This document shows positions 1-64,000 of a stretch of 64,000 nt of DNA, one piece after another; the stretch's first letter is position 1; each line of letters opens with the position of its first letter. The DNA lies in contig NZ_CP092099.1 of NCBI RefSeq assembly GCF_022259695.1, forward strand, positions 3,494,001 to 3,558,000. Direction: 5' to 3'. The notes beneath the pieces are model-generated. The model did not search any database, had not been told where the DNA came from, and was given only the letters and a program-made list of their open reading frames with translations. This DNA is from Flaviramulus sp. BrNp1-15 (GTDB taxonomy: Bacteria; Bacteroidota; Bacteroidia; Flavobacteriales; Flavobacteriaceae). Made by a program: the position numbers and the translations under genes.

Positions 1-48
1 AGAAACAACTAAGGTAATAGCCTAAAATTAATCACTAACAATCAAAAA

Positions 49-2748
49 ATGAAACAACTTTTTATGCTGGTTATATTACTGGCAACAAGCATATCTTTTT
101 CACAAATAAAAATTGAAGGCGTTGTAAAAGATAGTATTGGCGACCCATTAGAGTTGGTAAATGTAATTGCTATAAATCAAGAAACAAAAGGATTGGAATC
201 TTATGGTATTACTAATGAAGCGGGTCGTTATAAACTTTCTTTATCAAAAAACACTTCTTATAGCTTACAAGTAAGCTATGTGGGTATGAAAACCGCTACC
301 GAAACTATTAGCACAAAAGAAGAAGACATTGTTAAAGATTTCACCCTTCAAAATGACAATGCATTGGATGCAATTGAACTAACTTATGAAATGCCTGTAA
401 CGGTGAGTGGAGATACTTTAATTTATAATGCAGATTCTTTTAAAACCGGAACAGAAAGGAAACTTGAAGATGTTTTAGAAAAATTACCTGGTGTTGAAAT
501 TAATGATGATGGGCAAATAGAAGTTGAAGGCAAAGTGGTTTCAAAAGTAATGGTTGACGGTAAAGATTTTTTTGATGGTGATACTAAACTGGCTACAAAA
601 AACATTCCTTCAAACGCTGTAGATAAAGTTCAAGTGCTAAAAAACTTTGCAGAAGTTGGTCAGTTAAGTGGTGTAACTAATAATCAGGACAATGTTGCTA
701 TTAATATTAAACTAAAAGAAGGTAAAGAAAATTTTTGGTTTGGTAATATTACTGCTGGTGGTGGTGCATCAGATAATAATGGATTATATATAATTCAACC
801 CAAGCTATTCTATTACAGTCCAAAATATAGCATTAATTTTATAGGAGATTTAAATAACACTGGCGAGGTAGCTTTTACAAGACGTGACTATTTTAATTTT
901 TCAGGTGGCTTTAGAAGCCCAAGTAGAAGCAGTGGAACCAACTTAAATCTAGGAAGCAATAACTTAGGGTTTCTAACACTTCAAAACAACAGAGCAAAAG
1001 ACATTAATACAAAATTTGGAGCAGCAAATTTTAGTTATTCTCCAAAAAAGACTTTAGACATAAGTGGGTTTGCTATTTTCTCTAACAGTAAAACAGAATT
1101 GCAAGAGAATAATTCTGTACAGTACACAGACGAAAGTTTAGGTATTCCAGATGAAGACACAGAAAGTAATACCATGCAGCGTAGCGATTTAGGCATGCTT
1201 AAATTAAGTGCAAAATATAAACCAAACCTTAGTAACCAATTAGATTATGATATTTTAGGTAGAATTTCAAAAGAGTCACAAGACCAAGGATTTTTCTCAT
1301 CTGTTTTAGGAAATATTGATCAAGTTGAAAACACTAGCCCTTACAGTATTAATCAAAATGTTAACTATTACTACACACTTGATGAAAATAATATTTTTGC
1401 TCTTGAAGCACAACATTTGTTGCAAGATGAAGATCCTTTTTATAATGCTATTTTAGAAGACAAAAACAATTATCAAACTACAGCAGATGCATTAGGTTTG
1501 GATGGAAATCAATCGGTTTACAATATTGCTCAAGATAAACGAGTAAAATCAAATCAATTAGATGCAAAATTGGATTATTGGAATGTGTTAAACCAAAAAA
1601 GTAATATCAATTTAACTTTTGGTACTATTTTAAGCAAGCAACAATTCAATTCAGAAATTTTTCAATTTCTAGATGATGGTTCAGAATTCAATCCAATATT
1701 TAATGATGGTATGCTTACTAATGATACCGATTATAATTTTAGCGACCTCTATTTAGGAATGCACTATCAATTTAAAAAGGGAATTTTCACTTTTAACCCT
1801 GGAGTATCTGCACATGCTTATAGTATAAAAAACATACAATTTGGAGAGACATATAAGGATGATTTCTTTAGAATTTTGCCTGATTTTGACATGCGTATCC
1901 AACTAAAAAAGAGTGAGAACATATCGCTACGCTATAGTATGCAAACCCAGTTTACAGACGTTACTAATTTGGCCAGAGGCTTAGTTTTAAACAATTATAA
2001 ATCACTTTATTTTGGTGATGAAGCTTTAGATAATGCCATTTCACACAATGTAAACCTGTCTTACTTTAGTTTTAACATGTTTAATTACACGAATGTATTT
2101 GCAAATTTAAATTATTCTAAAAGTATTGATCAAATAAGAAATTTGAGCAATTTTGAAAGTGTAATACGTACAAGCTCACCATTTAACTCTTCTTTTGCTG
2201 ATGAAAATTTTTCAGCAAGAGGACGTTTTCAAAGGCGTTTTGGCAAACTTCAAGCATCTATAAATGGTAACTTTAATTACTCTAAATTCAATCAATTTAT
2301 ACAAAATCAACGTTCAGTAAACGAAAATTACTCACAAACTTATCGTACTGAATTACGAACTAATTTTAGAGATGCACCAAATGTAGAGATTGCTTATCGT
2401 TATACGATTGCAGATAACGACCAAGGTACTTCTAGAACAAAGTTCTACACCAAAGCCCCATCTATAGAGTTTGATGCCTACATCTGGAAAAAATTAACGT
2501 TTAAAACAGATTATTCGTATAATAATTTTAGTGATGAAAATGGTACAATTAATAGTTTTGATTTTTGGAATGCCTCTCTTTCGTACAGAAAAGACAAAGA
2601 CGCAAAATTTGAATACGAACTTAAAGCCACAAATCTATTAAATACTAAATCAACATCACAAAGTAATAACAGTGCTTTTTCAGTAAGTGCAACCGAGTAT
2701 TTTATACAACCTAGATTTTTAACATTTAGATTGCGCTACGAATTATAA
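49..2748 (+). CDS. Outer-membrane beta-barrel protein with carboxypeptidase-like regulatory N-domain
   Basis: An 899-residue protein of the TonB-receptor-like outer-membrane family of Bacteroidota. Residues 1-18 form a signal peptide ending near SFSQ. Residues about 20-105 are a carboxypeptidase-D regulatory-like Ig fold (IKIEGVVKDSIGDPLELVNV). Residues about 110-220 resemble a plug (LEDVLEKLPGVEINDDGQIEVEGK, shortened: LPGVEI followed by VEVEGK-like text). The rest is Asn/Tyr/Phe-rich beta-barrel sequence ending in an aromatic-rich terminal strand (FRLRYEL). No SusD partner is adjacent, so the substrate is unknown. It stands alone before tRNA-Tyr. Confidence 0.85.
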   Translation: MKQLFMLVILLATSISFSQIKIEGVVKDSIGDPLELVNVIAINQETKGLESYGITNEAGRYKLSLSKNTSYSLQVSYVGMKTATETISTKEEDIVKDFTLQNDNALDAIELTYEMPVTVSGDTLIYNADSFKTGTERKLEDVLEKLPGVEINDDGQIEVEGKVVSKVMVDGKDFFDGDTKLATKNIPSNAVDKVQVLKNFAEVGQLSGVTNNQDNVAINIKLKEGKENFWFGNITAGGGASDNNGLYIIQPKLFYYSPKYSINFIGDLNNTGEVAFTRRDYFNFSGGFRSPSRSSGTNLNLGSNNLGFLTLQNNRAKDINTKFGAANFSYSPKKTLDISGFAIFSNSKTELQENNSVQYTDESLGIPDEDTESNTMQRSDLGMLKLSAKYKPNLSNQLDYDILGRISKESQDQGFFSSVLGNIDQVENTSPYSINQNVNYYYTLDENNIFALEAQHLLQDEDPFYNAILEDKNNYQTTADALGLDGNQSVYNIAQDKRVKSNQLDAKLDYWNVLNQKSNINLTFGTILSKQQFNSEIFQFLDDGSEFNPIFNDGMLTNDTDYNFSDLYLGMHYQFKKGIFTFNPGVSAHAYSIKNIQFGETYKDDFFRILPDFDMRIQLKKSENISLRYSMQTQFTDVTNLARGLVLNNYKSLYFGDEALDNAISHNVNLSYFSFNMFNYTNVFANLNYSKSIDQIRNLSNFESVIRTSSPFNSSFADENFSARGRFQRRFGKLQASINGNFNYSKFNQFIQNQRSVNENYSQTYRTELRTNFRDAPNVEIAYRYTIADNDQGTSRTKFYTKAPSIEFDAYIWKKLTFKTDYSYNNFSDENGTINSFDFWNASLSYRKDKDAKFEYELKATNLLNTKSTSQSNNSAFSVSATEYFIQPRFLTFRLRYEL

Positions 2749-2764
2749 AATTATTTGTTTTTTG

Positions 2765-2795
2765 TTTGTAGAATTAACAAACAATAATATATTTG
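2765..2795 (+). promoter_or_regulatory. Bacteroidota promoter for tRNA-Tyr
   Basis: A TTTG at 2765-2768 and TATATTTG at 2788-2795 are separated by 19 nt. This matches the Bacteroidota consensus TTG-N~19-TAnnTTTG. The expected start site falls a few bases before the tRNA at 2807. Confidence 0.65.
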
Positions 2796-2806
2796 CGAAC
2801 GGTTTT

Positions 2807-2888
<82 letters not shown>

Positions 2889-2892
2889 CAAT

Positions 2893-2922
2893 AAAAAAGC
2901 AAGCTAAATAGCTTGCTTTTTT
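2893..2922. terminator. Bidirectional intrinsic terminator
   Basis: The stem GCAAGCT/AGCTTGC with loop AAAT is flanked by A6 and T6, so it can act in both directions. It ends the tRNA-Tyr transcript on the plus strand. It also lies just beyond the last gene of the minus-strand arginine operon. Confidence 0.85.
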
Positions 2923-2954
2923 ATTTTTTAGTTTTTTATGAGTTTAGTCTAATA

Positions 2955-3689
2955 TTACTTCTTTTCAACAACAACATCTAACTCTGTAAAATCAAAGCTA
3001 CCATGACTTTTATAACCTTCAACAACAAAAGAAACTTCGTGCATTTTTCCCATTTCCATACCCAAAGATTCCCACTTCTTGAAGTGTTCAGAGATGTTTA
3101 TTGTACCACTATTTCTAACATCTCTACGAATACTAAAATATTGTGGAAACGTTGTATCACCAACTATTGATGGCTGATTAACCCTTATAGTTTCATAAAT
3201 ATCATAAACACTTCCGTTAACCTCGATTGTACCTTTTAGTTTTGAGCCTTTTGCCATAGAAGGGATCCAATTACGCCAATCTTCAATAATATAATATTCT
3301 GCCAATGGTTCAATAGTCCAACCGTAAACCGATAAATAGGAATTTCCTGCTTCTGTTTTTAGTTTGTAATTGCAATTATATGTAGTAAAAAATTCACCTA
3401 TTTCCTCATGCTCTTGTGTCTGGTCATAACTTAACCCTCGTCGTGCCAAATAATTTAAAATATTTGTCCATTCTCCACTAAAAGTAGCACCTTCCCCAAT
3501 AGTCATACATGCAGTTCCTTCAGCATTTTGATTCCAAAGTTCATACCGATAACCATCTTTTACACCTTCAATTTGATCAGAATCTTCAATACAAAATGTT
3601 TGAGAATTTAAGTCTTTGCAGCCAAGGAATAAAGTAATAAACGTAAAACTTAATACTGATATTATCTTATAAAAATTTAATTTTTTCAT
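2955..3689 (-). CDS. GH11 endo-1,4-beta-xylanase-like lipoprotein
   Basis: A 244-residue protein with the fold signature of glycoside hydrolase family 11. Residues 1-24 are a lipoprotein signal (LFLGC, Cys24). The family blocks occur in order: YELWNQNAEG (49-58), GATFSGEW (67-74), YLSVYGWT (118-125), PLAEYYIIEDW (128-138), QYFSIRR (183-189), SGTI..EHF (194-203) and VEGYKSHGS (223-231). The two catalytic glutamates of GH11 are present as Glu131 (nucleophile, PLAEYY) and Glu224 (acid/base, VEGY). Length fits a single catalytic domain. It follows argH by 15 nt on the same strand and no other xylan gene is near, which is odd. A binding-only or modified-specificity GH11 relative is possible. Confidence 0.82.
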   Translation of the reverse strand: MKKLNFYKIISVLSFTFITLFLGCKDLNSQTFCIEDSDQIEGVKDGYRYELWNQNAEGTACMTIGEGATFSGEWTNILNYLARRGLSYDQTQEHEEIGEFFTTYNCNYKLKTEAGNSYLSVYGWTIEPLAEYYIIEDWRNWIPSMAKGSKLKGTIEVNGSVYDIYETIRVNQPSIVGDTTFPQYFSIRRDVRNSGTINISEHFKKWESLGMEMGKMHEVSFVVEGYKSHGSFDFTELDVVVEKK

Positions 3690-3704
3690 AACAATTTTGC
3701 TATT

Positions 3705-4979
3705 CTATTTTGGAAATTTAAGTCTTATTTCTTCTAAACACAAATTGTGAATACTACCAATATGTGTATGTTTTTTTGAGGTATCAGGTACATAAGTTCC
3801 ATCTTGCACTTGTCCGCCAATTTTTTGGTAAGCTTCTCTAAAACTCATTCCATTTTCAACCAGTGTATTAATATTATCTACTGTAAAAAGATATTTGTAT
3901 TTATCGTCATTAATATCAATATCTTTTACAATAATTTGTTGAATGGAATAATTGAAAATGTCTAAAATATCTTTTACATCCTCAAAAGCAGCTATAATAT
4001 TTTCTTTTAACAACTGAAAATCTCTATGATAACCACTTGGCAAATTGTTGGTTATTAAAATCATTTCACTTTGTAAAGCTTGAATTTTATTACACTTACC
4101 ACGAATTAATTCAAAAACATCTGGATTCTTTTTATGTGGCATAATACTACTACCTGTCGTCAATTCATCTGGGAAGGAAATAAATCCAAAATTTTGGCTC
4201 ATATATAAACATACATCCATGGCAAAACGCGACATAGTATTACACAATCCGCCTAAAGCTGCAGAAATTGTGCGTTCGTTTTTTCCTCTAGCCATTTGCG
4301 CAGCAACCACATTATATTTTAATGTTTCAAAACCCATTTCTTTGGTTGTAAATGCTCTATCTATAGGAAACGAACTTCCGTAACCAGCTGCAGAACCCAA
4401 TGGATTTTGATCTACCGTTTTAATGGCTGCATTTAGTAAATACACATCGTCTATCATTAATTCTGCATAGGCAGAAAACCATAATCCAAATGATGATGGC
4501 ATTGCCACTTGCAAATGGGTATAACCTGGTAATACTCTGTCTTTATGCGTATCTGACAAACTTAAAAGTGTTTCAAAAAGCGTTTTAGTTTTTTCTTTAA
4601 CTAAACTTAAGTTTTCTTTATAATATAAATGAAGTGCCACTAAAACCTGATCGTTTCTTGATCGTGCCGTATGAATTTTTTTTCCAACATCGCCTAAAGA
4701 TTTTGTGAGTTCGAATTCTATTTTGGAATGCACGTCTTCAAACTGCTCGTCAATTACAAATGTTCCATTATCTATTTGGTCTTCTAAAACTTTTAAACCT
4801 CTTAGTAATTCAACCAATTCTTCAACAGTTATAATTCCTGCTTTTTGAAGCATTTTAGCATGCGCCTTGGATGCTTGAACATCATATTTCGCTATGTGGA
4901 TATCAATTTCCCTATCGTTACCTACAGTAAATTGTTCTATTTTTTTATCGATTGATATGCCTTTATCCCAGAGTTTCAT
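3705..4979 (-). CDS. argH: Argininosuccinate lyase
   Basis: A cytoplasmic 424-residue enzyme of the fumarase/aspartase superfamily that splits argininosuccinate into arginine and fumarate, the last step of arginine synthesis. The signature SSIMPHKKNPD (near residue 280) is the superfamily lyase loop with its catalytic Ser. ARSRNDQV near residue 106 and GYTHLQVAMP near 152 are typical ArgH blocks. The protein is slightly shorter at the C-terminus than the E. coli enzyme (about 457). It sits near the 3' end of the Arg/Pro operon, after argE. Confidence 0.96.
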   Translation of the reverse strand: MKLWDKGISIDKKIEQFTVGNDREIDIHIAKYDVQASKAHAKMLQKAGIITVEELVELLRGLKVLEDQIDNGTFVIDEQFEDVHSKIEFELTKSLGDVGKKIHTARSRNDQVLVALHLYYKENLSLVKEKTKTLFETLLSLSDTHKDRVLPGYTHLQVAMPSSFGLWFSAYAELMIDDVYLLNAAIKTVDQNPLGSAAGYGSSFPIDRAFTTKEMGFETLKYNVVAAQMARGKNERTISAALGGLCNTMSRFAMDVCLYMSQNFGFISFPDELTTGSSIMPHKKNPDVFELIRGKCNKIQALQSEMILITNNLPSGYHRDFQLLKENIIAAFEDVKDILDIFNYSIQQIIVKDIDINDDKYKYLFTVDNINTLVENGMSFREAYQKIGGQVQDGTYVPDTSKKHTHIGSIHNLCLEEIRLKFPK

Positions 4980-5014
4980 AATCTAGTTATTTAATTGTTG
5001 ATTCGTTGATTTGT

Positions 5015-6079
5015 TTAGACGATTACACGGTTTAACAATTCAATATAAATTTCAATGCCTTCTTTTATTTCGTTTAAATAAATAAATTCATCTGCCGAAT
5101 GTGAACGTGTACTATCTCCTGGTCCTAGCTTTAAAGACGGACAAGATAATGCAGCTTGGTCTGACAGTGTTGGTGACCCATAAGTTGATCTTCCCATTGC
5201 AATTCCGGCTTTAACCAAATCATGATTTAATGGAATTGATGATGAATTTAATCTTAAGCTTCGTGGTACAATGCTGTCGCAAGGTGCTTTTTTCTGTAAA
5301 ATATCTGCAACTTCTTGATTTGAATACGCATCGTTTACACGAACATCTATTACTAGCTTTACATCTGCAGGAACAGCATTATGTTGCTTTCCTGCGTTAA
5401 TTTGAGTAACCGTTAATTTCACATCACCTAAAGCTTCAGAAGTCTTTTTAAACCTAAAATCTTTAAACCATTTTAAAACTTCAATAGTATTATAAATAGC
5501 ATTATTATCGTTTGGATGTGCTGCATGACTTGGTGTTCCTAAAACCTCTGCATCAAAAACTACTAAGCCTTTTTCGGCAACTGCCAGATTCATCAAAGTG
5601 GGTTCGCCAACAATTGCGACATCTACTTTTGGAATCACCGCAAGCATACTGTTTAATCCATCTGGTCCGCTGCTTTCTTCTTCCGCAGAAGCTACAATAA
5701 CCAAATTATATTTTAAATCTTTTTGATTGTAGAAATAAGTAAAAGTAGCTATTAAAGATACCAAACACCCACCAGCATCGTTGCTTCCTAAGCCATATAA
5801 TTTTCCATCTTCTACAATAGCTTTAAACGGATCTTTTGTATATGCCGAATTTGGCTTTACAGTATCGTGATGCGAATTTAATAGAAGCGTTGGTTTGTTA
5901 TTATCAAAATACTTGTTGGTTGCCCAAACGTTATTTTTAGTTCGTTTGTATTCAATATTATAATTCTTAAACCACGTTTCAATAAGCACCGCTGTTTCAT
6001 CTTCTTCTGATGAAAAAGATTGTGTTTCAATGAGTTTTTTAAGTAACTCAATAGCTTCATTTGTTAGTTGCTGAATCAT
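5015..6079 (-). CDS. argE: M20-family acyl-ornithine deacylase (ArgE-type)
   Basis: A 354-residue metallopeptidase-fold amidohydrolase. The M20 metal site is visible as NSHHDTV (near residue 67), the aspartate in GSNDAGG (near 97) and AEEESSG (near 132). In this operon it should release ornithine from N-acetyl- or N-succinyl-ornithine, or act after carbamoylation on N-acyl-citrulline, which fits the adjacent N-acyl-ornithine carbamoyltransferase. The start overlaps the argB stop by 4 nt, which suggests translational coupling. Confidence 0.9.
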   Translation of the reverse strand: MIQQLTNEAIELLKKLIETQSFSSEEDETAVLIETWFKNYNIEYKRTKNNVWATNKYFDNNKPTLLLNSHHDTVKPNSAYTKDPFKAIVEDGKLYGLGSNDAGGCLVSLIATFTYFYNQKDLKYNLVIVASAEEESSGPDGLNSMLAVIPKVDVAIVGEPTLMNLAVAEKGLVVFDAEVLGTPSHAAHPNDNNAIYNTIEVLKWFKDFRFKKTSEALGDVKLTVTQINAGKQHNAVPADVKLVIDVRVNDAYSNQEVADILQKKAPCDSIVPRSLRLNSSSIPLNHDLVKAGIAMGRSTYGSPTLSDQAALSCPSLKLGPGDSTRSHSADEFIYLNEIKEGIEIYIELLNRVIV

Positions 6080-6852
6080 AAATACAGGGTTGTGAATTTT
6101 TGATTTCTATTACTAATAACCGTTGGATTTCCTATAATAACTTTTGAAACGCCTTCGTATAAAGCATGGTAACAGTTATCTAATTTGGGTAACATGCCAT
6201 CAACAAATGTTCCTTTTATTTTTAAAGTTTCGTAAGTTCCTGTGTCCATAAAATCGATTACCGAATTATCATCAGTAACAGATAATAAAACGCCATCTTT
6301 TTCGAAACAATAAATCAACTCGGTTTTATAATGTTTAGACAAACCAATCGCTAATTCTGATGCTATAGTATCTGCATTGGTATTTAAAAGTTGTCCATTA
6401 CTGTCATGTGTTATTGCACAAAAAACAGGAGTAATATCATTGTCTAATAACGCATTTATTGCAGCTGTATTTACTTTTTTAACATCACCTACAAAACCAT
6501 AATCTATCTTTTTAACTGGTCGTTTTACAGATAAAATTGTATTTCCATCTGCGCCAGTAAAACCAATAGCATTACATTGATTTGCTTGTAATTTTGCTAC
6601 AATATTCTTGTTGATTTTTCCAGCATAAACCATGGTAATAATATCTAAAGTATTAGCATCCGTAATACGTCTACCATCTATCATATAAACTGGCACATTC
6701 ATATCTTTAGCTAATTTGGTAGCTAATTTACCACCACCATGCACTAAAACCTTAGGACCATTAATTGATGAAAATTGTGATAAAAACTTCTCTAAAGCTA
6801 AATCATCATCTATAATGTTTCCGCCTACTTTAATAACTTTTAATTCCTCCAT
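6076..6852 (-). CDS. argB: Acetylglutamate kinase (N-acyl-glutamate kinase)
   Basis: A 258-residue amino-acid kinase family protein that phosphorylates N-acyl-glutamate. VIKVGGNIIDD at the N-terminus and VLVHGGGKLATKLA (about 36-49) form the nucleotide and substrate loops of ArgB. The later NTNADTIASELAIGL segment is also typical. Length matches the short, hexamer-insensitive ArgB type. It is flanked by argF' (1-nt gap) and argE (4-nt overlap). Confidence 0.95.
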   Translation of the reverse strand: MEELKVIKVGGNIIDDDLALEKFLSQFSSINGPKVLVHGGGKLATKLAKDMNVPVYMIDGRRITDANTLDIITMVYAGKINKNIVAKLQANQCNAIGFTGADGNTILSVKRPVKKIDYGFVGDVKKVNTAAINALLDNDITPVFCAITHDSNGQLLNTNADTIASELAIGLSKHYKTELIYCFEKDGVLLSVTDDNSVIDFMDTGTYETLKIKGTFVDGMLPKLDNCYHALYEGVSKVIIGNPTVISNRNQKFTTLYL

Positions 6853-6853
6853 T

Positions 6854-7792
6854 CTAAAGATTTTCTAATATTTTTTTAAGAACCAATTGCGCCGCATAAG
6901 TTCTATTATTTGCTTGTTCTATTACTAAAGAACTATCACTATCTAAAACTGCATCTTCTACAACCACATTTCTACGGACTGGTAAACAATGCATGAATTT
7001 AGCATCATTCAATTTTTGCTTTGTTATCATCCAATTTGGATCTGTATTCAACACTTTTCCGTAATCTTGGTATGAACTCCAGTTTTTGGTATACACAAAA
7101 TCTGCATCTTTAAAAGCTTCTTCTTGATTATGAAGAATTGGTGTGTTAGCTGTGATTTCTGGGTTTAAATCGTAACCTTCTGGATTAGTAATAACAAATT
7201 CTACATCCATTTTCTGCATAGCCTGAATAAAACTATTGGCTACTGCATGCGGTAATGCTTTTACATGAGGCGCCCAACTTAAAACTACTTTGGGTTTTAC
7301 TTTTTTTGAATGTTCTGAAATAGTAATCGCATCAGTTAAACCTTGTAGTGGGTGACCTGTAGCACTTTCCATATTCACGATTGGCACTGAAGCATATTTT
7401 TTAAAAGCATTTAAAACCTGCTCACTTTCATCTTTTTCTTTATCCGTTAATGTTGGGAAAGCCCTAACTGCAATTATATCGCAATATTGAGAAACCACTG
7501 CTGCAGCTTCTTTTATATGTTCTGCAGTGTTGCCATCCATGATGGTGCCATCTCCAAATTCTATTCCCCATGCATCACCAGAAACATTCATCACAATGGG
7601 ATCCATTCCTAAATTTAAAGCGGCTTTTTGTGTACTTAATCGTGTACGTAAACTGGAATTAAAAAACAGTAGTCCTAAAGTTTTGTTCTTCCCTAATGCT
7701 TTAAACTTAAACGGATTTTCCTTTAACTGTTTAGCTTCCTCAATCCAAGAATTGATATTATCTATATCGTGTATGGAGGTATAATTCTTCAT
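6854..7792 (-). CDS. argF': N-acyl-L-ornithine carbamoyltransferase (ArgF')
   Basis: A 312-residue transcarbamylase that carbamoylates N-acetyl- or N-succinyl-ornithine to the N-acyl-citrulline. The carbamoyl-phosphate loop appears as NSSLRTRLSTQKAA (45-58), followed by the distinctive WGIEFGDGTIMDGNTAEH (75-92), HPLQGLTDA and MHCLPVRRN. These differ from canonical ornithine transcarbamylase and match the AOTC/SOTC branch found in Xanthomonas and Bacteroides. Position 90, which in the literature as I remember it separates acetyl (Glu) from succinyl (Pro) specificity, is Ala here, so the acyl group is uncertain. Confidence 0.92.
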   Translation of the reverse strand: MKNYTSIHDIDNINSWIEEAKQLKENPFKFKALGKNKTLGLLFFNSSLRTRLSTQKAALNLGMDPIVMNVSGDAWGIEFGDGTIMDGNTAEHIKEAAAVVSQYCDIIAVRAFPTLTDKEKDESEQVLNAFKKYASVPIVNMESATGHPLQGLTDAITISEHSKKVKPKVVLSWAPHVKALPHAVANSFIQAMQKMDVEFVITNPEGYDLNPEITANTPILHNQEEAFKDADFVYTKNWSSYQDYGKVLNTDPNWMITKQKLNDAKFMHCLPVRRNVVVEDAVLDSDSSLVIEQANNRTYAAQLVLKKILENL

Positions 7793-7799
7793 TTTAATA

Positions 7800-8564
7800 T
7801 TATTTTACTTTGGTAAACGGCACTTTATTTTCAAAGGCATTTATAATAAAATTATCTTCTATCCCGTTTACAATCCATGTTTCTATATTTGCTTTTCTTG
7901 TTACTGAAGCGGCTTCAATTTTAGACAACATACCACCGCTACCGTGAGACGATTTTGAATTAACAACCTGCTTCTCTAATTCATTAAAATCTATTACTTC
8001 CTCTATAGTTTTTGGTGTTTTACTTTCAATAGAATCTTTAGTATAAATACCATTGGTATTAGTTGCGATAATAAATAGATCAACATTTAAAAGTGATGCG
8101 GTTAATGCACCTAATTTATCATTATCACCAAACTTAATTTCATCGGTTGCAACAGTATCATTTTCATTTATAATTGGTATGTAATTGTTGTTTACTAAAA
8201 CATTTATAGTATCTGAAATGTTTGTTTTACTTTCTTCTTTTTCAAAATCTGAGTATGACAACAAACACTGTGAAGTTAGCAAACCATACTCCCTAAAAAT
8301 CTCCTGATAAATACGAATTAAATGAGGCTGACCAATAGATGCCAAGGCTTGTTTTACATTTATAGCTTTACCTTTACTTTCTAATTTTACAAACTGTTTA
8401 GCCACAGCAATTGCACCAGAACTCACAATAATAAACTCACAAGTATCCTGAAGTTTTGCAATTTGGTTTGCTATATCTTCAATTTTACCTCTTGAAATAT
8501 TATCGGTTTCTTTGGTAAGTGTGTTAGAGCCTATCTTAAGTAATATGCGTTTCTTCTGCTTCAT
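7800..8564 (-). CDS. proB: Glutamate 5-kinase, short form without PUA domain
   Basis: A 254-residue amino-acid kinase domain that phosphorylates glutamate for proline synthesis. ILLKIGSNTLT starts the nucleotide fold and IIVSSGAIAVA, IINENDTVATDEIKFGDNDKL and GSGGMLSKIEAA are the characteristic ProB blocks. The E. coli enzyme is about 367 residues with a C-terminal PUA domain; this one ends after the kinase domain. It sits directly upstream of argF' and 1 nt after proA. Confidence 0.93.
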   Translation of the reverse strand: MKQKKRILLKIGSNTLTKETDNISRGKIEDIANQIAKLQDTCEFIIVSSGAIAVAKQFVKLESKGKAINVKQALASIGQPHLIRIYQEIFREYGLLTSQCLLSYSDFEKEESKTNISDTINVLVNNNYIPIINENDTVATDEIKFGDNDKLGALTASLLNVDLFIIATNTNGIYTKDSIESKTPKTIEEVIDFNELEKQVVNSKSSHGSGGMLSKIEAASVTRKANIETWIVNGIEDNFIINAFENKVPFTKVK

Positions 8565-8565
8565 T

Positions 8566-9759
8566 TTAACGTATTTGTCCGTTACCGTGAACGTACCATT
8601 TATTAGTTACCAAATGCTGTAAACCTATGGGACCACGTTGGTGTAATTTATCTGTACTAATTGCTAACTCGCCACCTAAGCCTAATTGTCCACCATCTGT
8701 AAATCTGGTTGAAGTATTATGATAAACTGCTGCAGTATCAACATTTTCCATAAACAATTTTGCTTCATCATTGTTTGATGTAATTATAGATGAAGAATGT
8801 CCACCAGAATATTTGTTTATCATTTTGATTGCTTCTTGATTTGAAGCAATTTCACCGATTACAATTTTATAATCTAAAAACTCTTCATACCAAATATCAT
8901 CTGATGGAATTTGTTCTAAATCATAAGCTTTTGAAATAGCATTATCTCCTAAAACTTCTATTTTAGAATCTTTTAATTTTGAAATTAATGTTTGAATAAA
9001 CTCGTTTTTATCAGCAAGATTTTCGTCAATTAAAACCTTATCAACTGCATTACACGCAGAAATTTTCGACTTACCATTCATGATAACATGTAAAGCAATA
9101 CCTAAATCGGCTTCCTTTTCAACATACACAAAGTTGTTACCACGTCCGCTAACTATTACAGGGCAAGTAGCATGCTGCTTCACAAAAGCGATTAATCGTT
9201 CACCGCCACGTGGGACAATTAAATCAACTTTTTGAGTTGGGTTTTCTAAAAAAGCCTGTGTTTCGATTCTGTTGAATTGTAAATATTCAACCCAATCTGT
9301 TAAGGTTTCATGTTTCTTTAAAGCCTGATGCCATAATTCAACTATTTTTAGATTTGATTTTAATGATTCTTTTCCTCCTTTAAGTAAAATTTTATTACCC
9401 GATTTAAATGCAATTCCAGCTGCTTCAACGGTTACATCTGGACGCGATTCGTAAATAATTAAAACCGTACCAAACGATGCTGTTTTATTATAAACCTGCA
9501 TCCCATTTTCATGCTTAAAACTAAAACGTTCTACACCAACCGGATCGTCTTGAGATGCTAAATGTGTTACCGATTTTATCATCTCGTTAACTTTTGAATC
9601 GTCAACTTTTAAGCGATCAAACATAGAAATATCATCACCATTATAAGCTTCTAAATCAGCTTTATTAATTTTAATAATAGCTTCACTTTCCTGCTCTAAA
9701 AGCACAGCCATTTCTAGCAATACTGCATTTCTTTTTTCTATGGATAATAAAGTATTCAT
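8566..9759 (-). CDS. proA: Gamma-glutamyl phosphate reductase
   Basis: A 397-residue aldehyde-dehydrogenase-fold enzyme that reduces gamma-glutamyl phosphate to glutamate semialdehyde with NADPH. FGTVLIIYESRPDVT (near 95), LIVPRGGERLI (near 180), and the catalytic Cys region SACNAVDKVLI are ProA signatures, as is the C-terminal STRFTDGGQLGLGGELAISTDKLHQRGP block (cited in part). The gene abuts argD and proB with 1-nt gaps, so proline and arginine enzymes are made from one transcript. Confidence 0.95.
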   Translation of the reverse strand: MNTLLSIEKRNAVLLEMAVLLEQESEAIIKINKADLEAYNGDDISMFDRLKVDDSKVNEMIKSVTHLASQDDPVGVERFSFKHENGMQVYNKTASFGTVLIIYESRPDVTVEAAGIAFKSGNKILLKGGKESLKSNLKIVELWHQALKKHETLTDWVEYLQFNRIETQAFLENPTQKVDLIVPRGGERLIAFVKQHATCPVIVSGRGNNFVYVEKEADLGIALHVIMNGKSKISACNAVDKVLIDENLADKNEFIQTLISKLKDSKIEVLGDNAISKAYDLEQIPSDDIWYEEFLDYKIVIGEIASNQEAIKMINKYSGGHSSSIITSNNDEAKLFMENVDTAAVYHNTSTRFTDGGQLGLGGELAISTDKLHQRGPIGLQHLVTNKWYVHGNGQIR

Positions 9760-9760
9760 T

Positions 9761-10885
9761 TTATAATTCCTTTTTTAGAGCTTCAAAAAACTGATTAATA
9801 TGTTCTTTTTTAATCGTTAATGGCGGTAAAATTCTTAACAGTTTTTTATTTGATGCGCCACCAGTAAAAATATGATGGTTATAAATAAGTTTTTTTCTTA
9901 GGTCTCCAACTTCAAAATCGAATTCTAACCCCAACATTAAGCCTCTTCCTTTTATATTTTTTATCTGCGGAATCGTTTTCGCAATCGACATAAAATATTC
10001 CGACATAGCATTAACATTTTCCATTAAAGCTTCTTCTTCAATAGTATTTAAAACAGCCAAACCTGCTGCACATGCTAAGTGATTACCTCCAAAAGTAGTT
10101 CCTAGCATTCCGTGTTTAGCTTCAATATCAGGATGAATTAAAATTCCTCCAATAGGAAAACCATTACCCATACCTTTCGCTATGGAAATAATATCGGGTG
10201 TTACATTATAATGCTGAAATGCGAAAAATTTACCTGAACGTCCATAACCTGATTGTACCTCATCGGCAATAAACATGGTATTATTGGCTTTACAAAGTGC
10301 AAATACTTGTTCAAAAAAATCTGCGGTGGCTTGGTCTAAACCACCAACACCTTGAATAAACTCTACAATTACCGCACAAACATCGCCTTTTTCAAGTTCT
10401 GCTTTTACACCTAAAATATCATTTAACTCAAGTATTGTTACTTTTTGTTGTGCATTAATTGGAGCAATAATATTTTTATTATCGGTTGCTGCAACAGCAG
10501 CTGAAGTACGCCCATGAAACCCATTTTTAAAAGCAACAACACGTTCTTTTCCTGTTTTAAAAGATGCTAATTTTAAAGCATTTTCGTTAGCTTCTGCACC
10601 AGAATTACATAAAAACAATTCGTAATCTTTACACCCTGAAAGTGCTTCAATTTTATCAGCTAATTCAACTTGTAACGGATTTTGAACTGCATTTGAATAG
10701 AATCCTAATTTTGAAACTTGATTCGTAATAGCATTTACATAGTTAGGATGTGCATGCCCAATTGAAATAACGGCATGACCACCATAAAGATCTAAATACT
10801 CTGTACCATTTTCATCGTAAATATGAATATCTTTACCCGAAACTGGTGTTACATTATATAATGGATAAACGTCAAATAATGGCAT
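9761..10885 (-). CDS. argD: N-acyl-ornithine aminotransferase (class III, ArgD type)
   Basis: A 374-residue PLP enzyme that aminates N-acyl-glutamate semialdehyde. The Schiff-base lysine is in SIAKGMGNGFPIGG and the cofactor Asp in IADEVQSGYGRSG. CNSGAEANENALKLA and GTTFGGNHLACAAGLA are class III markers. The start LFDVYPLYNVTPVSGKD is typical for ArgD. Given proA in the same operon, some ornithine-glutamate semialdehyde exchange cannot be excluded, but biosynthesis is the likely role. Confidence 0.93.
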   Translation of the reverse strand: MPLFDVYPLYNVTPVSGKDIHIYDENGTEYLDLYGGHAVISIGHAHPNYVNAITNQVSKLGFYSNAVQNPLQVELADKIEALSGCKDYELFLCNSGAEANENALKLASFKTGKERVVAFKNGFHGRTSAAVAATDNKNIIAPINAQQKVTILELNDILGVKAELEKGDVCAVIVEFIQGVGGLDQATADFFEQVFALCKANNTMFIADEVQSGYGRSGKFFAFQHYNVTPDIISIAKGMGNGFPIGGILIHPDIEAKHGMLGTTFGGNHLACAAGLAVLNTIEEEALMENVNAMSEYFMSIAKTIPQIKNIKGRGLMLGLEFDFEVGDLRKKLIYNHHIFTGGASNKKLLRILPPLTIKKEHINQFFEALKKEL

Positions 10886-10887
10886 TT

Positions 10888-11682
10888 TTAATTCTCTTTA
10901 ATTTGATTGATTTTTTCAAAAGACGCTACAATACCTTGTATTAATGCTGAACTTAATCCTTGATGTTCCATAGCGTTTAAACCTTCTATCGTGCATCCAC
11001 TTGGTGTTGTTACTCGATCTATTTCCTGTTCTGGATGTCTACCCGATTCTATTAGCAAACTCGCTGCACCATAACAGGTTTGTGTTGCTAACTCATGCGC
11101 TTGTTCTGCTTCAAAGCCTAATTGAATAGCGCCTTGTGTAGTTGCACGAACTAAACGCATCCAAAACGCAATTCCACTAGCGCAAATAACGGTTGCTGCT
11201 TGAACTAAATCTTCAGAAATCACCATTGTTGTTCCTAACTGATTAAATATTTTTTGAGCCAACTCCACTTTATCTTGAGCTGTTTCGTTTGCTGCAATAC
11301 AGGTCATAGATTTTCCTATAGAAATCGCTGTATTTGGCATGACACGAATTATGTTTTTATCACTTCCTAAAATATTTTCAATTCTGGAAATATCAACACC
11401 AGCAGCTACCGAAATCACAACATGTTTCTTAGTTATTTTTGATGCAACACTTTCTAAAACTTTATCAATGTGTTTAGGTTGTAATGCAAAAATGACCATG
11501 TCAGAATTTTTTACAGCTAAAACATTATCGTTAGTTACTGTAACATAATCTTCATCGTAAAATGCTTTAACAGCCGTAGTGTTTTTATCACTTAGATATA
11601 ATGAAGTAAAGGATTTATGACTGATAAGTCCTTTTGCAATTGAGCTTCCTAAATTTCCTGTTCCTATAATAGCTATTTTCAT
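10888..11682 (-). CDS. proC: Pyrroline-5-carboxylate reductase
   Basis: A 264-residue NAD(P)H-dependent reductase that makes proline from pyrroline-5-carboxylate. The Rossmann motif IAIIGTGNLGSSIAKGL is at residues 3-19. The C-terminal half has IRVMPNTAISIGKSMT and the helical signature TTPSGCTIEGLNAMEHQGLS, both diagnostic of ProC. It lies between argC and argD, which completes all three proline genes within the arginine operon. Confidence 0.95.
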   Translation of the reverse strand: MKIAIIGTGNLGSSIAKGLISHKSFTSLYLSDKNTTAVKAFYDEDYVTVTNDNVLAVKNSDMVIFALQPKHIDKVLESVASKITKKHVVISVAAGVDISRIENILGSDKNIIRVMPNTAISIGKSMTCIAANETAQDKVELAQKIFNQLGTTMVISEDLVQAATVICASGIAFWMRLVRATTQGAIQLGFEAEQAHELATQTCYGAASLLIESGRHPEQEIDRVTTPSGCTIEGLNAMEHQGLSSALIQGIVASFEKINQIKEN

Positions 11683-11694
11683 AGTTTCTGTTTT

Positions 11695-12672
11695 TTAAAA
11701 ATAAGTTGCTTTTAAATTCAATCCTTCAGTTTCATTTAATCCAAACATTAAATTCATGTTTTGAATAGCTTGACCTGATGCGCCTTTTAATAAATTATCG
11801 ATAATACTGGTCACCAATAATTTGTTGTTATGCTTATGCAAATGAATTAAACACTTATTCGTGTTCACTACTTGTTTTAAATGCAATTCTTCATCTGAAA
11901 CAAAAGTGAATTTGGCGTCTTTATAAAATTCTTTGAATATGGTTTTAGCTTCTTCAATGTCGCCTTCAAAAACGGTGTAAAGCGTTGCAAAAATGCCTCT
12001 TGAAAAATTTCCTCGATTAGGCATAAAATTAATATCTGAAGAAAAACCATCTTGTAATTGCTTAACCGATTGATTAATTTCTCCTAAATGCTGATGTGTA
12101 AAAGGTTTGTAATACGAAAAATTGTTATCTCTCCAGGTATAATGCGTTGTTGCAGAAAGTGACGTTCCTGCACCTGTTGCACCGGTTACAGCATTAATAT
12201 GTACATCATTATTTAAAAGACCTTTTTCTGCCAATGGTAATAAAGCCAATTGAATTGCTGTTGCAAAACAGCCTGGATTTGCAATATAATTCGCTTTTTC
12301 AATGTCTTCTTTTTGTAATTCAGGTAGACCGTAAACAAATGTTTTTCCTTTAAAAGTTTTGTCTTTTTCAAGTCTAAAATCATTTCCTAAGTCAATAATT
12401 TTTGTGTTTGCTGAAAATGTATTTGCAGATAAAAACTTCACTGAATTCCCATGACCTAAACACAAAAACAAAACATCAATATCTGGGTTTACAGTATCTG
12501 TAAACTCCAAATCTAAACTTCCAACTAAATCCTGATGTACTTTACTAATTTTATTGCCTGCATTAGATGTGCTATAAACAAAATTTATCTTTGTTTTAGG
12601 GTGATTAATTAATAGTCTAATTAATTCGCCTGCAGTATAGCCAGCACCTCCAATGATTCCTACTTGTATCAT
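11695..12672 (-). CDS. argC: N-acyl-gamma-glutamyl-phosphate reductase
   Basis: A 325-residue NADPH-dependent reductase of the Asd/ArgC family. GIIGGAGYTAGELIRLL (5-21) is the dinucleotide fold and YIANPGCFATAIQLALLPL (near 128) carries the catalytic Cys. HQHLGEINQ and MPNRGNFSRGIFATLY are family blocks. Its start overlaps the argG stop by 4 nt, indicating coupled translation. Confidence 0.95.
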   Translation of the reverse strand: MIQVGIIGGAGYTAGELIRLLINHPKTKINFVYSTSNAGNKISKVHQDLVGSLDLEFTDTVNPDIDVLFLCLGHGNSVKFLSANTFSANTKIIDLGNDFRLEKDKTFKGKTFVYGLPELQKEDIEKANYIANPGCFATAIQLALLPLAEKGLLNNDVHINAVTGATGAGTSLSATTHYTWRDNNFSYYKPFTHQHLGEINQSVKQLQDGFSSDINFMPNRGNFSRGIFATLYTVFEGDIEEAKTIFKEFYKDAKFTFVSDEELHLKQVVNTNKCLIHLHKHNNKLLVTSIIDNLLKGASGQAIQNMNLMFGLNETEGLNLKATYF

Positions 12673-13850
12673 GACTCTGAATTTACTTGTTGATAAATTT
12701 TGTTTTGATTACCAAGGATTTTAATAAATCCTTTAGCCTCGTCGGCTGTCCACCCTTTATTTTCTTCACCGTAACTTCCAAACTTGGCATTCATTAAATC
12801 GTGTTTAGAAGAAATTCCATCTAAAGAAAAATGATAAGGTTTAAGAGTAACCGTTACATCTCCAGAAACTTTGCCTTGACTACTTTGCAAAAAGGCTTCC
12901 ATATCTCTCATTACTGGGTCTAAATACTGACCTTCATGTAAATGCATACCATAAAAGCTTGCTATATATTCTTTATGTTGTAATTGCCATTTTGTTAGCG
13001 TATGCTTGTCTAATAAATGGTGAGCTTTTATAGTAATTAACGCTGCCGCTGCCTCAAAACCAACACGCCCTTTAATACCTACAATAGTATCGCCTACATG
13101 AATATCTCTACCAATAGCATAAGCAGACGCTAAATTGTTTAAGGTTTCAATATTGATTTCAGGGTCATTTTCAACACCATTAACTGCAACTAATTCACCT
13201 TTATTAAAAGTTAATTTTACTTTCTCTTCTTCAGCATGTTTTAATTGCGATGGATAAGCACTATCAGGCAATGGCTTTTCTGAAGTTAAGGTTTCTGCTC
13301 CTCCAACACTAGTTCCCCAAAGCCCTTTATTAACAGAGTATTTCGCTTTTTCCCAAGACATATCGATACCATTTTTTTTAAGATAATCGATCTCTTCTTG
13401 TCTGGTTAATTTTTCATCTCTTATTGGTGTGATGATTTTAATATTGGGTGCTAAAGTTTGAAAAATCATATCGAAACGCACTTGATCGTTTCCTGCACCA
13501 GTACTTCCGTGAGCAATATATTCTGCATCAATACTTTTAGCGTATTCAACAATTTCAATAGCTTGAATAATACGCTCTGCACTTACAGATAATGGATAAG
13601 TGTTATTTTTTAAAACATTACCAAAAATTAGATACTTCACAACTTTTTGGTAAAATGTTGCTACTGCATCAATATTCTTATAGGTAGTAACACCCATTTT
13701 ATATGCATTGGCTTCAATTTTTTCAATTTCACCTTTGGTAAAACCACCTGTATTTACACTTACAGCATGTACTTCATATTCTTTTGATAAGCTTACAGCA
13801 CAATATGATGTATCTAATCCGCCACTATAAGCTATTACTAATTTTTTCAT
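12669..13850 (-). CDS. argG: Argininosuccinate synthase
   Basis: A 393-residue ATP pyrophosphatase that joins citrulline and aspartate. The PP-loop AYSGGLDTSY is at residues 8-17. AHGSTGAGNDQVRFD and the segment around SVNKGLWGTSVGG are ArgG signatures. The C-terminal part is shortened and diverged compared with the E. coli type, as is common in Bacteroidota. It is the second gene of the operon, 1 nt after the GNAT gene. Confidence 0.95.
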   Translation of the reverse strand: MKKLVIAYSGGLDTSYCAVSLSKEYEVHAVSVNTGGFTKGEIEKIEANAYKMGVTTYKNIDAVATFYQKVVKYLIFGNVLKNNTYPLSVSAERIIQAIEIVEYAKSIDAEYIAHGSTGAGNDQVRFDMIFQTLAPNIKIITPIRDEKLTRQEEIDYLKKNGIDMSWEKAKYSVNKGLWGTSVGGAETLTSEKPLPDSAYPSQLKHAEEEKVKLTFNKGELVAVNGVENDPEINIETLNNLASAYAIGRDIHVGDTIVGIKGRVGFEAAAALITIKAHHLLDKHTLTKWQLQHKEYIASFYGMHLHEGQYLDPVMRDMEAFLQSSQGKVSGDVTVTLKPYHFSLDGISSKHDLMNAKFGSYGEENKGWTADEAKGFIKILGNQNKIYQQVNSES

Positions 13851-13851
13851 T

Positions 13852-14475
13852 TTATTGTTTTTTGTCTTTTTTAAGAAACATGGTTTGCTTAATATTTTTC
13901 AATCTAGTCCAAACCTTTTTATCGTAATCGTGATTATGTATTTTTTTATTCTCTTTTGCAGGATCGTATAACATTCCTGTACACAAACACATTTTTCGAT
14001 TGGTTCGCGTTAAAACATCATAATTTTTACAAGTTTGACAGCCATCCCAAAATGTTTGATCATCGGTTAATTCAGAAAAAGTAACTGGTTTATAACCTAA
14101 ATCGCTATTCATTTTCATTACAGCTAAACCTGTAGTGATACTAAAAATTTTGGCATCCGGAAACTTGTTTCTGGAATGTTCAAAAATTTTATGTTTAATT
14201 TGTTTAGCAAGTCCTTCTCCGCGATAATCCGGATGTACAATTAAACCTGAATTGGCAACAAACTTACCATGTCCCCATTTTTCTATATAGCAAAACCCAG
14301 CAAACTTATCTCCATCTAAAGCGATAACAGCATTACCGTTTTCCATTTTTGTTGAAATATATTCTGGAGTACGTCTAGCAATACCTGTACCTCGAACAGC
14401 TGCAGATTCTGCAATGGTTTCGCAAATGATTTCTGCGTATTTAATATGTGATTTATCGGCTATTAAAACCTTCAT
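13852..14475 (-). CDS. GNAT N-acetyltransferase with C-terminal Cys motif, candidate N-acyl-glutamate synthase
   Basis: A 207-residue protein with one GNAT domain. The acyl-CoA loop is HPDYRGEGLAKQI (81-93). It heads the arginine operon, which otherwise lacks an argA or argJ, so it is the best candidate for the first acylation of glutamate; this is inference from context. Residues 143-170 contain CxxC (146,149) and CxC (163,165), which could bind a metal or give redox or structural control. The C-terminal 30 residues are Lys-rich. Start at 14475 follows a leader with two Arg-rich micro-ORFs. Confidence 0.8.
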   Translation of the reverse strand: MKVLIADKSHIKYAEIICETIAESAAVRGTGIARRTPEYISTKMENGNAVIALDGDKFAGFCYIEKWGHGKFVANSGLIVHPDYRGEGLAKQIKHKIFEHSRNKFPDAKIFSITTGLAVMKMNSDLGYKPVTFSELTDDQTFWDGCQTCKNYDVLTRTNRKMCLCTGMLYDPAKENKKIHNHDYDKKVWTRLKNIKQTMFLKKDKKQ

Positions 14476-14559
14476 TTCCTAATTTGTGTTGAATAATAAT
14501 TATGTTTTTTTTTGATAGCTGAACTGGACTCACCTAGTTCAATAAACAGATATACACCC

Positions 14560-14589
14560 TTACGGGCGACGAGGAAAAATACGGCGCAT
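14560..14589 (-). CDS. Putative Arg/Pro leader micro-ORF, MRRIFPRRP
   Basis: A nine-codon frame reading MRRIFPRRP then TAA. Four codons are Arg (CGC, CGT, CGT, CGC) and two are Pro. All Arg codons are CGN, which makes this a GC-rich islet in AT-rich intergenic DNA. It lies 84 nt before the first gene of an operon that makes exactly arginine and proline. The stop codon sits in a CCC/GGG hairpin. Translation is not proven; a chance ORF of nine codons is possible. Confidence 0.5.
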   Translation of the reverse strand: MRRIFPRRP

Positions 14590-14700
14590 AGAATGATTGT
14601 TAATTTTTGAATTAACTTTATTTTGAAATACTATGATAAAAATTCTGGACAATTTGAAAAAATTAAAATTACGATACTAAAGTTTGGCTAATTTGGAGTA

Positions 14701-14772
14701 TTAGAAGCGGCGGCGACTGCGCACGGGCAAACCGGGTATAGTACAACGTATTTTATTTTTTAAATTTTTCAT
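14701..14772 (-). CDS. Putative arginine leader peptide, 23 residues ending VRSRRRF
   Basis: A 23-codon frame beginning MKNLKNKIRC and ending LPVRSRRRF then TAA. It has five Arg codons, four of them CGC including three in a row. In a genome this AT-rich a 34-nt stretch with 25 G or C (14703-14736) needs an explanation, and an Arg-codon run upstream of an arginine operon supplies one. By analogy with amino-acid leader peptides, ribosome stalling here would report charged tRNA-Arg. The mechanism after stalling is not clear from the sequence. Confidence 0.62.
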   Translation of the reverse strand: MKNLKNKIRCTIPGLPVRSRRRF

Positions 14773-14842
14773 ATGGTAAAACTATAATTTTATTTAATAC
14801 AACTAATAAAACCTTAATAGTTTTTTTAAAAAATTATAAATA

Positions 14843-14869
14843 TTTAACAAAAACATGATGTTTGTTAAA
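14843..14869. promoter_or_regulatory. Inverted repeat, possible operator upstream of the Arg leader
   Basis: The arms TTTAACAAA (14843-14851) and TTTGTTAAA (14861-14869) are perfect inverted repeats with a 9-nt spacer. The position, about 70 nt upstream of the first micro-ORF, suits a regulator site or promoter-proximal element. No arginine repressor is encoded in the window to connect it to. Confidence 0.35.
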
Positions 14870-14904
14870 AATATTGCGCTTTTTAATCAAACTATTTGTT
14901 ATAT

Positions 14905-14938
14905 AAAAAATGGAGTTCAATTTTATGAACTCCATTTT
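14905..14938 (-). terminator. Intrinsic terminator of the minus-strand sugar operon
   Basis: The stem AAAATGGAGTTCA/TGAACTCCATTTT (14907-14919 with 14926-14938) is followed on the minus strand by T6. It lies 28 nt beyond the stop of the DUF1080 lipoprotein gene and separates that operon from the arginine leader. Confidence 0.85.
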
Positions 14939-14965
14939 GTCTTTACTTACTAAAATAAAAAAGTT

Positions 14966-15700
14966 TTATAAAGCTCTAATCTTGATATCTTTAAACCACA
15001 CTTTATCTCCATGGTCTTGTAAACCTATATGCCCTGTATGGTGTTTGCCAAAATCTTTCCATCCTTTAAATTTAGAGTTTTCAACCATAGCATCCCACTC
15101 TTTACCATGAACAGGAAAACTTACAATTTTTGTTCCGTTCAAGGTTATTGAGCCTTGATTTGTTTTGTGATTAATTTTAACAACACATAAATTCCACTCT
15201 CCCGCTGGTTTGCAAACATCATGTTCTGGCTGAACCAAATCATATAAAGCTCCTGCTTGGTGAAATTTAGGGTTCGCAAAAGCATCAGGATGGCGTTCAT
15301 TATCTAATACCTGAATTTCTGGCCCCGATTGATACGCTTCATTTAATTCTGGATCTTCATAAACACTCCAAAAAATGCCACTATTACCACCTTCAGAAAT
15401 TTTCCATTCTAATGATAATTCAAAATTGGTAAAAGTATCTTTTGTTATAATATTTTTTCCGCCTTCTTCACTTGGCGTAAACACCATTGCTCCATCTTCA
15501 ATAGTCCATTCCGGATACATTTCATCTGTTAAATAGCCTCGCCATTTATCATATGAGGTCCCATCAAAAAGATACACCCAATCATCATGAGATTTAACCT
15601 CAGCTTGTGCTTCAACTTCGGTTTCTGCTGATTGTTTTGTTTTGTCTTTACAAGCTATAAATGCTGCAGTAAAAACTACCAGTAAAATTAATTTCTTCAT
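14966..15700 (-). CDS. DUF1080 (3-keto-disaccharide hydrolase-like) lipoprotein
   Basis: A 244-residue protein with a lipoprotein signal (Cys17) and one LamG-like DUF1080 domain (about 42-244). Typical family text is DDWVYLFDGTSYDKWRGY, NSGIFWSVYEDPE, QVLDNERHPDA and HTGHIGLQDHGDKVWFKDI. Members act on 3-keto-glycosides or bind glycans. It is the last gene of a minus-strand operon with a TIM-barrel isomerase, a Gfo/Idh/MocA oxidoreductase, an MFS transporter and a second TIM-barrel protein. Confidence 0.87.
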   Translation of the reverse strand: MKKLILLVVFTAAFIACKDKTKQSAETEVEAQAEVKSHDDWVYLFDGTSYDKWRGYLTDEMYPEWTIEDGAMVFTPSEEGGKNIITKDTFTNFELSLEWKISEGGNSGIFWSVYEDPELNEAYQSGPEIQVLDNERHPDAFANPKFHQAGALYDLVQPEHDVCKPAGEWNLCVVKINHKTNQGSITLNGTKIVSFPVHGKEWDAMVENSKFKGWKDFGKHHTGHIGLQDHGDKVWFKDIKIRAL

Positions 15701-15718
15701 TTTAAATAATTAATTGGT

Positions 15719-16771
15719 TTATAATCCTAATATTTGTTTTAGTTGATTTTCATCAGATTCCCCACCTGCAAAATCATCAAAGCGTTTATTTGTAACTTCT
15801 ATGATATGCTTTTGAATAAAATTTACGCCTTCTTTGGCACCTTGCTCTGGACTTTTAATAACACATTCCCATTCTAACACTGCCCAAACATCGCAACCAT
15901 ATTCAGTTAATTTTGAGAAAACTTTTTTGAAATCAACTTGTCCATCTCCTGGTGAACGGTAACGACCTGCTCTATCTTTCCAATCGTTATAACCACCAAA
16001 CGTTCCTTTTTTTCCTGTTGGATTGAATTCTGAATCTTTTACATGAAAGGCTTTTATGAACTCATGATAATGGTCTATATATTTTATATAGTCTAATTGC
16101 TGTAATACAAAATGTGAAGGATCATAAAGAATATTTACTGCTTTATGGTTTCCTGTAGCTTCCAGAAAACGCTCGAAAGTATCACCATCGTGAATATCTT
16201 CAACCGGATGCACTTCATAACAAACAGCTACTCCATTATCTTCAAATGTGTTTAAAATAGGTTTCCAACGATCTGCCAATTCTTTAAAACCTAGCTCTAT
16301 TAAGCCTTTTGGTTGTTGAGGCCATGGATGAACAGCAGGCCAAAGTAACGACCCTGAAAATGTGGCGTGTGCTTTTAAACCAAGCCTATTACTGGTTTTT
16401 GCTGCTTTATGCATTTGATCTATTGCCCAAGCAGTACGTTCTTTTGGTTTCCCTTGCAATTCTTTTGGTGCAAATACATCAAACATAATATCATGTGCAG
16501 GATGTACCGCTACCAATTGCCCTTGAATGTGTGTTGAAAGCTCTGTGATTTCAAGACCATAACTGTTTATTTTTTCTTTAAAATCATCACAATACGTTTG
16601 ACTTTCTGCTGCAATATCTAAATCGATAATAGATTTATCTAATGTTGGAATTTGAACGCCTTTATACCCTAAATCTGAAGCCCATTTGCATAATCCATCA
16701 AGTGAATTAAATGGCTCCTTTTCATCCATAAACTGTGCTAAAAATATAGCTGGTCCTTTTATAGTTTGCAT
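15719..16771 (-). CDS. Sugar phosphate isomerase/epimerase, TIM barrel
   Basis: A 350-residue xylose-isomerase-like TIM-barrel protein (AP endonuclease 2 fold). It has no signal peptide, so it is cytoplasmic. Candidate metal ligands are the Glu in CYEVHPVEDIHDGD, the Asp/His in LYDPSHFVLQ, the His in AFHVKDSEF and the Glu in VLEWECV. Such proteins often work with Gfo/Idh/MocA oxidoreductases on keto sugars or inositols. Its start shares one base with the stop of the upstream oxidoreductase gene. Confidence 0.85.
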   Translation of the reverse strand: MQTIKGPAIFLAQFMDEKEPFNSLDGLCKWASDLGYKGVQIPTLDKSIIDLDIAAESQTYCDDFKEKINSYGLEITELSTHIQGQLVAVHPAHDIMFDVFAPKELQGKPKERTAWAIDQMHKAAKTSNRLGLKAHATFSGSLLWPAVHPWPQQPKGLIELGFKELADRWKPILNTFEDNGVAVCYEVHPVEDIHDGDTFERFLEATGNHKAVNILYDPSHFVLQQLDYIKYIDHYHEFIKAFHVKDSEFNPTGKKGTFGGYNDWKDRAGRYRSPGDGQVDFKKVFSKLTEYGCDVWAVLEWECVIKSPEQGAKEGVNFIQKHIIEVTNKRFDDFAGGESDENQLKQILGL

Positions 16772-17916
16772 TATTCTACATTTTCAATATTTACCCAAAC
16801 ATTTCCTTTTTGGTGAGATTCTACTACTTTTTCAATAAAATTCATACCCCTTACTCCATCAATAATGGTTGGGAATTCACCATGATTGTAAGGTTCATTA
16901 TTTATAGCCTTGGCTATTCCATTATAAATATTGCCCATAGAATCAAAAATACCTTCTGGATGCCCAGGAGGAAGTTTTGAGCCATCTAAACACAATTCGG
17001 AATTATAAGAATGTCCTGGTTTTAAAACTCGAAGCGGTTTACCATCTTCAACCATATAAAGAAAATTAGGATTTTCCTGCTCCCATTTTAAACCTGCTTT
17101 ATCACCGTAAACTTTTACTATAAAACTATTTTCTTCACCAGATGCAATCTGGCTTGTGCAAATAACACCTTTAGCTTTGTTACTACAACGTAGTAAAACA
17201 GTTCCATCTACATCCATGTTATTATCAGAATACAGATAATTTAAGTCTGCCAAAATCGATTCTATTCTTAATCCTGAAACATATTCGAGCATATCAAAAG
17301 CATGTGTTCCAATATCACCAATACAGCAACTAATACCGCCTTTTTCAGGATCGAGTCTCCATGTATTTTTTCTTTCTTCTTTATTATGAATAATAGGATT
17401 TATCCAACCTTGGTAATATTGCGCATCTATTCTTTGAATATTCCCCAACTCACCATTTAAAATCATTTCTCGCATTTGACGCACCATAGGATAACCTGTG
17501 TAGGTGTAGGTAATTGCAAAAATGGTTTTAGATTTTTTTAAAGTAGCATGTAAAATTTTAGCTTCTTCGTAAGTGGTTGTCATAGGTTTTTCACAAATAA
17601 CATTAAACCCGTTTTCCAATAGTTTTTTTGCCATTGGAAAATGAAGAAAATTTGGCGTAAGCACCGATATGATTTGCATCCTTTCTTCAACAGGCAACTT
17701 TAATTCTTCTTCAACCAGTGTGTCAAAATCTTTATAAATTCTGTTTGTTGGTAAATCTATTTTTTCTGCAAAGCCTATATTTTCTTCCCAAACAGGATTA
17801 AAAACACCACCTACAATTTGGTATTTATCGTACATTGACGAAGCTATTCGATGCAACACCCCAATAAGCGAATCACCTCCACCTCCTAAAATTCCTAATC
17901 TAATTTTATTACTCAT
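16771..17916 (-). CDS. Gfo/Idh/MocA family oxidoreductase (cytoplasmic)
   Basis: A 381-residue NAD(P)-dependent sugar oxidoreductase. The Rossmann start is IRLGILGGGGDSLIGVLHRI and the active-site block is VICEKPMTTTYEEA (Glu-Lys-Pro). GTHAFDMLEYVSGL gives the C-domain catalytic His/Asp region. It has no signal, unlike the three exported relatives at 24.6-32.5 kb, so it probably acts on imported keto sugar. Confidence 0.9.
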   Translation of the reverse strand: MSNKIRLGILGGGGDSLIGVLHRIASSMYDKYQIVGGVFNPVWEENIGFAEKIDLPTNRIYKDFDTLVEEELKLPVEERMQIISVLTPNFLHFPMAKKLLENGFNVICEKPMTTTYEEAKILHATLKKSKTIFAITYTYTGYPMVRQMREMILNGELGNIQRIDAQYYQGWINPIIHNKEERKNTWRLDPEKGGISCCIGDIGTHAFDMLEYVSGLRIESILADLNYLYSDNNMDVDGTVLLRCSNKAKGVICTSQIASGEENSFIVKVYGDKAGLKWEQENPNFLYMVEDGKPLRVLKPGHSYNSELCLDGSKLPPGHPEGIFDSMGNIYNGIAKAINNEPYNHGEFPTIIDGVRGMNFIEKVVESHQKGNVWVNIENVE

Positions 17917-17922
17917 TTATAA

Positions 17923-19155
17923 TTATGCGTCTTTATATTCTACTTTTTCGTTTTTAAATACTATGGCAAAAAACACAAGTACACCTAAAGCAAATAATGC
18001 TGGAAACTCCCATATATCTAACCAACTATGAGCGCCATCTGCCAATACATTTTTATCTACTATTTGTCCTGCCACCCAGAAACCAACTAACATACCAACA
18101 CCATAAGTTGCTAATGTAATTAAGCCTTGTGCTGCACTTTTTACTTTATCACCTGCTTTAGAATCGGTATAAATTTGTCCTGAAACAAAGAAGAAATCAT
18201 AACAAATACCATGTAATGCAATTCCTATTACCAGCATAAAAAATAAATCTCCTGCATTACCAAAAGCGAACAATGCATAGCGAATTGCCCATGCTAACAT
18301 ACCAAATATGATAGTTTTTTTGAAACCATATTTCTTAAAAAAGAATGGTAATAACAGCATAAAACCTACTTCGGAAATCTGGCCTAAAGACGCCCATGCC
18401 GTAGAATTTTCAACTTTATATTCTGTTAAAAACGGACTTATGTTTTGGTAGTAAAAAGCAAGTGGGATGCATATTAAAACTGAGGATACAAAAAACACTA
18501 AAAAGTTTCTGTCTTTTAAAAGCTTTAAAGCATCCAAACCTAAAATATCACTAATAGTTACTTTTTCATCTTTTGAAACTTTTGGAGGTGTTTTTGGCAA
18601 TGTAAAACTAAAAACACCCAATATAGCAGAAGCTATTGCAACCATTGTAAAGGTGTTAGATAACATACCTTGACCTATGTTTTCAATAGAATCCCATTTA
18701 AATGCAAAACTAATTAATAAACCAGCTACAATCCAACCAATTGTTCCCCAAACACGTACCAATGGAAATTGTTTTGCGGGGTCATTCATTTGATTGAATG
18801 ATACCGAATTTACTAAAGCTAATGTTGGCATATAAGCAATCATGTAACCTAATACATATGGGTAAAACGCTCCAAATTCGGTAGATTGAGACATTTGATA
18901 CATTAAAAATGCACCTATTAAATGTAAGATTCCCAGAATTTTTTCAGCATTAAAAAACCTATCTGCAATTAAACCAATAATAAAAGGTGCTATAATAGCT
19001 CCCCAAGATTGTGTAGAATATGCCATTCCAGTTTCTGCTCCTGTAGCACTTAAGTTGTTTCCTAAAAAGGAACCTAAAGTAACAAACCATCCTCCCCAAA
19101 TGAAGAATTCCAGAAACATCATAAAAGACAATTGAAATTGAGTTGATTTTTTCAT
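17923..19155 (-). CDS. MFS transporter, nucleoside:H+ symporter-like family
   Basis: A 410-residue membrane protein with about 12 transmembrane segments. The start LSFMMFLEFFIWGGWFVTLGSFL and the segment YMPTLALVNSVSFNQM are typical of the NupG/NHS-like MFS branch that in Bacteroidota is found in sugar operons. Context suggests uptake of the sugar, keto sugar or glycoside handled by the surrounding enzymes rather than nucleosides. Confidence 0.83.
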   Translation of the reverse strand: MKKSTQFQLSFMMFLEFFIWGGWFVTLGSFLGNNLSATGAETGMAYSTQSWGAIIAPFIIGLIADRFFNAEKILGILHLIGAFLMYQMSQSTEFGAFYPYVLGYMIAYMPTLALVNSVSFNQMNDPAKQFPLVRVWGTIGWIVAGLLISFAFKWDSIENIGQGMLSNTFTMVAIASAILGVFSFTLPKTPPKVSKDEKVTISDILGLDALKLLKDRNFLVFFVSSVLICIPLAFYYQNISPFLTEYKVENSTAWASLGQISEVGFMLLLPFFFKKYGFKKTIIFGMLAWAIRYALFAFGNAGDLFFMLVIGIALHGICYDFFFVSGQIYTDSKAGDKVKSAAQGLITLATYGVGMLVGFWVAGQIVDKNVLADGAHSWLDIWEFPALFALGVLVFFAIVFKNEKVEYKDA

Positions 19156-19175
19156 AGTTAGTTGGTTGGTTATAA

Positions 19176-20159
19176 TTATTTCAATTCCTTTTCTGCTTTT
19201 AACAAAAGTGCTTTTGTAGCTAGTATTCCTTCTTTTTCTGACAACTTATCCCCTTCATATTCTACACCAATATACCCAGTATACCCTGCGTCTTTAACTA
19301 ATTTTAAAATTCTTGTATAATCTAGTGTAGTTTCATTTCCGTTTTCATCAAAATCATAAGACTTTGCGCTAACAGCATCTGCCTTGGCAAGCATCATTTC
19401 AATACCTTTATATTTATCTGGATACTCTTCTTCACATTCGCCCCATTGCTCTCCGTCTTTACGCTTAACACACCAGTTTCCAAAATCTGGCAATGTTCCA
19501 CAGTTATCCATATTAACATCTGCAATAGCCTGCATTAAAGCATCAGCATCAGATGATAACCAACCGTGATTCTCACATAAAACATTAATGTTTTTGGTTG
19601 CAGCATATTCTGATAATTTTCTCAATCCATCAACAACAGATTCTTTCCATACTTCAGGATCGTTCGTACCAAATGTATTTACTCTAATAGAGTGGCAACC
19701 TAATTTTTGTGCTGCATCAACCCATTTTTTATGATTTTCTACAGCAAGATTTCTTTTTTCCTCGTCTGGATCTGCTAAATCACCTTCATGATCTATCATA
19801 ATAAGTACGTTTCTAATGCCTTGAGAATCACTAACCTTTTTTAAAGAATCTATTACAGTATCAAATCCTAATTTTTCGATTTCATCATTATACAACTGGT
19901 TTACATATTCCACACCCTCAAAACCCATTTCTTTAGCTTGTGAGGCAAATAAAAACGGACTTCCATTTTCTTCTCTTACAAATTTATGCAAAGACCATTG
20001 TGCTATTGATAGTTTAAAAAATGGTGCTTTTTGGCCTTCAACAACAACTTGTTTCTCTTCAGTTTTTTCTTTTTTACTATTTCCACAGGCCACAAAAAAA
20101 ATGAGCGATAATGATAAAAAGGCAAACATTATTTTTTGTGAATTAATAATTGGTTTCAT
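19176..20159 (-). CDS. TIM-barrel isomerase/epimerase lipoprotein
   Basis: A 327-residue protein with a lipoprotein signal (FFVACG, Cys25) and a xylose-isomerase-like TIM barrel (about 48-327). Possible metal ligands are in NVLCENHGWLSSD, DFGNWCVKR and GYIGVEYEG. It is the first gene of the minus-strand sugar operon and is exported, in contrast to the soluble paralogue at 15719. That pairing suggests one epimerisation or cleavage step in the periplasm and one in the cytoplasm. Confidence 0.85.
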   Translation of the reverse strand: MKPIINSQKIMFAFLSLSLIFFVACGNSKKEKTEEKQVVVEGQKAPFFKLSIAQWSLHKFVREENGSPFLFASQAKEMGFEGVEYVNQLYNDEIEKLGFDTVIDSLKKVSDSQGIRNVLIMIDHEGDLADPDEEKRNLAVENHKKWVDAAQKLGCHSIRVNTFGTNDPEVWKESVVDGLRKLSEYAATKNINVLCENHGWLSSDADALMQAIADVNMDNCGTLPDFGNWCVKRKDGEQWGECEEEYPDKYKGIEMMLAKADAVSAKSYDFDENGNETTLDYTRILKLVKDAGYTGYIGVEYEGDKLSEKEGILATKALLLKAEKELK

Positions 20160-20273
20160 CTAATTATAATTTTAGTTAGTTTGATAATTTAATTTGAAAT
20201 TTAAAGAATTGAATAATCAATATTGTTTATAATTATTCAGTGAAAGAATTTAAACAAGATTAAATACGTCTTT

Positions 20274-21284
20274 TTAAACCAATAAAGTGTGTTTTTGCCT
20301 ATACTCTATTGGTGTACATTTCTCATGTTTTTTAAAAACAGTTGAAAAATATTGACTAGTTGAAAAACCACAAGTAAAGGCCACTTCTGCAATACTTATT
20401 TTCTCATCTCCAGCCAAAATATCTTTAGACATTTTGAGGCGTTTCATCATTAAATATCGCATTGGAGTTAAATTTGTTAACTGTTTACAATGATATGTAA
20501 ACCTTGTTAAACCAACGCCTGCCGATTTTGCCATGTCTTCAATAGTCCATGCTTCAGATAAATTATTATCCAATTCATTTAAAAACAACTTGACACTTCT
20601 AGAACTATCTGTAAGTTGTTCATTTAGTTCTACCTCATCCTCTACTAACAAATCTAAAAGTAGTATTAACAAATAATTAATTAAAAGCCTTATTCTAGAA
20701 GAGTTATTGCCATTAACATCTGTATCAACAGCTTTACCTATTCTTTGAAAACAGTCTCGTATTCGCTTATCGGCTTTCCATAAAATTTTCTCATTATGCC
20801 TTAATATTATGGTAAGTTTTTCCAAATCTGCGGGTGCAAGCATAATCCAATCTGGCCAAACCCAATTCTGGTGTGGTCTTCTAACATCTAAGTCTAAAAT
20901 AACCCAATAAAACTTCCCCATACCAATAGAAGGGTTACCTACTTTATGCGCTTCCCATGGTCTAGTTATGGTTAGGTAGTTAGGCAAGAGCTCCATTTCA
21001 TCATTCTGTTGCGCGTAAGGCATAGTTCCTGATTCTAAAAAATGAATTTCAATACCTTCATTTCTATGCCAATCTAAACCCCAATCTTGCGGCTCATTTG
21101 CATCCCAATACCCAACACTATTCAAACCAATTGTATCATCTGTTAAACGATCTCCTGGATATGTATATCTAGCAAGTGCTTTAAATTTCAGTTTTTTTCT
21201 TTTTACAGCATCAATTAAAGGCAAGCAAGTGTCTGCTTGATAAACAATTCCATCTGCTTCAAAGGGTGTTATTCTTTTGTACAT
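20274..21284 (-). CDS. AraC-family transcriptional regulator
   Basis: A 336-residue regulator. The N-terminal half (about 1-200) looks like a cupin-type effector domain. The C-terminal AraC domain (about 235-334) has two helix-turn-helix units, with IEDMAKSAGVGLTRFTYHCK and ISIAEVAFTCGFSTSQYFS. It lies between the two divergent sugar gene sets, so it probably controls the GMC operon, the minus-strand operon or both. A weak AT-rich hairpin (20210-20239) follows the TIM-barrel gene boundary. Confidence 0.93.
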   Translation of the reverse strand: MYKRITPFEADGIVYQADTCLPLIDAVKRKKLKFKALARYTYPGDRLTDDTIGLNSVGYWDANEPQDWGLDWHRNEGIEIHFLESGTMPYAQQNDEMELLPNYLTITRPWEAHKVGNPSIGMGKFYWVILDLDVRRPHQNWVWPDWIMLAPADLEKLTIILRHNEKILWKADKRIRDCFQRIGKAVDTDVNGNNSSRIRLLINYLLILLLDLLVEDEVELNEQLTDSSRSVKLFLNELDNNLSEAWTIEDMAKSAGVGLTRFTYHCKQLTNLTPMRYLMMKRLKMSKDILAGDEKISIAEVAFTCGFSTSQYFSTVFKKHEKCTPIEYRQKHTLLV

Positions 21285-21397
21285 TTATCTTCACTGAAAA
21301 AAATTAAACATTATTAATATGCAAATTACTTAATTTGGCAAGAAATCTATAATTATATACACCAAAAATTATTAAATTAATAAAATTTTAAACATAA

Positions 21398-23122
21398 ATG
21401 AGCAATATTAATTTTAGAGTTTCTGAAGAACAATACGATGCCATAGTTGTTGGAACTGGTATTTCGGGTGGTTGGGCTGCAAAAGAACTTTGTGAAAACG
21501 GTTTAAAAACCTTAGTTCTTGAACGAGGTAGAATGGTAAAACATGTTGAAGATTACCCTACAGCTAATATGGATCCATGGGATTTTCCTAACGGAGAAGA
21601 TCCTAGTAGAGAAACTAAAGAACGCATGTACAAACAAAATAGAACCGGATTTGTAACTCAAGAATCTCGTAAACATTTTTTTGTAGACGATATAAAACAC
21701 CCTTATAATGAAGACAGACGTTTTGATTGGATTAGAGGTTATCACGTTGGTGGGCGCTCATTAATGTGGGGTAGACAAAGTTATAGATTGAGTGATATTG
21801 ATTTTGAAGCTAACAAAAAAGAAGGTATAGCAGTAGATTGGCCTGTTCGCTACAAAGATATTGCTCCATGGTATGACAAGGTTGAAGAATTTATTGGAGT
21901 AAGTGGTGAAAACTTAGGCTTAAAACAGCTTCCAGACCAGAAGCTATTAAAACCAATGAATCTTAATTGCGTTGAGGAAGATTTAAAAGCAAAAATTGCT
22001 GAAAATTTTGATGATGGTAGACTTTTAACCATAGGAAGAACTGCGCATATAACAGAAGGCACAAAACCAGGTTTAGGTAGAAGCACATGTCAATATAGAA
22101 ATAGATGTATGCGAGGATGTCCTTTTGGCGCTTATTTTAGTAGTAACTCATCAACATTACCAACTGCAGAAGCTACAGGTAATATGACTTTAAGACCAAA
22201 CTCAATTGTACACGAAGTTATTTATGATGATAAAACTAAAAAAGCTACGGGTGTTAAAGTTATTGATGCAGAAACTAAAGAAACTATTGTTTACAAAGCC
22301 AAGGTTATTTTCTTATGTGCTTCAACAGTTGCATCGGCTGCCATTTTATTACAATCAAAATCTGAACGTTTCCCTAACGGATTAGGAAATGATAGCGGTG
22401 AATTAGGACATAATATTATGGACCACCATTTTCATGTTGGAGCAAGAGCAAAAGTTGATGGATATGAAGATAAGATTGAAAAAGGAAGAAGAGCAAATGG
22501 CTTATATATCCCTAGATTTAGAAACTTAGGCGGCAAAACAGATGCAAAAGATTTTAAAAGAGGTTACGGATATCAAGGTAGAGCTTCAAGAGGTAGCTTA
22601 TCTGAATCTGTAGCAGAATTAAAATATGGTCCAAAATTAAAAGAAGCTATTTTAAAACCTGGCGAATGGAATATTGGTCTTACTGCTTTTGGAGAAACGC
22701 TTCCTGATCATAAAAACAGAATGTACTTAGATTATGATAAACTTGACGAATGGGGATTACCTACCGTAACGTTTGATGCCGATTTTGGTGAAAACGAACT
22801 CGCCATGCGTAAAGACATGAAAGAACAAGCTGTACAAATGTTAAAGGCTGCTGGATATAAAGATGTAGAAGGTTATGATAATGCTCAAGGAAGAGCTATG
22901 GGATTAGGTATACATGAAATGGGAACTGCAAGAATGGGTAGAGACCCAAAAACTTCTGTTTTAAATGAGTATAACCAGATTCATACATGTAAAAATGTAT
23001 ATGTTACCGATGGTTCTTTTATGACTTCTGCTGGTTGTCAAAATCCATCCTTAACTTATATGGCTTTTACTGCCAGAGCTGCTAATCATGCAGCAGAACA
23101 ATTAAAGAAAAATAACGCTTAA
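21398..23122 (+). CDS. GMC-family sugar dehydrogenase, large subunit
   Basis: A 574-residue FAD oxidoreductase. The FAD fold is DAIVVGTGISGGWAAKEL (14-31) and the second FAD block is RGYHVGGRSLMWGRQSYR. The C-terminal block has GIHEMGTARMG and NVYVTDGSFMTSAGCQNPSLT, which supply the His/Asn active-site pair of the gluconate 2-dehydrogenase/glucoside 3-dehydrogenase group. No Tat signal is present on this subunit; the neighbouring small subunit carries one and can export both. Expected reaction: oxidation of a glycoside at C3 to a 3-keto sugar. Confidence 0.9.
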   Translation: MSNINFRVSEEQYDAIVVGTGISGGWAAKELCENGLKTLVLERGRMVKHVEDYPTANMDPWDFPNGEDPSRETKERMYKQNRTGFVTQESRKHFFVDDIKHPYNEDRRFDWIRGYHVGGRSLMWGRQSYRLSDIDFEANKKEGIAVDWPVRYKDIAPWYDKVEEFIGVSGENLGLKQLPDQKLLKPMNLNCVEEDLKAKIAENFDDGRLLTIGRTAHITEGTKPGLGRSTCQYRNRCMRGCPFGAYFSSNSSTLPTAEATGNMTLRPNSIVHEVIYDDKTKKATGVKVIDAETKETIVYKAKVIFLCASTVASAAILLQSKSERFPNGLGNDSGELGHNIMDHHFHVGARAKVDGYEDKIEKGRRANGLYIPRFRNLGGKTDAKDFKRGYGYQGRASRGSLSESVAELKYGPKLKEAILKPGEWNIGLTAFGETLPDHKNRMYLDYDKLDEWGLPTVTFDADFGENELAMRKDMKEQAVQMLKAAGYKDVEGYDNAQGRAMGLGIHEMGTARMGRDPKTSVLNEYNQIHTCKNVYVTDGSFMTSAGCQNPSLTYMAFTARAANHAAEQLKKNNA

Positions 23123-23136
23123 TACTACTATTTAAA

Positions 23137-23736
23137 ATGAAAAGAAGAGAAGCTTTAAGAAATATGGGGTTAGCTACAGGTTTTTTTGTTGCAACACCAT
23201 CTATTGTTAGTTTATTGCAAAGTTGTACAAGCGACGTTAAAACCTGGACACCAGACTTTTTAACAACAGAACAAGGCGTTGTTTTAAATAATTTAGTTGA
23301 TATTATTTTACCAAAAACAGAAGACTTACCATCGGCGTCCGAAATTAATGTTCCTCAATTTATTGATAATTATATCAATAAAGTTATGCTAAATAAAGAA
23401 CAGGAAAAAGTAAAATCTGGTTTTAATAAAATCATTTCTATACTAAAACCAAATACAGGAGACAACATCAATAAAGTCACTCAAGAAGATTATATGGCAT
23501 TACTTGATAACCATATGCTTGTTAAAGGTGAAGTTGATGAAGAAAGACAATCTAATCCAGAATCAGAAGACCCAACATCATCAGAATTTTTAAATAGTTT
23601 AAAATGGATGACTATTAACACCTATATTACAAGAGAGCATATTGGAGAAAATGTATTGGTATACGACCCTGTTCCGTCTCAATATTATTGTGGTGATTTA
23701 CAAGAATTAACTGGCGGAAAATCTTATTCTTTATAA
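23137..23736 (+). CDS. Gluconate 2-dehydrogenase subunit 3-like small subunit, Tat lipoprotein
   Basis: A 199-residue protein beginning MKRREALRNMG, a twin-arginine motif, with a hydrophobic stretch and a Cys at residue 30 (LLQSC) suited to lipidation. Residues about 38-195 match the subunit-3 family that accompanies GMC dehydrogenases and piggybacks them across the membrane. It begins 14 nt after the large subunit gene. Confidence 0.88.
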   Translation: MKRREALRNMGLATGFFVATPSIVSLLQSCTSDVKTWTPDFLTTEQGVVLNNLVDIILPKTEDLPSASEINVPQFIDNYINKVMLNKEQEKVKSGFNKIISILKPNTGDNINKVTQEDYMALLDNHMLVKGEVDEERQSNPESEDPTSSEFLNSLKWMTINTYITREHIGENVLVYDPVPSQYYCGDLQELTGGKSYSL

Positions 23737-23737
23737 A

Positions 23738-24553
23738 ATGAAATATAATTCAACAATAATAACCATAGTTGTTTTAGCTTTATGTTTTAGCTGTAAAGAA
23801 AAACCTAAAGAAACCACCGAGAAAGATATAGTTACTACTGAAACCACTGAAAATTGGAAATCATTATTTAATGGAAAAAATTTAGATGGCTGGTTGGTAA
23901 AAATTAATGGTTACGAGTTGAATAATAATTACAACAATACCTTTAGAGCTGAAGATGGTGTTTTAAAAGTATCCTATGATGACTATGAAAATTTCACTGA
24001 TGAATTTGGTCATATCTTTTATAAAACACCTTTTTCAAATTATAAATTTAGACTACAATACAGGTTTGTAGGTAATCAAGTTAAAGGCGGAGAAGATTGG
24101 GCTAAAAAAAATAGTGGCATTATGTTGCATTGTCAATCTCCAGAAAGCATGCTTGTAAAACAAGGGTTTCCTTTATCTTTAGAAGCTCAACTTTTAGGAG
24201 GCGTTAATAAAGACGAACCTAGATCTACAGGAAATTTATGTACACCTGCAACCCATGTTGTAATTAATGGTGAATTAAATACAGAGCACTGCATAAGCGC
24301 TAATAGCGAAACTTATTACGGAGAAGAATGGATAACTGCAGAAGTTGTAGTTAATAACGATTCTATAACTCATTTCATTAATGGAAAACCTGTTATTTCT
24401 TATTCAAATCCCACAATAGGTGGCGAATTTTTAGATACCACAGCAAAAGAAATTCAAGCTAAAGACGGACAGCCATTAACGAGTGGTTATATATCACTAC
24501 AAAGTGAGAGCCACCCTATAGAGTTTAAAAATATTGAAATTCTGGAATTATAA
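23738..24553 (+). CDS. DUF1080 lipoprotein
   Basis: A 271-residue protein with a lipoprotein signal (CFSC, Cys19) and one DUF1080/LamG-like domain. Family text includes NWKSLFNGKNLDGW (near 40), NSGIMLHCQSPESM and SGYISLQSESHPIEFKNIEIL. It starts 1 nt after the dehydrogenase small subunit. That tight coupling supports hydrolysis or elimination of the 3-keto-glycoside produced by the dehydrogenase. Confidence 0.88.
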   Translation: MKYNSTIITIVVLALCFSCKEKPKETTEKDIVTTETTENWKSLFNGKNLDGWLVKINGYELNNNYNNTFRAEDGVLKVSYDDYENFTDEFGHIFYKTPFSNYKFRLQYRFVGNQVKGGEDWAKKNSGIMLHCQSPESMLVKQGFPLSLEAQLLGGVNKDEPRSTGNLCTPATHVVINGELNTEHCISANSETYYGEEWITAEVVVNNDSITHFINGKPVISYSNPTIGGEFLDTTAKEIQAKDGQPLTSGYISLQSESHPIEFKNIEILEL

Positions 24554-24582
24554 CTTTTAATCAACCTAAAACCCTTTCACAA

Positions 24583-26028
24583 ATGAATAAAAACTCATCT
24601 ACCAGCAGGCGTTCATTTATTAAAAAAACAGCCTTAACTACTTTAGGAATTTCAATTATCCCAAGACATGTTATGGGTAAAGGTTTTATCGCACCAAGTG
24701 ATAAATTAAACATTGCAGTTGTTGGAGCCGGTGGAAAAGGATATTCAGATATGGTTAATGTTTGGAATAATGGAGCATCGAATATTGCTGCTATTTGTGA
24801 TGTAGATTGGAATAGAGCAGCAGATGCTTTTAAAAAATTTCCTAAAGCAAAACAATTTAAAGATTACAGAAAGTTATTAGATAACATGAACGATATTGAT
24901 GCAGTTACTGTATCAACACCAGATCATACACATGCTGTTATTACACTAGCAGCAATGCAATTGAATAAAGATGTTTATGTACAAAAACCTTTAACTCATA
25001 ATATCTATGAGGCTAGAGTACTTACTGAAGCGGCTAACAAATACAAAATAGTAACCCAAATGGGAAACCAAGGCGCCTCAGGAAAAGGTGTACAAACAAT
25101 GATAGATTGGTTTGACTCTGGAATAATTGGAAATGTAAACCAAGTAGATGTTTGGACTAACAGACCTGTATGGCCACAAGGCATAAAAACACCTACTGAT
25201 AAACCAGCATTACTTGATAATTTAGATTGGGATAGTTGGGTAGGACCTGCGGAATGGGTTGATTATCATCCTTTATATCACCCATTTAAATGGAGAGGCT
25301 GGTGGAATTTTGGAACTGGAGCCTTAGGTGATATGGGTTGCCATTTAATGGATCCGCCATATAGAGTTTTAGGTTTAGGATATCCTACTGAAGTAGAAAG
25401 TAGTGTAGGAGCCATCTTCACTCAAGATTGGACGCCTGATTATTATCCTGAATCTTGCCCGCCTTCATCTAGAACTCAATTAAAATTTGAAGCTTCAGAA
25501 AAAAATCCTTCACAAGTAAAACTTAACTGGACAGATGGTGGTTTACGACCATTCCATCCAGAACTTATTCCTGCAGACCACCCTATAGGTGATGAGAATA
25601 GTGCGAATGGCGTTATTATGATTGGTGAAAAGGGCATAATGACTTGTGGAACCTATGGCAGAAATCCTAAAGTATATCTTAACTCTGGTGAAATTATTTT
25701 ATCTGAAAATGACAATTCTGAAGAAAGCAATTTACCTGAAAACGGACATCATGCAAAATGGGTTGAAGCTTGCAAAGCAGGATTTGGAAGTGAAGAACAC
25801 AAATCACTTACATCTTCATTTGATTTTGCTGGCCCTCTAACAGAATCTATTTTAATGGGTAATCTCGCTATTAGAAGTTACAATTTAAGAGAGAAAGCAG
25901 GTGAACGATTTGAATATCCTGGACGTAAAAAACTACTTTGGGACGGAACAAATATGAAAATAACAAATTTTGAACCAGCTAATCAATTTGTTAAACGCGA
26001 ATACAGAGAAGGCTGGAAATTAGACTAA
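24583..26028 (+). CDS. Gfo/Idh/MocA family oxidoreductase, Tat-exported
   Basis: A 481-residue protein with Tat signal SRRSFIKKTA followed by a hydrophobic segment. The NAD domain starts LNIAVVGAGGKGYSD and the active-site block reads VYVQKPLTHNIYEA. GALGDMGCHLMDPPY gives the C-domain catalytic region. A large insert with WPQGIKTPTDKP and DWTPDYYPESCPPSS is typical of the exported glycosidase-like or keto-sugar branch. It closes the first plus-strand block, before a strong terminator. Confidence 0.9.
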   Translation: MNKNSSTSRRSFIKKTALTTLGISIIPRHVMGKGFIAPSDKLNIAVVGAGGKGYSDMVNVWNNGASNIAAICDVDWNRAADAFKKFPKAKQFKDYRKLLDNMNDIDAVTVSTPDHTHAVITLAAMQLNKDVYVQKPLTHNIYEARVLTEAANKYKIVTQMGNQGASGKGVQTMIDWFDSGIIGNVNQVDVWTNRPVWPQGIKTPTDKPALLDNLDWDSWVGPAEWVDYHPLYHPFKWRGWWNFGTGALGDMGCHLMDPPYRVLGLGYPTEVESSVGAIFTQDWTPDYYPESCPPSSRTQLKFEASEKNPSQVKLNWTDGGLRPFHPELIPADHPIGDENSANGVIMIGEKGIMTCGTYGRNPKVYLNSGEIILSENDNSEESNLPENGHHAKWVEACKAGFGSEEHKSLTSSFDFAGPLTESILMGNLAIRSYNLREKAGERFEYPGRKKLLWDGTNMKITNFEPANQFVKREYREGWKLD

Positions 26029-26052
26029 ACTAACTTTTACTCACTATACTAA

Positions 26053-26093
26053 TAAAAAAAGCCATTTTTAGATAACTCTAAAAATGGCTTTTT
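26053..26093. terminator. Bidirectional terminator
   Basis: The 11-bp stem GCCATTTTTAG/CTAAAAATGGC (26061-26071 with 26078-26088) is preceded by A7 and followed by a T-rich run. It separates the plus-strand dehydrogenase operon from the convergent azurin-like gene. Confidence 0.9.
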
Positions 26094-26112
26094 ATTTTTT
26101 AAGGTAAAAAGA

Positions 26113-26634
26113 TTACTCAACAATAAATTTACCTCGCATCATACCAGAATGCCCAGGAAAACTACATAAAAAATCATATGTTCCAGCTTCTGGTGCATCA
26201 AACTCAATTGAAGTAACTTGACCACCACCAATTAAATCTGTATACGCAATAATATCTTGAGAATCTTTTGGTATATATTTATTATCTCTTTCCGTTGCTG
26301 CTTTAGCTGAAAACTGAGAAATATCAACTCCTTTTTTAAGAATAACTACATTATGACCCATAATATTAATATCGAGCTTTCCAACATGTCTTAAAGTAAG
26401 TTTTACTTTTTTACCTGCCTTAACTTTAATTTCATTAGTGTTAAATTTCATAACATCGTTAGCTGTTATTACAACATTAGTGACATTCTCATCAACATCT
26501 TTAGAACTTGAAGATTCTGAAGAACTTGTTTTTTCATAAGAGAAACCTTCTTTTTTCTTTTCTTCTTTTCCTCCACAGTTAAACATTAATGAAGCTAGTA
26601 AAATAGACAATAATTGAATTCTTATAATTTTCAT
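26113..26634 (-). CDS. Azurin-like type 1 copper lipoprotein
   Basis: A 173-residue electron carrier. Residues 1-20 are a lipoprotein signal (FNCGG, Cys20). A Ser/Lys-rich linker (32-50) leads to a plastocyanin/azurin domain. The type 1 copper ligands are visible: His94 in MGHNVV, then Cys157, His162 and Met166 in FLCSFPGHSGMMRG, with azurin spacing. It follows the GapN-like gene by 20 nt. It could accept electrons from the exported GMC dehydrogenase nearby or from respiration; the first is inference. Confidence 0.92.
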   Translation of the reverse strand: MKIIRIQLLSILLASLMFNCGGKEEKKKEGFSYEKTSSSESSSSKDVDENVTNVVITANDVMKFNTNEIKVKAGKKVKLTLRHVGKLDINIMGHNVVILKKGVDISQFSAKAATERDNKYIPKDSQDIIAYTDLIGGGQVTSIEFDAPEAGTYDFLCSFPGHSGMMRGKFIVE

Positions 26635-26654
26635 GCTTAATTTTTAATTTAGTT

Positions 26655-28247
26655 TTATAATATATAATCTGTACTTATAAAGTTAGATGCTTTTTTATCT
26701 AAAAGTTCATACAATATAGACTTATTATAAGCATTATCTTTTGAAGCTACAAAAGTACGTATTGAAAACGAACGTAAAGCATCATGAACACTTAAAGTAC
26801 TAAATGCAGAATCTTTTCTTCCTGTAAAAGGGTAAACATCTGGACCTCTTTGACAAGAACTATTTAGGTTTACTCTACACACCAAATTTACTAAAGTATC
26901 AATTAATGGCGCCAATGTGTTTACATCTTTTCCAAATAAACTTACTTGTTGTCCGTAATTTGATTCTGCCAAATCATCTAAGGGCTCTTCAATATTTTTA
27001 AAAGATATAACTGGCACAACAGGACCAAATTGTTCTTCTTTATAAACTCGCATATTTTTATTTACAGGATATAAAACCGCTGGAAAAATAAAATTCTCGG
27101 TAGTTTCCCCACCTTTTTCATTTAATATAGTTGCTCCCTTTTCTTTAGCATCATCAATTAATTCTTGAATATAAGCCGGTTTATCTACTTCTGGAAGCGG
27201 AGTTAATTTTACACCTTCTTCCCATGGGTTACCAAATTTAAGCGCATCTACTTTAGCAGAAAAACGTTTATTAAACTCATCTACAATAGATTCATGAACA
27301 TATAATACTTTTAGCGCCGTACAACGTTGCCCATTAAAAGACAATGTTCCAGCTATACATTCGTTTACAGCCAAGTCTAAATCGGCATCTGGTAAAACAA
27401 TGGCTGGATTTTTAGCTTCTAACCCTAAAACCATACGCAATCTATTTCCTTTTGGATGAACCGATTGTAACGCATTTGCAGATTTACTATTACCAATTAA
27501 TGCTAATACATCAACTTTACCCGATTTCATTATTGGTGTAGCTAAAACACGACCACGACCATAAATAACATTTACCACACCTTTAGGAAAACTGCTTTGA
27601 AAAGCTTCTAGTAAAGGTGAAATAAGTAACACACCTAGTTTTGCAGGTTTAAAAACCACTGTATTCCCCATGATTAATGCAGGAATTAAGAGCGTAAAAG
27701 TTTCATTCAGGGGGTAATTGTATGGCCCTAAACACAGTACGGTTCCTAGAGGACCTCTTCGAATATGTGCGTAAACACCATCATGTTTCTCAAACTTTGC
27801 AGAATCTCTATCTATTTGTTTATAATCTTCAATAGTATCGTAAATGTAATCAACCGTTCTATCGAATTCCTTTTCAGAATCTGGAAGATTTTTACCTATT
27901 TCCCACATTAAAAGTTTTACAACTTCTTCTCTCTTGGTTTTCATTTGCTCAACAAACTTTTCCATACAAGCTATTCTATCTACAACTTTCATTGTAGGCC
28001 ATAAGCCTTGACCTTTACCATAAGCGCTTAAAGCAGAGTTTAGAGCATCCATTGCTTCTGTTTCACCTAAATCAGGAACTGTTCCTAATAATGTTGGTTT
28101 GTAATCATCGGTTGAAGAAATTGTTGAGTACACTTCACTTGTATCTCCGTTCCAAGTTTTTAATTCACCTGAAACTAAATAGCTTTTTTGATGTAAAAGT
28201 GAAGTAATTTTATATTGCTTTGGGATTTCTGTTATTGTAGAATTCAT
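26655..28247 (-). CDS. gapN: Aldehyde dehydrogenase, probable NADP-dependent non-phosphorylating GAPDH
   Basis: A 530-residue aldehyde dehydrogenase superfamily enzyme. The active-site Cys is in [16 protein letters not shown] and the general-base Glu in [32 protein letters not shown] and [18 protein letters not shown] resemble the GapN branch that oxidises glyceraldehyde-3-phosphate to 3-phosphoglycerate. Length is about 40 residues above the usual 475-490 because of a longer N-terminus and C-terminus. The substrate assignment is from family resemblance. Confidence 0.8.
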
Positions 28248-28380
28248 ATGCTAGAATATTGTATTATAACCTATAGCTAAAATACTCAATATTTACCTAA
28301 AAGAATCATTAAAAAGCCTTGAAGCAGTAGAAATATCATATTCTTAATACTTAAATTAATTGTTTATAAAATACCTAAAG

Positions 28381-28394
28381 CGCAATCGATTGCG
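28381..28394. promoter_or_regulatory. LacI-family operator-like palindrome
   Basis: CGCAATCGATTGCG is a perfect 14-nt palindrome with the central CG and flanking A/T pattern of LacI-family operators. It lies in the 232-nt divergent region between the GapN-like gene and the double-DUF1080 gene, 85 nt before the latter. A TACATTTG (-7-like) occurs at 28424-28431. No LacI-family gene is in the window. Confidence 0.6.
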
Positions 28395-28479
28395 TATATT
28401 TTTTTTTACATGATATTTTTTAATACATTTGATTTTAGAGTTTTATTTTAACTTATTTTAAAACCTAAAAACTAACTAA

Positions 28480-29886
28480 ATGAAACAACTATCAGCAAGA
28501 CTGTTTTTTATCATTATTTTACTATTAATAAACCTAACAATTTTTCAAGTAAATGCGCAAACAAAACAAAACGAATGGAGTTCAATTTTTAATGGTAAAG
28601 ATTTAAAAGGTTGGAAGCAATTAAATGGAAATGCTCAATACAAAGTAGAAAATGGTGAAATTATTGGAATTTCAGAAACTAACACACCAAATAGTTTTTT
28701 ATGCTCTGAAACAAAATATGACAATTTTATTTTAGAATTTGATGTTTTATTAGACCCAACTCTTAACTCGGGTGTTCAGTTTCGATCAAATAGTCTTAAA
28801 GATTACAATAATGGTAGAGTTCATGGATATCAATTTGAGTTAGATCCTAGTGACCGTGCTTTTAGCGGAGGTATTTATGATGAAGCTAGACGAGGTTGGA
28901 TGTACCCTTTATCTATAAACCAAAAAGCACGTAAAGCTTTTAAAAACGGCGTTTGGAATAGATGCAGAATAGAAGCAATTGGAAACCACATTAGAACTTG
29001 GATTAATGGAATACAGTGTGCAAATTTAATTGATAGTGAAACTGCTACAGGGTTTATTGCTTTACAAGTACACAGTATTGGCTCTAAAAATGAAGACGCT
29101 GGTAAAGAAATTAGATGGAAAAATATTAGAATTAAAACCAATAACTTAGATGAAGAACTTTGGCCTTCAGATCCAGAAGTAAGAGAAATTAGTTATCTAA
29201 AAAACTCATTAACTAAAAACGAAATAAATAAAGGTTGGCGTTTACTTTGGGATGGCAAAACTAATAAAGGATGGAAAGGTGCAAAAATAGACCAATTTCC
29301 AAATTCTGGATGGGAAATAAAAGATGGAGAATTAACAATTTTAGCAACTGACGGAGGAGAATCTACTGGTCCTGGAGACATTATTACTATAAATACTTTC
29401 AGCAGTTTTGAGTTAGAATTAGAGTTTAAAATTACAGAAGGTGCTAATAGTGGCATTAAATACTTTGTTGATTCTGAATTAAACAAAGGCCCAGGCTCTG
29501 CTATTGGTTGTGAGTTTCAAATCTTAGACGATGAAAATCATCCAGACGCTAAAGCTGGCGTTAACGGCAACAGAACCGTAGGATCTTTATATGATTTAAT
29601 AGCGGCAGAAAATCTTTCAGTACATGGAAGAAGCAAACAATTTAAAGGTATTAATAGTTGGAATAAAGCAAGAATAGTTGTTAAAGGGTCTAAAGTTGAA
29701 CATTGGTTAAATAATGAAAAAGTAATAGAATACAATAGGCATTCACAAATGTTTATAGCACTCGTAGCATACAGTAAATACAAAAAATGGTCTGACTTTG
29801 GTCAATGGGCTAGCGGCCATATTTTACTTCAAGACCATGGAAATACCGTTCATTACAGAAGTATAAAAATTAGAGAATTTAATTAA
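28480..29886 (+). CDS. Secreted protein with two DUF1080 domains
   Basis: A 468-residue protein with a Sec signal peptide ending near VNAQ (residue 27). It holds two DUF1080/LamG-like domains in tandem: about 30-225 (WSSIFNGKDLKGWKQL, NSGVQFRSN) and about 245-468 (WRLLWDGKTNKGWKGA, NSGIKYFVD, ASGHILLQDHGNTVHYRSI). The second is closer to the lipoprotein at 14966 than to the first. It starts a three-gene plus-strand operon with two Tat-exported oxidoreductases. Confidence 0.88.
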   Translation: MKQLSARLFFIIILLLINLTIFQVNAQTKQNEWSSIFNGKDLKGWKQLNGNAQYKVENGEIIGISETNTPNSFLCSETKYDNFILEFDVLLDPTLNSGVQFRSNSLKDYNNGRVHGYQFELDPSDRAFSGGIYDEARRGWMYPLSINQKARKAFKNGVWNRCRIEAIGNHIRTWINGIQCANLIDSETATGFIALQVHSIGSKNEDAGKEIRWKNIRIKTNNLDEELWPSDPEVREISYLKNSLTKNEINKGWRLLWDGKTNKGWKGAKIDQFPNSGWEIKDGELTILATDGGESTGPGDIITINTFSSFELELEFKITEGANSGIKYFVDSELNKGPGSAIGCEFQILDDENHPDAKAGVNGNRTVGSLYDLIAAENLSVHGRSKQFKGINSWNKARIVVKGSKVEHWLNNEKVIEYNRHSQMFIALVAYSKYKKWSDFGQWASGHILLQDHGNTVHYRSIKIREFN

Positions 29887-29900
29887 AAAATAATTTTAAC

Positions 29901-31244
29901 ATGAGTTCAAATAGAAGAGATTTTATAAAAAAAGCAACAGCCGGTGCCGTTGGTGTAACATTAACTGGAGGTTTAACAAGTGCTTCTGCGATAAGTTATT
30001 CAAGAATTATTGGATCTAATGATAGAATTCAAGTTGCTATTCAAGGATTAGGCAGACGATGGGGTGCTTACATAGAAGCTATCTCAGATAAAACTAACAA
30101 TGTGGAACTCGTGTATTTATGCGATGTTATGAAAAGTCAGCGCGAAAAAGCAGCTAAGACCATCTCTAAGTCAATTAATTACAAGCCAAAATTAGAAAAT
30201 GATATTAGAGTTATTTTAGATGACAAAAAAATAGATGCCATATTTATGGCTACACCAGACCATTGGCATGCTCCAGGAGCATGTATGGCTATGCAAGCTA
30301 ACAAACATGTATATTTAGAAAAACCATGTAGCCATAATCCAAGAGAAGGAGAATTACTAATTGCATATCAAAAAAAATATGGTAAGCTTATACAAATGGG
30401 GAACCAACAACGATCATCAATAGAATCAGCATCTATTATTAAGGATATCCATGATGGTGTTATTGGAGATGCATATAAAGCAATTGCATTTTACACAAAT
30501 TCTAGAGGTGAAGTTCCAATTCCTAAAAAAGCAAATCCTCCTGAAGGTTTGGACTGGGACCTTTTTCAAGGTCCATCGCCCCGAAAAGATTATATGCATG
30601 ATACTTGGGATTATAATTGGCACTGGTACGGATGGGATTTTGGAACTGCAGAAACAGGAAATAATGCTACACACGAATTAGACATAGCACGTTGGGCACT
30701 GGGTGTAGATTATCCAGAACATGTAGATGTGTATTCAGGAAAATTTCAATATAAGAATGACGGCTGGGAAATGTATGACACTATGGAAGCTACATTTAAA
30801 TTTTCTAATAATAAAATTATTCAGTGGGATGGCCAAAGTAGAAATGGATACGATAAATATGGAGCTGGTAGAGGCACTATAATTTATGGATCTAAAGGAT
30901 CGGTTTTTATAGACAGAGAAGGCTATAAATTATTTGATTTAAAAGGTAATTTAATTAGAGACAAAAAAGGCGGTAGTGAAGATGGCTTAGCTCTAGGCGG
31001 TGGAGGAAATCTTTCAACAAGGCATTCAGTAAACTTTTTTCAAGCAATTAAAGAAAAAGAGCCTTTAACCTCTCCTATTGAACAAGGCGTTGTTAGCCAA
31101 ATGCTAACGCACTATGCAAATATTTCATCTAGAATAGGAAAATCGTTTGAAGTAGACGATCAAACAGGAACAATATACGATCGTGATGCTATGAAATTAT
31201 GGTCCAGAACTTATGAACCAGGTTGGGAGATTAAACCCGTTTAA
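29901..31244 (+). CDS. Gfo/Idh/MocA family oxidoreductase, Tat-exported
   Basis: A 447-residue protein beginning SSNRRDFIKKATAG, a Tat signal. The NAD fold is IQVAIQGLGRRWGAY and the active-site block VYLEKPCSHNPREGE. Paired His/Trp motifs PDHWHAPGACMAMQAN and DYNWHWYGWDFGTAETGNNATHEL (given in part) place it in the large exported branch found with DUF1080 genes. It starts 14 nt after the double-DUF1080 gene. Confidence 0.9.
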   Translation: MSSNRRDFIKKATAGAVGVTLTGGLTSASAISYSRIIGSNDRIQVAIQGLGRRWGAYIEAISDKTNNVELVYLCDVMKSQREKAAKTISKSINYKPKLENDIRVILDDKKIDAIFMATPDHWHAPGACMAMQANKHVYLEKPCSHNPREGELLIAYQKKYGKLIQMGNQQRSSIESASIIKDIHDGVIGDAYKAIAFYTNSRGEVPIPKKANPPEGLDWDLFQGPSPRKDYMHDTWDYNWHWYGWDFGTAETGNNATHELDIARWALGVDYPEHVDVYSGKFQYKNDGWEMYDTMEATFKFSNNKIIQWDGQSRNGYDKYGAGRGTIIYGSKGSVFIDREGYKLFDLKGNLIRDKKGGSEDGLALGGGGNLSTRHSVNFFQAIKEKEPLTSPIEQGVVSQMLTHYANISSRIGKSFEVDDQTGTIYDRDAMKLWSRTYEPGWEIKPV

Positions 31245-31311
31245 TCAGCAAAACAATAATTAATTTCACAAGTAGCAAGCAGTATATAATACTATTAAAA
31301 AATTATAGTAG

Positions 31312-32493
31312 ATGAAAAGAAGAGAGTTTATAACTAAAGGAGGGCTTGTAACAGCCGGTATAATTACAACCTCATCAACTTTAGGAGCATTATCTAAAAG
31401 ATTTAGTAGTAATAATATTGTTAATATTGGAATTATAGGCACTGGCAGTAGAGGTAGTGGACTCATTTCTGTTTTAAACAAAATTGAAGGTATAAATGTT
31501 TCTGCAATCTGTGATATTTTACCTTTTCAATTAGAAAAAGGTATTTCAAGAACTAAAAACAAAGTTAACACCTATAAGGATTACAAAAAATTATTAGAAA
31601 ACAAAGATGTAGATGCCGTATTAATAGCAACACCCTTTAGTTCACATTCAACAATAGCTATTGATGCTTTAGACGCAGGAAAACACGTTTACTGTGAAAA
31701 GACTATGGCAAAAGGTTTTACTGAAATTGATAATCTTGTAGAGAAAGTAGCTTATTCTAAATTGATTTTTCAAACGGGGCACCAATATCATAGTTCTAAA
31801 CTATACAGTCATGTTGTGAACCTAATAAAAAAGGGAGAAATTGGTCAAATATCTTCCTTTGAATGTCAATGGAATAGAAATGGAGATTGGAGAAGACCTG
31901 TTCCAAATCCTTCATTGGAACGTGCAATAAACTGGAGAATGTATCGGGAATACTCAGGTGGATTAGTAGCAGAATTATGCTCACATCAAATAGATTTTGT
32001 GTATTGGGTTTTAGGTGAAAATCCAAAAAAAATAATGGGAACTGGTGGTGTTGACTTTTGGAAAGATGGCAGAGAAACATTTGACAATATTCATTTAATC
32101 TTTGAATACCCTAGTGGTGTAAAAGCGAAATTCACATGCTTAACCAATAACTCTCTAGGCGATTATCAAATAAAAGTACATGGAAGTAAAGGCACTATAC
32201 TACTAGATTACAATAATGCATGGATTTATCATGAAAAAGGATTTAAAAAAGAAATAACAGATGTAGATGGTGTTTCTGGAGCAACGGCTAACGCATATTT
32301 ACAAGGCAAAGGTTATCCTATTGAAATATCTCATTTAGACCCAACTAAACAAGCTTTAGTTGATTTTAGAGATTCTATTATAGAAAACAAAGAACCTATT
32401 TCAAATGTATATACAGGAGCAGATACGGCAAGATCTGTTCAATTATCTTTAGATGCTATGTACAATCAAAATATTCAATATTGGAAAAAATAA
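31312..32493 (+). CDS. Gfo/Idh/MocA family oxidoreductase, Tat-exported
   Basis: A 393-residue protein beginning MKRREFITKGGLVT, a Tat signal. NIGIIGTGSRGSGL is the NAD fold and VYCEKTMAKGFTEI the active-site block, with Thr replacing the usual Pro after Glu-Lys. LVAELCSHQIDFVYWVLGE supplies the C-domain His. It ends the sugar island and converges with ilvA at a 10-nt gap without an obvious terminator. Confidence 0.88.
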   Translation: MKRREFITKGGLVTAGIITTSSTLGALSKRFSSNNIVNIGIIGTGSRGSGLISVLNKIEGINVSAICDILPFQLEKGISRTKNKVNTYKDYKKLLENKDVDAVLIATPFSSHSTIAIDALDAGKHVYCEKTMAKGFTEIDNLVEKVAYSKLIFQTGHQYHSSKLYSHVVNLIKKGEIGQISSFECQWNRNGDWRRPVPNPSLERAINWRMYREYSGGLVAELCSHQIDFVYWVLGENPKKIMGTGGVDFWKDGRETFDNIHLIFEYPSGVKAKFTCLTNNSLGDYQIKVHGSKGTILLDYNNAWIYHEKGFKKEITDVDGVSGATANAYLQGKGYPIEISHLDPTKQALVDFRDSIIENKEPISNVYTGADTARSVQLSLDAMYNQNIQYWKK

Positions 32494-32503
32494 ATTATCA
32501 GCC

Positions 32504-33769
32504 TTAAACCAAAAACTCAAACAAATCTGGTTTGTCATTTAGATAATCACCATAAAAATTACGCTCCTTCATACGATCTATTAAAGGCTTTAAATCATAA
32601 GCCGATTTTAATTGAACTCCAACCACAGCTGAACCATTTTCTCGATTCGTCTTTTTAGCATACTGAAAGTAAGTAACATCATCGTTTTCGCCTAAAATAT
32701 CAACCACAAACTCTTTTAGCGCTCCTGCCCGTTGAGGGAAATTTATAATAAAATAATGCTTTAAATTAGCGTATAGTAAAGCACGTTCTTTTATTTCTGG
32801 AGTACGTGTAATATCATTATTACTCCCACTTACAACACAAACTACATTTTTACCTTTTATTTCATCGGCATAAAAATCTAGTGCAGATATACTTAATGCT
32901 CCAGCAGGCTCTACCACTATAGCATCTTTATTATAAAGTTCTAAAATAGTTTCGCAAACTTTACCTTCTGGCACTGTTAACATCGCATGTAAATTTGCTT
33001 TACAAATTTCAAAATTTAAATCGCCCACACGTTTTACAGCAGCACCATCAATAAATTTTTCGATATGGTCTAACTCTGTGTTTTTGTTGTTTTTTATTGA
33101 AACCGTCATTGATGGAGCACCTTCTGGCTCTACACCAATAATTTTTGTATTTGGTGACAATGTTTTAAAAACAGTTGATAAACCCGCTGCTAAACCTCCA
33201 CCACCAACAGCAATAAAAACATAATCGATAGGAACATCACTTTGTTCTAAAATCTCTAAGCCTATAGTTGCTTGTCCTTCAATAACCTTTTCATCATTAA
33301 AAGGATGTATAAATGTTTTTTTTAGCTGATTACACTCTAACATAGCAGCGTGATAAGCATCATCATACGTATCACCTACTAATTTAATTTCAATATAATC
33401 TTCGCCAAACATTTTAACTTGCTCTACTTTTTGATTTGGTGTTGGTGCAGGTATATAAATAGTGCCTTTTATTTTTAATAATTTACACGATAGGGCAACA
33501 CCTTGGGCATGATTACCAGCACTTGCACAAACGACTCCATTTGCAGATTCTTTTGTAGTTAGTGAGCTTATTTTGTTATAAGCTCCTCTAATTTTATAAG
33601 AACGTACTTGCTGCAAGTCTTCGCGCTTTAAAAGAATATTAGCATTAAATTGTTTTGAATATCTTATGCTATGGCTTAAAGGCGTAACTGCCGATACTTT
33701 TTTAATGGTATCGGCAGCTACTTTAATATTATCTATACTAGGAAAATATGTTTTGTTTTCCTTATTCAT
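32504..33769 (-). CDS. ilvA: Threonine dehydratase, biosynthetic type
   Basis: A 421-residue PLP enzyme that deaminates threonine to 2-oxobutyrate for isoleucine synthesis. The PLP lysine is in QQVRSYKIRGAYNK (near residue 60) and the glycine-rich phosphate loop in VAVGGGGLAAGL. A single C-terminal ACT-like regulatory region (about 335-421) contains FPQRAGALKEFV, so feedback by isoleucine is plausible. It is the last gene of the ilvD-B-N-C-A operon. Confidence 0.95.
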   Translation of the reverse strand: MNKENKTYFPSIDNIKVAADTIKKVSAVTPLSHSIRYSKQFNANILLKREDLQQVRSYKIRGAYNKISSLTTKESANGVVCASAGNHAQGVALSCKLLKIKGTIYIPAPTPNQKVEQVKMFGEDYIEIKLVGDTYDDAYHAAMLECNQLKKTFIHPFNDEKVIEGQATIGLEILEQSDVPIDYVFIAVGGGGLAAGLSTVFKTLSPNTKIIGVEPEGAPSMTVSIKNNKNTELDHIEKFIDGAAVKRVGDLNFEICKANLHAMLTVPEGKVCETILELYNKDAIVVEPAGALSISALDFYADEIKGKNVVCVVSGSNNDITRTPEIKERALLYANLKHYFIINFPQRAGALKEFVVDILGENDDVTYFQYAKKTNRENGSAVVGVQLKSAYDLKPLIDRMKERNFYGDYLNDKPDLFEFLV

Positions 33770-33780
33770 AAACTCTTTTT

Positions 33781-35256
33781 TTAAACTATAGGTTTCATAG
33801 CTGTCATTGATGCTCTTAAAAAAGATCCTATTTTTTCAACAGGATGTTCTCTTAAAGCCTTATTCACCTCTATTAATTTAGCATTATCAACACCTTTACC
33901 ATTGTCTTTAGCATATGCTTTACCTATAACATCGGTATCTATTTTGGTCATAAAATCTGCTAATAACGGTTTACAAGCATGATCGAACAAATAGCAACCA
34001 TACTCTGCAGTATCAGAGATTACACTATTCATTTCGTATAATTTACGTCTAGCAATAGTATTTGCAATAAGTGGTGTTTCGTGTAACGACTCATAGTATG
34101 CAGATTCATCAATAATTCCAGAATCTGTCATAGCTTCAAAAGCAAGTTCAACTCCTGCTCTTACCATGGCTACCATTAACACACCATTATCATAGTATTC
34201 TTGTTCTGAAATTTCAACATCTCCAGCTGGCGTTTTTTCGAAAGCCGTTTCAGCAGTTTCAGCTCTCCATCCTAATAAATCTTTATCATCATTAGCCCAA
34301 TCTTGCATCATTCCGCTAGAAAACTTACCTTCCATAATATCATCCATATGCTTTTGGAATAGCGGACGCATAATATCTTTTAATTCTTCAGAAAGTTCAA
34401 AAGCTTTAATCTTTGCTGGGTTTGATAAACGATCCATCATATTAGTAATACCACCATATTTAAGACCTTCTGTTACAGTTTCCCAACCATATTGAATTAA
34501 TTTTGAAGCATAACCTGCGCCAATGCCTTTTTCAATCATTTTATTAAAACAAAGAATAGACCCTGTTTGTAACAAACCACAAAGAATAGTTTGCTCACCC
34601 ATTAAATCAGACTTAACCTCAGCAACAAAAGATGATGCTAAAACACCAGCTCTATCTCCACCAGTTGCCGCAGCATAAGCTTTTGCTTGTGCCCAACCTT
34701 TTCCTTCTGGATCATTTTCTTCATGTACCGCAATAAGTGTTGGTACACCAAAACCTCTTTTATACTCTTCTCTAACTTCTGTTCCTGGGCATTTAGGTGC
34801 CACCATAATAACTGTTAAATCTTCACGTATTTGCATACCTTCTTCAACAATATTGAATCCGTGTGAATATGATAATGTTGCTCCTTTTTTCATTAAAGGC
34901 ATAACTGCTTTTACCACATTAGTATGTTGCTTATCTGGAGTTAAGTTTAATACTAAATCTGCTGATGGAATTAACTCTTCATAAGTTCCTACATTAAATC
35001 CGTTTTCGGTTGCATTAACATAAGATGCACGTTTTTCAGCAATGGCTTGCGGTCTTAAAGCATAAGAAATATTTAACCCAGAATCTCTCATGTTTAACCC
35101 TTGATTTAAACCTTGCGCTCCACAACCTACTACTACAATTTTTTTACCTTTTAATGCATTTACACCTTCTTCAAACTCTGAAGAGTCCATGAATCTACAC
35201 TTCGATAATTGATTTAACTTGTCTCTTAACGATAGTGTGTTAAAATAATTTCCCAT
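33781..35256 (-). CDS. ilvC: Ketol-acid reductoisomerase, class II (long form)
   Basis: A 491-residue enzyme that isomerises and reduces acetohydroxy acids with [25 protein letters not shown] is the Rossmann motif, followed by the basic [13 protein letters not shown] loop expected for [25 protein letters not shown] and duplicated C-terminal knot domains fit the E. coli-like class II rather than the 330-residue class I. It follows ilvN by 16 nt. Confidence 0.96.
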
Positions 35257-35272
35257 TTTTAATTATTAGTTA

Positions 35273-35806
35273 TTATTGGTTATTGAATGCTAATAGCATT
35301 TCTGTTACTTTCATTTCATCTTTAGTTACTGCTATGCGACCAGAACGCACAAATTGCATAATGCCAAAAACATTTAAATCTCTACGCAATGATTCAATTT
35401 CGTTTCTTCTTCCAGACTTTTCTAGTACAAAAAACTCTTTATTTACAGTAACTATTCTTGTATTACTTTCTTTAATTATATTCTGAATTTGAGGCTCTTC
35501 AAACAATAAAGCTGATTTTATTTTAAACATACCTGATTCCTGATAAATAGTTTCTTCATCTGTATGATAATAAGCTCGAATAACTTCCACTTGCTTTTCA
35601 AATTGACCTACAATCTTTTTAGCTTGAGTTTCTGAAATATTTACAACAATCACAAAACGATTAACACCTTCTATCTCTGACTGTGAAGTGGTTAAGCTTT
35701 CAATATTGATATGTCTACGTTGAAAAATTGCCGATATACGGTTTAGCAAACCGATGTTATTTTCGGTGTAAATGGATATGGTTAATGTTTTTATATCTTC
35801 TTTCAT
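35273..35806 (-). CDS. ilvN: Acetolactate synthase small subunit
   Basis: A 177-residue regulatory subunit. The N-terminal ACT domain reads TLTISIYTENNIGLLNRISAIF and continues with RRHINIESLTTS. A second ACT-like half covers about 90-177. It should bind valine and activate IlvB. It starts 12 nt after ilvB. Confidence 0.94.
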   Translation of the reverse strand: MKEDIKTLTISIYTENNIGLLNRISAIFQRRHINIESLTTSQSEIEGVNRFVIVVNISETQAKKIVGQFEKQVEVIRAYYHTDEETIYQESGMFKIKSALLFEEPQIQNIIKESNTRIVTVNKEFFVLEKSGRRNEIESLRRDLNVFGIMQFVRSGRIAVTKDEMKVTEMLLAFNNQ

Positions 35807-35818
35807 TTGATTTCTAAT

Positions 35819-37552
35819 TTAGCTTAAACGTACATCTGAAACCGATGCTCCCGAAGGAATCATTGGAAATACATTATCTTCTTTTTCTACACAAACCTCT
35901 AAGAAATAAGATTCTTTTGATGCAATCATTTCTTTTACTGCATCTGCTAATTCTTCTCGCTTAACAACTTTTCTGGCTTTAATATAATAGCCTTCTGCTA
36001 TGGCCACAAAATTAGGGTTTGTCATTTCTGTAGATGCGTATCGTTTGTCGAAAAATAGCTGTTGCCATTGACGCACCATTCCTAAAAATTCATTATTTAA
36101 AACCACAATTTTTACTGGTACTTGTTGTTGGAAAATGGTTCCTAATTCTTGAATAGTCATTTGGTAACCACCATCACCAATAATAGCAACCACTTCTCTT
36201 TCTGGTGCTGCCATTTTTGCACCAATAGCTGCTGGTAAAGCAAATCCCATTGTACCTAAACCGCCTGATGTGATATTACTTTTTGTAATATTAAAATCTG
36301 CATAACGACAAGCTATCATTTGGTGTTGTCCAACATCTGAAACGATTGCAGCATTACCTTTTGTTTCAATATTTATTTGCTTTAATACTTCTCCCATGGT
36401 TAACCCTTCTTTAGTTGGAGAAATATCATTCTTTATTACTTTTTCATATTCAACTTCATATAAATCTTTAAATTCTTGTAGCCAAGATTCGTGAGAATTT
36501 TTATTTAATAGTGGTAAAAGTTTAGCTAGACTATCTTTTGAATCACCAATAACAGCAACATCTGTTTTTACATTTTTGTCAATTTCTGCTGGATCAATAT
36601 CAAAATGGATAACTTTTGCTTGTTTTGCATACGTATCTAAACTTCCTGTAACACGATCATCAAAACGCATCCCAATAGCAATAAGCACATCACATTCGTT
36701 AGTTAACTTATTTGGCGCATAATTACCATGCATACCCACCATACCAATATTTAATGGATGTGATGTAGGAAGTGCAGAAGCCCCAAGAATTGTCCAAGCA
36801 GATGGAATACCTGCTTTTTCAATCACTGCTTTTAATTCTTTTTCAGCTTCTCCAAGAATAACACCTTGCCCCCAAACAATCATGGGTTTTTTAGCTGCAT
36901 TTATTAATTCTGCTGCAGCTTTAACTGCCTCTGGATTAGTTTTTGGCACTGGAATATAACTTCTAATGCCTGTACACTTTTCATATTTAAAATCAAACTC
37001 AGAAACTTGAGCATCTTTAGTAATATCTACTAAAACTGGTCCTGGACGACCGCTTTTTGCAATGTAAAATGCTTTAGCTAAAACTTCTGGAATTTCTGAA
37101 GCTTTAGTTACTTGATGATTCCATTTTGTAACCGGTGTTGAAATTCCAACGATATCGGTTTCTTGAAACGCATCACTTCCTAATAAATGAGAAAACACCT
37201 GTCCTGTGATACACACCATAGGTGTAGAATCTATTTGTGCATCTGCAATTCCTGTTATTAAGTTAGTAGCTCCTGGACCAGAAGTTGCCATAGCAACTCC
37301 TACTTTACCGGAAATACGAGCATAGCCTTGAGCAGCATGCGTAGCTCCTTGTTCGTGGCGCGTTAAGACATGATGAATTTTGTCTTGGTACTTGTATAAT
37401 TCATCATAAACAGGCATAATAGCTCCTCCTGGATATCCATAAAGAATATCTACGCCTTCTTCTATTAAACATCTAATAATAGCTTCACTACCTGTTATAC
37501 GTTCTGTTTTAGCTGCCACTTCTTTGGTTTTTTTTACTGTTTGTGTATCCAT
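35819..37552 (-). CDS. ilvB: Acetolactate synthase large subunit
   Basis: A 577-residue thiamine-diphosphate enzyme. The catalytic Glu lies in TRHEQGATHAAQGYAR (near residue 60). The FAD region is GMVGMHGNYAPN and the ThDP/Mg motif is GDGGYQMTIQELGTIFQQ. FLGMVRQWQQLF is typical of the acetohydroxy-acid branch. It makes acetolactate or acetohydroxybutyrate for valine, leucine and isoleucine. Confidence 0.96.
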   Translation of the reverse strand: MDTQTVKKTKEVAAKTERITGSEAIIRCLIEEGVDILYGYPGGAIMPVYDELYKYQDKIHHVLTRHEQGATHAAQGYARISGKVGVAMATSGPGATNLITGIADAQIDSTPMVCITGQVFSHLLGSDAFQETDIVGISTPVTKWNHQVTKASEIPEVLAKAFYIAKSGRPGPVLVDITKDAQVSEFDFKYEKCTGIRSYIPVPKTNPEAVKAAAELINAAKKPMIVWGQGVILGEAEKELKAVIEKAGIPSAWTILGASALPTSHPLNIGMVGMHGNYAPNKLTNECDVLIAIGMRFDDRVTGSLDTYAKQAKVIHFDIDPAEIDKNVKTDVAVIGDSKDSLAKLLPLLNKNSHESWLQEFKDLYEVEYEKVIKNDISPTKEGLTMGEVLKQINIETKGNAAIVSDVGQHQMIACRYADFNITKSNITSGGLGTMGFALPAAIGAKMAAPEREVVAIIGDGGYQMTIQELGTIFQQQVPVKIVVLNNEFLGMVRQWQQLFFDKRYASTEMTNPNFVAIAEGYYIKARKVVKREELADAVKEMIASKESYFLEVCVEKEDNVFPMIPSGASVSDVRLS

Positions 37553-37605
37553 AACTCACAATGTTTACGCCCTTTAAATTAAACTCGGGTGATGTATAAT
37601 TTGTT

Positions 37606-39291
37606 TTAAAATGCATCGGTAACACATCCTTTAGAAGCTGATGCTACAGATTTTGCATATTTATATAGTATTCCTTTTTTGTGTTTTAACTCTGGCTCTG
37701 TCCATTCTGCTTTACGTTTTGCTAACTCCTCATCAGAAATTAGAACATTAATAGAGTTATCTTCAGCGCTAATTCTAATTTTATCTCCTGTTTCTAATAA
37801 TCCTATGGTTCCCCCAGATTGTGCTTCTGGAGTAATATGACCAACAACAAAACCGTGTGTTCCTCCTGAAAAACGACCATCTGTAATTAAAGCAACAGAT
37901 TTTCCTAAACCAGCTCCCATAATTAACGAAGTTGGTTTTAGCATTTCTGGCATTCCTGGACCACCTTTTGGACCTACATATCTAATGACGACCACATCTC
38001 CTCTTTCTACTTCGCCATTTGAAATTCCTGTATTAGCAGCTTGCTCACCATCATAAACCACCGCTTTACCTTCAAATACTAATCCTTCTTTTCCTGAAAT
38101 TTTTGCTACAGCGCCTTCAGAAGCTAAGTTTCCATAAAGAATCTGTAAGTTCCCTGAAGTTTTTAATGCTTTATCTTTTGGATAAATAACATCTTGCTCA
38201 TCTTCAAATTTAAGAGGTTCAACATCTTTTAAATTTTCAGCCAAAGTTTTACCAGTAACTGTCATACACTCACCATGTAAATAACCATTGTCTAATAAAT
38301 ATTTCATAACAGCAGGTGTTCCACCAATACCATGAACATCTTCCATTAAATATTTTCCACTAGGTTTTAAATCGGCTATCAATGGGGTTCTATCACTAAC
38401 ACGTTGAAAATCTTCCAAAGTAAAATCGATATCTGCTGCATGGGCAATGGCTAAAAAGTGTAACACCGCATTGGTTGAACCACCTAAAGCATTTACAAGT
38501 GCGATAGCATTTTCAATAGATTTTTTAGAAATAATATCTAAAGGCTTTAAATCTAACTCCAAAAGATTTTTTATCGCTCTTGCAGTTCTTTCGCTTTCAG
38601 ATAATTTATTAGGGTTTTCAGCAGGAATAGAAGAATTATAAGGAAGTGCAAAACCCATACACTCAATAGCAGAAGCCATTGTGTTTGCTGTGTACATACC
38701 ACCACAAGCACCCGCTCCCGGAATAGCTCTTTTTATAATTTCTCTATACTCATCTTCTTCAATTTCACCAGCAACTTTCTGTCCTAAAGCTTCAAAAGCA
38801 GAAACGATATTTAATTTTTTTCCTTTGTATTTTCCTGAAGCAATAGTTCCTCCGTACATCATTATTGACGGACGGTTTAAACGCAACATCGCAATAACTG
38901 CTCCTGGCATATTTTTATCACAACCAACCACAGAAATTAATGCATCATAACTTTGAGCATTCATTACAGTTTCAATGGAATCTGCAATAATATCTCGTGA
39001 TGCTAATGAGTAATTCATACCAGAAGTACCCATAGAAATACCATCGCTAACACCAATCGTATTAAACCCTAAACCTATTAAACCAGCTATTTTACACTCA
39101 ATTTTAACCTCTGCAGCTAATCCATTTAAGTGCATGTTACAAGGGTTTCCATCGTACCCTGTACTAGCAATACCCACTTGAGCTTTCTTCATATCCTCAT
39201 CAGTCAAACCAACTGCATATAACATGGCTTGGGATGCTGGTTGAGATTCATCTTGCGTTAACCTTTTACTGTGTTTATTAAGTTCCTTCAT
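37606..39291 (-). CDS. ilvD: Dihydroxy-acid dehydratase
   Basis: A 561-residue iron-sulfur dehydratase, the common step to the 2-keto acids of valine and isoleucine. Cluster cysteines lie in [18 protein letters not shown] and [33 protein letters not shown] is given in part as the IlvD/Edd C-terminal signature. It is the first structural gene of the operon, 244 nt after the attenuator terminator. Confidence 0.96.
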
Positions 39292-39535
39292 TTTTGTTGC
39301 AGATAATCTTTTATTTTTTGTTTTAGTTAGTCAATGAGTTAAATTATTTAGATTTTTATTAAATATTCTTCAAAAGAGAATTAATAAGCATCGAAAGTAA
39401 TTTATTAGGTTTTTATAATAGCTAATCTTAAATTTTTAAGGTTAAATCCATAATCACAAAAAAAATATTAACAATCTGTTTATCAGTTATTTAAACTGTA
39501 TTTTCTATGATGTTCAAAAATGAAAAAAAATCCAT

Positions 39536-39564
39536 AAAAAAACCTTCCAGTTTTAGGAAGGTTT
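39536..39564 (-). terminator. Attenuator terminator of the ilvD operon
   Basis: On the minus strand the stem AAACCTTCC/GGAAGGTTT with loop TAAAACT runs into a T-tract (+ strand A7 at 39536-39542). No gene on this strand ends just upstream, so it must terminate a leader transcript. A competing antiterminator is possible: GGAA[T]GGT at 39594-39587 pairs with ACCTTCC of the 5' arm. Confidence 0.82.
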
Positions 39565-39597
39565 AAATTTATTTAAGTTTTTATATACCATTCCCAA

Positions 39598-39620
39598 TCA
39601 CTGTGAAATAATCACAATGA
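39598..39620 (-). promoter_or_regulatory. Pause hairpin (1:2) of the ilv attenuator
   Basis: TCATTGTGA and TCACAGTGA (one T-G wobble, loop TTATT) form a 9-bp hairpin that includes the last Ile/Val codons and the stop codon of the leader peptide. It is positioned as the 1:2 hairpin of a classical ribosome-mediated attenuator. Confidence 0.7.
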
Positions 39621-39657
39621 CAATAATAGAAATGATATTTAAAACTTTATTTCTCAT
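39598..39657 (-). CDS. ilv leader peptide, MRNKVLNIISIIVIVIISQ
   Basis: A 19-codon frame with seven Ile, three Val and one Leu codons, in the dense run IISIIVIVII. It lies between a predicted promoter and an intrinsic terminator, upstream of ilvD-B-N-C-A. Stalling at Ile/Val codons would free GGAATGGT to pair with the terminator arm and allow read-through. The peptide is too short for ordinary gene calling. Confidence 0.85.
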   Translation of the reverse strand: MRNKVLNIISIIVIVIISQ

Positions 39658-39667
39658 TTATGCATTA

Positions 39668-39698
39668 CAAATATTTATAAATAATTTTTAACTAACAA
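39668..39698 (-). promoter_or_regulatory. Predicted promoter of the ilv leader
   Basis: On the minus strand TTG (39698-39696) and AATATTTG (39675-39668) are separated by 20 nt, one mismatch from TTG-N-TAnnTTTG. The start site would fall a few bases before the leader peptide ATG at 39657. Confidence 0.5.
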
Positions 39699-39798
39699 TT
39701 GTTTTTCACCAAAAAGTAAAAAAATTACTTTTTGTCGAAAAAAAACAAAATCATCCACCAGTCCTTTTTATTTTTTTATTTTTACCGTCACAAATAAC

Positions 39799-39937
39799 AG
39801 AGGAAAGATTTGACTGATTGCAACCTCTTTTTATATTGAACTTTTTTTAATCTTAAAAGATACTGAAACAAGTTCAGCATAAATTTAAAAATGCTAAAGG
39901 CAGTGAGAACTTCCTTCGACGTTATCCGTCAAATCTT
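39799..39937 (+). ncRNA. SAM-II-like riboswitch (long-loop form) upstream of metK
   Basis: The core matches what I know of SAM-II: P1 AGAGG/CCTCT (39799-39803 with 39824-39828) encloses GATTTGACTGATTGCAA, and a downstream ATGCTAAAGG (39891-39900) is followed by CAGT, which can pair with ACTG in the P1 loop (39813-39816) to form the pseudoknot. The 60-nt connector holds a CTGAA/TTCAG hairpin, as in long-loop variants. GTCAAATCTT (39928-39937), 16 nt before the ATG, is a perfect complement of AAGATTTGAC (39805-39814) in the aptamer core, giving a clear alternative structure. A local GACG/CGTC hairpin (39918-39930) competes. Confidence 0.75.
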
Positions 39938-39953
39938 GAATAAAATTTAATAT

Positions 39954-41207
39954 ATGGCTTATTTATTTACTTCGGAAAGTGTTTCTGAAGGACACCCAGA
40001 TAAGGTAGCAGATCAAATTAGTGATGCATTAATTGATAATTTTTTAGCGTTTGATAAAGACTCTAAAGTGGCATGCGAAACCTTAGTAACTACAGGACAA
40101 GTAGTTCTGGCTGGAGAGGTAAAATCTCACACATACTTAGATGTTCAAAAAATTGCCAGAGATACCATTAACAAAATCGGGTACACGAAAGGCGAGTATA
40201 TGTTTGATGGAAATTCATGCGGTGTACTTTCTGCTATTCACGAACAATCTGAAGATATCAATCAAGGAGTAGATAGAGGAAGCAAAGAAGAACAAGGTGC
40301 TGGAGACCAAGGTATGATGTTTGGTTACGCTACAAATGAAACTGAAAATTTTATGCCTCTGGCCTTAGATTTATCGCATAGAATTTTAAAAGAACTTGCA
40401 GCATTACGAAGAGAAAATAAAGATATTACTTATTTAAGACCAGATTCTAAAAGTCAGGTAACTATTGAGTATAGCGATGATAATATTCCGCAACGTATAG
40501 ATGCTATTGTTGTATCAACACAGCATGACGAGTTTGCAGATGATGAAACCATGCTTGCTAAAATTAGAAAAGATATTGTTCAGATTTTAATTCCGCGTGT
40601 GGTTGCAAAACTTCCTGAAACCATTCAAAAACTATTTAATGACGATATTAAATATCATATAAATCCAACAGGGAAATTTGTTATTGGTGGACCTCACGGA
40701 GATACAGGATTAACAGGACGTAAAATTATTGTTGATACTTATGGAGGAAAAGGTGCTCATGGTGGTGGTGCTTTCTCGGGAAAAGACCCAAGTAAAGTAG
40801 ATAGAAGTGCTGCTTATGCAACAAGGCACATTGCTAAAAATTTAGTTGCTGCCGGGGTTGCAGATGAAGTTTTAGTGCAGGTGAGTTATGCTATTGGCGT
40901 TGTTGAACCTATGGGTATTTTTATTGATACTTACGGTACATGCCCATTTAATATGACTGATGGTGAAATTGCCGAAAAAGTATCAGAGATTTTTGATATG
41001 CGTCCATTTGCCATTGAAGAACGATTAAAGTTACGTTCACCAATATATAGCGAAACAGCTGCTTACGGACACATGGGACGTGAAACTGAAACTGTTACCA
41101 AAACATTTTCTCAACCTAATGGAGAAACTACAACTTTAGATGTTGAGTTATTTACTTGGGAAAAACTAGATTATGTTGACAAAGTAAAAGAAGTTTTTGG
41201 GCTATAA
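39954..41207 (+). CDS. metK: S-adenosylmethionine synthetase
   Basis: A 417-residue enzyme that makes SAM from methionine and [21 protein letters not shown] is at the N-terminus, the methionine-binding [12 protein letters not shown] is near 118 and the P-loop-like [14 protein letters not shown] is near 245. The C-terminus is about 30 residues longer than the E. coli enzyme. It is preceded by a SAM-II-like RNA and followed by its own terminator, so it is a single regulated unit. Confidence 0.97.
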
Positions 41208-41231
41208 GCTAAAAAGCTTTTATAAATTATG

Positions 41232-41264
41232 AAAAGACTGTCTGTTTGTAAGGCGGTCTTTTTT
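41232..41264 (+). terminator. metK terminator
   Basis: AAAAGACTGTC pairs with GGCGGTCTTTT (41232-41242 with 41252-41262, two G-T wobbles) across loop TGTTTGTAA and runs into T6. It lies 25 nt after the metK stop. Confidence 0.85.
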
Positions 41265-41381
41265 GTTTATTTGCTACTTGACTTTGTAAAAATTTTCAGC
41301 TAAATTCGTTTAACGATTGGTATAAGTCATTAAAGAACAACGTCATATCATCGCATTGACAAAAATTAAAAAAAACTCAAA

Positions 41382-41822
41382 ATGAAAAAATTAATATTAT
41401 CTTTTGGAATCCTATTCTTCATTTTCTCTTGCTCTTCAACCAAACTAATATCAAAGAATGAACCACAGATTCTTCGTGACAATAATACATTTTTAATAAC
41501 TGAAATATCTACTGATAAAACTTATGGTTTGTCACCGAAGAATCCCGTTGAAGTTGGAGGGTATAAAGATTCAGAAGGACCAAGAAATGAAAGAAGATTT
41601 CTTAATGCATTAGCTGGACCGAATGGTGAGAAAATTTCATATTATAGAGCTGGGAGTTGTTGTCCAGTTAAAAGTGATAATGACCCATTTGGTTTTGGTA
41701 GTGTAATGTTAGATAACTATCGAGTTACTTGGGAAAACTCAAAAGATACAGTTTCAATATATATTAATATGTATGACTCTGGAAAACTGAAAGCACCAAT
41801 TGGATTTACTATTAAAAAATAA
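41382..41822 (+). CDS. Small lipoprotein of unknown function (cassette-like)
   Basis: A 146-residue protein with a lipoprotein signal (FIFSCSS, Cys17). Conserved-looking text includes DKTYGLSPKNPVEVGG, ERRFLNALAGPNGE and SYYRAGSCCPVKS. I recall relatives in other Flavobacteriaceae, sometimes labelled as a 2-dehydro-3-deoxyphosphooctonate aldolase. That name does not fit a 146-residue lipoprotein and I would not use it. The gene is followed within 3 nt by a strongly folded non-coding tail (41825-41945). Confidence 0.8.
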   Translation: MKKLILSFGILFFIFSCSSTKLISKNEPQILRDNNTFLITEISTDKTYGLSPKNPVEVGGYKDSEGPRNERRFLNALAGPNGEKISYYRAGSCCPVKSDNDPFGFGSVMLDNYRVTWENSKDTVSIYINMYDSGKLKAPIGFTIKK

Positions 41823-41824
41823 CT

Positions 41825-41945
41825 ATTGCCAACAATGTATAACCACAATTACGACGGATTCGACTACGTCCTAATCTACTCGGAATTGCTAACGTCAGTG
41901 CTAAATCTACTTTAAACCCGTAACTGACGGTTGTACGAGACCCTT
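41825..41945 (+). repeat. Folded cassette-like tail after the small lipoprotein gene
   Basis: Nested inverted repeats fill this stretch: GTATAACC/GGTTGTAC (41837-41844 with 41929-41936, one T-G), CAATTACGA/TCGGAATTG (41846-41854 with 41880-41888, one mismatch), GACG/CGTC inside, and CGTCAGT/ACTGACG (41893-41899 with 41923-41929). It starts GCCAACAATG and ends TACGAGACCC. The layout (one small gene plus an imperfect palindromic tail) resembles integron attC or similar cassette tails, but no integrase is in the window. Confidence 0.55.
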
Positions 41946-42013
41946 AAACGAACTTTCAAATTTTAAAAAAACCTATAAAACAAGTTTTGTTTCATGTGGT
42001 TAAAAGAATCATC

Positions 42014-44518
42014 TTAAAAATAAAATCCAAAACTACCTGTTACACCAAACTTTCTAGCATCAGGATATTCAACATTATCCTTATAATTTCCTCTAAAATT
42101 AAAGTCTATTCTAAATACTTTAAAAATATTACCTACACCCAAACTATATTCGTAATATGGTTCATTTGAAGGCGCCACTAACGGAATAGCATTTGGCAAA
42201 CCTGTATTGTTTAGATTGATATTTTCCTGAGACATTTCTCCCCAAACACCACGAATACTAACAATTTCACGAAGATTGAATTTTCTTAAGAAAGGAATTC
42301 TTGAAAAGAAGCGCCCGTTAAAATTATGTTCAAAATGGAATGACGTATAAGTATCAGAAACAAATTCGTAAAAATCTAATTGAGAAAAGGTGTTATAAAT
42401 TGAAAAGTAGGATTGGTTACCAGGAATTACACTAAGTAAGCCTAATGGCACTTCTCCAAAAGTTTTTCCCGCTTCTACTGTAGTGGTTAACCTTCCAAAA
42501 CCACCAACTTGCCATGGTTGTGTGTAAGACAGTTGAACTTTTGTATAATCAAAATCGCTATTAAAAATACTTTTATCGCCTCGACTTACTTGAGCAAAAA
42601 TACGTGCAAAATCATCATTAGCTGTTTTACGTTCTACACCAAAACCTGTCATTTTTCGTTTAGGGAAATAGGATACAGAAAATGAACTTTCAAACTGCTT
42701 AATTTCAGATTTAATACCATTTTCAGTATTGTAATCTAAACTGAATGTTGGTGAGGCAGATTCTAAAGTTCTGTAATTTCCGCCTAATCTAAAAATTACA
42801 TTTCGCCATGGCTCAGCTTCAATAGCTAAACTGGTTAAATTAATTGATGTTAGTTTATCGTTTGTACTTGTACCAACTACCGATGAAGATGCTAAACTTC
42901 TTCCTAAAACATCTGTACTTGTTGTTAAACTTGCTCCTATTTGTTCTACATCTCTCCTATTACCACCAGAAATAATCAATCGGCTCTTTTTATCTAGCAA
43001 CCATTTACCAGAAATACCATATTTAAATTTATCATCGCTAAAACCGTAAGCCATAAAACCTTCTAATCGCCAAAGGTCATTTCTTCCAAAGTAGGTTCTT
43101 CCTCCTGCTCGTAATCGTAAACCTTCAACTTCATTAAATCCGAAAGTAGAAAAAATAGGCCCGTAATCTAAAGGCAATGTGTTAAACTCTATGTATCCTG
43201 ATGCCAAAATACTTCCTAGATTATAGAGACGTTTAAATTTTTTAACCGTTTTCAAGGTATCCAGCATTTTGTAAACCCCTTTTTCATCTTTGTTTAATGA
43301 TTCTAAACGGTTTTCTTCCCAAAAGGCATCATCTCTATCATAAACGTCTTTATCATAATTATAAACCTCCCTTTCATAGAACTTTTTATCTTTTTCTATA
43401 TCAAATTTATAGTTATCATATAGTGTAGTTCGTTTTCCGTAAATACCACGTGATTGTTCCTTTTTACTAAAAGCAAAATCAGACATCATGTAATCACGTT
43501 TTACAAGAAATAATGAATCATTTAAAACCTCAAACTCTTGCTCAATGTAAATTTCTTTTACCCAGTTTATATTGGCACTTTTTGATGCTTGTAAATTAAT
43601 TTCTTTAATAGCATAAGTGGTATCTGCTACCCAAAAATCGCCCTTAAAAGTGAGTTCGTTTTTTCGTCTTGGATAATAAATAATGTTATAACACCACTTA
43701 TCATCTACATATGCACTATCTGAAAGCACATAATTGTAAGTATTAATTCCAGTTTTAGAGAGTGGACTTACAAAGCTTTTATCGAAAAACTTCAGGTAAT
43801 TATCGTATACATTAAAATCGGAATACAAATCGTCTACAAAATCAATAATAACTTGATTATCGCTAAATCCAGAGTTTTTATTTCCTTCTAAAACTTCTTT
43901 TGTTTTATTAATTACATTATCGCCATAAACTTTAGAAACAGCTTCATTAATAAACATAGGCAAATAGGTTTTACCTGTAACTCTAGAGGTATCAACTTCA
44001 TCAAAAACAAACTCCATACCTCTAAACAACTTGCTTTTAATAAGCGTACTATCTATGGTATTAATATCGAATTCTACTTTTTCGTATTTATCGTATTCAA
44101 ATTGTTTGAATTGTTTAAGCCCATTACTACGCTTATTTGCCCAAATTTTTCTGAGTAAATCTATAGCAGGATTATTCTTTTTGGATTGCTTTCCCGATAT
44201 AATAACCACAGCATCTAACTCTGCAGCTTCTTCTTTTAAAGTAAATTTTAAATTGTAGTTTACTTTTTTATCTAAAGGAATACTTAAAGTTTCATAACCA
44301 ATAAAAGACACCGTTAATGCTTCCCAGGTTTCATCAGATTCTAAATAAAACTTTCCATTTTCGTCGGTAATTGTTCCTTGTGTAGATCCTTTAAAAATAA
44401 TATTTACAAAGGATAAAGGTTCATTAAATTCATCAAACACATAACCACTAACTTTGGTTTGTGCGATAGTGGAAAAAATTCCAAAGAAAAAAAGGGCAAT
44501 AAGTAGTCTTATATTCAT
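42014..44518 (-). CDS. DUF5686 outer-membrane protein with carboxypeptidase-like regulatory domain
   Basis: An 834-residue protein when started at MNIRLLIALFFFG. The longer frame to 44542 would begin inside the pdhB terminator. Residues 1-20 are a signal peptide (FSTIAQ). Residues about 21-105 are a carboxypeptidase-regulatory-like domain (KVSGYVFDEFNEPLSFVNI). The middle carries DUF5686 text and the C-terminal half is a predicted beta-barrel ending FGVTGSFGFYF. Its specific role is unknown; relatives are common in Bacteroidota. Confidence 0.88.
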   Translation of the reverse strand: MNIRLLIALFFFGIFSTIAQTKVSGYVFDEFNEPLSFVNIIFKGSTQGTITDENGKFYLESDETWEALTVSFIGYETLSIPLDKKVNYNLKFTLKEEAAELDAVVIISGKQSKKNNPAIDLLRKIWANKRSNGLKQFKQFEYDKYEKVEFDINTIDSTLIKSKLFRGMEFVFDEVDTSRVTGKTYLPMFINEAVSKVYGDNVINKTKEVLEGNKNSGFSDNQVIIDFVDDLYSDFNVYDNYLKFFDKSFVSPLSKTGINTYNYVLSDSAYVDDKWCYNIIYYPRRKNELTFKGDFWVADTTYAIKEINLQASKSANINWVKEIYIEQEFEVLNDSLFLVKRDYMMSDFAFSKKEQSRGIYGKRTTLYDNYKFDIEKDKKFYEREVYNYDKDVYDRDDAFWEENRLESLNKDEKGVYKMLDTLKTVKKFKRLYNLGSILASGYIEFNTLPLDYGPIFSTFGFNEVEGLRLRAGGRTYFGRNDLWRLEGFMAYGFSDDKFKYGISGKWLLDKKSRLIISGGNRRDVEQIGASLTTSTDVLGRSLASSSVVGTSTNDKLTSINLTSLAIEAEPWRNVIFRLGGNYRTLESASPTFSLDYNTENGIKSEIKQFESSFSVSYFPKRKMTGFGVERKTANDDFARIFAQVSRGDKSIFNSDFDYTKVQLSYTQPWQVGGFGRLTTTVEAGKTFGEVPLGLLSVIPGNQSYFSIYNTFSQLDFYEFVSDTYTSFHFEHNFNGRFFSRIPFLRKFNLREIVSIRGVWGEMSQENINLNNTGLPNAIPLVAPSNEPYYEYSLGVGNIFKVFRIDFNFRGNYKDNVEYPDARKFGVTGSFGFYF

Positions 44519-44523
44519 AATAC

Positions 44524-44558
44524 AAAAAAACTTCATCAACAATCATGCTAATGAAGTT
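44524..44558 (-). terminator. pdhB terminator
   Basis: On the minus strand AACTTCAT/ATGAAGTT (44558-44551 with 44536-44529) closes a 14-nt loop and is followed by a T-tract. It stands between pdhB and the DUF5686 gene, so co-transcription would need read-through. Confidence 0.78.
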
Positions 44559-44581
44559 TATATAACGTAAAAAAATACGAT

Positions 44582-45559
44582 TTATTTATACATTACTTTT
44601 TTAACAGCTTTAATAACATCTTCATGATTAGGTAACCATTCTGCTAGTAAAACTGGAGAATACGGTGCAGGTGTATCTGCTGTATTAATTTTTACAATAG
44701 GAGCATCTAAATAATCGAATGCTTCACTTTGTACTAAATATGTAATTTCTGTTGCAACATTTCCAAAAGGCCATGCTTCTTCTAAAACCACTAAACGATT
44801 TGTTTTTTTAACCGACTCTACAATAGCTTTTCTATCCATTGGACGAACAGTACGTAAATCGATGATTTCACAAGAAATACCTTCTTTTTCAAGTTCATCA
44901 GCAGCTTTATAAGCTTCCTTAATTATTTTTCCAAATGATACAATAGTAACATCTGTTCCTTCACGTTTTATATCGGCAACTCCTAATGGTAAAATATATT
45001 CACCTTCTGGCACTTCGCCTTTATCACCATACATTTGCTCACTTTCCATAAAAATAACTGGGTCATTATCACGAATAGCCGCTTTTAATAAACCTTTTGC
45101 ATCATAAGGATTTGATGGCACCACAACTTTTAAACCAGGTGTATTTGCAAACCAGTTTTCAAAAGCTTGTGAATGTGTAGCTCCTAATTGACCTGCAGAG
45201 GCTGTTGGGCCACGAAAAACGATAGGACAATTAAACTGTCCTCCAGACATTTGTCTGATTTTTGCAGCATTATTTATAATTTGATCAATTCCAACTAACG
45301 AGAAGTTAAAAGTCATATATTCAACTATCGGCCTGTTACCTGTCATGGTAGAGCCAATAGCAATACCAGCAAAACCAAGCTCAGCAATTGGTGTATCAAT
45401 AACACGCTTTGGACCAAACTCATCTAACATACCTTTTGATGCTTTGTAGGCACCGTTATATTCTGCTACTTCCTCACCCATTAAATAAATGCTTTCGTCT
45501 CTACGCATTTCTTCACTCATGGCTTCACATACAGCTTCTCTAAATTGAATTGTCTTCAT
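44582..45559 (-). CDS. pdhB: Pyruvate dehydrogenase E1 component, beta subunit
   Basis: A 325-residue transketolase-like subunit. It contains VAEYNGAYKASKGML near the N-terminus, PIAELGFAGIAIGSTM, YMTFNFSLVGIDQIINNAAK and the C-terminal transketolase domain with EISCEIIDLRTVRP-like text (seen as CEIIDLRTVRPMDRKAI). It forms the ThDP active site with an alpha subunit, which is not adjacent. Confidence 0.93.
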   Translation of the reverse strand: MKTIQFREAVCEAMSEEMRRDESIYLMGEEVAEYNGAYKASKGMLDEFGPKRVIDTPIAELGFAGIAIGSTMTGNRPIVEYMTFNFSLVGIDQIINNAAKIRQMSGGQFNCPIVFRGPTASAGQLGATHSQAFENWFANTPGLKVVVPSNPYDAKGLLKAAIRDNDPVIFMESEQMYGDKGEVPEGEYILPLGVADIKREGTDVTIVSFGKIIKEAYKAADELEKEGISCEIIDLRTVRPMDRKAIVESVKKTNRLVVLEEAWPFGNVATEITYLVQSEAFDYLDAPIVKINTADTPAPYSPVLLAEWLPNHEDVIKAVKKVMYK

Positions 45560-45583
45560 TAAGGATTATTTTAATTCGAGTAG

Positions 45584-45617
45584 CAAAAATAACAATAAAT
45601 GCCATACCTATTCAAAA
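45584..45617 (-). promoter_or_regulatory. pdhB promoter
   Basis: On the minus strand TTTTG (45617-45613) and TATTTTTG (45591-45584) are 21 nt apart, a good match to the Bacteroidota consensus. The start site would be about 20 nt before the pdhB ATG. Confidence 0.65.
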
Positions 45618-45716
45618 GATTTTTTTAAAATTTATTATGCATGCATAGTATTTTTAGAAATAAAATAATTAACTTCGTAGCCGTATAAAAATTAAGACAT
45701 TAAAATACCATATATT

Positions 45717-46463
45717 ATGAAAATATTAGTGTGTATAAGTCATGTACCAGACACTACTTCAAAGATTAATTTTACTGATGGTGACACAAAATTTGACACC
45801 AATGGTGTACAGTTTGTAATTAACCCAAATGATGAATTTGGTTTAACAAGAGCCATGTGGTTTAAAGAAAAACAAGGTGCAAATGTAACTGTTGTAAATG
45901 TTGGTGGACCTGAAACAGAACCTACATTGCGTAAAGCTTTAGCTATTGGTGCAGATGCAGCTATACGCGTAAACACTGCTGCAACTGATAGTTTTTCAGT
46001 TGCAAAACAATTAGCTAATGTTGCTAAAGACGGTGGTTATGATTTAGTTATTGCTGGTCGTGAATCTATTGATTACAATGGTGGCATGGTACCAGGTATG
46101 ATTGCAGGTTTAACACAATCAAACTTCGTTAACAACTGTATAAATCTTGAAATAGATGGAACTTCCGCGAAAGCGACAAGAGAAATTGATGGTGGAAAAG
46201 AAACCGTATCTACATCATTACCTTTAGTTATAGGCGGACAAAAAGGTTTAGTTGAAGAAAGTGATTTACGTATACCTAACATGAGAGGTATTATGATGGC
46301 CCGAAAAAAACCATTAAATGTAGTTGAACCAGTTGATGCTGATGCTGAAACGACTTCAGTTTCGTTTGAAAAACCTGCTCCAAAAGGTGCAGTAACTTTG
46401 GTTTCTCCAGATAATTTAGATGAATTAGTAAGCTTGCTTCATAACGAAGCTAAAGTGATTTAA
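45717..46463 (+). CDS. etfB: Electron transfer flavoprotein, beta subunit
   Basis: A 248-residue ETF small subunit. It begins KILVCISHVPDTTSKI, with AGRESIDYNGGMVPGMIAGL near the middle and the recognition-loop region LRIPNMRGIMMARKKPL near residue 190. With EtfA it shuttles electrons from acyl-CoA and related dehydrogenases. It is divergent from pdhB. Confidence 0.95.
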   Translation: MKILVCISHVPDTTSKINFTDGDTKFDTNGVQFVINPNDEFGLTRAMWFKEKQGANVTVVNVGGPETEPTLRKALAIGADAAIRVNTAATDSFSVAKQLANVAKDGGYDLVIAGRESIDYNGGMVPGMIAGLTQSNFVNNCINLEIDGTSAKATREIDGGKETVSTSLPLVIGGQKGLVEESDLRIPNMRGIMMARKKPLNVVEPVDADAETTSVSFEKPAPKGAVTLVSPDNLDELVSLLHNEAKVI

Positions 46464-46475
46464 AAAATTAAGTTT

Positions 46476-47435
46476 ATGTCAGTTTTAGTATATACAGAAT
46501 CAGAACAAGGAACATTTAAAAAAACAGCTTTTGAAGTAGCTTCTTATGCTAAAGCAGTTGCTAATCAATTAGGAACAACTGTTACAGCAATTGCTATTAA
46601 CACAGACGACACCTCTACTTTAGGTAATTATGGTGTAGATAAAGTTTTAAATGTTAAAAACGCACAATTAAACGAATTTAACGCTAATGCTTATGCTGTT
46701 GCTATTCAGCAAGCTGCAGAAAGTGAAAGCGCTAAAGTTGTAGTAGTTAGCTCTAGTGCAAACAGCAAATATTTAGCGCCGCTTTTAGCTGTAGGTTTAA
46801 ATGCAGGTTATGCTTCTAACGTAGTTGAAGCACCTTCAAGCACAAGCCCTTTTACAGTAAAACGTTCAGCATTTACAAATAAAGCTTTTGAAATTACTCA
46901 AATAAATACCGATGTAAAAATTGTTGGTGTTTCAAACAACGCTTTCGGTTTAGTAGAAAATAGTGGTAGCGCTTCCGCGGAAGACTTTTCGCCTTCAATT
47001 CCAGAATTAGGAGTTACAATTGAATCAACAGACAAAGCAACTGATAAAGTAACTATTGCCGATGCTGAAACTGTAGTATCTGCAGGTCGTGGTTTAAAAG
47101 GTCCTGAAAATTGGGGAATGATTGAAGAATTAGCTGATGTTTTAGGTGCTGCAACTGCTTGCTCTAAACCTGTTTCAGATTTAGGTTGGAGACCTCATAG
47201 CGAACACGTAGGACAAACAGGTAAACCGGTAGCTTCTAACCTTTATATTGCTATTGGTATTTCTGGTGCAATTCAACATTTAGCAGGTATTAATGCCTCT
47301 AAAGTAAAAGTAGTTATTAACACAGATCCTGAAGCGCCTTTCTTTAAAGCTGCAGACTATGGTGTTGTTGGTGATGCTTTTGAAGTTGTACCTTCACTTA
47401 TTGAAAAATTAAAAGCGTTTAAAGCGCAACAATAA
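46476..47435 (+). CDS. etfA: Electron transfer flavoprotein, alpha subunit
   Basis: A 319-residue ETF large subunit that binds FAD. The C-terminal FAD domain has VVSAGRGLKGPENWGMIEELA, cited in part, then VSDLGWRPHSEHVGQTGKPV and LYIAIGISGAIQHLAGI, the standard EtfA signatures. It follows etfB by 12 nt. Confidence 0.96.
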   Translation: MSVLVYTESEQGTFKKTAFEVASYAKAVANQLGTTVTAIAINTDDTSTLGNYGVDKVLNVKNAQLNEFNANAYAVAIQQAAESESAKVVVVSSSANSKYLAPLLAVGLNAGYASNVVEAPSSTSPFTVKRSAFTNKAFEITQINTDVKIVGVSNNAFGLVENSGSASAEDFSPSIPELGVTIESTDKATDKVTIADAETVVSAGRGLKGPENWGMIEELADVLGAATACSKPVSDLGWRPHSEHVGQTGKPVASNLYIAIGISGAIQHLAGINASKVKVVINTDPEAPFFKAADYGVVGDAFEVVPSLIEKLKAFKAQQ

Positions 47436-47465
47436 ATATTTTTTTTATAAATTGTAACGTATATT

Positions 47466-47536
47466 GAACTGCTTAAATTAGTATTTTATCTTAAATCTAC
47501 CTTAGGTAGTTGGTAAAGTCCTAATTTAAACAGTTC
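47466..47536. repeat. 71-nt nested inverted repeat between etfA and the DUF151 gene
   Basis: The arms GAACTGCTTAAATTAG (47466-47481) and CTAATTTAAACAGTTC (47521-47536) pair at 15 of 16 positions. Inside is a second hairpin CTACC/GGTAG (47497-47509). It ends 17 nt before the next ATG and is not followed by a clean T-tract. It could be an etfA terminator, a regulatory RNA structure or a MITE-like remnant. Confidence 0.6.
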
Positions 47537-47553
47537 TTTGCGTTTTATAAATT

Positions 47554-48177
47554 ATGAGTTTAGTAAGATTAAATATAAAAGGAATATCCTACAGCCAAAC
47601 CCAAAATGGCGCTTATGCTTTAATTTTAAATGAAGTAGATGGAGAGCGAAAACTACCAATAGTAATTGGTGCTTTTGAAGCTCAATCTATAGCCATAGCT
47701 TTAGAAAAGGAAATTAGTCCTCCAAGACCTTTAACTCATGATTTATTTAAGAATTTTGCTGATAGATTTGATATTGTTGTAAAACAAGTCATAATTCATA
47801 AGCTAGTAGATGGTGTCTTTTATTCAAGTTTAATTTGCGAACGCGATAAAATTGAGGAAATTATTGATGCCAGAACCAGTGATGCTATAGCATTAGCACT
47901 TCGCTTTCAAGCACCTATTTTTACTTATAAAAACATTCTTGATAAAGCTGGCATTTACCTAAAAGTAAGTCCTAAAAAAGAGGATGAAACCGACGATACT
48001 CAAGATAGCGTTTTAATGGATGAGCTCATAGCAAACGAATTAGAATCTAGCGAACCTCGTGAAAGCTTTAAAGCAAAAACACTAGATGAGCTTAATAAAC
48101 TATTAGAAGAAGCTGTTGCTAACGAAGATTATGAAAAAGCAGCTCATATTCGTGACGAAATCTCAAAACGAGGATAA
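47554..48177 (+). CDS. Bifunctional nuclease (DUF151) domain protein with UvrB/UvrC motif
   Basis: A 207-residue protein. Residues about 1-135 are the DUF151/BFN domain (YALILNEVDGERKLPIVIGAFEAQSIA, cited in part; RTSDAIALALRFQAPIF). Residues about 170-207 form a UvrB/UvrC-type helical hairpin (LNKLLEEAVANEDYEKAAHIRDEI). The combination is usual in Bacteroidota and suggests a nucleic-acid or stress-related role; the biochemical function is not established from the sequence. Confidence 0.9.
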   Translation: MSLVRLNIKGISYSQTQNGAYALILNEVDGERKLPIVIGAFEAQSIAIALEKEISPPRPLTHDLFKNFADRFDIVVKQVIIHKLVDGVFYSSLICERDKIEEIIDARTSDAIALALRFQAPIFTYKNILDKAGIYLKVSPKKEDETDDTQDSVLMDELIANELESSEPRESFKAKTLDELNKLLEEAVANEDYEKAAHIRDEISKRG

Positions 48178-48192
48178 TACCCAATTTATACT

Positions 48193-49722
48193 ATGAGAAA
48201 ACTGCTTTTGCCTTGTATTGCTATATTTTTTCTTTTTACTTCAACAATAATAGCTCAAGATTTAGACAGCACAACAAAACTCGATACTATAGAAAACACT
48301 TTAGTAGTTGAAACTGAAATGGTAAAATCTATCAACGAAGACCATTCTAATCCTCCAACTGAAGATATATCTAAATCTGAAATAGAAAATACTACAAATA
48401 GTAAAATAATTCCAAGTCAAGGTTTTTCAATAAATAGTCTTTGGCGTGGTATACTGGGAATGATATCTCTAGTTTTTATAGCCTTCCTTTTTAGTAGCAA
48501 TAGAAAAGCTATTAATTGGAAAATTGTAGGTATTGGTTTAGCCTTTCAATTACTTATAGCTATTGGCGTTTTAAAGGTTGAGTTCGTAAAAACAATTTTT
48601 GAATTTATTGGTGGCTTATTCGTTCAAGTACTAGAATTTACAAGAGCAGGAAGCAAATTTTTATTTGAAGGTTTAGTTGTTGATATGGATACCTTCGGCT
48701 TTATTTTTGCCTTTCAAGTATTACCAACAATCATATTCTTTTCAGCATTAACTTCTGTTTTATTCTATTTAGGCATTATTCAAAAAGTAGTTAAAGCCAT
48801 GGCTTGGTTACTTTCTAAAGCTTTAAAAATTTCTGGAGCAGAAAGTTTAAGTGTTGCCGGAAACATATTTTTAGGACAAACAGAAGCACCTCTTTTAATA
48901 AAAGCTTATTTAGAAAAAATGAATAAGTCTGAGATGCTTTTAGTAATGATTGGTGGTATGGCAACCGTTGCTGGTGCTGTATTAGCAGCTTACATTGGGT
49001 TTCTTGGAGGTGACGATCCTGCTTTAAGATTATTTTATGCCAAACATTTATTAGCAGCATCTGTAATGGCAGCTCCTGGAGCAATAGTCATTTCAAAAAT
49101 ATTATACCCACAAACCGAAGATGTAAATACTGATGTAACTGTTTCTCAAGAAAAAATAGGTTCTAACTTTTTAGATGCTATAGCAAACGGTACAACCGAA
49201 GGTTTAAAATTGGCTGTTAATGTTGGTGCGATGCTTCTTGTTTTTGTTGCATTTATCGCCATGTTTAATGGTATTCTAGGATGGGTTGGAAATATTACTA
49301 CAATTAACGATTGGGTGGTAAGCAAAACACCTTACGAAAGTTTATCATTAGAACTTATCTTAGGTTATGCTTTTGCGCCACTTATGTGGTTAATTGGTGT
49401 TGCTAAAGAAGATATGGCTTTAATGGGACAGCTTTTGGGTATCAAATTAGCAGCCAGCGAATTTATAGGTTATATCCAATTAGCAGATTTAAAAAATGTT
49501 GGTAACAGCATTCATTTAACTTATGAAAAGTCAATAATAATGGCAACCTACATGCTTTGTGGTTTTGCTAATTTTGCTTCTATTGGTATTCAAATTGGTG
49601 GTATTGGCTCATTAGCACCAGGACAACGTAAAACCCTATCTAAATTTGGCATGAAAGCTCTAATTGGAGGAACTATTGCTTCTTTAATTTCTGCTACAAT
49701 TGCAGGAATGATTATTGGGTAA
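48193..49722 (+). CDS. Concentrative nucleoside transporter (CNT/NupC family) with leader extension
   Basis: A 509-residue membrane protein. Residues about 100-505 are a CNT transporter with gate and core motifs including GNIFLGQTEAPLLIKAY and ATVAGAVLAAYIGFLGG. Residues 1-21 are a cleavable-looking signal peptide (TSTIIAQ) followed by a Ser/Thr/Glu-rich linker (22-75), which is about 90 residues more than E. coli NupC (about 400). It should import nucleosides with a cation. It lies 15 nt after the DUF151 gene. Confidence 0.9.
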   Translation: MRKLLLPCIAIFFLFTSTIIAQDLDSTTKLDTIENTLVVETEMVKSINEDHSNPPTEDISKSEIENTTNSKIIPSQGFSINSLWRGILGMISLVFIAFLFSSNRKAINWKIVGIGLAFQLLIAIGVLKVEFVKTIFEFIGGLFVQVLEFTRAGSKFLFEGLVVDMDTFGFIFAFQVLPTIIFFSALTSVLFYLGIIQKVVKAMAWLLSKALKISGAESLSVAGNIFLGQTEAPLLIKAYLEKMNKSEMLLVMIGGMATVAGAVLAAYIGFLGGDDPALRLFYAKHLLAASVMAAPGAIVISKILYPQTEDVNTDVTVSQEKIGSNFLDAIANGTTEGLKLAVNVGAMLLVFVAFIAMFNGILGWVGNITTINDWVVSKTPYESLSLELILGYAFAPLMWLIGVAKEDMALMGQLLGIKLAASEFIGYIQLADLKNVGNSIHLTYEKSIIMATYMLCGFANFASIGIQIGGIGSLAPGQRKTLSKFGMKALIGGTIASLISATIAGMIIG

Positions 49723-49748
49723 TTAGTTTCAACAAAAGCATATCTTTC
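49715..49748 (+). promoter_or_regulatory. Predicted thyA promoter
   Basis: TTG at 49715-49717 and TATCTTTC at 49741-49748 are 23 nt apart, one mismatch from the Bacteroidota consensus. The -33 part lies in the last codons of the nucleoside transporter gene. Confidence 0.45.
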
Positions 49749-49882
49749 GTTAATAACTTTTTGATATTTATCATTTAACGAATACAAAAAGCACATCCCT
49801 TTTTTATTAAATTCGTAACCGCTGAATTGTTTTCAGCAAAATGTATAACCTAAAAGAGATTTCCACTTTCGTGGGAAATATT

Positions 49883-50707
49883 ATGAAACAATATCACGAT
49901 TTAGTAAAACACGTTTTAGAAAACGGTAATGAAAAAGGAGACAGAACAGGAACAGGCACTAAAAGTGTTTTTGGTTATCAAATGCGATTTGACTTAAAGG
50001 AAGGATTTCCTATGGTAACTACCAAAAAGTTACATTTAAAATCTATAGTTTACGAATTACTTTGGTTTTTAAAAGGTGATACTAATATTAAATACCTAAC
50101 TGAAAACGGTGTTCGCATCTGGAATGAATGGGCTGATGAGAATGGAGATTTAGGACCTGTATATGGTCACCAATGGCGTAACTGGAATGACGATGAGATT
50201 GATCAGATAAAAGAAGTTATTCATACCCTAAAAAACAACCCAAATAGTCGTAGAATGTTAGTTTCTGCTTGGAATCCTTCGGTATTACCTGATACTTCTA
50301 AATCGTTTAGTGAAAATGTAGCTAATGGAAAAGCGGCACTCCCTCCTTGTCATGCTTTTTTTCAATTTTATGTAGCTGATGGTAAATTATCTTGTCAACT
50401 TTATCAAAGAAGTGCAGATATATTTTTAGGTGTACCTTTTAATATTGCGTCATACGCATTATTTACTATGATGATGGCTCAAGTTTGTGGTTATCAACCT
50501 GGTGAATTTATCCATACTTTTGGTGATGCTCATATTTACAGTAACCATTATGAGCAATTAGAACTTCAACTTTCAAGAGATATTAGACCATTACCTAAAA
50601 TGATATTAAATCCAGAAGTAAAAGATATTTTCGATTTTACTTTTGATGATTTCACTTTAATAGATTATAACCCCCATCCACATATAAAAGGTGTGGTTGC
50701 AGTATAG
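49883..50707 (+). CDS. thyA: Thymidylate synthase
   Basis: A 274-residue enzyme that methylates dUMP with methylene-tetrahydrofolate. [15 protein letters not shown] at 49883 is the usual ThyA start; an in-frame upstream ATG at 49841 would add 14 residues without family support. [16 protein letters not shown] is at 21-36, the nucleophile Cys156 is in [12 protein letters not shown], and [20 protein letters not shown] follows. DHFR, its metabolic partner, is 660 nt away. Confidence 0.97.
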
Positions 50708-50714
50708 CAAAAAC

Positions 50715-50747
50715 AAAAAAGCACTTTCAAATGAAAGTGCTTTTTTT
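50715..50747. terminator. Bidirectional terminator after thyA
   Basis: The stem GCACTTTC/GAAAGTGC (50721-50728 with 50733-50740, loop AAAT) is flanked by A6 and T7. It serves thyA and the convergent glycogen-binding-domain gene. Confidence 0.9.
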
Positions 50748-50764
50748 ATTTATTAAAAACTTTA

Positions 50765-51064
50765 TTATAAGTTTATAACGCTATTTTCTGCTCCAGCAAA
50801 ATCATTCCAAGCATAAGCATCAGCAGCTTCATCATTAACATAAACTGTTTCATCTATTAAATACTTAAACTCATAAGTACTTCCTGTTTCTAAATCAAAA
50901 GTTCCTTTAAAAGTTCCGTTCTTTAATTTTTTAAGAGGCGCTTTTTTTGCATTCCATTCGTTAAAAGAACCAACTACAGATACTTTTTTTGCGTCTTCAG
51001 CAGGTAAAGAAAAAGTTACTTTACATACTGGTTTTGTTTTTAAATATTGCTTTTTAATAGACAT
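50765..51064 (-). CDS. Small glycogen-binding (AMPK-GBD/CBM48-like) domain protein
   Basis: A 99-residue cytoplasmic protein made almost entirely of one Ig-like isoamylase N-terminal/AMPK glycogen-binding domain: CKVTFSLPAEDAKKVSVVG, FNEWNAKKAPLKKL and YEFKYLIDETVYVND. The start at 51064 is chosen over 51142 because a good promoter (51097-51125) lies inside the longer frame. Small stand-alone proteins of this type are common in Bacteroidota and have no firm function. Confidence 0.88.
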   Translation of the reverse strand: MSIKKQYLKTKPVCKVTFSLPAEDAKKVSVVGSFNEWNAKKAPLKKLKNGTFKGTFDLETGSTYEFKYLIDETVYVNDEAADAYAWNDFAGAENSVINL

Positions 51065-51368
51065 AATTTTTAATTTTAAAGTGTTGTTTTTCAGGACAAA
51101 TTTATAAACATTTTTAGAAGCACAATCAATTACATGATACACTTTTAAAAAATTATCAATTTGTTAATATGGGTTCACATAAATTTAAAGTTACTAAAAA
51201 AATTAGCATAATATTTGTAGGATTATCAATGTGTTTAAAATCGTTTTTAACTGATTATCAAAGAGTTTTAATTGTAACCGATTACACAAATCAAGATTTT
51301 TTAAGTTAATAGTTTAATCTTTTCATATCACTAAAAAGCATTAACTTTACACTCATTATTTTACCAGT
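51065..51368. other. Divergent intergenic region, glycogen-domain gene and 2TM-DHFR gene
   Basis: This 304-nt stretch has the minus-strand promoter at 51097-51125. On the plus side a TAACTTTA occurs about 25 nt before the DHFR-fusion start, without a convincing -33 element. I see no RNA gene or repeat in the remainder. Confidence 0.5.
51097..51125 (-). promoter_or_regulatory. Promoter of the glycogen-binding-domain gene
   Basis: On the minus strand TTG (51125-51123) and TAAATTTG (51104-51097) are separated by 18 nt. It places the transcript start downstream of the 51142 ATG and so supports the start at 51064. Confidence 0.6.
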
Positions 51369-52280
51369 ATGTTCGGAAAAAAGAAAACAACCCCGCAAAT
51401 AGATAAAGACCAATTAGAATTAATTGAAAACGCACAAAAACGTATTAAGCAAAAAAAGCGTTTATACATACATTTCGTTATTTTTTTAATTGGAGCTATT
51501 TTTTTAATTCTTGCAAATACCGTTTTAGGTATAGGCAAAGAATTTACAATTTTAGGAAAAGAATGGTTTTTATACGCAATTCTCTTATGGCTATTCTTTT
51601 TTCTTTATCATTTATTCAATGTGTTTGTTACACATAAATTTATGGGTAAAGCATGGGAAAAACAACAATTAGATAAATTGATTTCTAAACAACAAGAACG
51701 TATAGAACAACTAAAAGCTGGTTTTGTTAAAGAAGAAAAGCTTATTGCTCAAACGCAGGTATATAATGAAACTAAAAGTAAAACCAAAAGTTCTGAGCTA
51801 ACTATTATTGTTGCAGCTGCAGAAAATGATGCTATTGGTAAAGGCAATCAACTTATTTGGCATTTAAGTGATGATCTTAAACGTTTTAAAAATTTAACAA
51901 ATGGTCATCATATAATTATGGGGCGCAAAACTTTTGAGAGCTTTCCTAAACCACTTCCTAATAGAACACATGTTGTTATTACAAGACAAGAAAATTATAA
52001 AGCGCCTAACGGCGTAATTATTGTTAATAATTTAGAAGATGCCATTGATGCGTCTAAAAATGACACACAACCTTTTATAATTGGTGGAGGCGAAATTTAC
52101 AAACAAGCTTTAGCCTTTGCTGATAAAATTGAATTGACTCGAGTTCACGAAAATTTTGAGGCCGATACCTTTTTTCCAAAAATAGACTCAAATATCTGGA
52201 AGGAAACAGCAAATGTTTTTCACAAAAAAGATGAAAATCACGATTATGAGTTTTCGTTTATTACTTACCAGAGAAAATGA
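51369..52280 (+). CDS. folA: 2TM domain fused to dihydrofolate reductase
   Basis: A 303-residue membrane-anchored fusion. Residues 31-88 form two transmembrane helices with the 2TM-domain pattern (RLYIHFVIFLIGAIFLI...LYHLFNVF). Residues 95-140 are a charged, probably helical linker. Residues 143-303 are a complete DHFR: IIVAAAENDAIGKGNQLIWHL, active-site Asp169 in SDDLKRFK, IIMGRKTFES, and FIIGGGEIYKQAL. It reduces dihydrofolate produced by ThyA, and thyA is the previous plus-strand gene. The frame is continuous, so the fusion is not a sequencing artefact unless a stop was lost. Confidence 0.93.
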   Translation: MFGKKKTTPQIDKDQLELIENAQKRIKQKKRLYIHFVIFLIGAIFLILANTVLGIGKEFTILGKEWFLYAILLWLFFFLYHLFNVFVTHKFMGKAWEKQQLDKLISKQQERIEQLKAGFVKEEKLIAQTQVYNETKSKTKSSELTIIVAAAENDAIGKGNQLIWHLSDDLKRFKNLTNGHHIIMGRKTFESFPKPLPNRTHVVITRQENYKAPNGVIIVNNLEDAIDASKNDTQPFIIGGGEIYKQALAFADKIELTRVHENFEADTFFPKIDSNIWKETANVFHKKDENHDYEFSFITYQRK

Positions 52281-53125
52281 AAAAACTCTTGTTTGTTTGT
52301 TTGCTTTTTTTAGCTGGTTGCAATGCAACTAAAATAAACGACAAATTAGAGTCTACAATTTTAAAAGATAATTTTTTTTCTAATGAATTAAATGAGCATG
52401 TTAACTACGAGATTTATTTACCTCCTAATTACAAAAACGCAAATAATCATCGTATTATCTATTTATTACATGGCCACGGTGGCAGTGAAAATAATTGGTT
52501 TGCTAAAGAAGAAGGCAATGTTAAAATTATATTAGACAGCTTAATTAAAATTAAAGCCATAAAACCCTTAATAGCGGTATCGTTAAATGCTAAAAACACT
52601 TGGTATGTAGATAGCAAAAAACTTATGGAATCTGCTTATATTAAAGAATTTACACCTTTAATAGAAACAAAATATAACTTAAATATAAATACAGAAAACA
52701 GGTTAATTGCAGGAGTTTCTGCAGGCGGTTTCGGTGCTTTAGGTTTTAGTTTAAAATATCCTCATTTATTTAAAGCAGCAATTTTATTAAGTCCAGCAGC
52801 ATATTATCCATTGCCTCCTGATATTTCTTCTTCACGTAAAATAGATGTATTTAGAAAAAATGGTGTTTTTAACGATTCTATTTGGCAATCTTACTCATAT
52901 AGGAAATTAATGAGCACTAAAAAAGGAAACATTACTTATCCTAAATTTTATATTTCTACAGGCGATGACGATGCCTACGATATTTTTACAGTTGTAGCAG
53001 ATTTAAGAACTTTTTTTATTGAATACAATATAAAAAACGAAGTTTTAGTAATTAACGGCGGACATGATTGGGGTGTGTGGAGAAAATGTTTTATAAACGA
53101 TTTAATTAGAATTTTTAATGATTAA
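52277..53125 (+). CDS. Esterase-family alpha/beta hydrolase lipoprotein
   Basis: A 282-residue protein with a lipoprotein signal (FLAGCNA, Cys15). The esterase fold (esterase D/antigen 85-like) shows an oxyanion region IYLLHGHGGSENNWF, nucleophile motif GVSAGGFGALGFSLKYP, an acidic residue in STGDDDAYDIF and the His in NGGHDWGVW. The start overlaps the DHFR stop by 4 nt. The substrate is not apparent. Confidence 0.88.
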   Translation: MKKLLFVCLLFLAGCNATKINDKLESTILKDNFFSNELNEHVNYEIYLPPNYKNANNHRIIYLLHGHGGSENNWFAKEEGNVKIILDSLIKIKAIKPLIAVSLNAKNTWYVDSKKLMESAYIKEFTPLIETKYNLNINTENRLIAGVSAGGFGALGFSLKYPHLFKAAILLSPAAYYPLPPDISSSRKIDVFRKNGVFNDSIWQSYSYRKLMSTKKGNITYPKFYISTGDDDAYDIFTVVADLRTFFIEYNIKNEVLVINGGHDWGVWRKCFINDLIRIFND

Positions 53126-53130
53126 TTTTG
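53123..53130 (+). promoter_or_regulatory. TAATTTTG (-7-like) directly before the FAD oxidoreductase gene
   Basis: TAATTTTG ends 4 nt before the ATG at 53135. If used as a -7 element the transcript would be leaderless or nearly so. A -33 element is not evident. Confidence 0.3.
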
Positions 53131-53134
53131 CCGC

Positions 53135-54691
53135 ATGGTAAAAGAGATACAACTTCGTATTACACTCAAAGAAGAGCAAATTAGCGATATTCTAGTTATA
53201 AAATCTGCCCTAAAATTAGATATTAGTAAAGACGATATTACAGGTATAAAAATCCTTAGAAAATCTATTGATGCCCGAAAACCAAAAATTGTTTTTAATT
53301 ATAAAGTAGCAGTTTTTATAAATGAACCGCTTCCTGAAACTTCTGAATACCAGTTTGACTATAAAGATGTTTCTAAAGCTAAACCCATTCATATTATAGG
53401 TTTTGGTCCTGCAGGTATGTATGCTGCTTTACGTTGTATAGAATTGGGTTTTAAACCTATTGTTTTAGAACGTGGTAAAAATGTTCAAGATAGACGTAGA
53501 GATTTAAAAGCTATAAATCAAGACCATTTTGTAAACGAAGATTCTAATTATTGCTTTGGTGAGGGAGGAGCCGGAACTTACAGCGATGGAAAATTATATA
53601 CCAGAAGTTTAAAACGTGGTGATGTACGTCGCATTTTTGAAAACCTTGTTTTTCATGGTGCTACAGAGCAAATTTTAATTGATGCTCATCCACATATTGG
53701 CACAAACAAACTACCTAAAGTGGTTCAAAATATTCGAGAAACCATTTTAAAATTTGGTGGAGAAATTCATTTTGAAACTCGAGTTACAGACTTCATTATA
53801 AAAGAAAATAAAATCAAGTCTATCCAACTTAATGATAATGAAGAGATAGCTGTAGAAAAAGTAATTTTAGCAACAGGGCATTCTGCCAGAGATATTTTTT
53901 ACCTACTTTACAATAAACAAATTGCTTTAGAAGCAAAATCGTTTGCAATGGGTGTTCGTGTGGAGCATCCACAACATATTATTGATTCTATTCAATATCA
54001 TTGCACAGGAGAGCGTGATGAATTACTTCCGGCAGCTTCATATAGTTTAGTCCAACAAGTAAACGGGCGTGGTGTCTACTCATTCTGTATGTGTCCTGGT
54101 GGTTTTATAGTTCCGGCGGCAACTGCAAATGGAGAAGTTGTAGTTAATGGTATGTCGCCTTCAAAACGAAATAATTTATACGCAAATTCAGGTATTGTTG
54201 TAGAAATTGATGTGAATAAAGATTTACCCAAATATGAAAAATTTGGAGTTTTAAAAGGATTAGAATACCAAAAAAATTTAGAAAAACTTGCTTTTACCTC
54301 TGGTGGAAGAAGTCAAGTTGCCCCTGCTCAACGTTTAACAGATTTTGTTGAAGGTAAACTATCAAACGATTTGAATTCTACATCTTATCAACCTGGATTA
54401 AATTCCGCACCTTTACATTCGCTTTTACCAAAATTAATTGGAAGTAGATTACGCAAAGGTTTTCAAGCATTTGGACAAAAAATGAAAGGTTATTACACTG
54501 AAGAAGCCAATATAGTTGGTGTAGAATCCAGAACCTCATCGCCAGTTTCTATCCCTAGAACTGATACCTTGGAGCACCCTCAAATTTCAAATTTATACCC
54601 TTGTGGAGAAGGTGGTGGTTATGCCGGAGGAATTGTATCGGCAGCTATGGATGGCGAACGATGTGCAGAAGCTGCAACTAATAACTTATAG
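53135..54691 (+). CDS. NAD(P)/FAD-dependent oxidoreductase (COG2509-like)
   Basis: A 518-residue flavoprotein of the uncharacterised FAD-dependent dehydrogenase group. Residues about 1-80 are a small N-terminal domain. The FAD fold is IHIIGFGPAGMYAALRC (about 86-102), followed by FGEGGAGTYSDGKLYTR and VILATGHSARDIF. FCMCPGGFIVPAAT and LYPCGEGGGYAGGIVSAAMDG are conserved C-terminal blocks with Cys residues. The reaction is unknown. Confidence 0.85.
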   Translation: MVKEIQLRITLKEEQISDILVIKSALKLDISKDDITGIKILRKSIDARKPKIVFNYKVAVFINEPLPETSEYQFDYKDVSKAKPIHIIGFGPAGMYAALRCIELGFKPIVLERGKNVQDRRRDLKAINQDHFVNEDSNYCFGEGGAGTYSDGKLYTRSLKRGDVRRIFENLVFHGATEQILIDAHPHIGTNKLPKVVQNIRETILKFGGEIHFETRVTDFIIKENKIKSIQLNDNEEIAVEKVILATGHSARDIFYLLYNKQIALEAKSFAMGVRVEHPQHIIDSIQYHCTGERDELLPAASYSLVQQVNGRGVYSFCMCPGGFIVPAATANGEVVVNGMSPSKRNNLYANSGIVVEIDVNKDLPKYEKFGVLKGLEYQKNLEKLAFTSGGRSQVAPAQRLTDFVEGKLSNDLNSTSYQPGLNSAPLHSLLPKLIGSRLRKGFQAFGQKMKGYYTEEANIVGVESRTSSPVSIPRTDTLEHPQISNLYPCGEGGGYAGGIVSAAMDGERCAEAATNNL

Positions 54692-54706
54692 TTGTAATTT
54701 TATTTC

Positions 54707-54714
54707 TATTTTTG
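54707..54714 (+). promoter_or_regulatory. TATTTTTG (-7-like) upstream of fabD
   Basis: TATTTTTG lies 22 nt before the fabD ATG and just after the preceding stop codon. A TTG at the normal distance is missing, so only half of the promoter consensus is seen. Confidence 0.35.
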
Positions 54715-54736
54715 CAGCATTAAAATTTGAATCGAA

Positions 54737-55630
54737 ATGAACGCATATATATTTCCAGGTCAGGGCGCACAATTCTCAGGAATGGGCTTAGATCTTTATG
54801 AAAACTCACCTTTAGCACAAGAATTATTTGAACAGGCTAACGAAATTTTAGGGTTTCATATAACAGATATCATGTTTGAAGGATCTGCTGAAGACCTAAA
54901 AGAAACTAAAGTAACACAACCTGCCATTTTTTTACACTCTGTAATTCTAGCAAAAACTTTAGGCAACAGTTTTAAACCAGATATGGTTGCTGGTCATTCT
55001 CTTGGAGAATTTTCAGCATTGGTAGCTAATGGCACTTTAACTTTTGAAGATGGTTTAAAATTAGTGTCTCAACGTGCTATAGCAATGCAAAAAGCTTGCG
55101 AACTTAAACCAAGTACTATGGCTGCAGTTTTAGGTTTAGAAGATGATGTTGTTGAAAAAGTATGTGCTACAACTGAAGGTATTGTAGTAGCTGCCAATTA
55201 TAATTGCCCTGGACAACTTGTTATTTCAGGAGAAGTTGAAGCTATAAAGAAAGCTTGTGAAACTCTAAAAAATGAAGGTGCTCGCAGAGCTTTAGTGCTA
55301 CCTGTTGGTGGCGCATTTCACTCGCCATTAATGGAACCTGCTCGTGAAGAACTAGCAGCTGCAATTGAAAATACTACGTTTAGCAAACCTAACTGTCCTA
55401 TTTATCAAAATGTAACAGCAAATGCTGTAATTGATGAAACAGCAATCAAATCAAATTTAATTTCTCAGTTAACCGCACCTGTTCGTTGGACTCAATCTGT
55501 TCAACAAATGATAGCAGATGGCGCTACTTTATTTACTGAAGTTGGTCCGGGTAAAGTTTTACAAGGTTTAGTAAAGAAAATTAACAGAGAAGCAGAAACA
55601 GCTTCAGCAACTTTTGAGACTATTAACTAA
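54737..55630 (+). CDS. fabD: Malonyl-CoA:ACP transacylase
   Basis: A 297-residue acyltransferase that loads malonyl onto acyl carrier protein. AYIFPGQGAQFSGMG is at the N-terminus, the nucleophile Ser88 is in AGHSLGEFSAL, and the partner His is in GGAFHSPLMEPA. QNVTANAV and TEVGPGKVL are further FabD blocks. It abuts lspA with no gap. Confidence 0.96.
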   Translation: MNAYIFPGQGAQFSGMGLDLYENSPLAQELFEQANEILGFHITDIMFEGSAEDLKETKVTQPAIFLHSVILAKTLGNSFKPDMVAGHSLGEFSALVANGTLTFEDGLKLVSQRAIAMQKACELKPSTMAAVLGLEDDVVEKVCATTEGIVVAANYNCPGQLVISGEVEAIKKACETLKNEGARRALVLPVGGAFHSPLMEPAREELAAAIENTTFSKPNCPIYQNVTANAVIDETAIKSNLISQLTAPVRWTQSVQQMIADGATLFTEVGPGKVLQGLVKKINREAETASATFETIN

Positions 55631-56143
55631 ATGAAATTATCCAAACGCTCTATTTTTATTGCTCTAGTTATTATCTTAACTATTGCTACAGATCAAATTT
55701 CTAAAGTAATTGTTAGAGCTAATATTGACTTAAGAACCGAAATTAACCCAGGAGAACGTATCCCATTAATTGGTGAAGCTTTCATTATGATGAATGTTGA
55801 GAATGAAGGTGCTTTTCTTGGAATGGGTAGCGAATTAAATGAAACGCTTAGAGTTATATTATTACTTATATTACCAATACTAGTTTTAGGCTTTGTTTTA
55901 CGGCATATTTTAAAAGATAAATCTTTAGATAACTGGTCTCTATTTGCTTTTTCTAGTATTATAGGAGGTGGTATTGCTAATGTTTTTGATAGAATAGCCT
56001 TTGGAAAAGTTACCGATTTCTTATTTATTGATCTAGGAGGAGTTTTTAAAACTGGTATTTTTAATTTGGCAGATTTATCGGTTACCACCGGAATGATTAT
56101 TTTGGTAATAACAAGTCTAAAAAAGAAAAAGGTTGCTAATTAG
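55631..56143 (+). CDS. lspA: Lipoprotein signal peptidase
   Basis: A 170-residue four-helix membrane protease (signal peptidase II) that matures lipoproteins, many of which occur in this window. The conserved blocks GGGIANVFDR (112-121), VTDF (127-130) and FNLADLSVT (144-152) place the catalytic Asp pair at 129 and 148, 19 residues apart as in characterised LspA. The last codons and the stop lie inside a terminator hairpin. Confidence 0.95.
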   Translation: MKLSKRSIFIALVIILTIATDQISKVIVRANIDLRTEINPGERIPLIGEAFIMMNVENEGAFLGMGSELNETLRVILLLILPILVLGFVLRHILKDKSLDNWSLFAFSSIIGGGIANVFDRIAFGKVTDFLFIDLGGVFKTGIFNLADLSVTTGMIILVITSLKKKKVAN

Positions 56144-56160
56144 CAACCTTTTTCTTTTTT
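56121..56160. terminator. Bidirectional terminator overlapping the lspA stop codon
   Basis: GGTTGCTAATTAGCAACC (56131-56148) is a perfect palindrome flanked by A-rich and T-rich tracts (AAAAGAAAAA / TTTTTCTTTTTT). The lspA stop TAG is at 56141-56143, inside the palindrome. It also lies just past the 3' end of the convergent galE gene. Confidence 0.88.
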
Positions 56161-56166
56161 ATTTTT

Positions 56167-57186
56167 TTAAGATCTAACTTTCTGTTCCCATTTCCATGCT
56201 GAAAGCATAGCTTCATCTAAAGTTAACTTTGTTTCCCAACCTAATTCATTATTTGCTTTTTTTGTATCTGCGTATGCGGATATAATATCGCCTTCTCTTC
56301 TTCCTACTTTTTTATAGTTTAATTTCTTTCCAGAAGCCTTCTCAAAAGATTTAATTACATCTAAAACAGAACTCCCTTTACCTGTACCTAGATTAAAAGT
56401 CTCGTACCTCTCTTTATTTTTATTATTAAGTAATCTTTCTAAAGCTATAACATGAGCTTTTGCTAAATCGACCACGTGAATATAATCACGAATACATGTA
56501 CCATCTGGAGTTGGGTAATCATCTCCAAAAACAGATAATTGTTCACGTAAACCTATTGCTGTTTGTGTAATAAATGGCACTAAATTTTGTGGGACACCAA
56601 TTGGCAATTCTCCTATTTCTGTTGACTCATGCGCACCAACAGGATTAAAATATCTAAGTGCAATTGCTTTTAAATTTGGTATTGCTTTACATGTATCACT
56701 AATGATTTCTTCACCAATCTGTTTTGTGTTCCCATAAGGCGATTCTGCTTGTTTTACAGGCGCATTTTCTGTTATTGGTAACTCATCTGCTTGTCCATAA
56801 ACTGTACAAGATGAGCTAAATATAAAATTTGCTTTTGGTAGTTTTCTTAATTCTTTTAGAATATAAACCAAAGTTCCAATATTATTTTCATAATATAACA
56901 ATGGTTCTTTTACACTTTCTCCAACAGCCTTACTAGCTGCAAAATGAATTACACCTTTAATATCGTTATGTTTTGCAAAAAAGGCTTCAACTTCAGCTTT
57001 TTCTTTTAAATCTAACTTTTCAAAAATGGGTGTTTTTCCTGTTATTGCAGTTATTCCATCTAATACCTTAATAGATGAGTTTGATAAATCGTCAATTATT
57101 ACAACCTCATAACCTTCATTTTGTAATTCAACAACGGTGTGCGATCCAATAAAACCTAATCCTCCTGTTACTAATACTTTATCCAT
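56167..57186 (-). CDS. galE: UDP-glucose 4-epimerase
   Basis: A 339-residue short-chain dehydrogenase-fold epimerase. NAD binds at VTGGLGFIGSHTVVEL, the active site is SSCTVYGQ with YGNTKQIGEE (Tyr-x3-Lys), and RYFNPVGAHESTEIGE and DYPTPDGTCIRDYIHV are GalE-specific. It overlaps the DegT aminotransferase gene by 8 nt and should supply UDP-galactose-type sugars for surface glycans. Confidence 0.95.
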   Translation of the reverse strand: MDKVLVTGGLGFIGSHTVVELQNEGYEVVIIDDLSNSSIKVLDGITAITGKTPIFEKLDLKEKAEVEAFFAKHNDIKGVIHFAASKAVGESVKEPLLYYENNIGTLVYILKELRKLPKANFIFSSSCTVYGQADELPITENAPVKQAESPYGNTKQIGEEIISDTCKAIPNLKAIALRYFNPVGAHESTEIGELPIGVPQNLVPFITQTAIGLREQLSVFGDDYPTPDGTCIRDYIHVVDLAKAHVIALERLLNNKNKERYETFNLGTGKGSSVLDVIKSFEKASGKKLNYKKVGRREGDIISAYADTKKANNELGWETKLTLDEAMLSAWKWEQKVRS

Positions 57187-58336
57187 TTACAAATTTTATA
57201 ATTGTTGATGTAATAAATTCTATTTGCTCATCATCCAATTCTGTATGCATTGGTAATGAAATTACTTCTTTAACCAACTGATTGGTTACCCTAAAATCTT
57301 CTTCATTATAACGGCTATCTTTATATGCTTTTTGATTATGAAGTGGAATAGGATAGTAGACACCACATGGAATTCCTTTTTCATTTAAATGCTTAACCAA
57401 TGCATCTCTATCTATTCCTTTTATTTTTAGAGTATACTGATGAAAAACATGACAATCACAAGTGTCGCATATACCTTCACATTCCTTATTAACTGTAACA
57501 GGTGTGATTATACTTTCTATGTTTTTAAAAGCTTCATTATACTTTTTAGCAGCATTTTGTCTTGCTTTATTATAGTTATCTAAATGAGGTAATTTTGCAT
57601 TTAAAACAGCCGCTTGAATACTATCTAAGCGAGAATTAACACCCACAACATCATGATGATAACGTTCATACATACCATGATTTACAATACCTCTAATAGT
57701 GTGCGCTAAATCATCATCATTTGTAAAAATAGCACCACCATCTCCATAGCAACCTAAGTTTTTAGACGGAAAAAATGATGTTGCACCAACATTTCCAATA
57801 GTTCCAGCTTTAACCTTATTGCCATTTTTATAAGTATAATTTGCCCCTATAGCCTGTGCATTATCTTCAATAACATATAAATTATGCTCTTGAGCAATTT
57901 CCATTATGGCTTCAATATTTGCACATTGTCCAAATAAATGTACAGGTACAATAGCTTTAGTTTTTGGTGTAATAGCCTTTTTGATAGCTTCAATGTTAAT
58001 ATTGAAATCATCTTCGTTTACATCTACCAAAACAGGTGTTAATTGTAATAAAGCTATAACCTCTACGGTAGCAGCAAAAGTAAAATCGGCAGTAATTACT
58101 TCATCACCTGGCTTTAAGCCCAAGCCCATCATTGCTATTTGTAAAGCATCAGTACCATTTGCGCATGGAATTACATGTTTTACGCCTAAATACTGCTCTA
58201 AATTCCTTTGAAATTCATGAACTTTTGGTCCATTAATAAATGCTGTAGTTTCAATAACTTCTTGAATTGAAGGATTAACGACATCTTTTATATCGTTATA
58301 CTGACCTTTTAGGTCAACCATTTGAATTTTCTTCAT
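57179..58336 (-). CDS. DegT/DnrJ/EryC1/StrS-family sugar aminotransferase
   Basis: A 385-residue PLP enzyme that aminates nucleotide keto sugars. The PLP Lys192 is in FFPSKNLGCYGDGGA; GTDALQIAMMGLGLKPGDEV and EDNAQAIGA are family blocks. HVFHQYTL and GVYYPIPLH are near the C-terminus. Just before HVFHQ there are four closely spaced cysteines (286, 290, 293, 295), an addition that occurs in some relatives. Context with galE and waaA suggests polysaccharide or LPS sugar synthesis. Confidence 0.92.
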   Translation of the reverse strand: MKKIQMVDLKGQYNDIKDVVNPSIQEVIETTAFINGPKVHEFQRNLEQYLGVKHVIPCANGTDALQIAMMGLGLKPGDEVITADFTFAATVEVIALLQLTPVLVDVNEDDFNINIEAIKKAITPKTKAIVPVHLFGQCANIEAIMEIAQEHNLYVIEDNAQAIGANYTYKNGNKVKAGTIGNVGATSFFPSKNLGCYGDGGAIFTNDDDLAHTIRGIVNHGMYERYHHDVVGVNSRLDSIQAAVLNAKLPHLDNYNKARQNAAKKYNEAFKNIESIITPVTVNKECEGICDTCDCHVFHQYTLKIKGIDRDALVKHLNEKGIPCGVYYPIPLHNQKAYKDSRYNEEDFRVTNQLVKEVISLPMHTELDDEQIEFITSTIIKFVNG

Positions 58337-58403
58337 TTAAAAAAAATTATAGTCTGTTTAGTTGAGAAAAAACTAAGACTAATTTTAATGAATACCCTTT
58401 GTG

Positions 58404-58447
58404 GGTTAACATATAACAAAATTACAAAAATGATTAACGTTAACCAA
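58404..58447 (-). promoter_or_regulatory. DegT-galE promoter with flanking inverted repeat
   Basis: On the minus strand TTG (58447-58445) and TAATTTTG (58424-58417) are 20 nt apart. GGTTAAC (58404-58410) and GTTAACC (58439-58445) form an inverted repeat that brackets the -7 element, so a regulator site overlapping the promoter is possible. Confidence 0.6.
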
Positions 58448-58465
58448 TGAATTTATTTTAAAGAA

Positions 58466-59728
58466 ATGTATTTTAGCATCAAAGGAAAAATATTGCGTTT
58501 TATATATAACATAGGAATTCATATCACAGATTTTGCTTTAAAATGTATTGCATTTTTTAACTATAAAATAAATCTTGGAGTAAAAGGTAGAAGAACCACT
58601 TTTAAAACTTTAAACGAGAAATTAAATAAAAAAGATAAAACGTTATGGTTTCATTGTGCTTCTTTAGGTGAATACGAACAAGGACTACCTGTTTTTAAAG
58701 AGTTAAGAAAGCACTATAACAAACATAAAATTGTACTAAGTTTCTTTTCGCCATCGGGTTATGAAATTCGTAAAAACTCTCCCATTGCAGACGTTGTAGT
58801 TTACCTACCAATTGATACAAAAAAAAATGCTAAACAATTTTTAAATATTGTAAACCCAGAACTTACCATTTTTGTTAAATATGATATTTGGCCTAATTTT
58901 TTGAAAGAAATAAAACAGAGAAATTTACGTGCCATTTTAATCTCTGCAACTTTTAGAAAAAATCAATCTTATTTTAAATTTTATGGTGCAGAATTAAAAC
59001 AAGCTTTATTTGCTTTTGAACATATTTTTACTCAAAATGAAGATTCTAAAATTTTATTAGAATCAATAGGCTACAACAATATAATTGTTTCAGGAGACAC
59101 AAGATTTGATCGTGTTTACAGTCAGTTGAATATTGATAACACTTTAGATTATATTGAAAATTTCAAAAACAATAAATTGTGTGTTGTCGCTGGTAGCACA
59201 TGGCCAGAAGGTGAAGAATTATTAATTAATTTTATTAACTCTGAAGCATCAAAAAATGTGAAATTTATTATTGCTCCGCATAACATCAAACCTTCTCAAA
59301 TTAAAAATATTCAAGAAAACATAAAAAAAGAAACTGTTTTATTTTCTGAAAAAGAACAAAAACAAGTCTCTAATGCAGAGGTTTTTATTTTAGACACCAT
59401 AGGCATCCTTTCAAAAACATATAACTATGCAGATATTGCTTATGTTGGAGGCGCAATAGGAAATACAGGCTTACATAACACATTAGAACCTGCAGTTTTT
59501 GGAGTCCCTATAATTATTGGTAATAATCATCAAAAATTTCCAGAAGCTCAAGCCATGATAAAAAATGGTGGAATGTTTTCAGTTTCTAATCAAAATGAAT
59601 TCAATACAATTTTAACCCAATTGATTGATGATAAAGAATTAAGGCTAAACTCTGGAGATAAAAACTACAGCTATATCAAAAAAAATAGAGGTGCCGTCGT
59701 CCAAATACTTAATTATTTACGTATATAG
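58466..59728 (+). CDS. waaA: 3-deoxy-D-manno-octulosonic acid (Kdo) transferase
   Basis: A 420-residue GT-B glycosyltransferase that adds Kdo to lipid A. LWFHCASLGEYEQGLPVF (near residue 55) contains the catalytic Glu; VKYDIWPNFL, ISATFRKNQSYFKFY and the C-terminal YVGGAIGNTGLHNTLEPAVFG (in part) are WaaA signatures. A hydrophobic N-terminus anchors it to the inner membrane. It is divergent from the DegT-galE pair. Confidence 0.94.
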   Translation: MYFSIKGKILRFIYNIGIHITDFALKCIAFFNYKINLGVKGRRTTFKTLNEKLNKKDKTLWFHCASLGEYEQGLPVFKELRKHYNKHKIVLSFFSPSGYEIRKNSPIADVVVYLPIDTKKNAKQFLNIVNPELTIFVKYDIWPNFLKEIKQRNLRAILISATFRKNQSYFKFYGAELKQALFAFEHIFTQNEDSKILLESIGYNNIIVSGDTRFDRVYSQLNIDNTLDYIENFKNNKLCVVAGSTWPEGEELLINFINSEASKNVKFIIAPHNIKPSQIKNIQENIKKETVLFSEKEQKQVSNAEVFILDTIGILSKTYNYADIAYVGGAIGNTGLHNTLEPAVFGVPIIIGNNHQKFPEAQAMIKNGGMFSVSNQNEFNTILTQLIDDKELRLNSGDKNYSYIKKNRGAVVQILNYLRI

Positions 59729-59831
59729 TATATTTCTATCAAGAATTACTCAAAAACTGTTAATTTTTGATAAAAAGTCATTAAATTGGCATTTGACTAA
59801 AATAATTAACAAACACTAAAAACAAAAACCA

Positions 59832-60140
59832 ATGAAAAAATTATTATTAAGTACTATTTTGTTGTTAGCTTTAAGTATAAGCTTTACGTCTTGTAGAGAC
59901 ACAAAAAAGGCTGATTCTATAGAAGATGCTGTTGAAAATGCTGCAGATGCTGTAGAAGATGCAGCTGATGATGCAGTTGATGCTGCTGGAGACGCTGCTG
60001 ATGCTGCAGGTGAAGCTGTAGAAGACGCTGCTAATGCTGCTGGCGAGGCAGTTGACAAAGCTGTTGATGCTGCTGGTGAAACAGCAGATAAAGCTGCTGA
60101 TGCAGTAAAAAAAGAAGCAAATAAGCTTAAAGCAGACTAA
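59832..60140 (+). CDS. Small Ala/Asp-rich repeat lipoprotein
   Basis: A 102-residue protein with a lipoprotein signal (SFTSCRD, Cys21). The mature part is built of short Ala-rich units such as DAVENAADAVEDAADDA, DAAGDAADAAGEAV and DKAVDAAGETADKAADAV, predicted as one long amphipathic helix. The pattern resembles LEA-like or YtxH-like envelope proteins. No enzymatic motif is visible. Antisense frames here are by-products of the repeated codons. Confidence 0.8.
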   Translation: MKKLLLSTILLLALSISFTSCRDTKKADSIEDAVENAADAVEDAADDAVDAAGDAADAAGEAVEDAANAAGEAVDKAVDAAGETADKAADAVKKEANKLKAD

Positions 60141-60164
60141 TTTATAGAACTGTTTGAAAAATTT

Positions 60165-60190
60165 AAAACCACCTAATTAGGTGGTTTTTT
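60165..60190 (+). terminator. Terminator of the Ala-rich lipoprotein gene
   Basis: AAAACCACCTAATTAGGTGGTTTT (a 24-nt palindrome, arms cited as ACCACCT/AGGTGGT) runs into a T-tract, 25 nt after the stop codon. Confidence 0.9.
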
Positions 60191-60242
60191 TATGGGGAAA
60201 ACTTAACAGTAAAAGGGTAAAAATCATTAAAAATATTTCTAC

Positions 60243-60250
60243 TATTTTTG
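60243..60250 (+). promoter_or_regulatory. TATTTTTG (-7-like) before the coiled-coil protein gene
   Basis: TATTTTTG lies 36 nt before the ATG at 60287. No TTG at the usual spacing is present, so it is only a partial promoter match. Confidence 0.35.
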
Positions 60251-60286
60251 AATAACTAAAAACTTAAATCTTACCATACTTAAAAC

Positions 60287-61900
60287 ATGCGATTAATTTT
60301 TAAAGTAGTTGTTTATACACTTCTATTTATTTCTCCTTATAATACATTTTCGCAAGAAAAGAATATTGTCTCAAAATTTATTGAGGACGGTAATCTTTAT
60401 AAAAGTTTAAATAACCACTCAGAACCCTTAATCCAGTTTAAAGAAAATGAAAAATGTTTGGTTATTGATTATTTAGGTCAGTACACTTATAAAGTAAAAT
60501 ATAAAGACGTAGAGGGATATGTGAAAGATGAATTTTTAGATGTTAATGAAAACATGATGGATTTATACTTTGCTTATGAAGAAAAACAAAGACTAAAAGC
60601 TATTCAAGAAAAAGAAGAAAGACGAAAAAAAAGAGAACGTTTAACCAAACCTATTGATTCTGATATTATTGAACAAAAACAACAAGAAGCTCTGGAAACT
60701 ATCAAAAAGCTTCAAAAAAAGAATGATTCAATAGCCAAAGTAGAAGAAAAGAAAAGACTAGAAGCAATTGAAGCAGAAAGAATAAAACAAGAACAACTTA
60801 ATCAAAAAAGAAAATTAGACTCTATTACAAAAGCTGAAGAAGAAAACAAAAAACATTTGGAAACACTTAGGGTTTCTAATGAAAAACACATTCAACAAAA
60901 AAATCAAAAGACACTAGATTCCATTGCTAAAGCTAAGCAAGAATTAGAAGCGTTAAGACTTATTAATGAACAGTACCTTGAAGAAAAAAAACAAAGAGAA
61001 CTGGACTCTATTGCCAAAGTCAAACAAGAGCTTGAAGCTTTAAGAATAGCTAATGAAAAATATCTTAAGCAAAAACAAGGAGAAGAAAAAAAAGCTCTTA
61101 AAGCTGCCCAAAAACTCAAAATAAAACAAGACTCAATTGCAAAAGTAGTAGAAGAAAAAAAATTAGAAGAATTAAAGGCAGAAAGAATTAAGAAAGATCA
61201 ATTAATCAAAAAAAGAAAATTTGACTCTATTGCCAATATTAAGGAAATCCAAAGAAAACAACAGAAAGCTCTTGAAGCAGCTAAACAGCTTCAAAAAGAA
61301 CAAGATTCAATTACCAGAGTTGAAGAAAGGAACAGACTAGAAGCTATAGAAGCAGAAAAAATAAAACAAGAAGAACTTAACCAAAAAATAAAATTAGATA
61401 CTATTACTAATATTAAAGAAGAAGAAGAAGAAGAAGAAGAAGAAGAAGAAGAAGAAGAATCTGTTTTGGAAAGGTTAAAAATGAGAAAGACCTGTCATTA
61501 TACTATAAATGAATATGACGAATTTTACAAACAAGCCACTATTAGAACAGAACCTTACTGGATTAGTGAAAATTTAACCATAGAATTATACAAACAAGGT
61601 AGAAGCACAAATATCTTTTTTAATTTATCTAAAGATTTAGGTTGTGCCAGCTACCTATCTAACAATAGGTCTACCGTGAAAGTTACACTTGAAAACAATC
61701 AAACAATCACATTTTATCACTCATGGAATATTGAATGTGGAGAATTTAATTTTAAAGGACGTCTATCAAACTCTCAAATAATGAAATTAAAATATTCCCC
61801 AATTAAATCCATAAGATTTCGAGGTACTGAAAAAACTCATGAAATCACAAATATTGATTACAAAGAGTTTTTTATTGATAAGTTAAAATGTATTGAATAA
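60287..61900 (+). CDS. Secreted coiled-coil repeat protein with poly-Glu tract
   Basis: A 537-residue protein of unknown function. Residues 1-22 are a signal peptide (YNTFSQ). Residues about 25-88 look like a bacterial SH3-type domain (YKVKYKDVEGYVKDEFLDV). Residues about 95-395 are a highly charged coiled coil with imperfect repeats built on LDSIAKxKQELEALRxxNEqYL (e.g. near 205 and 235). A run of 14 Glu (about 378-391) is encoded by (GAA)14. Residues about 395-537 form a separate C-terminal domain with RKTCHYTINEYDEFYKQ and several Cys. A periplasmic or surface structural role is an inference. Confidence 0.8.
   Translation: MRLIFKVVVYTLLFISPYNTFSQEKNIVSKFIEDGNLYKSLNNHSEPLIQFKENEKCLVIDYLGQYTYKVKYKDVEGYVKDEFLDVNENMMDLYFAYEEKQRLKAIQEKEERRKKRERLTKPIDSDIIEQKQQEALETIKKLQKKNDSIAKVEEKKRLEAIEAERIKQEQLNQKRKLDSITKAEEENKKHLETLRVSNEKHIQQKNQKTLDSIAKAKQELEALRLINEQYLEEKKQRELDSIAKVKQELEALRIANEKYLKQKQGEEKKALKAAQKLKIKQDSIAKVVEEKKLEELKAERIKKDQLIKKRKFDSIANIKEIQRKQQKALEAAKQLQKEQDSITRVEERNRLEAIEAEKIKQEELNQKIKLDTITNIKEEEEEEEEEEEEEESVLERLKMRKTCHYTINEYDEFYKQATIRTEPYWISENLTIELYKQGRSTNIFFNLSKDLGCASYLSNNRSTVKVTLENNQTITFYHSWNIECGEFNFKGRLSNSQIMKLKYSPIKSIRFRGTEKTHEITNIDYKEFFIDKLKCIE
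61418..61459 (+). repeat. (GAA)14 trinucleotide microsatellite inside the coiled-coil gene
   Basis: Fourteen uninterrupted GAA codons encode a Glu tract. Length changes by slippage would keep the frame and only vary the number of Glu residues. Confidence 0.95.
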
Positions 61901-61901
61901 A

Positions 61902-61932
61902 AAAAGCCTCATCTAATAAAAGATAAGGCTTT
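61902..61932 (+). terminator. Terminator-like hairpin after the coiled-coil gene
   Basis: AAGCCT[C]ATCT pairs with AGAT[A]AGGCTT (61904-61914 with 61921-61931), loop AATAAA. The 3' T-run is short, and an A-tract precedes the stem, so on the minus strand it also fits a terminator for the tRNA transcript. Confidence 0.65.
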
Positions 61933-61934
61933 AG

Positions 61935-62018
61935 TACTGAAGGCGGGACTTGAACCCGCACGGACTAATGTCCATTGGATTTTAAGTCCAACGTGTCTAC
62001 CAATTCCACCACTTCAGC
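61935..62018 (-). tRNA. tRNA-Leu (TAA)
   Basis: An 84-nt type II tRNA with a long variable arm. The anticodon stem is TTGGA/TCCAA with loop CTTAAAA and anticodon TAA; the T arm contains GGTTCAAGTCC. The acceptor stem GCTGAAG/CTTCAGT ends in a G-T pair. CCA is not encoded. It lies 28 nt downstream of tRNA-Gly in the same transcript. Confidence 0.95.
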
Positions 62019-62046
62019 AACTTGGTATATTTTAAGAAAGTATCAG

Positions 62047-62118
62047 AGCGAAAGACGGGATTTGAACCCGCGACCCTCACCTTGGCAAGGTGATGCTCTA
62101 CCCCTGAGCTACTTTCGC
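62047..62118 (-). tRNA. tRNA-Gly (GCC)
   Basis: A 72-nt tRNA with acceptor stem GCGAAAG/CTTTCGC. The anticodon stem TCACC/GGTGA carries loop TTGCCAA with anticodon GCC; the T arm contains GGTTCAAATCC. CCA is not encoded. It precedes tRNA-Leu on the minus strand. Confidence 0.97.
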
Positions 62119-62157
62119 AGTCTTTTTAATGAACGTGCAATATCGCTATTGCGGATG

Positions 62158-62186
62158 CAAATTTAAAATATTTCTACTAAATCCAA
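62158..62186 (-). promoter_or_regulatory. Promoter of the tRNA-Gly/tRNA-Leu transcript
   Basis: On the minus strand TTG (62186-62184) and TAAATTTG (62165-62158) are 18 nt apart. A short hairpin GCAATA/TATTGC (62137-62152) would form the 5' end of the precursor. Confidence 0.65.
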
Positions 62187-62216
62187 AGCCTTTTGTGAAA
62201 ATAAATGAAATTTATT

Positions 62217-64000
62217 TTAAGCTTGTTTTTTTTTGACTAACATTCGCTTAATTTCGTTGAGTTTCATAAGCGCCTCAACTGGCGTAAGTGTATCAATATC
62301 AGTATGCAATATTTCGTCTTTTATATTTTCAAGTAATGGGTCGTCTAAATTAAAAAAACTAAGCTGCATTTCATCTTTTATAGATTTTACCTTATCGGTA
62401 AGCTCTTCACTAGAATGTGACTGCTCTAATTTCTCTAAAATTTTATTCGCGCGACGCAAAACCTGTTGTGGCATACCTGCCATTTTTGCAACATGAATTC
62501 CAAAACTATGTGCACTACCTCCTTCTACAAGTTTTCTTAAAAAAAGCACATTATCTTTTAATTCTTTAACTGAAACATTAAAGTTTTTTATGCGTGGAAA
62601 AGTTTCTGTCATTTCATTAAGCTCATGGTAATGCGTTGCAAATAACGTTTTTGGTTTTGCAGGATGCTCATGCAAATATTCGCTTATTGCCCATGCTATT
62701 GATATACCATCATAAGTACTAGTTCCACGACCAATTTCGTCTAACAACACCAAACTTCTATCGGAGATATTATTTAAGATAGATGCTGTTTCATTCATTT
62801 CTACCATAAAAGTAGATTCTCCCATTGAAATATTATCACTAGCTCCTACTCTGGTAAAAATTTTATCTACCAAACCTATTCTAGCCTCTTTAGCTGGAAC
62901 AAAACTTCCTATTTGAGCGAGTAAAACTATTAAAGCTGTTTGACGCAAAATAGCAGATTTACCAGACATATTTGGCCCTGTAATCATGATGATTTGTTGA
63001 CTAGTTGTATCTAAAAACACATCGTTAGCTATATATGCTTCGCCTATTGGTAATTGTTTTTCTATAACAGGATGGCGACCTTCTTTTATTTCTAAATCGA
63101 ATGATTCATCAATAACTGGATAGATATAATTATTATCTTTTGCTAGTTGCGAAAAACCACATAAACAATCTAATTGCCCAATTAAATAAGCATTTTGTTG
63201 AACCACTTTAATGTATTGATTCATCCAACTTACCAATTCTGCAAACAGTTGTTGCTCTATAGCTAAAATACGTTCTTCTGCACCTAAAATTTTCGCTTCG
63301 TATTCTTTAAGTTCTTCTGTAATGTAACGTTCTGCACTTACTAAAGTTTGCTTACGAATCCATTCTTGAGGAACTTTATCTTTATGCGTATTTCTAACTT
63401 CTATATAATACCCAAAAACATTGTTTGAAGCTATTTTAAGCGAAGTTATTCCTGTTCGCTCACTTTCTCGCTCCAACATATTATCCAGATAATCTTTTCC
63501 AGATTTTGATAAACCTCTTAACTCATCTAATTCTTCAGAAAAACCTGTTGCTATAGAATTGCCTTTTAAAACATTTACTGGTGCATCTTCGTTTAGTGTT
63601 TCTTTAATTTTTTCTCGAAGCACATTACAACTTTGTAGTGTATCACCAATAATTTTAAGCGATTCATTATCGCAATTTGAAGCTAAAGATTTAATGGGAA
63701 CAATAGCTTCGAGTGAGTTTTTAAGCTGAATAACCTCACGTGGATTCACTTTTCCTGTTGCGGTTTTTGAAATTAATCGTTCTAAATCGCCAATATGCTT
63801 TATGTGATTTTGAATTTTTTGAAGAACCGTATTTTCTTTACTTAAAAAACTAACAACCTCGTGACGTTGTTTAATTTTTTCAATACTTTTTAAAGGCAAT
63901 GCTAACCAACGTTTTAATAAACGCCCACCCATTGGCGAGATGGTTTTATCAATAACATTTAAAAGTGTAACTGCATTGTTATTGGTAGAATTGTAAAGTT
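62217..64000 (-). CDS. mutS: DNA mismatch repair protein MutS (3' part; 5' end outside window)
   Basis: The C-terminal about 594 residues are in the window; the frame is open to the edge, with [19 protein letters not shown] crossing the apparent internal Met at 63932. The clamp/lever domains come first, then the ATPase: Walker [12 protein letters not shown], the MutS block [18 protein letters not shown], Walker [17 protein letters not shown] and [11 protein letters not shown]. The C-terminal tail includes a short dimerisation helix region. It recognises base mismatches with MutL. Confidence 0.97.

Follow-up and report, generated by a model that had tools for sequence, protein, structure and literature searches.

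Accounts of how arginine synthesis is regulated mostly centre on ArgR, and the genome of Flaviramulus sp. BrNp1-15 yields no match to this repressor (PF01316). How, then, does the cell adjust an operon for arginine synthesis? The question is raised by one locus in a stretch of 64,000 nucleotides of that genome, called the window here. Its minus strand carries an upstream gene that ends at 14966 and then a gene for a GNAT acetyltransferase (13852-14475, assigned by Pfam), which is the first of an operon. The leader between the two genes holds two short Arg-rich frames. We propose that this leader is a cis-acting, ribosome-operated sensor of arginine, built in this lineage from two leader peptides in series, and we put the probability of this reading at roughly 0.78.

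Two Arg-rich frames precede an arginine and proline operon

Beyond the GNAT gene, the minus strand carries argG, argC, proC, argD, proA, proB, an N-acylornithine carbamoyltransferase-like gene, argB and argE (5015-13850), and then a lyase of the argH superfamily (3705-4979; Pfam Lyase_1) that is probably argH, a name that rests on its context. Pfam families match argG, argC, proC, argD, proA, proB, the carbamoyltransferase, argB and argE. Curated NCBIfam cut-offs are passed by argC, proC, proA, proB, argB and the carbamoyltransferase (as N-acetylornithine carbamoyltransferase), while argG, argD and argE score under theirs though they pass in Pfam. These families fit the earlier description of the frames as preceding an operon for arginine and proline.

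The first frame, uORF1 (MKNLKNKIRCTIPGLPVRSRRRF; 14701-14772, minus strand), has 23 codons and a stop, with five CGN Arg codons of which three are consecutive CGC, just as it had been described. The second had been taken for a frame of nine codons, MRRIFPRRP, 111 nt past the uORF1 stop. That peptide is encoded there (14560-14589), but it is the C-terminal end of a longer frame, uORF2 (LSRIFIIVFQNKVNSKINNHSMRRIFPRRP; 14560-14652, minus strand), which has a TTG start, 30 codons and a stop, and whose internal Met is not conserved in relatives. Both lie in the GC-rich islets that had been noticed in this AT-rich leader: GC content reaches 62.5% at 14701-14740 and 53% at 14560-14589, compared with 27% across 14476-14850 and 32% in the window. 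By composition the two frames are unusual, and CGCCGCCGC has a single occurrence in the 64-kb window, but they are not unique. Of 929 micro-ORFs in the window that begin with ATG and span 9-40 codons, 17 have at least four Arg codons (both frames counted, some of them nested). Because Arg-rich micro-frames recur in this way, we compared relatives, and it is conservation that makes the case. Between the upstream gene and the leader, at 14907-14938, there is also a 13-bp hairpin with T-runs, probably the terminator of the upstream gene.

The second frame is kept open in relatives and ends in Arg and Pro codons

We assembled 181 leaders: that of the window, a set of 80 and a set of 100, the last being GNAT matches beyond the first 30. 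Exclusion of 27 leaders without AGGTGNGTCC at most 180 nt from the start codon (8 of which have GGTGNGTCC), and of two without the anchor of hairpin B, described below, left 152. These are all distinct over their last 350 nt, and near relatives may double some species; as the species are related, the counts are not independent. Two alignments were used, one of 30 hand-picked leaders (A1) and one of 91 leaders (A2) chosen at less than 80% identity from 154 that bear the core of hairpin C.

Every one of the 152 leaders keeps the uORF2 frame free of stops over 18 codons or more upstream of the codons for RRP; the other two frames are that open in just 32 and 35 leaders. A stop directly follows RRP in 136 of the 152 and is missing from that position in 16. 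If the start is taken as the farthest one that yields 27-40 codons, the 81 leaders with a uORF1 have GTG in 37 cases, TTG in 31, ATG in 12 and none in 1; on this assignment, uORF2 starts are often weak. Codon-position entropy shows no consistent third-position excess over codons 2-20 of uORF2. The five codons before RRP do show an excess in leaders with uORF1 (0.97, 1.13, 1.40) and almost none in leaders without it. What has been kept is openness and an Arg tail, as would be expected of a leader frame whose product is unimportant; it follows that the argument for coding depends on the frame and its codons.

The Arg-rich leader frames of this arginine and proline operon were expected to be retained in relatives, and they are. 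uORF2 keeps its frame and Arg run throughout the 152 anchored leaders, a set chosen for having the hairpin core. For uORF1 the expectation holds in 81 of 152, but that frame is restricted to a lineage, and uORF2 with hairpins B and C is the widespread part. A short frame rich in codons for an amino acid, in front of the operon that makes that amino acid, characterizes a leader-peptide attenuator, and this is what we find; we infer that the frame is translated.

Over the last eight codons of uORF2 in the 152 leaders, 525 of 1216 specify Arg and 278 Pro. In the nine codons before RRP the figures are 305 and 174 of 1368, compared with 3.2% Arg and 3.3% Pro in window genes. Pro is enriched and may be sensed alongside Arg, which is enriched more; the final Pro codon of uORF2 also forms part of hairpin B. 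The choice of Arg codon is strongly CGY. The 525 Arg codons of uORF2 tails comprise CGC 283, CGU 228, CGA 11, AGA 2 and AGG 1, and the 319 of uORF1 tails comprise CGC 213, CGU 67, CGA 16, AGA 15, AGG 7 and CGG 1; Arg usage in window genes is 51% AGA, 28% CGU and 4.5% CGC. The genome's 41 tRNA matches include one tRNA-Arg each with the anticodons ACG, TCG and TCT, and we take CGC and CGU to be decoded by the ACG (inosine) tRNA-Arg. RNA pairing, and not tRNA choice, may be partly responsible for the CGY preference: some of the codon bias of uORF2 can be put down to selection for the hairpin, and perhaps less of that of uORF1.

These codons bear on an alternative in which the nascent peptide is the sensor. 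Free arginine, and not tRNA charging, would stall the ribosome at the Pro-stop of uORF2 and so alter hairpin B, as known from the arrest peptides TnaC with tryptophan and the fungal attenuator peptide with arginine. The usual stop right after RRP is in keeping with such an arrest, as is the frequency of Phe in the tail (181 of the 1368 codons before RRP), and a C-terminal Pro before the stop is a context that slows termination. Arrest peptides, however, hold their key residues at fixed distances, and the spacing of residues upstream of RRP differs among lineages. The 16 leaders without a stop at this point also speak against arrest, and the strong choice of CGY indicates codons rather than residues. 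We consider arrest by free arginine unlikely, and favour a ribosome that responds to the charging of tRNA at the Arg codons.

Two conserved hairpins lie at and beyond the end of uORF2

The conserved RNA consists of two hairpins, B around the stop codon and C beyond it. Hairpin B (14555-14568, minus strand), identified in alignment A2 and by pattern scan, pairs CGCCC with GGGUG around a GUAA loop that holds the stop codon of uORF2. In the 91 sequences of A2, 88.8% of its cells are paired and only one of its five pairs has changed on both sides. Judged by eye, B persists in two leaders (L103 and L104) that have no stop directly after RRP. Hairpin C (14519-14542, minus strand), with its core AGGUGNGUCC at 14526-14535, corresponds to the hairpin that had been noticed at 14520-14541; its arms covary and it is present in relatives. 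Six of its eight pairs have changed on both sides, and the remaining two, G-C pairs at the top, are invariant. The core A-GG-UGNGU-CC is identical in 91 of 91 aligned sequences, which had been selected by that core. Considered together, B and C have 62 both-side-changed cells against 18.5 in shuffled alignments, and 7 of 13 such pairs against 4.3; overall, 92.5% of cells are paired, and the covariation stems mostly from hairpin C. A further hairpin, A (GUUAAUU/AAUUAAC; 14599-14616, minus strand), was found in the 30-leader alignment and lies within uORF2, upstream of its Arg codons. Four of its seven predicted pairs have both partners replaced in one or more of the 30 leaders, and its median folding z is -1.54 in leaders with uORF1 and -0.83 in the others.

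Distances are constrained as well. The core of hairpin C starts 26-29 nt past the first base of the uORF2 stop in 132 of 152 leaders, and from the end of the core to the GNAT start the median is 55 nt (interquartile range 52-58; 152 leaders). The spacer between C and the GNAT start (14476-14518, minus strand) thus has a constrained length, and it is unstructured, with median fold z of +0.41 and +0.44, less folded than shuffles. As a whole, the 300-nt leader of the window folds no better than shuffles (z 0.32).

Several ways in which these hairpins might act on expression were considered. It had been claimed that no U-tract terminator follows; this is true 3' of hairpin C, but a U-rich tract is present after uORF1. 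A terminator scan lists hairpin B of the window as terminator-like, with a weak tail, and at least five T in the eight nucleotides after B are found in only 35 of 148 leaders, which makes B a weak candidate for an ordinary terminator. Sequestration of the start codon is unsupported, since the stretch from C to the AUG is less folded than shuffles. After hairpin C, G makes up 6.2% against 8.5% in other upstream regions of the window, and C 14.1% against 13.4%; being just mildly G-poor, this stretch has no Rho-site signature. With no U-tract after C, a start that is not hidden and no such signature, uORF2 shows no canonical read-out in the sequence. Pairing of the C core with an arm of B (UCGCC:GGUGA) is contradicted by two leaders (L127 and L139) that change B with compensation while the C core stays constant. 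A function of the core as a Shine-Dalgarno-like complement of the 16S tail is unsupported; the assumed 14-mer tail is absent from the genome. Bacteroidota ribosomes are described as generally doing without Shine-Dalgarno pairing (PMC9976891).

Alternatively, B and C could form an aptamer or a site for an RNA-binding protein around the A-GG-UGNGU-CC core, with the frame merely keeping B open. The identity of the core in all 91 sequences would suit such a site, although the sequences were chosen by it, and so would the persistence of B in the two stop-less leaders and the constrained spacing to the start codon. Yet B and C have fewer conserved bases than most known aptamers, and the Arg-codon tail is conserved along with the hairpins while the other frames are mostly closed. 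We hold a site of this kind, acting in place of a ribosome stall, to be improbable.

Hairpin C could also be read at the level of DNA, as a palindromic operator for a transcription factor that replaced ArgR. Its arms form an inverted repeat some 55 nt ahead of the start codon, and TAGGTGNGTCC occurs once in the genome of this strain, but the reversed control pattern also occurs once. Its half-sites co-vary (for example GGAAAU/AUUUCC, GAACU/AGUUC) like the arms of an RNA stem, whereas operators keep the sequence of their half-sites. The promoter-like boxes of the leader frames, moreover, are all upstream of C. An operator seems very unlikely.

The leader is widespread in Flavobacteriaceae, where ArgR is rare

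A covariance model of B and C (R1), searched with the stricter filters of Infernal, matches 125 of 199 genomes of the family (128 matches), and 121 of the 128 share the strand of the orthologous GNAT gene and precede it by 30-250 nt. Nine of 130 GNAT-bearing genomes have no R1 match. Two further strong matches (in G152 and G084) precede a different first gene and then argG. The first gene of G152 encodes a GNAT recognised by Pfam, without significant match to the GNAT of the window, and the protein in G084 is 48% identical to it. That the leader has been kept before an exchanged first gene and argG indicates that it belongs to the operon. The replacement genes, at 1154-1738 of locus L268 and 1255-1848 of locus L265, are of an unrelated GNAT type, share 48% identity with each other and retain the leader. 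Five matches away from the operon are all weak (E 2e-4 to 8e-3), and one of these, in G074, is antisense within a ribosomal L25-type gene. A wider regulon of B/C elements was considered and rejected, given that the genome of this strain has one R1 match and that the five off-operon matches among the 128 are weak.

In a sample of 395 genomes of the phylum, the 16 strong R1 matches (E <1e-7) are all in Flavobacteriaceae; other families contribute eight more, all of them weak (E 3e-4 to 9e-3). R1 has no match among the 19 listed genomes of genus g128 (taken to be Flavobacterium), and the phage collection contains no relative of the leader. ArgR is matched in 139 of the 395 genomes of the phylum sample and in one of the 199 family genomes (G174; 27 bits, a weak match), which also has the leader. 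Nearly all sampled genomes of the family are thus without ArgR, and most carry the conserved leader frame and the structured RNA. This makes it directly testable whether a sensor based on translation has taken the place of a repressor. That the two islets are functionless GC-rich segments that arose by chance, the 17 equally Arg-rich micro-ORFs of the window notwithstanding, is contradicted by conservation, covariation and genomic association in relatives, and we give it hardly any weight.

In one genome of genus g128 (G127), the GNAT and argG genes are preceded by the frame MNKISLHITSLSRTISPGTSPEVRMLSI instead of a B/C leader (locus L269, GNAT gene at 1489). This frame stands 5 nt after a TAnnTTTG box and has two CGG codons. 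Searched as a pattern, its PGTSPEV stretch turns up once in the G127 genome and in none of four others tested.

The first frame is a lineage-restricted module with a predicted long-range stem

A promoter-like -7 box, TAGTTTTA (14777-14784, minus strand), lies 4 nt upstream of the uORF1 start. In 69 of 81 uORF1 leaders, a TAnnTTTN box stands 2-9 nt ahead of the start codon (in 67 of them at 4-5 nt), compared with 7% of mononucleotide shuffles; TAnnTTTG is described as the flavobacterial consensus box (PMC9723704). uORF1 is absent from 71 leaders, and in 49 of these an ATG start makes uORF2 18-40 codons long. A box precedes 31 of these 49 starts, mostly at 7 nt (23) and mostly as TAnnTTTG (24), against 5.5% in the control. 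The box therefore tends to precede whichever frame comes first, uORF1 or, where that is absent, uORF2. Its position 4 nt before uORF1 suggests a nearly leaderless transcript. More generally, the transcripts look leaderless or nearly so, their first frame apparently opening very close to the 5' end.

In the minimum-energy fold, the head of uORF1 is the 5' arm (14739-14771, minus strand) of a long-range stem. The predicted 3' arm (14655-14679, minus strand; fold and duplex energies) includes a U-rich tract, AAUUUUAAUUUUUU, 3' of the uORF1 stop, so that the Arg codons would lie in the loop and a stem resembling an intrinsic terminator, with its U-tract, follows uORF1. At least eight T in some 10-nt stretch of the 72 nt after uORF1 are found in 80 of 81 leaders, compared with 33% of shuffles. 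Native head:tail duplexes average -11.85 kcal/mol (80 leaders); swaps among leaders with heads less than 50% identical give -8.02 kcal/mol, and shuffled tails -6.48. These energies suggest lineage-specific compensation between head and tail. RNAalifold found no consensus structure in an alignment of 65 uORF1 regions, and the evidence for the stem therefore comes from the folding of single sequences and from the swaps. Codon-position entropy shows little third-position excess in the first 12 codons of uORF1.

The two modules can be found apart. One leader from a metagenome assembly (L039) has kept uORF1 and lost the uORF2 tail with hairpins B and C, and the core is missing from three of four Confluentibacter leaders (L059, L084 and L088; it is present in L087). 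These cases suggest that the modules are partly redundant.

A model for arginine sensing

Our model is that of a sensor of tRNA charging in two stages, each set by the position of a ribosome, which would change the head:tail stem of uORF1 and hairpin B. The transcript probably begins at or beside the uORF1 start. When arginine is ample, the ribosome would clear uORF1 and the stem would close at the U-tract, leading to premature termination; when arginyl-tRNA(ACG) runs short, a ribosome held up at the consecutive CGC codons would keep the stem open. A read-out of this kind, resembling intrinsic termination, is plausible for uORF1. At uORF2, the Arg codons of the RRP-stop end are also the 5' arm of hairpin B, so a ribosome delayed there would keep B open and allow expression of the operon. 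After its release, B and C would form and expression would fall.

The sensing of arginine is the strong part of this proposal; in choosing a B/C read-out we commit ourselves on weak evidence. Pausing or termination, perhaps assisted by Rho, would be the likeliest read-out, though at well under even odds; an effect on translation or mRNA decay would be less likely, and a binding partner of the C core is a further option. In a broader reading, the uORF2 leader peptide and its hairpin would make up a class of cis-regulatory RNA, common in one family, to which arginine control passed in genomes lacking ArgR; a dedicated partner would read the C core, and a second, independently acting leader peptide would later have been added in series. 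The hairpin would neither terminate transcription nor hide the start, and the core would here be read by an RNA-binding protein, RNA polymerase or the ribosome. We offer this broader reading tentatively and think it has about one chance in three of being right in full.

Relation to known leaders

A run of product codons in a leader frame upstream of a biosynthetic operon is familiar from trpL, hisL and leuL of Enterobacteria. The arg leader differs from these in sensing arginine, in its two serial frames, in a promoter-like box placed nearly at the start and in the putative partner of the C core. A closer relative may be the Bacteroid-trp leader (RF01692) of the same phylum, which is also present in this genome. 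There the trp frame MNTILNKTWWWCFRN (L315 1521-1568, about 3233200; RF01692 match of 61 bits) is followed by a terminator-like hairpin with a T-run and then by an anthranilate synthase gene. Both leaders have a short frame in which the sensed codon is repeated in a row (TWWWC in trp), and in a single-sequence fold the trp leader shows a head:tail pairing like that of uORF1. The frame heads also look alike by eye, MNTILNK.. in trp and MNTLKNKIR.. in a Confluentibacter arg leader, so flavobacterial leader frames may share descent. Unlike the single frame, GC-rich hairpin and T-run of Bacteroid-trp, the arg leader has two frames and hairpins B and C, with no such terminator. It would thus be the same kind of device, outside RF01692.

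Arg codons in a leader frame have been shown by experiment to report arginine in two other settings. In Salmonella orf34/speF, consecutive Arg codons of a 34-codon leader frame sense arginine (PMC6386406). As described there, the switch hairpin lies just 3' of the stop codon, as in the arg leader, and Rho is involved; the likeness is one of description, and speF differs in encoding ornithine decarboxylase, in being induced by ornithine too and in a leader of about 500 nt that hides the RBS. In Staphylococcus aureus, Arg codons of the leader peptide rbfL report arginine limitation (PMC13009471). By the account given there, rbfL has eight codons, uses AGA/AGG and overlaps the RBS of a biofilm regulator, and limitation represses, all unlike the arg leader. 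For Flavobacterium psychrophilum, strong clues for leader-peptide attenuation before operons of amino-acid biosynthesis are mentioned (PMC9723704).

We recognised no description of an arginine leader of Bacteroidota in the open-access literature. Arginine is not mentioned in the main text of Weinberg 2010 (PMC2864571), which lists a 'GUCCY-hairpin' of Bacteroidetes without details. Hairpins B and C are a candidate new RNA family. In Rfam, no family matches the leader at gathering score, and two matches are far below it (E 1.8 and 2.4). RF01692 has no match in the window at gathering score and none in the leader up to E 5. A search of the window that included Flavo-1 (RF01705) gave four matches, all outside the leader. 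Far from the operon, at 39794-39876 on the plus strand, the window also contains a SAM-II riboswitch of the long-loop form (RF01726, 46 bits).
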